Below, piece after piece: positions 1-29,586 of a stretch of DNA of 29,586 nucleotides (positions are counted from its first letter, which is position 1; every line of letters starts with the position of its first letter). This stretch comes from a virus. Below the pieces are notes generated by a model that ran no database searches, was not told the origin of the DNA, and was given only the letters and a program-made list of their open reading frames with translations. Made by a program: the position numbers and the translations under genes. Location: IMG/VR virus record IMGVR_UViG_3300037520_000460, positions 1 through 29,586 of that record; one strand, given 5' to 3'.

Positions 1-127
1 ACGATTGACTACGCTTCCGAGTTTCGCGATGCGTGGAGACTCAATCCTCAGATTCCAACGAATGGAACGGCGACCGGAGAGAATTGCTTGGGAACTCCAA
101 TCGACAAGGCCGGAGTGCCTCTCTCGA
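1..127. repeat. Terminal direct repeat, left copy (contig closure)
   Basis: Bases 1-127 are identical to bases 29460-29586. A perfect match of exactly 127 bases at both ends is typical of a circular assembly-graph path with k=127, so this is most likely one locus read twice and not a biological terminal repeat. The reading frame of the seam gene is continuous across the joint, which supports closure. Unit length is 29,459 bp. Confidence 0.95.
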
Positions 128-492
128 TTCTCGTTCGCATGAGCGATATCACGATTACGGAAACCGTCTCTGCGGCGAGTTTCCCCGAGCGATCGCTGAG
201 GATTCGGCAGGCGCGAGGCCGTCGCAATTCAACGATTTTCCAAGGCGCACCGATCGGGCAAGTTCTCTATCTCGGCGCGAATGCATCGCGGATCGGCCTT
301 GAGAAGTTCTCGATCACGCACAAGTTTAGACAGGACGAGTTCCTGCACATGATCCAAAGCCCGAGGCGAAATCAACTCGGCATTGTCGAGCCAGTCGCAG
401 ACGCTCAAGGAATATTCAGAGCAGACAAGGTCGATCTCGTTCAGCCTTTCCCGAACTTCGCAGACTTCAATCTTCTTTCGGAGAATTTCTAA
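1..492 (+). CDS. Distal tail protein, C-terminal part (continues from 29148 across the seam)
   Basis: The frame is open from base 1 to the TAA at 490-492 and supplies the last 163 residues of a 267-aa protein whose start is ATG 29148 at the other end of the contig. No membrane segment or catalytic motif is visible. It directly follows the tape-measure gene in the closed circle, the usual place of distal-tail/baseplate genes in siphoviruses, so a tail-tip role is inferred from position only. The next gene starts inside its stop codon (TAATG, 490-494), implying translational coupling. I do not recognise a named family. Confidence 0.7.
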   Translation, partial: TIDYASEFRDAWRLNPQIPTNGTATGENCLGTPIDKAGVPLSILVRMSDITITETVSAASFPERSLRIRQARGRRNSTIFQGAPIGQVLYLGANASRIGLEKFSITHKFRQDEFLHMIQSPRRNQLGIVEPVADAQGIFRADKVDLVQPFPNFADFNLLSENF

Positions 493-857
493 TGGCTCGC
501 GAGATCACGGTCAATCTCAAGATCTCAACTCTCAAGGGAGATCTGAATCACACAGAGAATCCCGGAACGCTCTTCGTCGATCTCACGGGAACGACGGCAG
601 TCGGCGGCGCGGCAACCGTAACGACGACCGCTGCCGCGCTTGCGATGGGAAGCGTCTCGTCCGCAGGCTATGCATACTTTAAGAACACAGGCCCGACCAA
701 CTTCGTCGAGATCGGAACTGGAACTGGTGGATCGTTTGTCGCGTTCCTCAAGTTGAAAGCAGGAGAGGCCGCGATCTGTAGGCTCGGTACAAACACTCCG
801 ACCGCGCGAGCGAATACGGCGAGCGTTGCGCTTCAGTACTACATTCTGGCGGACTGA
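492..857 (+). CDS. Small beta-rich virion protein (tail tip/appendage)
   Basis: 121 aa. ATG 492 overlaps the TAA of the preceding tail gene and has GGAG at 480-483 as ribosome binding site. The protein is rich in Thr, Ala, Gly and Val, with short alternating hydrophobic strands and no Cys, as expected of a beta-sandwich virion component. Its general character (GSVSSAGYAYFKNTG, FLKLKAGE) is like that of small phage appendage proteins, but I cannot assign a family. Position in the tail-tip block and coupling on both sides (TGATG with the gene at 857) support a structural role. Confidence 0.6.
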   Translation: MAREITVNLKISTLKGDLNHTENPGTLFVDLTGTTAVGGAATVTTTAAALAMGSVSSAGYAYFKNTGPTNFVEIGTGTGGSFVAFLKLKAGEAAICRLGTNTPTARANTASVALQYYILAD

Positions 858-1579
858 TGACTCTTCCAAAGTTCACCGCAGGCCAAGTCGGCAAACTCGA
901 ATTCCATCATCTCAACGAGGCGTTCGAGCGCATCGAGAGACTGGATGGGAATCCTGCGCTCGTCGCAGCATCCGGGCCAGTTCTTGGCCGAGTGATCCTT
1001 GTTCGGATCACGGGACAAAGCGGAAGCGGAAACGCAATCAAGGGAAGTTTCCAAGAAGTCGCGCTCTCGACTGTCGGTTCGAATTCATACACCGCCGTAT
1101 CTGGCGGCGTGACTTCGGCAGTCTCGGGAGATACATACGGCGCACCGATCGTCTTTCCTTGCTCCGCAATCGGCACGATTGTTCCGGTGCTTGGACACAT
1201 TGCTCATAATGGAAAACTCTATTTCCGAGAGTGCGCCGGAGTTTCTTCTGCCGCAGGAGTTCGCGCCGGACGAATCACAGCATCGACGCAGATCACGGCG
1301 AATACGAGATGGCTCTACACGCTGACCGACGTTCGAGTCAATACGCTTGCCGCAGGAACGTATACGGCGACTGGAGTCGGATCATTTCAGGCATTGAACG
1401 GATGCGAAGAAGCAGTCGATAGCGTGGCGAATCGAAACATCGGAGTTGGAACGATTCACGTCGCTGGATCGACTGCGACTCGTCAGCCGATTAAGAACGA
1501 CACGATTGTCGTCTGCACGGAAACTCTCGGCGGATTCGTCTTCTCTGTACCGAATGGATATGCCTTCACTTGCACATGA
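857..1579 (+). CDS. Tail/appendage structural protein of unknown family
   Basis: 240 aa. ATG 857 shares its A with the TGA of the upstream gene. Residues 1-35 look helical and charged (VGKLEFHHLNEAFERIERL), then a long Thr/Ser/Gly/Val-rich beta region runs to the end. This short helical N-terminus followed by a beta-rich body is common in phage tail-attachment proteins, where the first part docks on the tail. No enzymatic motif seen. The next gene starts in its stop (ATGA 1576-1579). Confidence 0.6.
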   Translation: MTLPKFTAGQVGKLEFHHLNEAFERIERLDGNPALVAASGPVLGRVILVRITGQSGSGNAIKGSFQEVALSTVGSNSYTAVSGGVTSAVSGDTYGAPIVFPCSAIGTIVPVLGHIAHNGKLYFRECAGVSSAAGVRAGRITASTQITANTRWLYTLTDVRVNTLAAGTYTATGVGSFQALNGCEEAVDSVANRNIGVGTIHVAGSTATRQPIKNDTIVVCTETLGGFVFSVPNGYAFTCT

Positions 1580-1938
1580 GCGCGATACCTTCAACCATCA
1601 ACTCGATGACGCGCTTCAACGAACGAAGGCGAATCGTCTCCGCGCTCGCGAAGACATCGACTCTCGTCGTCTATGAAGTTCCGGCAGGAAAGACGCTTCG
1701 CATCGAGTCGATGAGCGTTTGCAATGTCGCGACGACGACGGCGACTTTCCGTTTGCACGTTGTCGGCGCGAATGAATCCATCGCGTCTTCGAATGCTGTG
1801 TACTACGATAATCCGCTTCGAGGGAATGCCACACTCCTCGATGACTCGATTCGGTATTTGAACGCCGGAGATCGGATCGCGATTCGATCGGATACGGCGA
1901 GCGCGATCGTCATCCAGATTCACGGAGTCGAAGAGTGA
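1576..1938 (+). CDS. Small tail-region virion protein
   Basis: 120 aa. ATG 1576 (ATGA overlap with the upstream stop) is preferred to the TTG at 1570 because stop/start overlap is the rule in this genome. The centre, around residues 30-118, reads as a jelly-roll-like domain: VYEVPAGKTLRIESMSVCN, then LNAGDRIAIRSD near the end. This pattern (PAGKT, LNAGD) is typical of small phage proteins of unknown function in tail-fibre clusters. A capsid- or fibre-decorating role is inferred. Confidence 0.6.
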   Translation: MSAIPSTINSMTRFNERRRIVSALAKTSTLVVYEVPAGKTLRIESMSVCNVATTTATFRLHVVGANESIASSNAVYYDNPLRGNATLLDDSIRYLNAGDRIAIRSDTASAIVIQIHGVEE

Positions 1939-2930
1939 GCGTCGACGCGGCCTGTACCGCTTGTTGCTGTGGCGGATCTGTCTCGTGCTGCTTTCCTGAC
2001 GCATCGAAGCCTATCGAGATCAACTATGTGACTCGAAAATCAACGTTCGCAGGCGCGACGGAAGTCGAGAGATATCTCGTTTCCGTTTCGATCACGACGA
2101 CGATGATCCGGAATTCGATACCGGGATTGCCATTCGCTACATTCATGCAATCAAGCGGAGGCACTTTGCTTGCGCGAGTTGAAAGTGTTGCGCTCGAAGG
2201 AAGAAGCCCGGTTCCCGGTGTCATCTGTCCGGGACAGCCGAATCCGTATGAGTGTCCTCCATGCAATTCCTTCGTCAATTGCAACTCATATGACTGGGTC
2301 TATTCCGGCCCTCTTCCAAATGGATCGGTCGTCATCAACTGTATTGATCTCTGTCCTGCTCCACCTTCGGCAGTTGTACAGAGGCCTGCGTATGTCCTTG
2401 CCGTCTCGATTGGCTCCAATGTGCTTGGAACTCTCACAGAAAGAAATGGCAACAACGAGACATTCTCTCTTTGTGGGCCGGAGACGATCACAAGCACTCC
2501 AAACGTGGCTTTGTTGAATGGTTTTGGTTTTAGTGTTACGGGAGAAAGTGCTTGCCTTGATTCATCGACGTTCTCGAATGGCTACGCGACAGGCGGCGAA
2601 GTACTCGGAGGGAATGGCGTTCCATGCCCTCCGCATCCATGCTATGACCCAACATTCGCGCTAAATACGATCTGCCTGAACGGCAATCCGATTCCCGCTT
2701 GCATGGGTTACTCCGTCTCTACTTGTCCCGAGTTGCGTTGCAATCCATTCGGAGGAGGAATCGCGGGAAATGCGTATGAATGCTTCGGTGTGGATTGCTT
2801 CGGAAATGGAATTTCCTTCGGATGGCAAGGATGCGATTCATTCCCCGGTCAGACGGTGAATGAGGGAACTGCTTGTGAAATTTCAGTACGCAACGAAGCG
2901 ACAAAATCTTGCTCGGTGATTTATGGCTGA
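1935..2930 (+). CDS. Cysteine-rich secreted-like virion protein
   Basis: 331 aa with 25 cysteines (about 7.5%), many in CC, CCC or CxxC arrangements; the N-terminus reads ACTACCCGGSVSCC. GTG 1935 is the start, overlapping the upstream TGA. There is no signal peptide or membrane segment. Abundant Pro, Asn and Gly beside Cys suggest a disulfide- or metal-stabilised extracellular appendage. Base use is visibly richer in T than in neighbouring genes (for example around 2510-2545). It overlaps the small CxxC protein at 2923 by 8 bp, and the pair probably works together. I cannot name the family; a tail fibre or host-recognition role is inferred from position. Confidence 0.65.
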   Translation: MSVDAACTACCCGGSVSCCFPDASKPIEINYVTRKSTFAGATEVERYLVSVSITTTMIRNSIPGLPFATFMQSSGGTLLARVESVALEGRSPVPGVICPGQPNPYECPPCNSFVNCNSYDWVYSGPLPNGSVVINCIDLCPAPPSAVVQRPAYVLAVSIGSNVLGTLTERNGNNETFSLCGPETITSTPNVALLNGFGFSVTGESACLDSSTFSNGYATGGEVLGGNGVPCPPHPCYDPTFALNTICLNGNPIPACMGYSVSTCPELRCNPFGGGIAGNAYECFGVDCFGNGISFGWQGCDSFPGQTVNEGTACEISVRNEATKSCSVIYG

Positions 2931-3192
2931 CGGTTGCTTCTTCCTTCGAATCAGCGGCGACATCTGCGAGCATCCGATCCTCGCAGGCCCAACGAATCCA
3001 GAGAAGTGCGCGAGTTGCTCGAAGTATCGAGGCAGGCCGCGAGGCCTTGGCGATGTAGTTCACTCGATCACAACGGCGACGGGAATCGCGAAGGCCGTCG
3101 ATACTGTGACTGGCGGATGTGGAGGATGCGCCGCACGTCGCGCCGCGCTGAACGCGGCAGTTCCATTCTCCGATACTCCGAAGGAGAAATAG
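2923..3192 (+). CDS. Small protein with paired CxxC motifs
   Basis: 89 aa, ATG 2923, overlapping the end of the Cys-rich gene by 8 bp. Six cysteines: two single ones near the N-terminus, then KCASCSKYRG around residues 28-37 and GGCGGCAARRAALN around 64-77. Two CxxC pairs could bind zinc or an Fe-S cluster or form disulfides. Short phage proteins with a GC-x-x-C-A-x-R-R-x-x-L-N-like segment are familiar next to tail-fibre genes, but their function is not known to me. Coupling to the Cys-rich protein suggests an assembly partner. Confidence 0.55.
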   Translation: MADGCFFLRISGDICEHPILAGPTNPEKCASCSKYRGRPRGLGDVVHSITTATGIAKAVDTVTGGCGGCAARRAALNAAVPFSDTPKEK

Positions 3193-3193
3193 C

Positions 3194-4579
3194 ATGGCAT
3201 TTACCTATACAGGCACGGACGGACTCTTCCCGCGACTCGGTGCGCTTGTTTACATGATGGATCAAGTTCGAGCGCATCAGAACAATCTGAAGACGCTCCT
3301 TGCCAACGTGCAGGCTGAGTACTCATCGGCTGATGCTTGGATGATCGACGTTCTCTCCGGCAATATCGAGGCGCGAATCGCGGAATCGGGAAACGTGCTG
3401 AACGACGTTCGCGCGGCGGCAGAGCGAACGATTCTTGAGATGTGCTTCGATGAGGCTAGCGATCCGGCGGCAACGAACACAATGGTTCGAAAGGACATCC
3501 GCGACGCGCTCATCTGGCTGATTCGCCAGATGGATGTCGACGCGCAATCGATCGACGGAACGACGATCTCGAAGTCGGCTCTTTCTGTTGGAGGATCGAA
3601 CAACGGCAACGGCAAGTTCTACTATTTATTCGAGGCTCCGAACATTCTGCTAGGCTCGACTGCCGACTGGCCGAACATTCGCACGGAAGTTCTCGAAGCG
3701 CGATGCGTTCAAGATGCAACGTCTGGCGCGATCTCGCGCGGCTCTGAGATCTTCGAGATTCGCGGACAGCCTTCGTACCAAGGCCTCGATTACCGATTCC
3801 CCGGCGGAAGCGGAACGCTCATGCGTTTGACGACTGCTTGCGCGAGCGTCGACAACGGAATCCCCGGACAGAACATCCTCCACAATTCCGACTTCGAGGA
3901 TCAGACCTCGAATCTTTCTGATCGCTTCACGGTCGTGAGTGGAGCAGCAGGCACAGAGTTTCTTACGGAGACGACGGCAGCGAATGTCTTCCGAGGATCG
4001 AACGCGATCAAACTCGCGGTGACAGGATCGACGTTCAATATCCGCCAGAGGCTCGCAGACTTCGACGGAACTCTCGGAAGGCTTACGCCGGATCGACCGT
4101 ACATTCTCGCCGTCGCGATCAAGAAGGACACGACGGCAACCGGAACGCTTCGTCTCTCGGTGAAGGACGCTTCTGGAAATATCATCGACGGCGGAAGTTT
4201 CTTGTTCTCTCAATCAATCGCGTCGACAACTACTTCGTATGCGATCTATGCAACGCAGTTGCGCTCTCCGCGCATCGTGCCGAGTGAGTTGTATTTCCAC
4301 GTCGAGACGACGACGGCCATCGCGACGGATGCTGTCTACATCGATGAAATCGTTCTCGCCGAGATGATGCCGATTGCAAATGGTGGGCCTTCGCTTGCGA
4401 TCGTTGCAGGCTCGACGAACTGGAGCGCAGACGACAACGCTCGATACACATTCACGAACAACGGAGAAGGCGCGTTTGCTACGGCGTTCGATCGCTTGTT
4501 CGATATGTACGGGAAGGGCTTGAGCCTTCCTGCGAACTATCTCGGCACCGAGACGATCGCTGATTCTCTGATCGCCTGA
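3194..4579 (+). CDS. Tail fibre / adsorption protein with carbohydrate-binding-like domain
   Basis: 461 aa, ATG 3194 with AAGGAG at 3181-3186. Residues 1-145 are largely helical (docking or trimerisation). From about residue 225 there is a domain starting NILHNSDFED and ending with VYIDEIVLAE near residue 390, the classic outline of a galactose-binding-like (CBM) beta-sandwich in phage fibres: an N-S-D-F-E opening and a V-Y-I-D-E-I-x-L closing strand. The tail after it is short. It probably binds surface glycans. It is the last gene of the tail block; the next 312 bases contain no + strand gene. Confidence 0.65.
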   Translation: MAFTYTGTDGLFPRLGALVYMMDQVRAHQNNLKTLLANVQAEYSSADAWMIDVLSGNIEARIAESGNVLNDVRAAAERTILEMCFDEASDPAATNTMVRKDIRDALIWLIRQMDVDAQSIDGTTISKSALSVGGSNNGNGKFYYLFEAPNILLGSTADWPNIRTEVLEARCVQDATSGAISRGSEIFEIRGQPSYQGLDYRFPGGSGTLMRLTTACASVDNGIPGQNILHNSDFEDQTSNLSDRFTVVSGAAGTEFLTETTAANVFRGSNAIKLAVTGSTFNIRQRLADFDGTLGRLTPDRPYILAVAIKKDTTATGTLRLSVKDASGNIIDGGSFLFSQSIASTTTSYAIYATQLRSPRIVPSELYFHVETTTAIATDAVYIDEIVLAEMMPIANGGPSLAIVAGSTNWSADDNARYTFTNNGEGAFATAFDRLFDMYGKGLSLPANYLGTETIADSLIA

Positions 4580-4835
4580 TAAGATCTCCGAGGATCGCTG
4601 CTCTCGCTTGCGCGACGAGGAAGCGGAGATCGTCTTCCTCGGCGAGATCGACGGCGAGTGTGTAGAGGTCGAGGGCTTCCCAAGTCGGCGAGAGGATCGA
4701 GCGGCATCGGAGCGCGGCTCGATCGGAGTTCCCTCGCGTGACTGCGAATGAAAGCACCGTCTCGACGTGGGCTTGGACGCGCCGAGATTCGAGTTTGTGC
4801 AGGCCTCTCGGATTTTTTCTCGACATCTCCTTCAT
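4479..4835 (-). CDS. Possible lone minus-strand gene, 118 aa, divergent from the RecT-like gene
   Basis: In the 4580-4891 gap no + strand frame gives a sensible protein, but the minus strand does. From ATG at 4835 (or 4826) it runs to TAG at 4481-4479. The middle has alternating helices with a normal composition (ALDLYTLAVDLAEEDDLRFL) and uses CTC, GTC, GAT and GCC codons like the + strand genes. The last ~35 residues lie antisense to the end of the fibre gene and are low-complexity, Ser/Arg-rich. Ribosome binding is poor: AAGGAG abuts ATG 4826. The promoter/operator at 4820-4874 would lie just upstream. No HTH seen. It may be real or a shadow. Confidence 0.35.
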   Translation of the reverse strand: MKEMSRKNPRGLHKLESRRVQAHVETVLSFAVTRGNSDRAALRCRSILSPTWEALDLYTLAVDLAEEDDLRFLVAQARAAILGDLIRRSENQRSSRCRDSSQEGSSPSRTYRTSDRTP

Positions 4836-4849
4836 TCTTCCGATATAGT
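4820..4849 (+). promoter_or_regulatory. Sigma70-like promoter for the early region
   Basis: TCGACA at 4820-4825 matches the -35 consensus at 5 of 6 bases, and TATAGT at 4844-4849 matches the -10 at 5 of 6, with an 18-base spacer. The -10 abuts the palindromic operator at 4848-4874. It would drive the RecT-like gene and the genes behind it. Confidence 0.45.
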
Positions 4850-4874
4850 GTCCGCAAGCGGACACGGTGTCCGC
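4848..4874. promoter_or_regulatory. Two overlapping palindromes: operator and/or leader hairpin
   Basis: GTGTCCGC-AA-GCGGACAC (4848-4865) and GCGGACAC-G-GTGTCCGC (4858-4874) share the middle arm, giving three alternating half-sites next to the -10. As DNA this looks like a cooperative repressor operator. As RNA, transcripts starting near 4856 would contain only the second hairpin, which can be read as GCGGAC, loop ACGGT, GTCCGC. It ends 6 bases before the AGGAG at 4881-4885 and so matches the leader hairpins of the other early genes. Confidence 0.6.
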
Positions 4875-4891
4875 AGAAACAGGAGACACAA

Positions 4892-5776
4892 ATGACATCA
4901 TTGATCGTATCGGAGGCCGCGAAGACGGCCAGTTCTCAACTCGCCATTGCCGGAACAAAGGCTCTCGAAGCCTACATAGCCGCAGGCGACATCGGCAAAC
5001 TCGGGCCGGAGCAGCGCATCGCGCTGTATCGCGCCGTCTGCGATTCGCTCGGCCTGAATCCGCTCACTCAGCCGTTTCAGTATCTCACGCTCTCGGGGAA
5101 GACGGTTCTGTACGCGACGAAATCCTGCACCGAGCAGTTGCGCTCGATTCACGGCGTTTCGGTTGTCCGCATGGAGCGCGAGATCATCGGCGACATCCTG
5201 ACCGTCACGGTCGCCGTGACCGAGCGGACAGGCCGCGAAGATATCTCGACTGGCTCGGTCAGCCTCGCCGGATTGAAAGGCGAGAATCTCTCGAATGCTC
5301 ACATGAAGGCTGAGACGAAGGCAAAGAGACGCGCCACGCTTTCGATCTGCGGCCTTGCCGTCCTCGATGAAACCGAGGTCGACTCGATCGCCGGAGCGCA
5401 GGCTGTCTCGGTGCATGAGTTCCACTCTGAGCCGAAGAAGGCCGCGAAGCCAACACGCGAGGAACGCCGGAAGGATCTCGACGAACTCACGAATCCGACT
5501 CCGATCGCGAATCGAGTCGCCGAGCCGGAGATGGTCGCGGAGGACTGCATCACGATCCTTGCACGATCTCCGATCGGCGTGGTCGAAAGTAAGTTAGGTC
5601 GCCGCGTCTGGCGGATCGATCAGGAGGATCAGCCGCTCCCGATCGCCGTTTTCTCGGAGGAGATCGCGTCATTGCTCGAAGCGAATCAGGCGTTCAGCGT
5701 CAATACGCGCGTCCGCGTCAAGGCGCGATCCAACGGCGGATTCGAGGTCGTCCAGATCATCGGAGACGCGCCATGA
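4892..5776 (+). CDS. Putative RecT-like single-strand annealing protein
   Basis: 294 aa. ATG 4892 is chosen over the longer frame from 4748 because AGGAG (4881-4885) precedes it and the 48 upstream residues are Arg/Ser junk crossing the promoter. Residues ~40-165 carry a pattern I associate with phage annealing proteins of the RecT/Red-beta type: SLGLNPLTQPFQYL, then YATKSCTEQLR, then NAHMKAETKAKRRATLS, and LDETEVDSI. The C-terminal ~75 residues form a separate beta-rich part that could be an OB-like domain. It would anneal ssDNA during recombination-dependent replication, fitting with the RusA-type resolvase at 11303. Family assignment is by motif memory only. Confidence 0.55.
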   Translation: MTSLIVSEAAKTASSQLAIAGTKALEAYIAAGDIGKLGPEQRIALYRAVCDSLGLNPLTQPFQYLTLSGKTVLYATKSCTEQLRSIHGVSVVRMEREIIGDILTVTVAVTERTGREDISTGSVSLAGLKGENLSNAHMKAETKAKRRATLSICGLAVLDETEVDSIAGAQAVSVHEFHSEPKKAAKPTREERRKDLDELTNPTPIANRVAEPEMVAEDCITILARSPIGVVESKLGRRVWRIDQEDQPLPIAVFSEEIASLLEANQAFSVNTRVRVKARSNGGFEVVQIIGDAP

Positions 5777-6132
5777 GTGGGGAGATCGTCGGCTCGGCGA
5801 GCCTTCGATCTCAGATCGGGATCGCGGCGGAAGATCCGAGGATCTTCCGTCCGATCTCGGTCGCGGAGGCTCTGGATGTCGCGCGAATCATCAAGGCGGA
5901 TACCTCGATCGAGGAGGACATCCGCGAGGTCGTCGAGGTCGGGATTCCGCTCGATCTGATGCCTGCACATCTCACGCCGAAGAAGGAGATTCTCGCCGAG
6001 GCTCTTCGCGTCTCGGTGCGAACGATCCGCCGGAGAGAACTCGCTTGGGAATTGTGCGATCAGCGCGTCCGATTCGATCTCGTGCATCGAGCCTCTCGGC
6101 TTGTCTTCGCGAATCGCGGATCGCGTCTCTGA
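5773..6132 (+). CDS. Small putative DNA-binding protein (HTH-like)
   Basis: 119 aa, ATG 5773 overlapping the RecT-like stop (ATGA). Residues ~72-98 (KEILAEALRVSVRTIRRREL) fit a helix-turn-helix: a helix, a turn around the Val-Ser, then an Arg-rich recognition helix. The N-terminal half is acidic and helical. It is co-transcribed with the annealing protein and is followed 11 bases later by an intrinsic terminator, so it closes this two-gene unit. It could be the regulator acting at the 4848-4874 palindromes. That role is inference, and no family is recognised. Confidence 0.55.
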   Translation: MSGEIVGSASLRSQIGIAAEDPRIFRPISVAEALDVARIIKADTSIEEDIREVVEVGIPLDLMPAHLTPKKEILAEALRVSVRTIRRRELAWELCDQRVRFDLVHRASRLVFANRGSRL

Positions 6133-6143
6133 ATCACTCGTCG

Positions 6144-6176
6144 AGCCTGCCGTGAGAAGTTCGCGGCAGGCTTTTT
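6144..6176 (+). terminator. Intrinsic terminator
   Basis: GCCTGCCG (6145-6152) pairs with CGGCAGGC (6164-6171), and A6144-T6172 adds a ninth pair. The loop is 11 bases and TTTTT (6172-6176) follows. It lies just after the stop of the HTH-like gene and ends the RecT-like unit. Confidence 0.85.
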
Positions 6177-6376
6177 GACAATCTTCGGAAATTTCGAAGT
6201 TTCCCCCCTTTACAAATCGAAATCCCTCCCCCCTAATAACCCCCCACCCGAGCAAAGCGACACAGATACGCACTCGGTGTTCCGGCTCGACTCCTTACGT
6301 GTAACTCCTTTTCTCTTCTCCTTCGTGGAAACGGAAGCGGAGTACGTCAAACGTAGTTATGGAGAGGGCCGCGAAA
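6177..6376. other. Non-coding gap with C6 runs, candidate G-quadruplex and inverted repeats
   Basis: Between the terminator and the next leader lie about 200 bases with no credible gene. They contain three exact C6 runs (6203-6208, 6228-6233, 6240-6245), a small inverted repeat around 6183-6199 (CTTCG...CGAAG), a TTACGTGTAA near-palindrome at about 6295-6304, and TACGT-CAA-ACGTA at 6343-6355. The composition is unlike the rest of the genome. It could be a replication origin or a regulatory region. No clear -35/-10 pair was found. Confidence 0.5.
6224..6249 (-). other. Candidate G-quadruplex (minus strand)
   Basis: Read on the minus strand the tract is GGG-T-GGGGGG-TTATTA-GGGGGG-A-GGG: four G runs of at least three with loops of 1, 6 and 1 bases, a canonical intramolecular quadruplex motif. 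The + strand could form an i-motif. It is the densest G/C-run tract I noticed in the window. Confidence 0.6.
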
Positions 6377-6402
6377 CTCTGGCAGGAGCCAGAGAAAGAG
6401 AG
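6377..6402 (+). promoter_or_regulatory. Leader hairpin with AGGA loop and weak Shine-Dalgarno
   Basis: CTCTGGC (6377-6383), loop AGGA (6384-6387), GCCAGAG (6388-6394), followed by AAAGAGAGAC, a degenerate form of the AAAGGAGACA box used by other early genes. The ATG is at 6408. The position matches the hairpins before 4892, 7233, 7752 and 8180. Confidence 0.55.
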
Positions 6403-6407
6403 ACGCA

Positions 6408-7025
6408 ATGGAACAAAAGAAGCAAGGCATGACGCGCGAGGAACTTGCCGGATTTACTGCGCGAGCGAATCGCTACTTCAAAGGCGAAACCGATCGCGAG
6501 TTGTGGTCACTCGCGCTTCCGCGCATCGCGGAGGAATCCGCCGAGGTCGCGATGGCCGCGCTTGAGAACTACTCGATCCAATGGGGAGGGCCGCGAGCGC
6601 GATTCCTCCCTTCGAAGTTCTTCGAGTTCCTTGCCGATGTGAAAGTTCGCCGTCTGGAACTCACACAACGTGAGGCTCGCGAGCGCGAGGCGCGGATGCG
6701 CTCGATCGCTGCGAGCCGAGACGCGGCAGTCTGCGAGGCCGACTGGCTCTCGCGACGGCGCGAGATCGAGACTGCGAATCCGCTCGAAGTCGGAGAAGCC
6801 GTCGACTACCTCCGCTCGCTTGGGTGGGGGAATCCGCCGGAGGCATTCGGTGCATGGAGCCGACCTTGGATTCTCGCCGTCTCGGATCTCGTCTGCCGGA
6901 GGACGCTCGCCGGATACGATCGCGATCGGCAGGGATTCGAGGATCGCGACCGGAATCCGCTCCGGCCAGTCTCAGCGGCGACTTTCTACCGCGAGGCAGG
7001 AAAGGCCGCCGCAAGGCTCGCCTAG
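6408..7025 (+). CDS. Unknown early protein, possibly helicase-loader-like
   Basis: 205 aa, ATG 6408. Residues ~15-65 are helical with an aromatic and acidic pattern (RELWSLALPRIAEESAEVAM, then PSKFFEFLADV) that loosely recalls the N-terminal domain of phage replicative-helicase loaders such as G39P, in which an ELW...L segment is followed by an A-x-x-x-Y helix and a P-S/T entry helix. Residues 75-130 are a charged helix. The C-terminal half is Arg-rich with several Trp. No Walker motifs are visible, so any loader would be of the small non-ATPase kind. It stands alone between a leader hairpin and a 207-base gap. Confidence 0.6.
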   Translation: MEQKKQGMTREELAGFTARANRYFKGETDRELWSLALPRIAEESAEVAMAALENYSIQWGGPRARFLPSKFFEFLADVKVRRLELTQREAREREARMRSIAASRDAAVCEADWLSRRREIETANPLEVGEAVDYLRSLGWGNPPEAFGAWSRPWILAVSDLVCRRTLAGYDRDRQGFEDRDRNPLRPVSAATFYREAGKAAARLA

Positions 7026-7070
7026 GCGTTTGGCCCGTCTGGAGGCCTTCCGAGGCATTCCGCGCTCCGA

Positions 7071-7084
7071 GGCCCGTACGGGCC
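7071..7084. repeat. 14-bp perfect palindrome
   Basis: GGCCCGTACGGGCC lies 46 bases after the stop at 7025 and is followed by GTTTCCC. It could be a protein-binding site or a weak hairpin. The lack of a T run argues against a normal terminator. Confidence 0.4.
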
Positions 7085-7127
7085 GTTTCCCGCGATTTGG
7101 ATATACAGAGTCCCGATAACCTAGAAT

Positions 7128-7154
7128 CTTGAGGAAATTTAGTAAATGCTCAAG
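7128..7154. promoter_or_regulatory. Inverted repeat CTTGAG-N15-CTCAAG
   Basis: CTTGAG at 7128-7133 and CTCAAG at 7149-7154 flank an AT-rich centre. The arrangement resembles a repressor operator upstream of the 7233 gene. The rest of the 7026-7196 gap holds the palindrome at 7071 and a possible -10, with no gene. Confidence 0.4.
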
Positions 7155-7183
7155 CGATTCGCTCCCTTTGGTCGAAATCCTTG

Positions 7184-7189
7184 TATACT
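7184..7189 (+). promoter_or_regulatory. Possible -10 box (TATACT)
   Basis: TATACT matches 5 of 6 bases of TATAAT and lies 8 bases before the leader hairpin of the 7233 gene. No convincing -35 lies 16-18 bases upstream, so this is weak and might need an activator or a phage sigma factor. Confidence 0.25.
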
Positions 7190-7196
7190 CATCGCA

Positions 7197-7226
7197 TCGA
7201 GGCACGGAGTCTCGAACACAAAGGAG
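7197..7226 (+). promoter_or_regulatory. Leader hairpin with ACGGA loop plus AAGGAG
   Basis: TCGAGGC (7197-7203), loop ACGGA (7204-7208), GTCTCGA (7209-7215): seven pairs including one G-U. AAGGAG lies at 7221-7226, five bases after the stem, and ATG at 7233. Loop sequence and spacing match those before 7752. Confidence 0.65.
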
Positions 7227-7232
7227 ACACAA

Positions 7233-7655
7233 ATGAGCGCATACATCGTTCCAGCAGAAACCATTCACGTCCTCGCCGCTTGGGCAAGCGTTTCGGAATC
7301 GCCTTTCGGTCTGAAGATGGCGAACGAGGCAAAGGCTCGCGAGGCCTGCCGCGTGCTCTTCGCGGAGAACGCGCGATCGGTCGGACATCGCTACTCCGAG
7401 ACTCCGGCTGAAGTCTCGCCGGAGTTTCTGAACGCTGACTTCTCCTCGATCATTCAGAAGTATCGACCGGAACTTTGCCTCGCTGCTGCTCGCGGATATG
7501 AGTATCAAGCCTGCGAATGCAGCGACTACGAGACGACAGCCGCCGCGCATCTCGTCTCTCGCGCGATCAAGAACGCGAGCGAACGTCTCTGCGAAATCGC
7601 CGGTATTGGATGTTGGACGGTTGGCGCGGATGAAATGGCACAAGCGAAGAAGTGA
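7233..7655 (+). CDS. Conserved-looking phage protein of unknown function (YEYQACE motif)
   Basis: 140 aa. ATG 7233 with AAGGAG at 7221-7226 is chosen over the longer frame from 7146, which would read through the leader hairpin. It opens MSAYIVPAETIHVLAAWA, has ARSVGHRYSE around residue 45-54 and YEYQACECSDYETTAA around 90-105, followed by a terminal helix. I recall this set (an AYIV start, an N-R/S-V-x-x-R-Y centre, a Y-x-Y-Q-x-C-E segment) from many phage hypothetical proteins, without a known function. It is soluble and not membrane-bound. Two hairpins follow it before the next gene. Confidence 0.7.
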   Translation: MSAYIVPAETIHVLAAWASVSESPFGLKMANEAKAREACRVLFAENARSVGHRYSETPAEVSPEFLNADFSSIIQKYRPELCLAAARGYEYQACECSDYETTAAAHLVSRAIKNASERLCEIAGIGCWTVGADEMAQAKK

Positions 7656-7659
7656 ACGA

Positions 7660-7701
7660 CTCAGATCGGAGGAGCCTCCTCAGAGGCTCCTCGAATCTGA
7701 G
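7660..7701 (+). ncRNA. Structured leader element, copy A (large hairpin)
   Basis: CTCAGAT (7660-7666) pairs with ATCTGAG (7695-7701); after a 2x2 internal loop (CG/GA), GAGGAGCCTC (7669-7678) pairs with GAGGCTCCTC (7683-7692), leaving loop CTCA. Copy B at 8088-8129 keeps the same architecture and internal loop with compensated stem changes. There is no T run after it, so it is not a simple terminator. It lies 1-50 bases after the stop of the 7233 gene and upstream of the 7752 gene. Confidence 0.75.
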
Positions 7702-7713
7702 CCGTGAGCCAGA

Positions 7714-7743
7714 CTCGCGAACGGATCGCGAGGAACAAAGGAG
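7714..7743 (+). promoter_or_regulatory. Leader hairpin with ACGGA loop plus AAGGAG
   Basis: CTCGCGA (7714-7720), loop ACGGA (7721-7725), TCGCGAG (7726-7732): seven perfect pairs. AAGGAG is at 7738-7743 and ATG at 7752. The loop is identical to that before 7233 while the stem differs, so loop identity is not simple sequence duplication. Confidence 0.7.
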
Positions 7744-7751
7744 ACACGCAA

Positions 7752-8075
7752 ATGACAACATTCAATCAAATTCTCGCAGACATTCGACGATCACTCGCGA
7801 CGACCTATTTCGCAGATCGTGTCAATGCACTCGGATGCAAAATGACGATCGACGCAAATCGGAACATGATTAGCGTCTTCCTCATATCTCCTAGCGATTC
7901 GACCTTCGAGTTGATCGCCGTCCATCATGGAGAGGATCGCTGGGGAATTCAATCGCGAATCATCAATCCAGAACTTCGCGTCTCGACATCGATGCGAATG
8001 CTCGAAAGAGACATCGCTCGCGAGATCGCCGCAGCATTCGGATCGAATCCGATTAAGGGAATCCTTCCAGAATGA
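7752..8075 (+). CDS. Unknown early protein
   Basis: 107 aa. ATG 7752 follows AAGGAG at 7738-7743; the longer frame from 7704 would run through the leader hairpin. An N-terminal helix (FNQILADIRRSLATTYFAD) is followed by a beta-rich middle containing paired strands (MTIDANRNMISVFLI, then FELIAVHHGEDRWG) and a C-terminal amphipathic helix ending in AREIAAAFG. No motif known to me. The shared leader architecture with its neighbours suggests co-regulation. Confidence 0.65.
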   Translation: MTTFNQILADIRRSLATTYFADRVNALGCKMTIDANRNMISVFLISPSDSTFELIAVHHGEDRWGIQSRIINPELRVSTSMRMLERDIAREIAAAFGSNPIKGILPE

Positions 8076-8087
8076 TTCGCTGAACGA

Positions 8088-8129
8088 CTCGGATCGGAGA
8101 GGCCTCGCGAGAGGCCTCTCGAATCCGCG
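8088..8129 (+). ncRNA. Structured leader element, copy B (large hairpin)
   Basis: CTCGGAT (8088-8094) pairs with ATCCGCG (8123-8129) at six of seven positions. The same CG/GA internal loop follows, then GAGAGGCCTC (8097-8106) pairs with GAGGCCTCTC (8111-8120) around a GCGA tetraloop (GNRA type). Compared with copy A the inner stem has several changes, each matched on the other side. The flanking words GAACGACTC and GCCGT are kept in both copies. Confidence 0.75.
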
Positions 8130-8142
8130 CCGTATGCCGGAG

Positions 8143-8172
8143 CCTCGCATGGAGCGAGGAGCAGACAAGGAG
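8143..8172 (+). promoter_or_regulatory. Leader hairpin with ATGGA loop plus AAGGAG
   Basis: CCTCGC (8143-8148), loop ATGGA (8149-8153), GCGAGG (8154-8159), then AAGGAG at 8167-8172 and ATG at 8180. Third five-base ANGGA loop in a row, here with the N changed to T and a different stem. Confidence 0.7.
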
Positions 8173-8179
8173 ACACATC

Positions 8180-8434
8180 ATGCAAGACGAAACCGACATC
8201 AAGGAACTCTCAGACCTCGAACTCGATCTCGCGATCTCCGCGATAAACGAACTCATCCGCGAGCCGTTCCGCTGCATTCACGGAGAGTATCCGATGCTCG
8301 ATCGCGCCTGCTCTGGTTCTTGGATTCAGGAACTCGAACAAACCGGATCGATTGAAATTCCAGCGCACTACTCGCGAACGAATCGTCCTGAGCAGATCAA
8401 GCGCGAATCACTCACGATCGGAGGCTCGCGATGA
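8180..8434 (+). CDS. Unknown early protein, acidic
   Basis: 84 aa, ATG 8180 behind AAGGAG (8167-8172). The first ~30 residues form an acidic amphipathic helix (LSDLELDLAISAINELIREP), followed by a short segment with two Cys (residues ~32 and 44) and a Trp, then a basic tail. No family recognised. Its stop overlaps the start of the small membrane protein at 8431, so it is translationally coupled to the lysis genes. Confidence 0.6.
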   Translation: MQDETDIKELSDLELDLAISAINELIREPFRCIHGEYPMLDRACSGSWIQELEQTGSIEIPAHYSRTNRPEQIKRESLTIGGSR

Positions 8435-8574
8435 GCGATCTCCTCGTCTGTCTCGCGTTCCTCTGGTACGTCGCGATCCTCGTCGGAATCGTGATGATCG
8501 AATGGAGACTCACGCGAATCGCGAAGCGCATCGATGAAATCGAGCGCGAGGAGAAGAAGCGAGGCTCGAAATGA
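8431..8574 (+). CDS. Small single-span membrane protein, holin- or spanin-like
   Basis: 47 aa, ATG 8431 overlapping the upstream TGA (ATGA), and its own stop overlaps the endolysin start at 8571. One hydrophobic stretch (residues ~4-23, LLVCLAFLWYVAILVGIVMI) is followed by a strongly charged amphipathic helix (RIAKRIDEIEREEKKRG). That is the shape of small pinholin/holin-type or inner-spanin-type proteins, and the position directly before a lysozyme supports a lysis role. It could also be an anti-holin. Confidence 0.6.
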   Translation: MSDLLVCLAFLWYVAILVGIVMIEWRLTRIAKRIDEIEREEKKRGSK

Positions 8575-8972
8575 CTTCGATCCTCCTCTCTACTCTCCTC
8601 CTCATCGCTCCACCGAAAGGCACGGACACTCGAGCCATTCTCGATGCGATTCGCATGGTCGAGACTGGCGGCGAGGCCGATCCAGATCGAGCGATCGGCG
8701 ACAAAGGAAAGGCTCTCGGCGCGTACCAGATCCATCGAGGCTACTGGCTCGACGCGACTGAGAAAGATGCGACTCTTCGCGCTCTCGGATACGAGAGCGT
8801 GAAGAATCGCGAGATCGCCGAGCGTGTCGTCCTTGCGTATCTCACTCGGTACGCACCAGACTGGAAGATCGACACCGTCGCGAGGATTCACAACGGTGGG
8901 CCTCGCGGTCACAAGAAAGAAAGTACACTTGACTACGCTCGCAAGGTGCGAGCAGCAATGGAGACACAATGA
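8571..8972 (+). CDS. Endolysin, invertebrate-type-lysozyme (destabilase)-like
   Basis: 133 aa, ATG 8571 in the upstream stop. Residues 1-17 are a hydrophobic leader (MTSILLSTLLLIAPPKG) that could be a signal or signal-anchor. The catalytic region begins AIRMVETGGEADPDRA, with Glu in VETGG as candidate acid, then ALGAYQIHRGYWLDA and VARIHNGGPRG. The pair Y-Q-I-x-x-x-Y-W and A-R-I-H-N-G-G-P-x-G is the signature I know from i-type lysozymes/destabilases, although the many Cys of the animal proteins are absent. It would cleave peptidoglycan at lysis. Confident as a lysozyme-fold muramidase, less so on the subfamily. Confidence 0.75.
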   Translation: MTSILLSTLLLIAPPKGTDTRAILDAIRMVETGGEADPDRAIGDKGKALGAYQIHRGYWLDATEKDATLRALGYESVKNREIAERVVLAYLTRYAPDWKIDTVARIHNGGPRGHKKESTLDYARKVRAAMETQ

Positions 8973-9493
8973 ATCGAACTATCTACGACATCAGCGCGGA
9001 TCTCGCCGCGCTCGAAACGATCCTCCATGAGAACGGAGGAGACGTATCCGATCCGCAGGCAGAGGCCGCGCTCGCCGAATGGGAACGCGAACTCGAATCG
9101 GATCTCACGGGAAAGGTAGATCGATACTGCTCGCTCATCGCGGAACTCGAAGCGCGATCGGCAATGCGGCAGGCAGAGGCCGACCGTCTGGCGGATCTTG
9201 CGAAGGCTGACGACAAGGCCGCGCAAGGCCTGCGCGAGCGTCTGCGATTCATTTGGGAAACGCGGAATCTCCCCAAGATCGAGACAGCGCGATTCCGAGT
9301 CGCACTCACGCGAAACGGCGGCAAGCCTCCGCTCGATCTCCGCGTCGGGCCGGAAGAGTTGCCAGAGTGGGCGATCGAACGAAAGACGATCGTCACGGCA
9401 AACAAGGACGCGATTCGCGCTCGACTCGAAGCAGGCGAGAATCTTCCATTCGCGAATCTCATGGAACGAGGAACAAGGATCTCGATCAAATGA
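8969..9493 (+). CDS. Siphovirus Gp157-family protein
   Basis: 174 aa, ATG 8969 (ATGA with the endolysin stop). Full family layout: N-terminal Tyr-Asp-Ile start with acidic helix, a long coiled coil with repeated Lys/Ala/Glu from ~45 to 95 (GKVDRYCSLIAELEARS, then LRERLRFIWE), the turn KIETARFRVALTRNGGKPPL, a short P-E-W segment, and the C-terminal A-I-R-A-R-L-E-A-G...ISIK. Members of PF05565 occur in early regions of siphoviruses; a role in replication or phage resistance has been proposed but is unproven. Length is normal for the family. Confidence 0.85.
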   Translation: MNRTIYDISADLAALETILHENGGDVSDPQAEAALAEWERELESDLTGKVDRYCSLIAELEARSAMRQAEADRLADLAKADDKAAQGLRERLRFIWETRNLPKIETARFRVALTRNGGKPPLDLRVGPEELPEWAIERKTIVTANKDAIRARLEAGENLPFANLMERGTRISIK

Positions 9494-9711
9494 ATCGACC
9501 GTATCTATCCAAGCGAGCGCGACAAGGCCTCGAATCTCTTCTCTCGCGCTCGATCGCGACGACCGAGGAAGATCTCGTCGCAATGCAATGGATTCGCGGA
9601 ATGCTCGACCGTGCTGCTATCATCGGAAATCCGAAAGCGCAGGACGCGCCGTCTCCTCGGACGGGAGGGAGCAGCAATGCTCCCTCCCAAGGAGAGGAGG
9701 CCACCGTATGA
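9490..9711 (+). CDS. Small unknown early protein
   Basis: 73 aa, ATG 9490 in the stop of the Gp157 gene (ATGA). The first ~40 residues are helical (SKRARQGLESLLSR, then DLVAMQWIRGML); the last 25 are disordered, Ser/Gly/Pro-rich. The disordered tail is encoded by the DNA that forms the strong hairpin at 9663-9688, so its sequence may be dictated by RNA structure. Stop overlaps the next start (ATGA, 9708). Confidence 0.6.
   Translation: MNRPYLSKRARQGLESLLSRSIATTEEDLVAMQWIRGMLDRAAIIGNPKAQDAPSPRTGGSSNAPSQGEEATV
9663..9688 (+). promoter_or_regulatory. 11-bp hairpin with GNRA loop before the CsrA-like gene
   Basis: GGGAGGGAGCA (9663-9673), loop GCAA (9674-9677), TGCTCCCTCCC (9678-9688), perfect. 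AAGGAG starts at 9689, directly after the stem, and the ATG is at 9708. It lies inside the end of the 9490 gene. Its position could limit ribosome access to the 9708 gene or protect an mRNA end. Confidence 0.6.
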
Positions 9712-9911
9712 AACAACCGATCGACAAACCGTCGCACTTTGGCCGCGTCATCCGGCAGGCCTACGAAGGCGATCGAATCTGGCTCATCGCCGAGAACGGC
9801 GATGATCTCGGATTCCTCGAAATGAAGCGAGTTCCGAAGGACGCGAAGATCACCGTCGCATTGTGCTTCGATCGCACGATTCGCATCGAGCGCAGAGAGG
9901 AGGAGCGATGA
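9708..9911 (+). CDS. Possible CsrA/RsmA-like RNA-binding protein
   Basis: 67 aa, ATG 9708 in the upstream stop, with AAGGAG and GAGGAGG close by. After a 12-residue lead the protein is a run of short beta strands: GRVIRQAYEGDRIWLI, GDDLGFLEMKR, AKITVALCFDRTIRIERREE. CsrA has the order strand1-GE-strand, (I)GDD, VTVLEV, then V-R-I/L-G-I-x-A-P-K-x-V-x-V-x-R-E-E. The end here fits that spacing, with the Arg equivalent to CsrA R44 followed by acidic residues. The AP pair is replaced by FD and the N-terminal R6 is not clearly present. CsrA binds ANGGA loops, the very motif in the early leaders. It may instead be an unrelated beta barrel. Confidence 0.4.
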   Translation: MKQPIDKPSHFGRVIRQAYEGDRIWLIAENGDDLGFLEMKRVPKDAKITVALCFDRTIRIERREEER

Positions 9912-10264
9912 AGCATGATCCGATGATGCGAGCCGGAAACGCGCCGCCGCCGGAAGGCTCGCTATTCGCGCTCGGTATGCACCGCACCAACGATCGAGAG
10001 ACATCCATCGAGGCCGCGAAGAAGGTCTCAACAAAAGCAGGGACTCAACGCATGATCGCGCTCAACGCCTTCCGCGCATATCCAGAAGGCTTGACAGATG
10101 AGGAACTTGCTTTTGTAACTGGCATATATCAGAACTCAATAGGCAAACGCCGAACAGAACTCGTACGAGCAGGATGGCTTCAGGATGCTCACATTCGAAG
10201 GATGTCGACGAGAGGATGTCTCATGATTGTTTGGCAACTCAAGAAAGACGAGGAAGAACAATGA
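9908..10264 (+). CDS. Winged-helix DNA-binding protein
   Basis: 118 aa, ATG 9908 (ATGA). After a flexible ~30-residue start comes ETSIEAAKKVSTKAGTQ, then helix MIALNAFRAYPEGLTDEELA, recognition helix QNSIGKRRTELVRAGWLQ and a wing ending IVWQL. This order (T-S-x-x-A-A, a helix, G-L-T-D-E-E, N-S/T-x-x-x-R-R-x-E-L-V-R-A-G) is a familiar phage MarR-like winged helix found beside replication genes. It probably binds dsDNA as an early regulator or replication accessory. Well supported as HTH; the target is unknown. Confidence 0.7.
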   Translation: MKHDPMMRAGNAPPPEGSLFALGMHRTNDRETSIEAAKKVSTKAGTQRMIALNAFRAYPEGLTDEELAFVTGIYQNSIGKRRTELVRAGWLQDAHIRRMSTRGCLMIVWQLKKDEEEQ

Positions 10265-10635
10265 CGGAATTTGAGCGCATCGAGAAACGGTTCAAGGAAC
10301 TTCAAAACTGGCTTCTCGAACTTCAATCGGAAGATCCTCACGCTGATCGAGACGACGAGCATGATTCGCACAATCTCGGCCTCATCGACTTGCATGAGAT
10401 CAAACTCGCTTTCTTTGCTCTGGCGCAGGAGCGAGATCGACTTCGCGCCGAGAACGACAAACTGCGCGTCGAGCGAGACTATGCGCGACAACTCTTTTGC
10501 ATCTACGCTCGATACGATCCGACAGGATTGAATGTCGTCGACCAGAAAGGGATCGTGCATCTATTGACGGAGATCAGCGCGGAGGATGCCGCTCGCGCTC
10601 GCGGTTGGGACTGCTTCAAGGAGGCGAGCGCATGA
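10261..10635 (+). CDS. Coiled-coil early protein
   Basis: 124 aa, ATG 10261 (ATGA). Acidic N-terminal helices with a His/Asp-rich stretch around residues 25-38, then a clear coiled coil from ~45 to 80 (FALAQERDRLRAENDKLRVE), and a C-terminal globular bit with GWDCFKEA. The heptad-like E-R-D-R-L-R-A-E-N pattern is generic in phage early proteins and gives no function. It is followed by two further small coiled-coil genes, so the three may assemble together. Confidence 0.6.
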   Translation: MTEFERIEKRFKELQNWLLELQSEDPHADRDDEHDSHNLGLIDLHEIKLAFFALAQERDRLRAENDKLRVERDYARQLFCIYARYDPTGLNVVDQKGIVHLLTEISAEDAARARGWDCFKEASA

Positions 10636-10793
10636 CCGTCGTCAAACCGAAGCCATCGCATCCGTGGAACTCTCATATCTCGATTGAGACTCGCATCGCA
10701 CGAATCCGAGGAGAGATCGCGAAACTCCGCGAGGAGATCAAAGAGAAGCAAGCGGATATCCGCGAACTTCAGGCGCGGAGGATGAGCAAATGA
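10632..10793 (+). CDS. Small coiled-coil protein
   Basis: 53 aa, ATG 10632 (ATGA). After a Pro/Lys-rich start, residues 20-52 form one long charged helix (ARIRGEIAKLREEIKEKQAD). It is short enough to be an accessory or scaffold peptide. Supported by codon use and by coupling on both sides, not by homology. Confidence 0.55.
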   Translation: MTVVKPKPSHPWNSHISIETRIARIRGEIAKLREEIKEKQADIRELQARRMSK

Positions 10794-11053
10794 CCGACGA
10801 CGTTCTCGCATTGCTTGAGGCGCACAAGAACCAAACCAACAACATCCATCATCGACTTGCGATCTTGAAGGAGTTTCTTCGACACCAAAGTTTGACAAGC
10901 CAAGATCTGACCTTGACTCTCGCTCATTTCGCAGCGCAAGTTTCCGATGCGAGTGATCTCATTTCGAGGCAGGAAAAAATCATGTGGTACGCATCGGAAG
11001 AGATCAAGCGACTTCGCGAGCAGATTGATGCAAAGAAGAGAAGGAGCAAATGA
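10790..11053 (+). CDS. Small helical protein
   Basis: 87 aa, ATG 10790 (ATGA). Nearly all helix: VLALLEAHKNQTNNIHHRLA, a middle segment with several Gln/Thr/Leu, and a basic amphipathic end (EEIKRLREQIDAKKRRSK). Base use is a little more AT-rich than that of its neighbours (10800-10990). No family recognised. The basic tail might bind nucleic acid. Confidence 0.55.
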   Translation: MTDDVLALLEAHKNQTNNIHHRLAILKEFLRHQSLTSQDLTLTLAHFAAQVSDASDLISRQEKIMWYASEEIKRLREQIDAKKRRSK

Positions 11054-11313
11054 GGACGCAAGCCACACTCTCCAGAGGACGAAACAGCGATGGCATGGAA
11101 AGCAAAGAAGACATCGAAGGGCTCGTCTTGCAACTCGCCGAACTCCGGCGGCGGAACTTCGCGCTCGTCCGCGAAGCGAATGTCCTCCGGCGCGAAGTTC
11201 ACGCATGGCGCAAATGGCGCGAGAACAACGACGCGAGCCTCTGGACGCACGTCGTCCGCGCTCGCCGCGCAACCGACGCGGCAGGCGCGTTCCGATGCGT
11301 CGATGACTCCTGA
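11050..11313 (+). CDS. Small helical protein upstream of the resolvase
   Basis: 87 aa, ATG 11050 (ATGA). The middle is a helix-rich charged region (VLQLAELRRRNFALVREANV, then REVHAWRKWRENN). No named motif. A second frame is also open over most of this stretch and joins the resolvase, but its product there is Ser/Gly/Thr low complexity, so this frame is taken as the coding one. It overlaps the resolvase start by about 11 bases. Confidence 0.5.
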   Translation: MRTQATLSRGRNSDGMESKEDIEGLVLQLAELRRRNFALVREANVLRREVHAWRKWRENNDASLWTHVVRARRATDAAGAFRCVDDS

Positions 11314-11668
11314 TGGAATGACGATCCGGATCGTCCTTCCGCTTCCGGCAAAGCAACTCTCGCCGAATGCTCGCGTGTGTTGGCAGGCGAAGGCGAGAGC
11401 CATCAAGCAGTACCGCTCGATCTCCTTCTTCGTCTCTCAGCGTTTCCCGAGCCGATGGAAGGCCGCCGAGGTCGAGTCTGTCTTCTTCTTCCGCGATCGG
11501 CGACGGCGTGACCGAGACAATCTGCTCGCCTCGCTCAAGGCCGCTTTCGACGGAATCGCCTCGGCAGGCATCGTCGAAGACGACGCGAATCTCACGCATC
11601 TTCCCGTACGGCTCGAAGTCGATCGAGACGCGCCGAGAGTCGAAATCTCGATCAGGAGGACGGAATGA
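11303..11668 (+). CDS. rusA: RusA-family Holliday junction resolvase
   Basis: 121 aa from ATG 11303, or 116 from ATG 11318; neither has a strong ribosome site. The N-terminal TIRIVLPLPAKQLSPNAR is the usual RusA opening (L-P-x-P...S-P-N). The core DRRRRDRDNLLASLKAAFDG followed by GIVEDDANL contains the three catalytic Asp positions of E. coli RusA (D70, D72 and D91 there). Length equals the E. coli enzyme. It would cut four-way junctions and branched DNA before packaging, complementing the annealing protein at 4892. High confidence in family. Confidence 0.9.
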   Translation: MTPDGMTIRIVLPLPAKQLSPNARVCWQAKARAIKQYRSISFFVSQRFPSRWKAAEVESVFFFRDRRRRDRDNLLASLKAAFDGIASAGIVEDDANLTHLPVRLEVDRDAPRVEISIRRTE

Positions 11669-11802
11669 ACGACGGACTCGATGAAATGCACAGCGACCGC
11701 GACAACTTCTTCCCGAATCTGAAGGAAGCGATCGCGGCCTTTACCCTCTGGCTCATGGTCATGCTCCTGCTATCGTTCTCCCTCGCAGGATGCCTCTCGT
11801 AA
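11665..11802 (+). CDS. 45-aa membrane peptide with lipobox at its end
   Basis: ATG 11665 overlaps the resolvase stop, with AGGAGG at 11654-11659 as ribosome site. Residues 1-22 are acidic/polar, ~23-40 hydrophobic (FTLWLMVMLLLSFSL), ending LAGCLS. LAGC is a perfect lipobox, yet only two residues follow the Cys, so lipoprotein processing would release almost nothing. It may be a plain single-span membrane protein with a coincidental lipobox or a decoy. It is the last gene before the terminator at 11845. Confidence 0.55.
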   Translation: MNDGLDEMHSDRDNFFPNLKEAIAAFTLWLMVMLLLSFSLAGCLS

Positions 11803-11844
11803 CCAACTCCCGCGTCGATCCGCCTCTGGTCGATGCGTCTCCGG

Positions 11845-11878
11845 CTCGCCGTTCGCGCTGAACGGCGAGTCTCTTTTT
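11845..11878 (+). terminator. Intrinsic terminator ending the early operon
   Basis: CTCGCCGTTC (11845-11854), loop GCGCT, GAACGGCGAG (11860-11869), then TCTCTTTTT (11870-11878). A ten-pair stem with a good T run. It separates the early genes from the lysis/fibre block. Confidence 0.9.
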
Positions 11879-11937
11879 GATCGTGCAACAAAAGGAGCGG
11901 ACGCGAGTCGAAACGCGCCGATGCCGATCTTCGAAGC

Positions 11938-12210
11938 ATGGCGGAAGGCTCACAGAAGAACGTGCTTGCGACTGCGATCGGCATCGGCCAGATCGCGACG
12001 ATGATCGTCGGATTCTCCGCACTCGTATTCACGTTTGGCGCGAAATCCAAGGAACTCGAAGTCGCGAGAACCGACATCGACAAACTCGCGGAGACGGTGC
12101 AGGATCTCGCGAAGGCGCAGGCCTCTGCGGCGGTGAATGACGCGAGCCATTCCAGAACACTCGAAGATATCCAGAGGCGACTAGAATCGCTCGAAAGGCG
12201 GATCAAATGA
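11938..12210 (+). CDS. Membrane-anchored coiled-coil protein (lysis region)
   Basis: 90 aa, ATG 11938, without a clear Shine-Dalgarno; an AGGAG at 11893-11897 is too far away. A hydrophobic span at residues ~10-33 (IGIGQIATMIVGFSALVFTF) is followed by a long coiled coil (ELEVARTDIDKLAETVQDLA, then IQRRLESLERRIK). The N-terminal anchor plus periplasmic coiled coil is the shape of inner-membrane spanins and some holin accessories. First gene after the terminator, so a promoter should lie in 11879-11937, but none is obvious. Confidence 0.6.
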   Translation: MAEGSQKNVLATAIGIGQIATMIVGFSALVFTFGAKSKELEVARTDIDKLAETVQDLAKAQASAAVNDASHSRTLEDIQRRLESLERRIK

Positions 12211-12410
12211 CGAAGGCATCTTGGCGCACAACGACGACAGGAATCCTCGCGATCGTGGTCGCGATCGCAGGCGCGGCGAAGGCTGAATTCGACGGCGATC
12301 CCGTGACGGTCGCGGACTGGGGCGCGGTCGCTGCGGCGATCATGGCAGGCATCGGCCTCATCCTCGCGCGGGACGCGAAGGTATCGAGTCAGCAAGAAGG
12401 CATCCGATGA
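12207..12410 (+). CDS. Two-span holin-like membrane protein
   Basis: 67 aa, ATG 12207 (ATGA). Two hydrophobic spans: residues ~10-26 (TGILAIVVAIAGAAKA) and ~38-54 (WGAVAAAIMAGIGLILARD), separated by a DGDPVTVADW hairpin, with polar SSQQ at the end. This set (TTTGIL, DGDP, A-A-I-M-A-G-I-G-L-I-x-A-R-D, V-S/T-S-x-Q) is a recurrent phage family I know from lysis neighbourhoods, often labelled holin or hypothetical. It may permeabilise the inner membrane for the lysozyme. Confidence 0.6.
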   Translation: MTKASWRTTTTGILAIVVAIAGAAKAEFDGDPVTVADWGAVAAAIMAGIGLILARDAKVSSQQEGIR

Positions 12411-12616
12411 TCGACCTTGAGCAGACGCTCGCCGTCGCGCTCGAATACCGAGAGAGGCTTGCTCGCGCGACTGACTCGCCGTCGCGACTCCGCGTTCTCT
12501 CCGATGCTCCTCTATTCTCTCTGTGGCACGAAGTGCGAAACGAACTTAAGACGGCAGCGGATGAGATCGAATCGCTTCGCGCTCGCATCCGCGCTCTCGA
12601 AGGCGAAGATGCTTGA
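12407..12616 (+). CDS. Small helical protein
   Basis: 69 aa, ATG 12407 (ATGA). All-helical, with a coiled-coil C-terminus (ELKTAADEIESLRARIRALE). No membrane segment. Overlaps the start of the spanin-like gene at 12609. Function unknown; context is lysis. Confidence 0.55.
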   Translation: MIDLEQTLAVALEYRERLARATDSPSRLRVLSDAPLFSLWHEVRNELKTAADEIESLRARIRALEGEDA

Positions 12617-12776
12617 GTTCGTCACGTCACTCGTCGTCGCGATCCTCGTTTGGATCGAGAAGCGATTCGACAAAGGAAAGAAGGCAACCGATGGTCAAGA
12701 AGATCCTGACTCTCTCTCTCGTGCAGGGAAGCGTATTTCTGACGGCCTGCGGCCCAAGGACGGTACTCGTCCGTGA
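12609..12776 (+). CDS. Putative inner spanin (i-spanin-like), overlapping the lipoprotein gene
   Basis: 55 aa, ATG 12609. Residues 3-16 form a short hydrophobic anchor (EFVTSLVVAILVWIE), followed by a highly charged polar tail. Its last 86 bases overlap, in another frame, the lipoprotein gene that starts at 12691. An anchored protein whose gene overlaps a lipoprotein gene out of frame is the Rz/Rz1 arrangement. It is short for an i-spanin and lacks a strong coiled coil, so the call is tentative. Alternatively the frame may end earlier in function and only the anchor matters. Confidence 0.45.
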   Translation: MLEFVTSLVVAILVWIEKRFDKGKKATDGQEDPDSLSRAGKRISDGLRPKDGTRP

Positions 12777-12915
12777 GTCGTCTCCGATCCGAATCGGGCC
12801 GGATGTGAAAGGACACGTCTACATTCGCGAGAATGGCGAGTGGACACTCTCCGCGAATCGCGTCGAGATTCCTGAAGGCTACTATCTCGTTCCTCCTTCA
12901 TATGTCGACGAATAA
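12691..12915 (+). CDS. Lipoprotein, outer-spanin-like
   Basis: 74 aa, ATG 12691 with AAAGGAAAGAAGG just upstream. A lipoprotein signal peptide (MVKKILTLSLVQGSVFLTAC) has lipobox LTAC with Cys at residue 20. The mature part is 55 residues and beta-like (GHVYIRENGEWTL, RVEIPEGYYLVPPS). Similar small lipoproteins with a V-x-x-x-S/E-P-I-R-I opening and an I-P-E-G-Y/W-Y close are common in phage lysis blocks. With the overlapping anchored protein it may disrupt the outer membrane. This implies a diderm host. Confidence 0.65.
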   Translation: MVKKILTLSLVQGSVFLTACGPRTVLVRESSPIRIGPDVKGHVYIRENGEWTLSANRVEIPEGYYLVPPSYVDE

Positions 12916-13156
12916 AGCCAAGTCGCGCATTCAGCCTCCGCTCTCGATCGAGGGCGAGATGAATGTCCCGTGGCTGACGACGGGCCAAGTCGCTGCACGT
13001 CTCGGAGTTTCGATGAGAACCGTCTCGAAGTGGATCGACAACGGAATTCTTCGAGGGATTCGAATCCCGTTCTCAAAGGATCGCCGAGTTCATCCGCAGG
13101 CACTTGTCGAGTTTGAGAAGTTGCACGGATTCGATCGAGCGCGAGGCAAGAAATGA
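12902..13156 (+). CDS. Excisionase/MerR-type HTH DNA-binding protein
   Basis: 84 aa. ATG 12902 overlaps the lipoprotein end by 14 bases and is preferred to longer upstream starts. Residues ~22-70 form a winged HTH of the HTH_17/excisionase kind: WLTTGQVAARLGVSMRTVSK, then IDNGILRGIRIPFSKDRRVH. Such proteins bind DNA as Xis-like factors or small regulators. No integrase was found, so a regulator (for late genes, or at the early palindromes) is more likely than excision. Confident fold, unknown target. Confidence 0.75.
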   Translation: MSTNKAKSRIQPPLSIEGEMNVPWLTTGQVAARLGVSMRTVSKWIDNGILRGIRIPFSKDRRVHPQALVEFEKLHGFDRARGKK

Positions 13157-13854
13157 ATCGACTCATCCCGATCGAGCCAGACTATGACGATCCTCGCGCG
13201 TTCATCGTGCAGGCTTCAGATATGGCCATCGTCTCGCCGTTCGCGTCCGCGACTTCTGGAACCGGGGCCACCGTCGCTTTCACTTCCGTCCTTGGCGCGA
13301 TCGGCGCAGTATCCGGCAGATACGGAATCGCATCGCTCGCGACAGGAACAACGACGACGGGACGCGCACAGATCCAGACTCCGCTCGTCGACCAGATCCT
13401 ATTTGGATACGGTCGGCTCTCGATGTCCGCGATGATCCTCACGCCTTCCTCTCTCTCGGATGGCACGAATCGATACGGCCTCAAGATCGGATTCGGCAAT
13501 CAGACGACGCTCATCACGGAAGCCTGCGGAGGAGTGTTTCGATATCGAGACAACATCAACTCCGGCAAGTGGCAAGTGAACGTCGTCGACAGCGCGTCGA
13601 CATTGACGCAGGTCGATACGGGTATCACAGTCGCCGCGTCGACTTGGTATCGACTTGAGATCATCATCAATCCAGATGCCTCGATCTCCGAGTTCTTCAT
13701 CGACGGCGTGAGAGTCGCAACCGTGACCGCGAATCTTCAGAGCGGAACATCGATCACCGCAGGCCTACTCGCGATGATCATCAAAGCACTTGGAACGACA
13801 TCGAGAACTTTCTACATCGACAACCTCGAATTCAGACAGGAAGTGAATCGATGA
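13153..13854 (+). CDS. Virion appendage protein with lectin-like (LamG/concanavalin) fold
   Basis: 233 aa, ATG 13153 (ATGA). Beta-rich with the alternation expected of a jelly-roll: FGYGRLSMSAMIL, a Y-G-L-K-I-G-F strand, then TWYRLEIIINPDASISEFFI and the D-G-V-R-V-A-T-V-T strand, closing with FYIDNLEFR. The sequence W-Y-R-L-E-I...F-F-I-D-G...F-Y-I-D-N-L-E is typical of LamG/concanavalin-like domains in phage structural proteins. It may bind host glycans or decorate the virion. Next gene coupled (ATGA 13851). Confidence 0.6.
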   Translation: MNRLIPIEPDYDDPRAFIVQASDMAIVSPFASATSGTGATVAFTSVLGAIGAVSGRYGIASLATGTTTTGRAQIQTPLVDQILFGYGRLSMSAMILTPSSLSDGTNRYGLKIGFGNQTTLITEACGGVFRYRDNINSGKWQVNVVDSASTLTQVDTGITVAASTWYRLEIIINPDASISEFFIDGVRVATVTANLQSGTSITAGLLAMIIKALGTTSRTFYIDNLEFRQEVNR

Positions 13855-14210
13855 ACTTCGCGCAACTGGATTCTCGAAACGTGGTCATCTCTCTCGTCGT
13901 CGCCGATCAAAGGCCGGACGGATGCGTTCCGAACGATGGCTCGGCGCAAGTCGGCCTCATCTATGATCTCGGCACGTTTCGATATCCTCGATGGACGGCC
14001 TTCGAGTTCATTCAGCGATTCACCGAGTCGGAACTTGAGATAGTTCGAGGCCGCGCTGTTTCCGATCCGATCGTCTGGCGATTCTTAACCTTCGCGCAAG
14101 CAGCGCAGGAGATCGACGCAGGCGACTCGATGACGATCGCAGGCATGGATTATCTCGTCGCAGTCTCGATCTTGACGCAGGCTCGACGAGATGCGATCCT
14201 CGCCGCATAA
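13851..14210 (+). CDS. Small virion/fibre-associated protein
   Basis: 119 aa, ATG 13851. The first half is beta-like (VVISLVVADQ); the second contains RYPRWTAFEFIQRFTESELE and a helix to the end. A segment T-A-F-E-F-x-Q-R-F-T-x-x-E-L is familiar from small phage proteins encoded next to fibre genes; function not established. Followed by a 10-base gap with AAAGGAG for the methyltransferase gene. Confidence 0.6.
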   Translation: MNFAQLDSRNVVISLVVADQRPDGCVPNDGSAQVGLIYDLGTFRYPRWTAFEFIQRFTESELEIVRGRAVSDPIVWRFLTFAQAAQEIDAGDSMTIAGMDYLVAVSILTQARRDAILAA

Positions 14211-14220
14211 AGGAGACATC

Positions 14221-14898
14221 ATGGAGCAAGAAGAAGGAACGGAACTGCGAAACTTCTCGCAGGCAGGGCAGGATGTGTTTGTCTCGCTCACGCTCGATCG
14301 CAAGCAAGGCGGACTCTTCGTCGACCTCGGCGCAGGACATCCGCAGAACTACTCGAACACATTCGGCCTTGAGAAGTACGCCGGATGGCGCGGCATCCTT
14401 GCCGACATCGAGACAGTCGAGCAGTTGAAGGCCGAACGCGATGCGCGGAATCTCTTCTACGGAAACGCGCTTGATCCGAAACTGATGGAAGACATCCTCA
14501 CGCTCGCGGATGCGAATGAAGGGACGCTCGACTATCTCTCGCTTGATCTTGAACCGCCAGAGTCGACGCTCGCCGCGCTATACGGCCTTCCGCTCGATCA
14601 GATGACATTCGCGATCGCGACCGTCGAGCATGATCTCTATCGCGGGAAAGAATCGATTAAGTTCGCGATGGAAGGCATCTTGCAAGGCTACGGATATCGC
14701 CGAGTCGCCGAGAACGTGCGAATGATCGCGAAGAACGAGAGCGGATATCTCCTCGTTCCGGTTGAAGACTGGTGGGTTCATCCTTCACTCGTCGACGTGC
14801 ATCGCGCGAGCGAAATCGCGGCAGACGTGCGCCGCGAGCAGGAGATCCGCCTGCTTGAGATCATCGAGCGATTGAATGCGGAGGAAGCGAATGGGTAG
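14221..14898 (+). CDS. FkbM-family SAM methyltransferase
   Basis: 235 aa. ATG 14221 is preceded by AAAGGAGACATC; the in-frame ATG 14191 lies inside the previous gene. FSQAGQDVFVSLTLDRK opens the fold. SAM motif I is GLFVDLGAGHP (residues ~37-47), followed by NTFGLEKYAGWRGILADIE, with the acidic residue that binds the SAM ribose, and LDYLSLDLEPPE as motif IV-like. These are hallmarks of FkbM O-methyltransferases, which modify sugars or small molecules. With the glycosyltransferase fusion at 23428 it suggests glycan modification of virion or host surface. The C-terminal 40 residues are a charged helix. Confidence 0.8.
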   Translation: MEQEEGTELRNFSQAGQDVFVSLTLDRKQGGLFVDLGAGHPQNYSNTFGLEKYAGWRGILADIETVEQLKAERDARNLFYGNALDPKLMEDILTLADANEGTLDYLSLDLEPPESTLAALYGLPLDQMTFAIATVEHDLYRGKESIKFAMEGILQGYGYRRVAENVRMIAKNESGYLLVPVEDWWVHPSLVDVHRASEIAADVRREQEIRLLEIIERLNAEEANG

Positions 14899-15226
14899 GC
14901 CTCGCGCACAAATCGACTTCAAACTTGTTCAATCTCTCGCCTCGATCGGATGCACTCATGCCGAGATCGCGACGATCTGCGGAGTTGCAGAACCGACGAT
15001 TCGTCGCCGATGCCGAACCGAGATCAACAAGGGATACGATGAGATGAGGATGAGCCTTCGCCGTTGGCAGTATGAGAAGGCGAAGGAAGGCAACGTCGCG
15101 ATGCTGATTTGGCTCGGCAAGCAGCATCTTGGACAGCGCGAGAAGATTGATGAGACGAGGCGCGAAGAGGTCGTCACGATCGAGCCGTTCGAGGCTCCGA
15201 AGCCTCGGCTCGCGGATAGCGCGTGA
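14891..15226 (+). CDS. terS: Terminase small subunit
   Basis: 111 aa. ATG 14891 follows GGAGGAAGCGA and overlaps the methyltransferase stop by 8 bases. HTH at residues ~13-38 (QSLASIGCTHAEIATICGVA, then TIRRRC), a linker helix with LRRWQYEKAKEGNVAMLIWL and the typical end LGKQHLGQREK. The H/T-x-x-E-I-A-x-x-x-G-V and N-x-A-M-L-I-W-L-G-K-Q-x-L-G-Q patterns are characteristic of phage small terminases. It recognises the packaging site and loads the large subunit, encoded immediately downstream with overlapping stop/start. Confidence 0.8.
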   Translation: MGRPRAQIDFKLVQSLASIGCTHAEIATICGVAEPTIRRRCRTEINKGYDEMRMSLRRWQYEKAKEGNVAMLIWLGKQHLGQREKIDETRREEVVTIEPFEAPKPRLADSA

Positions 15227-16401
15227 AGATTCGCGTTCCAACTCCAGAGTCGGTTCTTCATGCTTCGCAACTCGATGTCTTCCGTCGACTGCGACGATTC
15301 AACGTGCTTGAGATCGGCCGTCGTTGGGGAAAGACGAAATTCGAAGAGTTCGTTATTCTCAACGACGCGATCCGAGGCAGGAGGACGGCATGGTTCGCGC
15401 CTTCATACAAGTACCTTGCCGAGCCAGTTCGCGATCTTGAACGCGCTCTCCTGCCGCTCATCTCAAAGCACGATCGAGTCGAGAAGCGCATCGAACTTTC
15501 AACCGGAGGCACGATCGACTTCTGGACGCTCGAAGACGCTGACGCAGGCCGAGGCCGTTTCTATGATCGAGTCGCGATCGACGAGGCCGGATTCGTCGTC
15601 GGCCTTCTCGACATCTGGCGAGCGGCGATTCGACCGACTCTCGCCGATCGAAAGGGAAGCGCGATCTTCGCCGGAACGCCGAAAGGTACAGGCGATTTTC
15701 ATCGTCTATTCCTCGAAGCGGAAGGAGACACGACTGGCGCATGGGCCGCGTTCCGAATCGGCTCGATGTCGAATCCGTTTCTCGATCCTGCGGAAGTCGA
15801 AGCCATGCGAGCGAGTCTGCCGAAGGCAATCGCCGATCAGGAACTTGAAGGCATTCCCGCAGAGGACGGAGGCAATCCGTTCGGCCTCGATGCGATCCGC
15901 GCTTGCATCGCGCCGATGTCGACGGCAACTCCAGAGGCTTGGGGAGTCGATCTCGCGAAGAGCCAAGACTGGACGGTCGCAGTCGGCCTCGATGCTGAGG
16001 GCCGCGTCTGTCGGCTCGAACGATGGCAAGCACCGTGGAACGTCACGCGCGAGCGACTCGCGAAGATGATCGGCAATGCTCCGGCGCAGATCGATTCGAC
16101 CGGAGTCGGAGATCCGATCGTCGAAGATCTTCGCAAGGTTTGTCGAAGAACCGAAGGCTTTAAATTCACAAGCCAGAGCAAGCAGCAACTCATGGAAGGC
16201 CTACAGATCGCGATCTCGACTGCGGATATCCGCTTTCCCGATGGTTGGCTTCGGAGTGAACTTGAGTCGTTTGGCTTCCGATACTCAGGAAGGAACGTCT
16301 CCTATGAGGCGACAGTCGGACACGACGACGGCGTTTGCGCTCTCGCGCTCGCAGTCCTCGCGCGTCGAGCGCGAAGGCCTCTCATGGTGAAAGTCATCTG
16401 A
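15223..16401 (+). CDS. terL: Terminase large subunit
   Basis: 392 aa, GTG 15223 overlapping the terS stop (GTGA). ATPase: Walker A GRRWGKT (~32-38), Walker B RVAIDEAG (~118-125), coupling motif FAGTPKGTGDF (~148-158). RNase H-like nuclease: GVDLAKSQDWTV (~243-254), DSTGVGD (~289-295) and GHDDGVCALALA near residue 370, carrying the metal-binding Asp residues. It pumps DNA into the prohead and cuts it. At 392 aa it is compact for TerL but has both domains. The portal follows in the stop codon. Confidence 0.95.
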   Translation: MKIRVPTPESVLHASQLDVFRRLRRFNVLEIGRRWGKTKFEEFVILNDAIRGRRTAWFAPSYKYLAEPVRDLERALLPLISKHDRVEKRIELSTGGTIDFWTLEDADAGRGRFYDRVAIDEAGFVVGLLDIWRAAIRPTLADRKGSAIFAGTPKGTGDFHRLFLEAEGDTTGAWAAFRIGSMSNPFLDPAEVEAMRASLPKAIADQELEGIPAEDGGNPFGLDAIRACIAPMSTATPEAWGVDLAKSQDWTVAVGLDAEGRVCRLERWQAPWNVTRERLAKMIGNAPAQIDSTGVGDPIVEDLRKVCRRTEGFKFTSQSKQQLMEGLQIAISTADIRFPDGWLRSELESFGFRYSGRNVSYEATVGHDDGVCALALAVLARRARRPLMVKVI

Positions 16402-19400
16402 TGAATCTACTCGCACGAATCAAAGCGGCATTCACTCCGGAGAAGTACTTCAATTCTTCGATGACGATACTTCGCGGCGAGCCTGCGAAGCGTTCACCGT
16501 TTGACTATCGATCCGCCGTTCTCTCGTATCGATCTTGGATCTACGCGGCGGCGAATCTGAATGCCGTCGCTGTCGCGAGTCAGCCTCTTCGCTTGTACGT
16601 TCGGAATAAGAGTCAGTCGACGAAACTCTGGAACACGCGCAAGGCTTCGCGCCGCACGAAGGCATATCTCTTCGGAGATCTCGAACAGCGACCAAGTCGA
16701 TACGCGCTCACGAAGGCCGCAGAGTACGGAGACGACTTCGAGGTCGTCGACGACGCGCATCCGATCCTCCAGTTACTCTCGAAGGTCAACCCCTACCAAA
16801 ACGGATTCGATGCGACCGTCCTCCGCGTTCTGTACGGAGAGTTGACGGGCAACGCGTACGTGCATCCAGTAATCGATCAGCGTCTCGGCGTTCCGGTGCA
16901 ACTCTGGAATATGCCTTCGCAATTTGTCGAAGTCGTCCCCGGTCAGCAAGGCGAAGACTTCATCAAGGAATATCGCTACGGCGCGACCGAAGAGCAGAAG
17001 CGCGAGAACACATACGCGCCGGATGAAGTGATCCATTTCAAGCGACCGAATCCGGCGGATATGTACTACGGCATTGGGAAGGTCGAGGCCGCTTGGGGCG
17101 CGATCATGGCGAACGAAGCCATTCACGAGATGGATGTCGCGTTCTTCGCGAACAAGGCGCGTCCTGACTATCTCCTCGTCGTGAAGTCGCCTGCACACGA
17201 CGACGAACTCGAACGGCTCGAAGTCTCGATCGACGAGAAACTTCGCGGATCGAAGCGCACCGGACGCTTCCTCACGACGACGGCAGACATCGACCTCAAG
17301 CCTCTTTCTTTCCCTCCGAAGGATCTCGCAGGCCGCGAGCAGATCGTCGAAGAGATCGCCGCAGTCTTCGGCGTTCCCGTCTCGATGCTCAAGGCGAACG
17401 ATCCGAATCTCGCGAGCGCGACCGTAGGCTTCGCATCATGGAAGCAGACGACGATCTTGCCGCTGCTTCGCATGGATGAGGAGACGCTGAATCAGAATCT
17501 CCTTCCGCTCTTCAATATCGAAGGGGATGCGTTCCTCTGCTATGACAATCCAGTTTCCGAAGATGAGCGATTCGCATTCGAGAAACTCCGCTCGATGGTT
17601 GCAGGCGGGATCATGACCGCGAACGAGGCGAGAATGCGCGAAGGCCTTGAGCCAGTCGAAGATCCGATGGCCGACGCTCTTCTCGTCAACGGACAGCCTC
17701 TCGGCGGCCCTGCGCCTGTCGCGCCTCTCGGTATGGCTTCGAGTGCGCCGGACGGCCTCACGGGGCCTCTGGATGCCTCAAACGAGATCGAGGAGCCTCC
17801 GATGCTTCCGACACAGCCAGAACAGAAGGACGCGCTCTCGGATTGTGTCTCGGAGAAGATTCCGACGTTGATCGAGGAAGGCTACCCGCAAGATCAGGCA
17901 GTCGCGATCGCCTATTCGATGTGCGCCGAAGGGAAGACGCTCGACGAGATCGAGACGAAGGCAATCGGCGACATCGACACTCGTCCTCCGCAGTCGGTCG
18001 CCGACAATGCTCGCCGCGCTCTCGAAGTTCGCGCTCGCAAGCCCGAGAGCGAGCGCGGAATGACGGCAGTCGGAATCGCTCGCGCTCGCGACTTGATGAA
18101 TCGAGTTCGCCTCTCTGAAGATACGATCCGCCGCATGGCTTCGTACTTCGAGCGTCACGAAGTCGACAAGCAAGGCTCCACTTGGGACGAGCAAGGCAAG
18201 GGATGGCAGGCTTGGTACGGTTGGGGAGGCGACGACGGCTTCGCTTGGGCAAAGCGCAAGATCGAGGAGTTCGATCGAGAGCGCGAGCGCAACTCCGAGC
18301 GGAATAAGAAATGCGCCTGCGGATGCTCCTCGAAGAACGGCGGCGGCGATCCTCCTGCCAAGCCATCGGAGCGCATCAGCGGAAGCGATCGCAACGAGGA
18401 AGGCTCCGCGAGCGGATCGCGCGGCGGAATCGAGATCAGCGAATCCACAGAGAATGCTCTTCGAGCGAAGGTCGACGAACACAACGAGAAGCACGGAGAC
18501 GAGAAAGGGAAGCGCGTCGATCTCGGAATGCTGAAGGCCGTCTATCGCCGCGGCGCAGGAGCGTTCTCGACGAGCCATCGCACCGGAGTCGGTCGCGAGC
18601 AATGGGCCATTGCGCGAGTAAATGCGTTTCTGACTCTCGTTCGTCGTGGCAAGCCAGAGGATGCTGACTACACAACCGACTTCGATCTTCTGCCGGACGA
18701 CCATCCAAAGAAGAGCGATGCGAAGAAATCTGCCTGCGGTTGCGGATGCGACAGCGATCCATTCGAAGGACTCTCGATCGACGACGCTTGGACGAAGGCA
18801 CTCGAAGACATCGCAGAAGAGATCGACTGCATCGAGGGAAAGAACTGCGGTGTCGGCTCTGAAGGATTCGAGGAAGGCAACACTTGCGGAGGATCAAGCG
18901 GCGGCGGCGGATCGAGCGAATCGTCTTCGGCTCCGAAGGAATCGAAGCCTGCGAGCGACAAACCAAAGGCTCCAAAGAAGCCTCGCACGTCGAAGCCTGC
19001 GAAGGGATCTCCTCCGGCGGAAGGCATGGCAAAGCCACAGTCGCACTCGGTCGAACTCCCTGCGAAGCCTTCGCGGATCACGATTGATGTCGCAGAGAAT
19101 GCGTTCCGAGCGATGGGCTACCAGATGACAGCATGGAAGCCATCGGCGACCGGAACGACGGTCACGCTGAAGGATGACTCCGGCAAGGAATCGAAACTAC
19201 CGATCTCCGATGCGGTGAATCTCATCTATGCGAATTCGAGCGATCCGAAGGCAAACGCTGCTCCGGCAATGAAGCCAAAGAAATCTCTTCTCTCTGATCT
19301 CTGGACGAAGATGATCGAGGCCGACGAGATTGATCCGCCGCACGTTCTCACGAAGGATCTCGGCAAGGACGCGCTCAAGGAGTTCGACAAGATCACGAAG

Positions 19401-20306
19401 CGCGAGGATGAACTCGGCAAGAGCGTCGGTCGCATCTTCGATCGACAAGTCAAGGCCGTCCTCGAACGCATTGCGAAGCAGGACGCTCCGACTCAAGAAC
19501 TCGCCGCAGAAGTGCAGTCTCTTCTCGAATCGAAGAAGTGGCGCAAGGACATCGTCGACGCGCTTCGACCGTATCTCGAAGACTCGCTCGCCGCAGGGAT
19601 CATCCTCGGGAAGACGACGCTTGAAAAGATCAAGGCTCTTCCGGTGAACTTCGACAAGCACGGCGAGGATCTAAAGGCATACGCTCGAACAGAGTCGATC
19701 CGTCTCGCGAATCGCGCGGCAGACTCGACGAACCGATGGACGGCAGTCAAGTTCTCGAAGGTCATCGGAGACGGAGTCGCGAATGGCGAGACGATTCCAG
19801 AGATCGCGGAGCGCGTGAAGACGTGGGCGATCAAGGACGGAGACGCGGAACGCGCAACGACTCGCCGCGCTTTGACGATCGCTCGAACGGAAGCGCAACG
19901 CGCGAGCCGACGCGCTGAGGTCGAAGCATGGAAGGCATCTGGCGTAGTCAGCGGGAAGACGTGGCTACTCGCGCCTGATCCTTGCGAGTTCTGCGAGGCC
20001 GCGAGCGATGCGTTCTCGAAGAACGCTGTCGGCCTCGAAGACTCTTTCTACGGTGAAGGCTCGGAGATCATCGGGAAGGACGGCGGAATCATGGTCGCCG
20101 ATTATGAAGCGATCGACGGGCCTCCTTTGCATCCGAACTGCCGATGCGCTCTTCAGCCTCGGCTCGATGACGAGTTCGAAGCAGAAATGCAGCAAGCAGA
20201 GCGCGAACTCGCTGAAGCGGAAGCAGAGAATCTCCGCCAGATCATCGCGGAGAATGCAGAAGAGATTGCAGCGATTGACGCTCAAGTCGAAAGGATCATG
20301 CGATGA
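16401..20306 (+). CDS. Giant fusion: HK97-type portal + Cys-rich modules + Mu gpF-like minor head protein
   Basis: 1301 aa from ATG 16401 (overlaps the TerL stop). Residues 1-~440: HK97-family portal. ~475-512: module with Cys at both ends (DCVSEKIPTLIEEGYPQDQA, C at the close). ~525-627: GMTAVGIARARDLMNR and SYFERHEVDKQG with a Trp-rich end. ~637-650: CACGCSSKNGGGD. ~683-770: YRRGAGAFSTSHR, WAIARVNAFLTL. ~776-786: ACGCGCDSD. ~787-890: NCGVGSEGFEEGNTCGG then Ser/Pro/Lys linker. ~950-1290: Mu gpF-like minor head domain with PDPCEFCEAASD and PPLHPNCRCALQ, then an acidic coiled coil. These parts are usually separate genes. I see no frameshift or stop in the frame. Confidence 0.85.
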   Translation: MNLLARIKAAFTPEKYFNSSMTILRGEPAKRSPFDYRSAVLSYRSWIYAAANLNAVAVASQPLRLYVRNKSQSTKLWNTRKASRRTKAYLFGDLEQRPSRYALTKAAEYGDDFEVVDDAHPILQLLSKVNPYQNGFDATVLRVLYGELTGNAYVHPVIDQRLGVPVQLWNMPSQFVEVVPGQQGEDFIKEYRYGATEEQKRENTYAPDEVIHFKRPNPADMYYGIGKVEAAWGAIMANEAIHEMDVAFFANKARPDYLLVVKSPAHDDELERLEVSIDEKLRGSKRTGRFLTTTADIDLKPLSFPPKDLAGREQIVEEIAAVFGVPVSMLKANDPNLASATVGFASWKQTTILPLLRMDEETLNQNLLPLFNIEGDAFLCYDNPVSEDERFAFEKLRSMVAGGIMTANEARMREGLEPVEDPMADALLVNGQPLGGPAPVAPLGMASSAPDGLTGPLDASNEIEEPPMLPTQPEQKDALSDCVSEKIPTLIEEGYPQDQAVAIAYSMCAEGKTLDEIETKAIGDIDTRPPQSVADNARRALEVRARKPESERGMTAVGIARARDLMNRVRLSEDTIRRMASYFERHEVDKQGSTWDEQGKGWQAWYGWGGDDGFAWAKRKIEEFDRERERNSERNKKCACGCSSKNGGGDPPAKPSERISGSDRNEEGSASGSRGGIEISESTENALRAKVDEHNEKHGDEKGKRVDLGMLKAVYRRGAGAFSTSHRTGVGREQWAIARVNAFLTLVRRGKPEDADYTTDFDLLPDDHPKKSDAKKSACGCGCDSDPFEGLSIDDAWTKALEDIAEEIDCIEGKNCGVGSEGFEEGNTCGGSSGGGGSSESSSAPKESKPASDKPKAPKKPRTSKPAKGSPPAEGMAKPQSHSVELPAKPSRITIDVAENAFRAMGYQMTAWKPSATGTTVTLKDDSGKESKLPISDAVNLIYANSSDPKANAAPAMKPKKSLLSDLWTKMIEADEIDPPHVLTKDLGKDALKEFDKITKREDELGKSVGRIFDRQVKAVLERIAKQDAPTQELAAEVQSLLESKKWRKDIVDALRPYLEDSLAAGIILGKTTLEKIKALPVNFDKHGEDLKAYARTESIRLANRAADSTNRWTAVKFSKVIGDGVANGETIPEIAERVKTWAIKDGDAERATTRRALTIARTEAQRASRRAEVEAWKASGVVSGKTWLLAPDPCEFCEAASDAFSKNAVGLEDSFYGEGSEIIGKDGGIMVADYEAIDGPPLHPNCRCALQPRLDDEFEAEMQQAERELAEAEAENLRQIIAENAEEIAAIDAQVERIMR

Positions 20307-20971
20307 ACGATCTGAAGCGGAAGGCACTCGGTGCGGAACTCACTTCGACAGCGAAGGGATTCACCGCAATCATCACGGCAGAGACGCTCGATCGCGACGG
20401 CGAGGTCTTGATCCCTGCCGGAATGAACTCGAAGGAGTTCGAGCAGAATCCGACGCTCTTCTGGAATCACGACTACGCCGAGCCAGTCGGAACGACGGTC
20501 GGCCTCAAGCGTCGAGAGCGCGACATCGTTGGCGACTTCGTCTTCGCAAAGCGGCCTGACGGATACTCTGGCGATTTCTTTCCCGAGGTCGCCGCTGCTC
20601 TCGTCGGCCAAGGCATCGTCCGCGCAGTCTCGGTCGGATACGTGCCGGAGGCCGGAGGAGTGCGCCGCGCGACAGACATCGACAAGAAGAAATACGGCGA
20701 GGACGTGAAAACGATCTACTCGCGATGGAAACTGCTCGAAGTCTCGCTCGCTCCATTGCAGGCGAATCCGGAGGCACTCATCACAGCCGTGAAGAAGGGA
20801 ATCTGTTCGCCTGCTTCCGCGCGGAAATGGTTTGGCATCGAGCCTCCGAAGCGCACGGTCGTTTCGATTTCGATTCCGGCGCACTCATCTACAAAGGCGG
20901 CACGGTCGATCATGCTCTCTGAAACTGTAGAGCGCGAAATTGCTCGCGCTCGCGGTCGGCTCTGGCTCTGA
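20303..20971 (+). CDS. HK97-family prohead protease
   Basis: 222 aa, ATG 20303 (ATGA). Typical order: TLDRDGEVLIPAGM, catalytic His in FWNHDYAEPVG (~residue 52), catalytic Ser in AVSVGYVPE (~112), and WKLLEVSLAPLQANPEAL (~145-162). It is the herpesvirus-like assemblin fold that cleaves the capsid N-terminal delta domain. The C-terminal 40 residues are a basic extension. It sits between the portal fusion and the capsid gene, as in HK97. Confidence 0.9.
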   Translation: MNDLKRKALGAELTSTAKGFTAIITAETLDRDGEVLIPAGMNSKEFEQNPTLFWNHDYAEPVGTTVGLKRRERDIVGDFVFAKRPDGYSGDFFPEVAAALVGQGIVRAVSVGYVPEAGGVRRATDIDKKKYGEDVKTIYSRWKLLEVSLAPLQANPEALITAVKKGICSPASARKWFGIEPPKRTVVSISIPAHSSTKAARSIMLSETVEREIARARGRLWL

Positions 20972-21058
20972 CGTTCGGCAACGCTCACAGCACTTCGCTT
21001 GAAACGCGGCCTCGCTCGGAAGAGAAGAGTTGTTTCTTTGAATTCGAAAGGTACAGAC
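20972..21058 (+). promoter_or_regulatory. Capsid gene leader
   Basis: Eighty-seven non-coding bases before the major capsid ATG at 21059. They contain a weak GAATTC-centred inverted repeat (CTTTGAATTCGAAAG, about 21036-21050) and GAAAGG close to the start. No clear promoter found, although strong expression of the capsid gene would be expected. Confidence 0.35.
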
Positions 21059-22417
21059 ATGAAGACGATGAATCTCGATCAGTTCAAGAACGCGCTTGAA
21101 AAGGCCGCTCGCATCAAGGGTGCGGACGGCGTGGCAATGCAGAAGAAACTTATCCTCGAAGGCTACATGATTACCGATGCTGAAGGCATGGCCGTTGATC
21201 CAGACACGCTCGACGTGACGATCGCTGCCGCTGCTCCATCGACCGACATGATGAGCGAAGAGGACAAGGAGCAGATCTCGAAGTCGATCCGTCGCGAAGT
21301 CGCTTCGCGTCTCGATGCGATGCCGCGCGGCCTCTCGGCAGTCGCCAACGTCGACGACAAGCCTTGGGAACGCGCTCGCGTGTACAGCGCAGGCCGCAAG
21401 GCGTTCTCCTCGAAGGAGATGGCTTGGAAGTTCGGCACGTGGTGCCTCGCGACTCTCGGCCACAAGAAGTCGGTCGAGAATTGCAAGAACTTCGGCATCA
21501 CGATCAAGGCTCACACTGAAGGCGTGAACTCGCAAGGTGGCTTCCTCGTTCCTGACGAGATGGCCGCTGAACTCGTCACGCTTCGCGAGCAGTACGGTGT
21601 CTTCCGTCGCAACGCGAAGATCTACCGAATGACGAGCGACACGCTCCGCATCCCTCGCAAGAATACGGGCCTCACGGCGTTCTGGGTCGGCGAAGCGATC
21701 GCCGCGACCGAGTCGACGATGGGCTTCGACAACGTGCAACTCGTCGCGAAGAAGTTGACCGCGCTAACGACCGTCTCGAACGAACTCCTCGAAGACTCGA
21801 TCATCGACCTCGCGAGCGATGTCGCGAACGAAATCGCGTACCAGTTCGCATTCAAGGAAGACGATGCAGGATTCAACGGAGACGGCACGTCAACCTACGG
21901 CGGCGTTGTCGGGCTGAATACTGCTCTCTCTGATCCGACCTTCCAAATCAGCGACGGCGCAGCGTCGGCATACTCTGGCGTGTTGGTCGCGGAAGTTTCG
22001 GGAGGCTTCAAGAAGTTGCCGCAATGGGCTTATCAACGAGGCAACGTCAAGATCTACTGCTCGCGAGCGGCATACTCTGGCGTCTTCGAACGTCTCGCAT
22101 TGACCGCTGGCGGCGTGACTGCCGCAGAGATGACCGCAGGAATTCGCGAGCCTCGATTCTTCGGATATCCCGTTGAATACACGCAAGTGATTCCGGCAAC
22201 CGAAAGCGGCGGCGCAGTCTTCGCTTACATCGGCGACCTTTCGCAAGCCTGCTATCTCGGCGATCGCCGCGCGACCTCGATCGCGTTTAGCGATTCGGCT
22301 CTCAACGCCTTCGAGCAGGACGAGCGCGTTGTTCGTGGAACCGAGCGCGTTGACATCGTTTGCGCGAACGTCGGATCGTCGTCGGTCTCCGGCGCAATGA
22401 TCAAGATGACCCTCTGA
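21059..22417 (+). CDS. Major capsid protein, HK97 fold
   Basis: 452 aa. ATG 21059 is preferred to 20999 because the upstream 20 residues are Arg-rich and poor. The N-terminal ~130 residues are helical and acidic (scaffolding-like delta domain). The mature part has the HK97 signposts: TEGVNSQGGFLVPDEMAAEL, then RMTSDTLRIPR, FWVGEAIAATES, TALTTVSNELLEDS, a GDGTSTYGGVVGLN E-loop/insert region, and PVEYTQVIPA near the end. It forms the icosahedral shell after cleavage by the upstream protease. Confidence 0.95.
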   Translation: MKTMNLDQFKNALEKAARIKGADGVAMQKKLILEGYMITDAEGMAVDPDTLDVTIAAAAPSTDMMSEEDKEQISKSIRREVASRLDAMPRGLSAVANVDDKPWERARVYSAGRKAFSSKEMAWKFGTWCLATLGHKKSVENCKNFGITIKAHTEGVNSQGGFLVPDEMAAELVTLREQYGVFRRNAKIYRMTSDTLRIPRKNTGLTAFWVGEAIAATESTMGFDNVQLVAKKLTALTTVSNELLEDSIIDLASDVANEIAYQFAFKEDDAGFNGDGTSTYGGVVGLNTALSDPTFQISDGAASAYSGVLVAEVSGGFKKLPQWAYQRGNVKIYCSRAAYSGVFERLALTAGGVTAAEMTAGIREPRFFGYPVEYTQVIPATESGGAVFAYIGDLSQACYLGDRRATSIAFSDSALNAFEQDERVVRGTERVDIVCANVGSSSVSGAMIKMTL

Positions 22418-22436
22418 TTCAAAGGAGAAAACACAC

Positions 22437-22859
22437 ATGAGAAATATCTCCCGAATCATTTCCGGCGGCGGCAATGGAACGACCGTCACGCAAATCACGT
22501 CGACGTTCGACACTCGCGGTTTTTCATACGCGACGATTACCGTCTTCGGAATTGCAAGCACAATCGCTCCGAGTACTGCGTCATCGAGTCACGTTCTCGA
22601 AGAGAGCGACAATGCAACCGCTTCATTTAGCACGGTTTCAGGCGCAACGCCTAGTCCGATCTCATCGACTGCGGCCATCGCGACGACTATCGCCAAGATG
22701 GTCTACAACGTCGACCTTCGAGGTCGCAAGCGATATCTCAAGGTGACGTATGGGCCGAACTCCGGCGATGCTCTCCTTGTGACTTGCGACTTGGGCAATG
22801 CGGCGGACGGAATCGTTTCCGCGAGTGAGCAAGGCTCCGCTGCTGGAGCAACGGTCTGA
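22437..22859 (+). CDS. Virion surface protein, paralogue 1 (capsid decoration-like)
   Basis: 140 aa, ATG 22437 with AAAGGAG. Beta-rich with Ser/Thr/Ala. It shares with the gene at 22919 the segments DTRGFSYA, L(R/K)GRKRYLK and DGIVSASE/DGVASATE, at the same positions and with equal length (140 aa each). The position directly after the capsid gene suggests head decoration. Base use is more relaxed (more T) than in most of the genome, as for the Cys-rich and tail-tube genes, fitting high expression. Confidence 0.65.
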   Translation: MRNISRIISGGGNGTTVTQITSTFDTRGFSYATITVFGIASTIAPSTASSSHVLEESDNATASFSTVSGATPSPISSTAAIATTIAKMVYNVDLRGRKRYLKVTYGPNSGDALLVTCDLGNAADGIVSASEQGSAAGATV

Positions 22860-22871
22860 ACTTCTGAATAG

Positions 22872-22899
22872 GGGCCGGGAGGAGAAATCCTCCCGGCCC
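22872..22899 (+). other. 12-bp hairpin with GAAA tetraloop between the two paralogues
   Basis: GGGCCGGGAGGA (22872-22883), loop GAAA (22884-22887), TCCTCCCGGCCC (22888-22899), perfect. Not followed by T, so not a usual terminator. It may protect the upstream capsid mRNA end or mark an RNA-processing site. Confidence 0.7.
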
Positions 22900-22918
22900 A
22901 CATCACGAAAGGACAAAT

Positions 22919-23341
22919 ATGAATACTCTTCAGAATGTCAAGATCGTTACGGCTGTACAAAACGCAGGATCGACGACCATTACTGGTTCCGTTGATACTC
23001 GCGGTTTTTCTTATGCGATGGTCGTCATGGCATCGACAGTCGACGGAACAATTTCGAGCGTTGCAAGCAATACCAAGATCGAGCAGAGCGACGACAACTC
23101 GACGTGGGAGGCTATGCCGGGACTCGTGACCGGTACAGACTTCACTCCTTCAACTGCTTCCATCGCTGCTACTCAGCCAAAAATCGTTTTGGGTTTCTCT
23201 TTGAAGGGACGCAAGCGATACCTGAAGTTCACCGGAGGCGCAGTTTCCGCGCGTCACACGGTGGCATTCATGCTCACGAATCCGAACGATGGAGTGGCAT
23301 CCGCCACGGAGTCAGGCGTGACAAACTTCTTCATGCTTTGA
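22919..23341 (+). CDS. Virion surface protein, paralogue 2 (capsid decoration-like)
   Basis: 140 aa, ATG 22919, weak AAGGA upstream. Clear tandem duplicate of 22437: same length, DTRGFSYA near residue 26, LKGRKRYLK near 95 and DGVASATE near 127. Similarity elsewhere is modest, so the copies have diverged. They may form a heterodimeric or alternately used decoration protein. Confidence 0.65.
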   Translation: MNTLQNVKIVTAVQNAGSTTITGSVDTRGFSYAMVVMASTVDGTISSVASNTKIEQSDDNSTWEAMPGLVTGTDFTPSTASIAATQPKIVLGFSLKGRKRYLKFTGGAVSARHTVAFMLTNPNDGVASATESGVTNFFML

Positions 23342-23367
23342 AGTTCGAGCCTCTTTCTTTTTCCGGT

Positions 23368-23392
23368 GGGGAGGCGGCAAATCCGCCTCCCC
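23368..23392 (+). other. 10-bp hairpin after the decoration genes
   Basis: GGGGAGGCGG (23368-23377), loop CAAAT, CCGCCTCCCC (23383-23392), perfect, followed by TCTATCATT and not by a T run. It lies after the second paralogue and before the glycosyltransferase, so may lower downstream expression or stabilise the upstream mRNA. Confidence 0.6.
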
Positions 23393-23427
23393 TCTATCAT
23401 TCCAGAGCCTCACGGCAAGGAGACATC

Positions 23428-24477
23428 ATGGAAGAACTGAAGGACGGCGCGGACATTGGCTCGGGCTTGACGCAAATTCGCACAGAGGACGCGATTCAAT
23501 GGCTTCGTTCGATCGCATCGCAACTCAAAGACGGAGGCGAACTCCGGCTCGAAGTGCCTGATCTCGACGGAGTGATGAAAGCCTACAACGACGGAGAGCC
23601 AGAGACGGAGAAGATGCTCATCGGTGAAGGCGCGAAGTCGCTTTGGAATCGCGAGAAACTCTCTCGCGTTCTGAATCTCGCAGGCTTTGAAGTGTCTCGC
23701 GGGAAGAATGGATGGGCATGGAACGAAACGAAGACGAAGATTTCAGTCGTCGCTCGCAAGTTTGCGCGTCCGTTTCCGAATCGTCCGATGCGAGATATCC
23801 ATTGCATCATGTCGCTTCCTCGCGTTTGTTGGACAGATACTCAAGGCGTTCTGCATCATGCGGCGGCCTCGCTTGGCTTTGATGTCACGCGAGCGACCGG
23901 AGTCTTCTGGGGGCAATGCCTCGAACGTCTTCTCGAAACTTGCCTCACGATGGAAGGCGTGAAGTACGTTCTGACGGTTGACTACGATTCGATCTTCGAC
24001 GCTGAAGACATCATCCGATTGTGGCAAGTCATGGAGACGCGACCAGACGTTGCCGCGCTCTGTCCTCTTCAGATCGGACGAGACAAAGATCTGCCGCTCT
24101 TCTCGATCAAGAACGACGACGGAACGCTTCTGAAAGAAATGACGGAAGATCGTCTCTACACAGACGCTCTCGAAATGAACACGGGTCACTTCGGCCTGAC
24201 GCTGATTCGCCTTGATGCAATTCGTGATCTTCCTCGTCCTCTCTTCCTCGGAGTTCCCAACAAGGACGGCAACTGGGGAGAAGGCCGAGTCGATGACGAC
24301 ATCCATTTCTGGAATCGCCTTCGAGAAGCAGGCAGGAAAATTTGCCTCTGTCCTCGCGTTCGCATCGGGCATCTTCAAAACGTCGTCACTTGGCCTTCGG
24401 AGAATTGCACGGCAATCACGCAATACCTTTCGAAATACCATGATGACGGGAGGCCGACCGAATGCATGACATTCTGA
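23428..24477 (+). CDS. Methyltransferase-remnant and glycosyltransferase fusion
   Basis: 349 aa, ATG 23428 behind AAGGAGACATC; the longer frame from 23104 is Arg/Ser junk crossing the previous gene. Residues ~15-95 look like the C-terminal half of a class I methyltransferase (WLRSIASQLKDGGELRLEVP, then KLSRVLNLAGFEVSRG), with no SAM-binding glycine motif visible. Residues ~115-349 look like a GT-A glycosyltransferase: VLTVDYDSIFDAED with a D-x-D near 185, AALCPLQIGR, and DDDIHFWNRLREAGRKIC. Probably adds sugars to a virion or host glycan. The N-terminal remnant may be a docking part. Confidence 0.65.
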   Translation: MEELKDGADIGSGLTQIRTEDAIQWLRSIASQLKDGGELRLEVPDLDGVMKAYNDGEPETEKMLIGEGAKSLWNREKLSRVLNLAGFEVSRGKNGWAWNETKTKISVVARKFARPFPNRPMRDIHCIMSLPRVCWTDTQGVLHHAAASLGFDVTRATGVFWGQCLERLLETCLTMEGVKYVLTVDYDSIFDAEDIIRLWQVMETRPDVAALCPLQIGRDKDLPLFSIKNDDGTLLKEMTEDRLYTDALEMNTGHFGLTLIRLDAIRDLPRPLFLGVPNKDGNWGEGRVDDDIHFWNRLREAGRKICLCPRVRIGHLQNVVTWPSENCTAITQYLSKYHDDGRPTECMTF

Positions 24478-24791
24478 TCGTCCTTCGCAACTGTGCGATC
24501 CATGAGAACGGAGTCGGTCGGCGCGATCTTCGTCCCGGAACGATCGTGAATGTGACTCCAGATGTCGCGAAGATTCTCGTCTCGAAAGGCTACGCGAGGC
24601 ACGTCGTCGAGCCTGCTCCGCTCTTCGTGGATTCGACTCGACTGATTCAAACGCCGAAGAAGAAGGCAAGGAGAGCCGATGGCAGTAGCAACGAACTCGC
24701 TGACGACCTTGACAAGCCTCAAAGCGTATCTCGGCGTGACGACGACGACCGACGACGCGCTGATGGAGAGCCTGATCGACCGAGCGAGTGA
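24462..24791 (+). CDS. Small neck-region protein with long out-of-frame overlap
   Basis: 109 aa, ATG 24462, overlapping the stop of the glycosyltransferase gene by 16 bases. The folded part is residues 1-~65 (VGRRDLRPGTIVNVTPDVAK, LVSKGYARHVVE), similar to short proteins before the head-tail connector in many phages. The last ~38 residues overlap the next gene in another frame and are charged, Arg/Asp-rich, which is typical of overlap-forced sequence. That part may be dispensable. Confidence 0.55.
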   Translation: MHDILIVLRNCAIHENGVGRRDLRPGTIVNVTPDVAKILVSKGYARHVVEPAPLFVDSTRLIQTPKKKARRADGSSNELADDLDKPQSVSRRDDDDRRRADGEPDRPSE

Positions 24792-25494
24792 CTACATTCA
24801 GCGATACTGTGCTCGGAACTTCGTCTCTCAGCGATACTACGAGTGGCACGATACATACGGGGCCGATCGAGTCGCGCTTCGGCATCATCCGATCGAGAAC
24901 GTGAGGTTCGTTGGAGTCGGAGGCGACAACGTGCTTTCGGTCGTCTCGAATCTCGCGAGCGATATCGTCTCGACGATCTCGGTGAACGGAGATCACATCC
25001 ATCTATTCCGAGTGGCATCGAACGGACACGAGACATCGACAACGCTCACTTTCGCAAGTCACGACACAGTTGCAGAGATGGCTTCTGCGATTTCCGGAAC
25101 GACTGGATTCGCTGCGACGACGATCGTCAACACAAAGTCGCACTATCTGCGGAAACTCGCAGGCATCGATCTGAAGAAGCAGACGGCAATCCTTGAGGCT
25201 CCGAACGATGGTCTGACCGACTATGCCGTCGACTACGATCGAGGCATCATTTACGGGCCGACGCTCCATCGGTATCGCGGATTCCTCGTCGACTACACAG
25301 GCGGATACGCGACGATTCCTTTCGATCTTCAGCAAACGACGATCGAGATGGCATCTAAACTATTCAACTCTCGAAAGCGAGATCCGAGCCTCCAGAGCGA
25401 ATCGCTCGGTGGATACTCGTATTCGCTTCGATCCGTTTCCGATCTTGATGCCTCGACGAAGATGGTTCTCGATTCATATCGGAGGCTTCGATGA
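24679..25494 (+). CDS. Head-tail connector (HK97 gp6-like) with inserted domain
   Basis: 271 aa, ATG 24679. N-terminal helix set LTSLKAYLGVTTTTDDALME and DRASDYIQRYCARNFVSQRYY is the classic gp6/gp15-type connector start. It resumes at ~215 with DYTGGYATIPFDLQQTTIEMASKL and a basic C-terminus. Between ~75 and 165 an extra beta/helical domain is inserted, which makes it longer than the usual 100-180 aa. It forms the ring under the portal. Confidence 0.75.
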   Translation: MAVATNSLTTLTSLKAYLGVTTTTDDALMESLIDRASDYIQRYCARNFVSQRYYEWHDTYGADRVALRHHPIENVRFVGVGGDNVLSVVSNLASDIVSTISVNGDHIHLFRVASNGHETSTTLTFASHDTVAEMASAISGTTGFAATTIVNTKSHYLRKLAGIDLKKQTAILEAPNDGLTDYAVDYDRGIIYGPTLHRYRGFLVDYTGGYATIPFDLQQTTIEMASKLFNSRKRDPSLQSESLGGYSYSLRSVSDLDASTKMVLDSYRRLR

Positions 25495-25877
25495 GCATCG
25501 AGAGCATGATCTCGCAGTTCGGAATCCTCCTTCAAGTTCGCATCCCGGTATACGCTGTCGAGACGGACGGGAGCGTCACTCGCACGTATGGTCGAGAGTT
25601 CGAGGCTCGCGGATTCATTCAGCCGAGCGGACAATCGGATCAAGTCTTTCAAGGCCGAATCAACGGCAGACGCAACGTGACGATCTACTTCGAAGGCGCA
25701 CTCGATATCTCGGTCGATGCCGAGATCCACGATTCGATCGTTCTTCCTGCTCGGCAATGGCGAGTCACGGGAACGACGAATCCCGGCGAACTCGGCCAGA
25801 GCGGAGCGTCGTCTCATTTGAATATGACTGTCGTCGACGCTGTCGAGATCAACCCTGAATACGATGAGGAAATATGA
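25491..25877 (+). CDS. Head completion / stopper protein
   Basis: 128 aa, ATG 25491 (ATGA). Mostly beta with an acidic N-terminal helix, then FGILLQVRIPVYA, GFIQPSGQSDQVFQGRI and QWRVTGTTNP. Size, order after the connector and beta content match SPP1 gp16/HK97 gp9-like head-closure proteins. It probably seals the neck before tail joining. The assignment relies on position. Confidence 0.6.
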   Translation: MSIESMISQFGILLQVRIPVYAVETDGSVTRTYGREFEARGFIQPSGQSDQVFQGRINGRRNVTIYFEGALDISVDAEIHDSIVLPARQWRVTGTTNPGELGQSGASSHLNMTVVDAVEINPEYDEEI

Positions 25878-26359
25878 GCGGCGCGAAGTTCAATCACGAC
25901 GCGATTCTCGAAACGATGCGAGTCGGCCTTCGCGAAGGAATGAACGCAACACTCGTCGGATCTGCTCGACTTGTGCGCCGTCAGTTGTCGAAGCCCGGAA
26001 TGGGCTTTCTGTATCGAGTCGCGAAGGGAAATGCGAAGGGCAGGAATCTTCGAGCGCGTGGCTACCATCGCGCCTCGCTTCCCGGTCAATCTCCTGCCGT
26101 GAATACGAATCGACTCCGCGCTTCGTGGAGCGTCGAAACGGTCGGCAATCGTCCGGACGGATTCGCGAATATCTTCGAGAACGGTCGCGCTGTGGTGCTT
26201 CGATACGGAAGCAATGTCCCGTACGCTCCGATGCTTGAATTCGGAACTCGTCGCATGAAGCCAAGGCCTTACATCAAGCCTACGCTTCCGCAGATTTCCA
26301 ACATCTCGCAACGCTTCATCAAGATCGCGGTCAAGCGAGCATTCGCGAGGACTCCATGA
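25874..26359 (+). CDS. HK97 gp10-like neck/tail completion protein
   Basis: 161 aa, ATG 25874 (ATGA). Diagnostic regions: HRASLPGQSPAVNTNRLRAS (residues ~75-94) and YAPMLEFGTRRMKPRPYIKP (~116-135), the usual P-G-x-x-P...L-R-x-S and Y-A-x-x-x-E-F-G-T...x-R-P-x-x-x-P pattern of HK97 gp10/PF04883. Joins head and tail. Length is normal. Confidence 0.85.
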   Translation: MSGAKFNHDAILETMRVGLREGMNATLVGSARLVRRQLSKPGMGFLYRVAKGNAKGRNLRARGYHRASLPGQSPAVNTNRLRASWSVETVGNRPDGFANIFENGRAVVLRYGSNVPYAPMLEFGTRRMKPRPYIKPTLPQISNISQRFIKIAVKRAFARTP

Positions 26360-26748
26360 GCAAGGCAATTCTCGACGCGATCAAAGGTCGGCTATACGCG
26401 ACGACCGCGCTGACGGCTGAACTCACTTCGCGGATTTACTACAACTCCGCTCCGGCAGACGCGAGGCTTCCGCTTCTTGTCTACACGGCGACCGTGAGGA
26501 CGACTCCGTTCTTCGGCTCGATCACTCGGCACGAAGTCGAGATCGAGTTCGCGACTCAGTATGACAATCGCGGAGGCACAGACATCTATCTCGTATCGGA
26601 TGGACTGGCGACGGCCTTCTCGACTCCCATCACGGTCACGGGATTCGACGCGCTTCGAGGCGTTCGCATCGAGCGCGGTGTGCCATCATTCGCTGATGAT
26701 GGTTGGACGATGGTAGAGCGGTGGCGTTTCATCGCGCACGATATCTAA
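26356..26748 (+). CDS. Tail terminator / completion protein (DUF3168-like)
   Basis: 130 aa, ATG 26356 (ATGA). AILDAIKGRLYATTALTAEL, then IYYNSAPADARLPLLVY, an FATQYD strand, TDIYLVSDGLATAF and a final strand WTMVERWRFIAHD. The Y-x-x-A-P...P-L-L-V-Y and D-x-x-x-L-x-x-x-L pattern fits DUF3168 tail terminators, which cap the tube. A ten-base gap with AAGGAG leads to the tail-tube gene. Confidence 0.7.
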   Translation: MSKAILDAIKGRLYATTALTAELTSRIYYNSAPADARLPLLVYTATVRTTPFFGSITRHEVEIEFATQYDNRGGTDIYLVSDGLATAFSTPITVTGFDALRGVRIERGVPSFADDGWTMVERWRFIAHDI

Positions 26749-26758
26749 GGAGCAAAAA

Positions 26759-27217
26759 ATGCCAGTCGATCGGTATTTAGTGGGAAGCGACGGAAACGTC
26801 GAAGTTACCTTCGGAACAAACTCGCAAACTTTTTTGCGAGTTCAGAGTTATGCTGCGAATCTGACTCGCCTGCAATTTGACCAAACTGGATTCGGAGACA
26901 CGGCCAAAAGGACGCGGCTGGGAATGCAAAACCTCGCGGGTACTTTGGCTTGTCTTGTTGGGCAGGACACTACGGCGACAACAACCGCATCGACAACAAT
27001 GATTAATATCCTGACGAGTTTGCAGGACAGCACAGCAACGCGCCCGATTGTGACTCTCGCGCTTTGGAATGGCGCAGGCACTTCAGATACCAAGATCGTT
27101 TCGAACTGTGCATTTTCTGCATTCGCTTTCAATGCTTCCCCTGCCGGAGAGTTGACTTGTACAGTCAATTTCGAAACAGCAGACGGAACCGCTCCAGTTG
27201 TCACTTGGATCGCATGA
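26759..27217 (+). CDS. Major tail (tube) protein
   Basis: 152 aa, ATG 26759 with AAGGAG at 26748-26753. Beta-rich, with the signature feel of a siphovirus tube protein: FLRVQSYAANLTRLQFDQTG, then RTRLGMQNLAGTLACLVGQD and a closing FETADGTAPVVTWIA. Position between the tail terminator and the chaperone genes is diagnostic. Base use is T-richer than neighbours, consistent with a highly expressed gene. The sequence alone is not decisive. Confidence 0.75.
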   Translation: MPVDRYLVGSDGNVEVTFGTNSQTFLRVQSYAANLTRLQFDQTGFGDTAKRTRLGMQNLAGTLACLVGQDTTATTTASTTMINILTSLQDSTATRPIVTLALWNGAGTSDTKIVSNCAFSAFAFNASPAGELTCTVNFETADGTAPVVTWIA

Positions 27218-27483
27218 GCCAGTCGTCTAAAGAAACTCTTTTGTTTTCTCCTTCTGAGAATGACTGGATCGTCACGCTTGTCACGACAGAAGGATTGATT
27301 ATCAATCGAAGGATTTCCCCTAGTACGATCGATGAATCGACTGCGGTTCGATATGCAATGAGCGCATCTCAAATACGGATCTCGAATCTCGACTCGTATT
27401 CCGTGCGCCGCGCATCCGATCGATCACTCGTTGCCAACGGCGACGAGTTTCTCGCACATCTCAAATCGAAGAAGAGGAACTAA
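27214..27483 (+). CDS. Small tail-region protein
   Basis: 89 aa, ATG 27214 (ATGA). Beta-like first half (SENDWIVTLVTTEGLIINRR), Ser-rich second half with VRYAMSASQIRISNLD. No family recognised. It lies between the tube and chaperone genes, where tail accessory or chaperone components are found. Its TAA overlaps the next ATG (TAATG). Confidence 0.55.
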   Translation: MSQSSKETLLFSPSENDWIVTLVTTEGLIINRRISPSTIDESTAVRYAMSASQIRISNLDSYSVRRASDRSLVANGDEFLAHLKSKKRN

Positions 27484-27857
27484 TGGTTCACCCTTGGAAC
27501 GAGACGCTTCCAGACGGTCGCGTCGTCGCGATTCGGCCTTTGACCGTTCGTCAGCGTATCGCGCTCACGAACGAACTCGCAGACATTCGAGCAAGCGAAG
27601 CGAGGAAGGCGGCAGAGATTGCAGGCCTTCCCGTTTCGCTTCAGGCCGTCGAGAAGGCCCGTAGGGACGCTCTCGTCGCTTCGTCCCTAGTTCTGGACTG
27701 CTACACGCTCGCAGGCTCCCTGCGCGTTCTGTGCGCCGCGAGCGAGTTCGGCGAGTTGATCGCGGATTCTGTCGACGCGAAGCGATCGACAGAGATCGCG
27801 CTTCGTGCGCTCGGATTCGGCGGAGACGATCGAGAAGAGAAGCAAGCGGGAAACTGA
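27483..27857 (+). CDS. Tail assembly chaperone, G-like
   Basis: 124 aa, ATG 27483. Opens HPWNETLPDGRVVAIRPLTV, then a long helix set (QRIALTNELADIRASEARKA) to the end. Position before the tape measure, small size and the overlapping -1 frame are typical of lambda gpG-type chaperones. The stop at 27855-27857 directly follows the slippery heptamer GGGAAAC (27848-27854), so a fraction of ribosomes would continue into the second frame. Confidence 0.75.
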   Translation: MVHPWNETLPDGRVVAIRPLTVRQRIALTNELADIRASEARKAAEIAGLPVSLQAVEKARRDALVASSLVLDCYTLAGSLRVLCAASEFGELIADSVDAKRSTEIALRALGFGGDDREEKQAGN

Positions 27858-28072
27858 CTGGGCCTCCGCGCGAGCCGATGCCGCGCGACTATCTCGCGGA
27901 GGCGCATCTCATCGCTCGAACTGCCGCAGGCCTCGGGAATCCGCTCGATCTCACGTGCGCCGAATTCGATCGTCATCTCCTGCTCTGCCTGAAGGGATAC
28001 GAATCGAAGACGGATGCGCCGACTGATTCGCGCGACTGGGCGCGACGATATGTGGAGCGGAGCATCACATGA
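27483..28072 (+). CDS. Tail assembly chaperone GT fusion by -1 frameshift
   Basis: Predicted about 196 aa: the 124-aa G part, a slip at 27848-27854 in which GGA-AAC becomes GGG-AAA, then 72 residues in the -1 frame to TGA 28070-28072 (KLTGPPREPMPRDYLAEAHL opens the T part, and LDLTCAEFDRHLLL lies in the middle). The second frame also has an ATG at 27878 (64 aa) but no good ribosome site. A stem-loop follows the slip site. The arrangement parallels lambda G/GT, where a minority of chaperone carries the T domain that binds the tail tube. Confidence 0.8.
27848..27903 (+). promoter_or_regulatory. -1 programmed frameshift signal
   Basis: GGGAAAC (27848-27854) is read in the zero frame as G-GGA-AAC-TGA, the correct phase for X-XXY-YYZ slippage. 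After seven bases, GCCTCCGCG (27862-27870) pairs with CGCGGAGGC (27895-27903): nine pairs around a 24-base loop that can form further pairing. Lambda uses GGGAAAG in the same place. Confidence 0.85.
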
Positions 28073-29148
28073 AAGGCGGCGACATTTACATCGACGTTCG
28101 CGCGAACTACTCCGCAATGGAGCGCGATCTCGTCGAGGCAGAGTCGAAGGCCGCAGCGTCAGCCGAAGGCGCAGCGAAGCAGTATGAGTCGAAGTTCGGC
28201 GGATGGCTCCAGAAGAGCGCAGGGAGCGTCTCGAAGAAGATCGAAGGCTTCCTCAATCCGATTCAACTCCTCGATCGAGTCGCGGATTTCGCGGAGCGAG
28301 CCGGAGAGGAAGGCATCGGCTCTGCGCTCGATGGCCTCGCGAAGTCTACGCCGATCATCGGCGCGGCCTATCGAATCGGAACGGCGATCGGTACTTCGCT
28401 GATGAATGCTTTCGGCGCGGAGACGAACGAGCAGTTCGCCGAGCGTGTCGAGCAGGAACTCGCAGACGCGCAGGCTCGAGCGGATCGTCAGCGCAAGATC
28501 GCGCAGGGACAAGAAGCAGAGGCTCGCCAGACTTTTGGGCTTGAGCAGGAGGCAGGCGCGGCAGAGTTCGAAGCGCAGATGCGCCAACTTGAGCGCACGG
28601 GCCAAGCGGAACGCGCGATCTTCCTTCGAGGCTTGAACGAAGAGGAGCGTCTCCAGACTGAAATGGAATTGCGAGTCGCCGATGCCGCGAACGAAGCGCA
28701 GGCTGACGCGATTCGTCGACTGTATGAAGCGAAGATCCAAGCCAACGCCGACGAGACGCGCGACAAACTCGACAAACAGAAGGCCGCAGACAAGGCCGCT
28801 GCTGAGGCTCGAATCCAAGAAGAGACTCGCGCGGCAGATGAGATCGCGAAGGCCGAGGCCGATGCGATCGCGAAGGCGCAGCGTGAGCAGGAGAAGGCCG
28901 ATCAGGAGGCCGCTCGCGCTCGCGAGAAAGCAAACGCCGATCAAGAGCGACGATTCGCGGAGGCTACGCGCCTCGAAGAAGAGCGCATCTCTTCGCAGGC
29001 CGCAGGCATCACCGGCGCGAATACTGCGCTCGGAACTTTCCGCTTTGATGCGTATCCGGACAATGACAAGCGGCGGAACGATGAGCGCATGGTTCGAGGC
29101 ATCGAGACGCTCGTCGCGAACTCTGGAACTGGTGGAGGATTCGTCTGA
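28069..29148 (+). CDS. Tape measure protein (short)
   Basis: 359 aa, ATG 28069 overlapping the T-frame stop. N-terminal SAMERDLVEAESKAAASAEG, a Gly/Ala-rich, weakly hydrophobic segment at ~75-115 (IIGAAYRIGTAIGTSLMNAF), then nearly 200 residues of continuous charged coiled coil (Ala, Glu, Gln, Arg, Lys) and a polar C-terminus. Tape-measure proteins show this plan and set tail length; at roughly 1.5 angstrom per residue this one predicts a tail of about 50 nm, short for a siphovirus. Order after the G/GT pair is canonical. Confidence 0.8.
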   Translation: MKGGDIYIDVRANYSAMERDLVEAESKAAASAEGAAKQYESKFGGWLQKSAGSVSKKIEGFLNPIQLLDRVADFAERAGEEGIGSALDGLAKSTPIIGAAYRIGTAIGTSLMNAFGAETNEQFAERVEQELADAQARADRQRKIAQGQEAEARQTFGLEQEAGAAEFEAQMRQLERTGQAERAIFLRGLNEEERLQTEMELRVADAANEAQADAIRRLYEAKIQANADETRDKLDKQKAADKAAAEARIQEETRAADEIAKAEADAIAKAQREQEKADQEAARAREKANADQERRFAEATRLEEERISSQAAGITGANTALGTFRFDAYPDNDKRRNDERMVRGIETLVANSGTGGGFV

Positions 29149-29586
29149 TGGCTTTCGAGTTTGTCGAGTTGCAGGAGACGCGAGGATTCAGCGACAGCGG
29201 AGGCCGCGTCAGCGCGAGCCGAACTTTCCGTTGTTGGGATGATGCCGCTCCGATCACGTCTCCGAAGATGGTCAAGGATCATTTCGGAGTCGAGTTGCCG
29301 GACATCCGCGAAGAGTTTCCCGATGAGAAATTGATCTTCGCGACTGCGTTCTCGATTAAGCACATCGCCGAATCTCGCAATGTGTGGGAAGTAGAGTTCA
29401 CCTACGAGAACACAGAGCCGGGAGATAAACTCCCGAATGAAGAAGGCTACATACAGATTACGATTGACTACGCTTCCGAGTTTCGCGATGCGTGGAGACT
29501 CAATCCTCAGATTCCAACGAATGGAACGGCGACCGGAGAGAATTGCTTGGGAACTCCAATCGACAAGGCCGGAGTGCCTCTCTCGA
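29148..29586 (+). CDS. Distal tail protein, N-terminal part (continues at base 1)
   Basis: Starts ATG 29148 within the tape-measure stop (ATGA) and is open to the contig end; 29460-29586 duplicate 1-127. In the circle it is 267 aa. The opening FEFVELQETRGFSDSGGRVS and the TFRCWDDAAP segment are beta-like. Position immediately after the tape measure suggests the distal-tail or tip-forming protein. No fold motif recognised with certainty. Confidence 0.7.
   Translation, partial: MAFEFVELQETRGFSDSGGRVSASRTFRCWDDAAPITSPKMVKDHFGVELPDIREEFPDEKLIFATAFSIKHIAESRNVWEVEFTYENTEPGDKLPNEEGYIQITIDYASEFRDAWRLNPQIPTNGTATGENCLGTPIDKAGVPLS
29460..29586. repeat. Terminal direct repeat, right copy (contig closure)
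   Basis: Exact copy of bases 1-127. Joining 29459 to 1 gives a continuous circle with no frame change in the gene that starts at 29148. The window should be treated as a complete circularly permuted or circularised phage genome. Confidence 0.95.

Follow-up and report, generated by a model that had tools for sequence, protein, structure and literature searches.

A family of leader hairpins with CsrA-site-like loops in the early region of uncultured phages, and a promoter where one such hairpin overlaps a DNA dyad

A short segment at positions 4820-4887 of the window, the 29,586-base IMG/VR virus record analysed here in full, is best read as the promoter and leader of an early two-gene unit (4892-6132). 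In our preferred reading, to which we assign a probability of roughly 0.5, the segment specifies a leader hairpin coupled to the promoter, through which a protein of the CsrA/RsmA type would control translation or message stability, in a geometry like that of the glgC leader. The parts of this reading differ in strength: the anatomy of promoter and leader we regard as highly probable, while the CsrA-type mechanism is tentative and somewhat short of an even chance. More specifically, RNA polymerase would start at about 4855-4857, such that a stable hairpin (4858-4874) would open the message, with a short spacer separating it from the Shine-Dalgarno (SD) sequence. We infer that a CsrA/RsmA-type RNA-binding protein, from either the host or the phage, would hold the loop and either compete with ribosomes for the SD, in the manner of CsrA on glgC, or protect the 5' end, and that the early genes would hence be tuned together. 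A third, upstream arm would be an element that one clade has added to this promoter at the DNA level, so that symmetries of RNA and DNA overlap in this segment. For csrA alleles, which are known on phages and plasmids, the role there is called obscure or untested (PMC7366521). The uncultured phages described here form a compact group in which hairpins resembling CsrA sites recur before early genes, in many cases where the transcript is predicted to begin; they offer a concrete, testable RNA regulon along with a short list of candidate binders.

The record bears a direct terminal repeat of 127 bases (1-127 and 29460-29586), which makes it likely that the phage genome is complete. At the DNA level, it has no near relative among 50,697 phage records, and three distant matches were recovered at the protein level. 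A tblastn search of viral contigs with the 294-aa product of the first gene of the unit (4892-5776, + strand) yielded 56 loci, 28 of which are close (L002-L028 and L057), and a wider scan added a further related locus (L094). The promoter alignment accordingly comprises 30 rows, namely the 28 close loci, L094 and the window, with 22 distinct sequences among them. A search of genome contigs returned partial, distant relatives only, spread over many phyla. The conserved 294-aa protein belongs to no named family: neither it nor six of its distant relatives gave a significant family match, and for the window's protein Pfam, PHROGs and PDB sequences were all without one; the name RecT, which served as a working label for it, is supported by none of the searches. 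This early protein has many distant relatives in phages and in bacterial genomes of several phyla. The second gene (5773-6132, +; 119 aa) overlaps the first and is conserved beside it. As the two overlapping genes are followed by a terminator-like hairpin (6145-6176, +; GCCTGCC...GGCAGGC then TTTTT, read from the sequence and not listed by the scan that gave the promoter), a unit of just these two genes is most likely what the promoter drives.

That promoter (4820-4849, +) is of the sigma-70 type, with TCGACA (4820-4825) and TATAGT (4844-4849) matching the consensus at 10 of 12 positions in the promoter scan and separated by 18 nt, which falls within the 16-18 nt expected between -35 and -10 hexamers. 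A -10 hexamer of the form TANNNT lies at the same place in all 30 related rows. Superimposed on its downstream edge are three alternating half-sites: the window has exactly three copies of GTGTCCGC, at 4848-4855 (+), 4858-4865 (-) and 4867-4874 (+), creating the two dyads GTGTCCGC-AA-GCGGACAC and GCGGACAC-G-GTGTCCGC, of which the left arm overlaps the final two bases of the TATAGT box. A check of the sequence thus bears out, coordinates included, the original prediction of three alternating half-sites forming two palindromes that touch the -10 box. This 8-nt triple is the sole case of its design in the window, and neither 60 first-order Markov randomised windows nor 1,309,819 bases of 120 less related loci held even one; hence, we do not consider it a product of chance. 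A search with the triple pattern recovered 10 stretches, every one on contigs already in the related set.

The centre and right arms (4858-4874, +) constitute the leader hairpin GCGGAC-ACGGT-GTCCGC, predicted to be 5'-terminal and having a counterpart in each of the 30 rows. As RNA, it would form GCGGAC-ACGGU-GUCCGC, or the same stem with one more pair and a CGG triloop (-11.4 kcal/mol, z -3.58). The second palindrome had been put forward as a hairpin closed by a single nucleotide; the leader hairpin stands, but a 1-nt loop is impossible in RNA and the loop would be ACGGU or CGG. Without exception, the 30 related promoters, of which 22 are distinct, have a hairpin with 5 or more pairs that begins 5-10 nt past the -10 box, and, since transcription usually starts 6-8 nt after this box, the hairpin would be the first thing in the RNA. 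The GGAGAC SD (4882-4887, +), common to the related leaders, is likewise present in 30/30 rows. The stems vary by lineage (GCGGAC, TCGGAC, GCGGC, GGCGU, GCGGGA and CGCGCGGC), and in L013 and L094 the stem is held by a G-U pair, which fits RNA better than DNA. Across the 14 distinct sequences with a left arm, the centre:right pairs are kept in 98.8% of the cells; one pair shows a two-sided change, and the covariation score was reached by 17 of 500 pair shuffles. L003 breaks both this pairing and that of left with centre. The loop, ACGGU in the window, is ACGGU, AUGGU, ACGGC, ACGGA or ACGAA in the stem-sharing kin (ACGGU, AUGGU or ACGGC in the nearest of them, ACGAA in L016, L021, L022 and L026). 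On this comparative evidence, the centre and right arms appear to form an RNA leader hairpin, one of a group-wide family; the further claim that the transcript would include the second hairpin alone, there doubling as the ACGGT leader hairpin, is supported by the 30/30 promoters and the G-U pairs. In six relatives (L018:3843-3896, and also L019, L020, L024, L025 and L027), two consecutive hairpins precede the SD, for example, GCGGC-ATGGA-GCCGC and then GCGATC-TCGGA-GATCGC.

In the window itself, comparable hairpins stand before further early genes, viz., CTCTGGC-AGGA-GCCAGAG before gene 6408 (6377-6394, +), TCGAGGC-ACGGA-GTCTCGA before gene 7233, beginning at 7197 downstream of a -10-like TATACT (7184-7215, + for the whole element), CTCGCGA-ACGGA-TCGCGAG before gene 7752 (7714-7732, +), CCTCGC-ATGGA-GCGAGG before gene 8180 (8143-8159, +), and GCTCGC-AAGGT-GCGAGC (8937-8953, +), which lies inside the end of gene 8571 and precedes the gene 8969 SD. 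In the relatives, too, further early genes have the same type of hairpin in front. As read from the sequences, the recurring cassette is a short GC-rich stem of free sequence with a loop that is mostly ANGGA or AGGA, followed by a short spacer, GGAGAC and the start codon. Long GC-rich inverted repeats at 8090-8127 and about 7660-7703, each followed by a leader hairpin, also lie between small early genes of the window and are possibly terminators or processing sites.

The distribution of these motif leaders is strongly asymmetric: in the 28 close loci (300,022 bp) the coding strand has 76 and the opposite strand none, as against 0 and 1, respectively, among 55 distant viral loci (605,379 bp), and 2 and 0 among 65 genome loci (705,495 bp). 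Hairpins near GGAGAC starts fall into the loop class in 44/79 cases versus 67/4782 for other hairpins, and have the exact ANGGA or AGGA loop in 34/79 versus 22/4782, with 26 different stems among the loop-class leader hairpins; as our counts and trees include related sequences, the Fisher values are not independent-trial probabilities and carry no weight in our conclusions. Of the 101 GGAGAC leaders, 22 have no hairpin and 35 were given a hairpin of another kind by the script, which picked the left:centre hairpin for the leader of the window and its nearest kin, a choice that counts against the motif. The same preference emerges when pairing is not used to select cases: ANGGA near the SD is flanked by 5/5 Watson-Crick pairs in 17/43 instances versus 8/1384 elsewhere, ANGAN in 11/111 leader instances versus 24/5494 elsewhere, and ANGGB in 7/48 versus 8/2468. 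Among control words in leaders, GNGGA (0/37), CNGGA (0/31), GANGA, GGNAA, ANCCA, ANTCG, TNGGT and CNGGC were never stem-flanked, and TNGGA (2/18), AGNGA (1/18) and AGGNA (1/29) were seldom so; ACNGA (10/35) is not an independent control because it contains the motif ACGGA. Some other leaders have AAGAU or AUGAC loops, and the loop consensus over the leaders is A-N-G-R-N. Of the 57 distinct motif hairpins, 22 are preceded at 5-10 nt by a -10-like hexamer, as opposed to 325/42,632 background positions. At the level of sequence comparison, we thus establish the cassette, its position just past the -10 box, its loop preference and its restriction to these phages. The family is one that Rfam does not hold: the window has no match at the gathering score, and 4800-9000 gave only two microRNA matches (E > 2). 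An exact search for wider spread of the cassette pattern returned one contig, already in the related set, and our searches of a paper library found no description of this leader family.

The closest functional precedent is provided by CsrA and its relatives. According to excerpts of PMC7652899, CsrA binds ANGGA(N) hairpin loops, GGA was 100% conserved in its SELEX ligands, and on glgC it contacts the SD together with a loop site that closely precedes it. Likewise, part of PMC3791407 reports that RsmA-family proteins bind ANGGA loops and that a 5-nt GGA loop of RsmY bound RsmN. The phage leaders resemble the glgC type in having a loop GGA just upstream of the SD, a second GGA within the SD, and recurrence on many genes. 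The distance between the two GGAs, start to start, is 12-20 nt (median 17, n = 34), which lies within the bridging range of 10-63 nt given in the same excerpts, albeit with the median under the reported optimum of >18 nt (PMC7652899). However, the phage stems are longer and stronger, most loops are pentaloops, the loop drifts to ACGGU or ACGAA at some sites, and the hairpins belong to a phage and lie where transcripts are predicted to begin, with candidates only for the binder; very stable stems may be disadvantageous for CsrA sites, as these excerpts also have it (PMC7652899). In the leader at 4858-4874 the loop is ACGGU, and, given that GGA is not kept there, we do not file this leader as a CsrA site. 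It may nevertheless work like a CsrA-type or other protein-recognition hairpin.

The main rival to the CsrA-type reading, possible though at well under even odds, is that the hairpin is merely a 5'-terminal stem-loop that would shield the message from 5'-end-dependent decay while keeping the SD open, its loop being unread. Phage T7 has such a stabilising stem-loop at the 5' end of its gene 10 leader. Stem-loops that stabilise the ompA and papA mRNAs are cited in PMC3997798. All share with the leaders studied here a 5'-terminal stem-loop, a short single-stranded stretch and the SD. In favour of a stabiliser are the hairpin just past the -10 box in 30/30 promoters, the 26 freely varying stems and, in nine sequences from the window's nearest kin, an SD that stays largely unpaired (0.66-0.96) when the RNA is promoter-born. 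Yet, in contrast to these precedents, the phage leaders are repeated before many genes, have a conserved loop and also occur without an evident promoter: 35/57 motif hairpins have no -10 just upstream, and hence many may not be 5'-terminal at all. The failure of GNGGA and CNGGA to be stem-flanked in leaders (0/37 and 0/31) also sits poorly with an unread loop, and the non-random loop (44/79 versus 67/4782) disfavours stabilisation as the whole story. A different kind of rival, very improbable in our estimation, is a read-through switch, wherein RNA arriving from upstream would pair left with centre and TCTCCT (4826-4831) would hide the SD, so that only promoter-born RNA is translated. The long RNA does fold in this way (-27.2 kcal/mol), with the SD of the window unpaired at a probability of 0.03 versus 0.83 in the promoter-born RNA, and the SD is hidden in L094 and L020 as well, where 0/60 spacer shuffles went as low; but 12/60 and 6/60 shuffles hide the SD of the window too, and L014-L016, L018, L021 and L023-L028 stay above 0.3 unpaired. 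As shuffled spacers often hide the SD and most other lineages are without the effect, we rejected this switch. The promoter spacers at L094:5915-6000 and L020:3832-3940 contain an SD complement of the GTCTCC type, and read-through RNA there would hide the SD.

The left arm (4848-4855, +) poses a separate question, since it lies in the discriminator and is predicted to be untranscribed, which suggests a role at the DNA level, where it and the centre arm make up a dyad. Only 21/30 promoter rows have it, and the carriers form one side of a branch in the first-gene protein tree (18 rows) with weak support (73/98). Alignment A4 covers 14 of these 21 rows, the others being identical or near-identical over that stretch; its 14 distinct sequences keep the left:centre pairs in 96.9% of the cells (four cells being G-U and three unpaired), and in L021/L023 a G-to-T change in the centre arm is matched in both outer arms. 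The arm has been maintained in the clade while the promoter spacer diverged, suggesting some function, and it may belong to a repressor site with its centre near +1. A DNA operator in the full sense, with a repressor dimer on the 18-bp dyad at +1 and a second dimer or an alternative register on the right half-site, strikes us as doubtful. It would have in common with phage operator-promoters as a general class the dyad centred near +1, the three alternating half-sites and the early promoter, and it would account for the outer TGTC/GACA kept in 14/14 distinct left-arm promoters as the -35 to -10 spacer diverges, as well as for the single pair altered on both sides, from C-G to A-T, in the L021/L023 lineage. 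However, that left:centre covariation was reached by 51/500 pair shuffles, the inner arm is eroded in L013 and shows C replaced by T in 4/14, and, unlike those systems, the full dyad is single-copy in the window, belongs to one clade only and has a repressor candidate only; outside the promoter, 10 relatives have one 1-mismatch site (L092:6771) and scattered 2-mismatch sites. The cooperative operator of the original prediction is thus no more than a candidate, given the 21/30 rows, the single clade at 73/98 and the single-copy dyad, and of its idea that one sequence may serve two controls the RNA leader hairpin is the supported half. Of its candidate binders, the putative helix-turn-helix (HTH) protein at 5773, the second gene of the unit, is in every covering locus with or without a left arm and has no family match, and that at 9908 matches PHROGs of unknown function. 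The third (12902-13156, +) is a true HTH_17 protein (PF12728, E 5e-9), found in 10/12 left-arm records versus 2/8 others, but this pattern follows the phylogeny and the L018 and L019 records have the protein without the left arm. Should the left arm be an operator, this protein would be the leading candidate to bind it. Alternatively, the left arm could be an evolutionary by-product, an inverted copy of a hairpin arm kept by descent and devoid of function, a possible if somewhat improbable account that fits its confinement to one clade and the imperfect strict Watson-Crick pairing in 5/14 sequences (G-U being scored as imperfect). Against it, GTC and its partners are invariant in 14/14, across lineages whose first-gene protein is 61-77% identical to that of the window.

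Returning to the CsrA-type reading, a binder could in principle be encoded by the phages themselves. Excerpts of PMC7366521 place CsrA family proteins in 30 of 2517 phage genomes, and in this respect phage regulators of GGA RNAs do exist. One might accordingly envisage a miniature Csr system of the phages' own, in which a 67-aa protein (9708-9911, +), either diverged from CsrA or independently evolved, would bind the ANGRN-loop hairpins and govern an early-gene RNA regulon, with the clade-specific dyad adding transcriptional control. We deem this system unlikely, but, were it true, one sequence on the first operon of one clade would carry both control layers. The 67-aa all-beta protein is conserved in the group, with orthologues in many close contigs covering that place, and is a weak candidate for a loop-binding regulator. 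Attention was drawn to its gene by a weak PF02599 match (18.6 bits, cut-off 27) in two near-identical records; no CsrA exceeded this Pfam cut-off in any of 29 records. PF02599 matches 2/14 orthologues (best E 0.00099) and the NCBIfam csrA model reaches a best E of 0.03, below its cut-off, whereas an MCE model does better (5/14, best E 6.9e-5). The position aligned with the RNA-binding R44 is not arginine in L089, L090 and L093 (alignment A2, judged by eye). Two AlphaFold models of single chains both have five strands, neither with a confident fold match, and CsrA is absent among the matches listed. On the other side, profile comparison with CsrA gave P 0.0063 over most of the protein, with 0/40 column shuffles as high, and the 67-aa protein is the best match to a CsrA profile among the ORFs of the close group (E 0.033). 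Comparisons with PHROGs and PDB sequences gave no convincing match. Unlike the CsrA family proteins of other phages, it falls below all CsrA cut-offs and has no constant R44; with the better MCE match and the missing fold match, we rejected its identification as a phage-encoded CsrA. As a positive control, a profile of nine CsrA sequences finds L143:505-729 on a distant viral contig (E 1.1e-6), which is probably a CsrA-like ORF. In a cellular genome, five CsrA-family genes above the Pfam cut-off are present in a single planctomycete MAG, the Gemmataceae genome of L154 (G029).

What the first reader, a model, noticed from the sequence alone, without database searches (positions are those of the whole stretch)
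16401..20306. Portal and minor head protein fused into one 1301-aa polyprotein with Cys modules
A portal, at least three small modules that I know as separate or mobile pieces in other phage head genes, two Cys-knot-like CxCxC patches (CACGC, ACGCGC), a GKNCG...GNTCGG motif and a Mu gpF-like domain lie in one uninterrupted frame. All copies of the portal would carry the rest unless it is cut. The adjacent prohead protease could be the processing enzyme. The Cys patches may bind metal or cross-link inside the head.
Basis: partly seen in the sequence, partly recalled or inferred. Interest (0 to 1): 0.7.

Follow-up and report, generated by a model that had tools for sequence, protein, structure and literature searches.

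The report
Portal–MuF fusion with swappable domain slot
This phage gene really does join the DNA-entry ring protein and a minor head protein in one long chain, and relatives show that the stretch between them is an exchangeable slot that some close relatives fill with enzyme-like domains probably carried in the virus head, so it looks like a cargo-loading device rather than a curiosity of one genome.

Summary
The 1301-aa frame is real. The same uninterrupted gene occurs in independent metagenome contigs, and it is under purifying selection along its whole length, including the 426–480 junction (pN/pS 0.09). It joins an HK97-type portal to a MuF domain. Such fusions are already known. What is unusual is the stretch between them. 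In 72 fused and 17 split relatives, two helical modules and a Cys patch are near-constant. What lies between the Cys patch and MuF varies: nothing, DUF5824, a small α/β domain behind a KNCG…GNTCGG leader, both (the window), a coiled coil, or ADP-ribosyltransferase-like domains. Content changes at least 28 times on the portal tree of 84 contigs. In L042 the α/β cassette is 93.5% identical to the window's in DNA, while the flanking head genes are only 72–79% identical. The shared block starts in the Cys patch and ends at the MuF N-terminus. ART-like and coiled-coil payloads occur only where the frame is split, as C-terminal tails of the portal. Best reading: a portal-tethered, capsid-internal cargo chassis with exchangeable cassettes, related to MuF toxins and polyvalent proteins but with the slot upstream of MuF. 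Virion packaging, cleavage, injection and the Cys role are untested.

The parts
16401..17690 (+). Portal part, residues 1-430 (Phage_portal PF04860 at 114-415)
17829..17939 (+). CVSEKI module, residues 477-513 (phrog_2423), near-constant accessory module
17964..18296 (+). WGGD helical module, residues 522-632 (phrog_2859); also behind lambda-type and Mu-type portals and in head protease/capsid genes of other phages
18312..18326 (+). Cys patch 1, C638-C642 (CACGC); left joint of the variable slot, present also in relatives with an empty slot
18342..18713 (+). Cassette 1: DUF5824 module, residues 648-771
18735..18749 (+). Cys patch 2, C779-C783 (CGCGC); joint between the two cassettes
18840..18887 (+). 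KNCGVGSEGFEEGNTC leader, residues 814-829, followed by a Gly/Ser-rich linker; precedes many different payloads in relatives
19047..19271 (+). Cassette 2: small alpha-beta domain (DAB), residues 883-957, predicted helix-strand-strand-strand-helix; exchanged between distant relatives
19311..20303 (+). MuF part, residues 971-1301 (Phage_Mu_F PF04233 at 1118-1251; CEFC...HPNCRC motif read from the sequence)
15223..16401 (+). Upstream terminase-like gene (Terminase_6C, E 2.5e-4, just below the curated cut-off)
20303..20971 (+). Adjacent prohead serine protease (Peptidase_S78), candidate processing enzyme
20999..22417 (+). HK97-type major capsid protein

Best explanation
The protein is a portal whose C-terminal side carries a capsid-internal chain: two conserved helical modules, a Cys patch, a slot for exchangeable cassettes, and a MuF minor head protein. 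Because the portal ring is built into the procapsid with its C-terminal side facing inwards, whatever sits behind it is loaded into the head in fixed copy number. MuF, which in SPP1 has to bind the portal to get in, is here loaded by covalent attachment. The slot between the Cys patch and MuF is filled with different cassettes that move between phages by recombination at two conserved joints, the Cys patch and the MuF N-terminus. In some close relatives the cassette is an ADP-ribosyltransferase-like domain, placed at the free C-terminus of a portal frame that ends there, with MuF in the next overlapping frame. The likely purpose is to pack proteins that travel with the DNA and act early in the new host. 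Shown: gene integrity, architecture, cassette exchange, breakpoints, payload diversity, and the split/fused association. Inferred: location inside the capsid, copy number, release, injection, and effector function. The function of the window's own two cassettes is unknown.
For: Fused gene conserved in at least 72 contigs, with 17 split relatives. Cassette content changes at least 28 times on the portal tree of 84 contigs (least possible 11), and one 33-row clade of near-identical portals holds many different contents. The DAB cassette of L042 is 93.5% identical in DNA to the window's, against portal 78.5, MuF 71.7, terminase 72.5 and capsid 74.6; L040 is similar. Blocks start in the Cys patch and end at LSDLWTKxIEADEI. 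The KNCG leader precedes several unrelated payloads. L029 payload matches ART-PolyVal (E 2e-4, below the curated cut-off). The six best PDB fold matches of the L020 payload are all ADP-ribosyltransferases (best E 2e-3, prob 0.99; low-confidence model). WGGD modules sit behind three unrelated portal families and in head protease/capsid genes. SPP1 MuF is targeted inside the procapsid by the portal, and toxins on MuF are proposed to be delivered (PMC6316719). Effectors fused to MuF or portal are known (PMC5512222, PMC9503650).
Against: No virion proteomics. The window's own cassettes (DUF5824, DAB) have no assigned activity or PDB match, and the model behind that search is of low mean confidence (pLDDT 58). 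ART-like and coiled-coil payloads were found only in split loci and never in the fused form, so the fused form may carry structural rather than effector modules. Only one ART call rests on a profile, and it is sub-threshold. Exact DNA repeats between the two Cys patches are short (6-11 nt), so excision by direct repeats is not supported.
Confidence: 0.6

Rival explanations
1. The inserted modules are structural: internal scaffold, DNA-organising or spacer domains of the portal-MuF fusion, exchanged by ordinary phage mosaicism and with no effector role.
For: DUF5824 and DAB have no enzyme match. WGGD and DUF5824 modules occur at the N-terminus of capsid or protease genes of other phages, where cleaved scaffold parts lie. 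The fused form never carries an ART-like domain.
Against: The same slot behind the same KNCG leader holds ART-like domains in near-identical relatives. An empty slot is common, so the cassettes are dispensable.
Confidence: 0.4
2. A true polyprotein: the neighbouring S78 prohead protease cuts the chain during head maturation and releases portal, modules and MuF inside the capsid.
For: Peptidase_S78 gene directly downstream. Gly/Ser/Pro/Lys-rich linkers between modules, predicted disordered. Relatives encode MuF as a separate product.
Against: No cleavage motif could be identified. [quoted passage not shown]
Confidence: 0.35
3. The Cys patches are protein-level functional elements (metal site or disulfide tether between portal-attached chains and MuF) rather than mere joints.
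For: The patch is kept in family members with an empty slot and at the head of separate MuF frames, with Cys kept while neighbours and codons vary.
Against: No structure, no conserved spacing (CACGC, CGCGC, CECC, CACC), and no partner Cys site identified.
Confidence: 0.4
4. Assembly or sequencing artefact, or chance read-through of two genes.
Against: Many independent contigs and purifying selection across the junction.
Confidence: 0.01

Closest known systems
Portal-MuF fusion proteins of Microbacterium cluster EA/EB phages (PMC7302621) and Streptomyces phage Gilgamesh gp46
   Same: Portal and MuF-like minor head protein in one frame at the same place in the head operon
   Different: Gilgamesh gp46 is about 817 aa. 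No exchangeable cassette slot, Cys patches or KNCG leader is described for these; the match to the window covers only the portal part
MuF polymorphic toxins (PMC5576092; Bxa, PMC11699363; Apk2)
   Same: MuF head protein linked to variable effector domains including ADP-ribosyltransferases, proposed capsid delivery, small frame next to the toxin
   Different: There the toxin is C-terminal to MuF, in temperate phages of Firmicutes or Bacteroidales. Here the slot lies N-terminal to MuF, behind the portal, and the small partner frame in L029/L033 is fused in frame to MuF
Polyvalent proteins (PMC5512222)
   Same: Multi-domain capsid-packaged proteins mixing effector domains; simplest PBECR and 2H versions are fused to MuF or portal; ART-PolyVal domain
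   Different: Here the carrier is the portal-MuF fusion itself and the cassettes exchange between two fixed joints; no MPTase, methylase or helicase domains seen
SPP1 gp6 (portal) and gp7 (MuF)
   Same: Portal brings MuF into the procapsid in few copies
   Different: Separate proteins, non-covalent, no cassettes

Membership tests
Portal-MuF fusion protein | Portal domain and MuF domain in one open reading frame | tested here: met
   PF04860 and PF04233 above their cut-offs in one frame
Portal-MuF fusion protein | Fusion is real and conserved, not an artefact | tested here: met
   72 fused relatives; pN/pS 0.09 at the junction
MuF polymorphic toxin | Conserved N-terminal MuF followed by a variable C-terminal toxin domain | tested here: not met
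   MuF is at the C-terminus and the variable region lies upstream of it
MuF polymorphic toxin | Small immunity-like frame directly after the toxin | tested here: inconclusive
   None for the window (fused). In L029/L033 a small Cys-rich frame overlaps the end of the payload but is fused to MuF; a weak homologue follows a MuF gene with an HExxH-bearing C-terminus in Flavobacterium phage lotta8
Polyvalent protein | Several distinct effector domains in one capsid-packaged protein | tested here: inconclusive
   Several domains, but no known effector domain in the window protein itself; ART-like domains only in split relatives
Polyvalent protein | Packaged and injected with DNA | not testable with these tools
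   needs virion proteomics and injection assay
Head polyprotein cleaved by prohead protease | Cleavage at defined sites during maturation | not testable with these tools
   S78 protease is adjacent; sites unknown

The most novel reading that the evidence does not exclude
A new cargo-delivery chassis of environmental phages: the portal ring itself carries a recombinational cassette slot, bounded by Cys-patch joints and marked by a KNCG...GNTC leader, that lets related phages swap head-packaged effectors (and, in some loci, a paired small protein fused to MuF) while keeping the head genes constant.
Probability: 0.4. Interest if true: 0.72.

Novelty: new variant of a known kind. Interest (0 to 1): 0.55.

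Why it matters
It would explain how phages place a defined small number of proteins in the head without separate packaging signals, and it gives a series of near-isogenic natural variants (empty, DUF5824, α/β domain, ART-like) in which head cargo can be compared directly. The joints offer a handle for finding new early-acting phage effectors in metagenomes, and DUF5824 and the WGGD module, spread over many head genes, gain a testable role.

Tried and rejected
Frameshift or read-through artefact: rejected. Cystine-knot reading of the Cys patches: no knot spacing. Excision or insertion by DNA direct repeats of the Cys patch: shared exact repeats only 6-11 nt, not convincing. Fold search for the middle region: model of low mean confidence (pLDDT 58), no PDB match below E 1.6; a faint HicA-like hit for the DAB domain is not relied on. 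Sequence search of the L020 payload in PDB: nothing. Pfam/PHROG on most payloads: nothing significant beyond sub-threshold ART-PolyVal. The α/β cassette has no match in 50,697 phage records. A strict form of the KNCG motif has no match in about 85,000 prokaryote genomes, so isolates and hosts could not be reached that way; the one good relative among genome contigs is a Rhodobacteraceae MAG contig, where binning may be wrong. A reading of the small Cys-rich frame in L029 as a cognate immunity protein for the ART payload is not held, because its relative in phage lotta8 follows a MuF with an HExxH motif instead.

Full report
OBSERVATION. The reading frame 16401-20306 codes for 1301 residues from an ATG with no internal stop; the window is a complete IMG/VR record of 29,586 bases, classed linear and so possibly a fragment. 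Pfam finds Phage_portal at 114-415 (E 1e-44), DUF5824 at 706-756 (E 9e-7) and Phage_Mu_F at 1118-1251 (E 1.6e-8), all above the curated cut-offs. PHROGs add a short module at 482-507 (phrog_2423) and a second at 522-630 (phrog_2859). Upstream lies a terminase-like gene; downstream lie a Peptidase_S78 prohead protease gene overlapping the stop codon and an HK97 capsid gene.

NOT AN ARTEFACT. A scan of IMG/VR gave 79 loci with relatives. Contigs L003, L004 and L005, 92.6-93.8% identical in DNA over the portal, carry the same uninterrupted gene. Against these, every segment shows purifying selection: portal pN/pS 0.07, junction 426-480 0.09, leader 0.03, and the α/β domain 23 synonymous and no nonsynonymous changes.

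ANATOMY OF THE FAMILY. Aligning the relatives shows a fixed order: portal, CVSEKI module, WGGD module, Cys patch, variable slot, MuF. The CVSEKI module is missing in L059/L060, and both modules are missing in L089/L111/L120. With duplicate contigs removed, 72 contigs have portal and MuF in one frame and 17 have a portal frame that ends before MuF; in 15 of these the separate MuF frame is also seen. Of 95 MuF-bearing frames, 88 have a patch of at least three Cys in eight residues in the stretch searched upstream of MuF, against 67 of 1020 unrelated long frames; in most exceptions the patch lies further upstream or the contig is cut. Slot contents are: empty (L014-L019 and many others), DUF5824, KNCG leader plus α/β domain, both as in the window, coiled coil, and several ART-like domains. 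L044/L045 carry a second insertion, also behind a KNCG leader, after the CVSEKI module.

THE LEADER. A pattern scan for K[ND]CGxGxxGFxxGNTC returned 60 loci, 52 distinct frames, nearly all portal proteins of this family in which the motif is followed by a Gly/Ser- or acid-rich linker and then a payload. It also occurs near the N-terminus of a small frame (L085), twice in an XkdF-type protease protein (L088; Peptidase_S78_2) and after a DUF5824 module (L113). A stricter form was absent from about 85,000 prokaryote genomes. It behaves as a leader placed before varied cargo; its chemistry is unknown.

PAYLOADS. The L029/L032/L033/L125 payload matches ART-PolyVal (E 2e-4, below the curated cut-off). 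The L020 payload has no sequence match, but the six best fold matches of its low-confidence model (pLDDT 52) are all ADP-ribosyltransferases (VahC, Certhrax, iota toxin Ia, CDTa; best E 2e-3), and it shares R-G, STS and QEGYLQE motifs with L091. L082, L121 and L056 look ART-like by eye only. All ART-like and coiled-coil payloads sit in split loci, at the C-terminus of the portal frame; DUF5824 and α/β cassettes occur between portal and MuF in fused frames or, in L033 and L121, in the MuF frame. In L029, L033 and L020 the next frame starts at an ATGA or ATGAG overlap, begins with a short unrelated head, and continues through a Cys patch into MuF (the L020 contig ends in the patch). The head in L029/L033 is a small Cys-rich protein whose weak homologue in Flavobacterium phage lotta8 follows a MuF gene that carries an HExxH motif near its C-terminus.

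EXCHANGE. On a portal DNA tree of 84 contigs, slot content changes at least 28 times (11 is the least possible), and one 33-row clade of near-identical portals holds many different contents. The clearest case is L042: its α/β cassette is 93.5% identical to the window's in DNA, while portal, MuF, terminase and capsid are 78.5, 71.7, 72.5 and 74.6%; L040 is the same kind. The high-identity block starts in the Cys patch and ends at LSDLWTKxIEADEI at the MuF N-terminus. The cassette thus moved independently of the head genes, with joints at these two conserved places. Within one gene the two Cys patches share only 6-11 identical bases, so loop-out at direct repeats is not supported.

MODULES ELSEWHERE. 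The WGGD module, often with DUF5824, occurs C-terminal to lambda-type portals (PF05136) and a Mu-type portal (PF06074), in a Mu-type protease protein (PF10123), and in frames annotated portal, prohead protease, capsid maturation protease or major capsid protein in isolated phages. Recurrent attachment to unrelated head proteins points to a role inside the head. DUF5824 alone is also found in Salinibacter and Pelagibacter phages outside annotated head genes.

MECHANISM. Established: SPP1 portal binds MuF protein gp7 and thereby targets it to the procapsid interior in few copies; toxins on MuF proteins are proposed to use this route (PMC6316719). From established knowledge of portal structure, the C-terminal side faces the capsid interior. 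I infer that here MuF and cassettes are loaded by covalent attachment, in as many copies as the portal ring has subunits, and released either by cutting or, in the split form, by making MuF as a separate product. Whether the S78 protease cuts, whether cargo is injected, and what the Cys patches do is not shown.

COMPARISON. Portal–MuF fusions are known (PMC7302621; Gilgamesh gp46), and effectors fused to MuF or portal are known. The window protein is not a MuF polymorphic toxin: in those the toxin follows MuF. What is not described in the papers I could search is an exchangeable slot between portal and MuF with these joints. I rate it a new variant of a known kind; subscription literature and preprints were not searchable.

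Noticed in passing
window 22437-22859 and 22919-23341: Two tandem 140-aa paralogues of phrog_5707 (unknown function) directly after the capsid gene, possibly decoration proteins.
   Followed up: partly
window 23425-24477: Gene between capsid and head-tail adaptor genes whose sequence looks like a methyltransferase-type N-terminus joined to a glycosyltransferase-like domain; only a weak PHROG of unknown function matches.
   Followed up: partly
window 13153-13854: SO2946-like C-terminal / concanavalin-like lectin domain protein upstream of the terminase.
   Followed up: no
L088 (contig IMGVR_UViG_3300037465_000378): XkdF-type protease protein with a near-exact 150-residue tandem duplication, each copy starting with the KNCG leader; a third leader-bearing small frame lies on the same contig (L085).
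   Followed up: partly
L249 1928-3656 (Flavobacterium phage lotta8-2): MuF protein with an HExxH motif (VHEFGH) in its C-terminal part, followed by a 66-aa Cys-rich frame related to the one in L029.
   Followed up: partly
L246 3980-6490 (Synechococcus phage S-CBS1), L247 2983-5907 (Roseobacter phage CRP-831): Genes annotated major capsid protein begin with the WGGD module (and DUF5824 in CRP-831), probably multi-domain module-protease-capsid fusions.
   Followed up: partly
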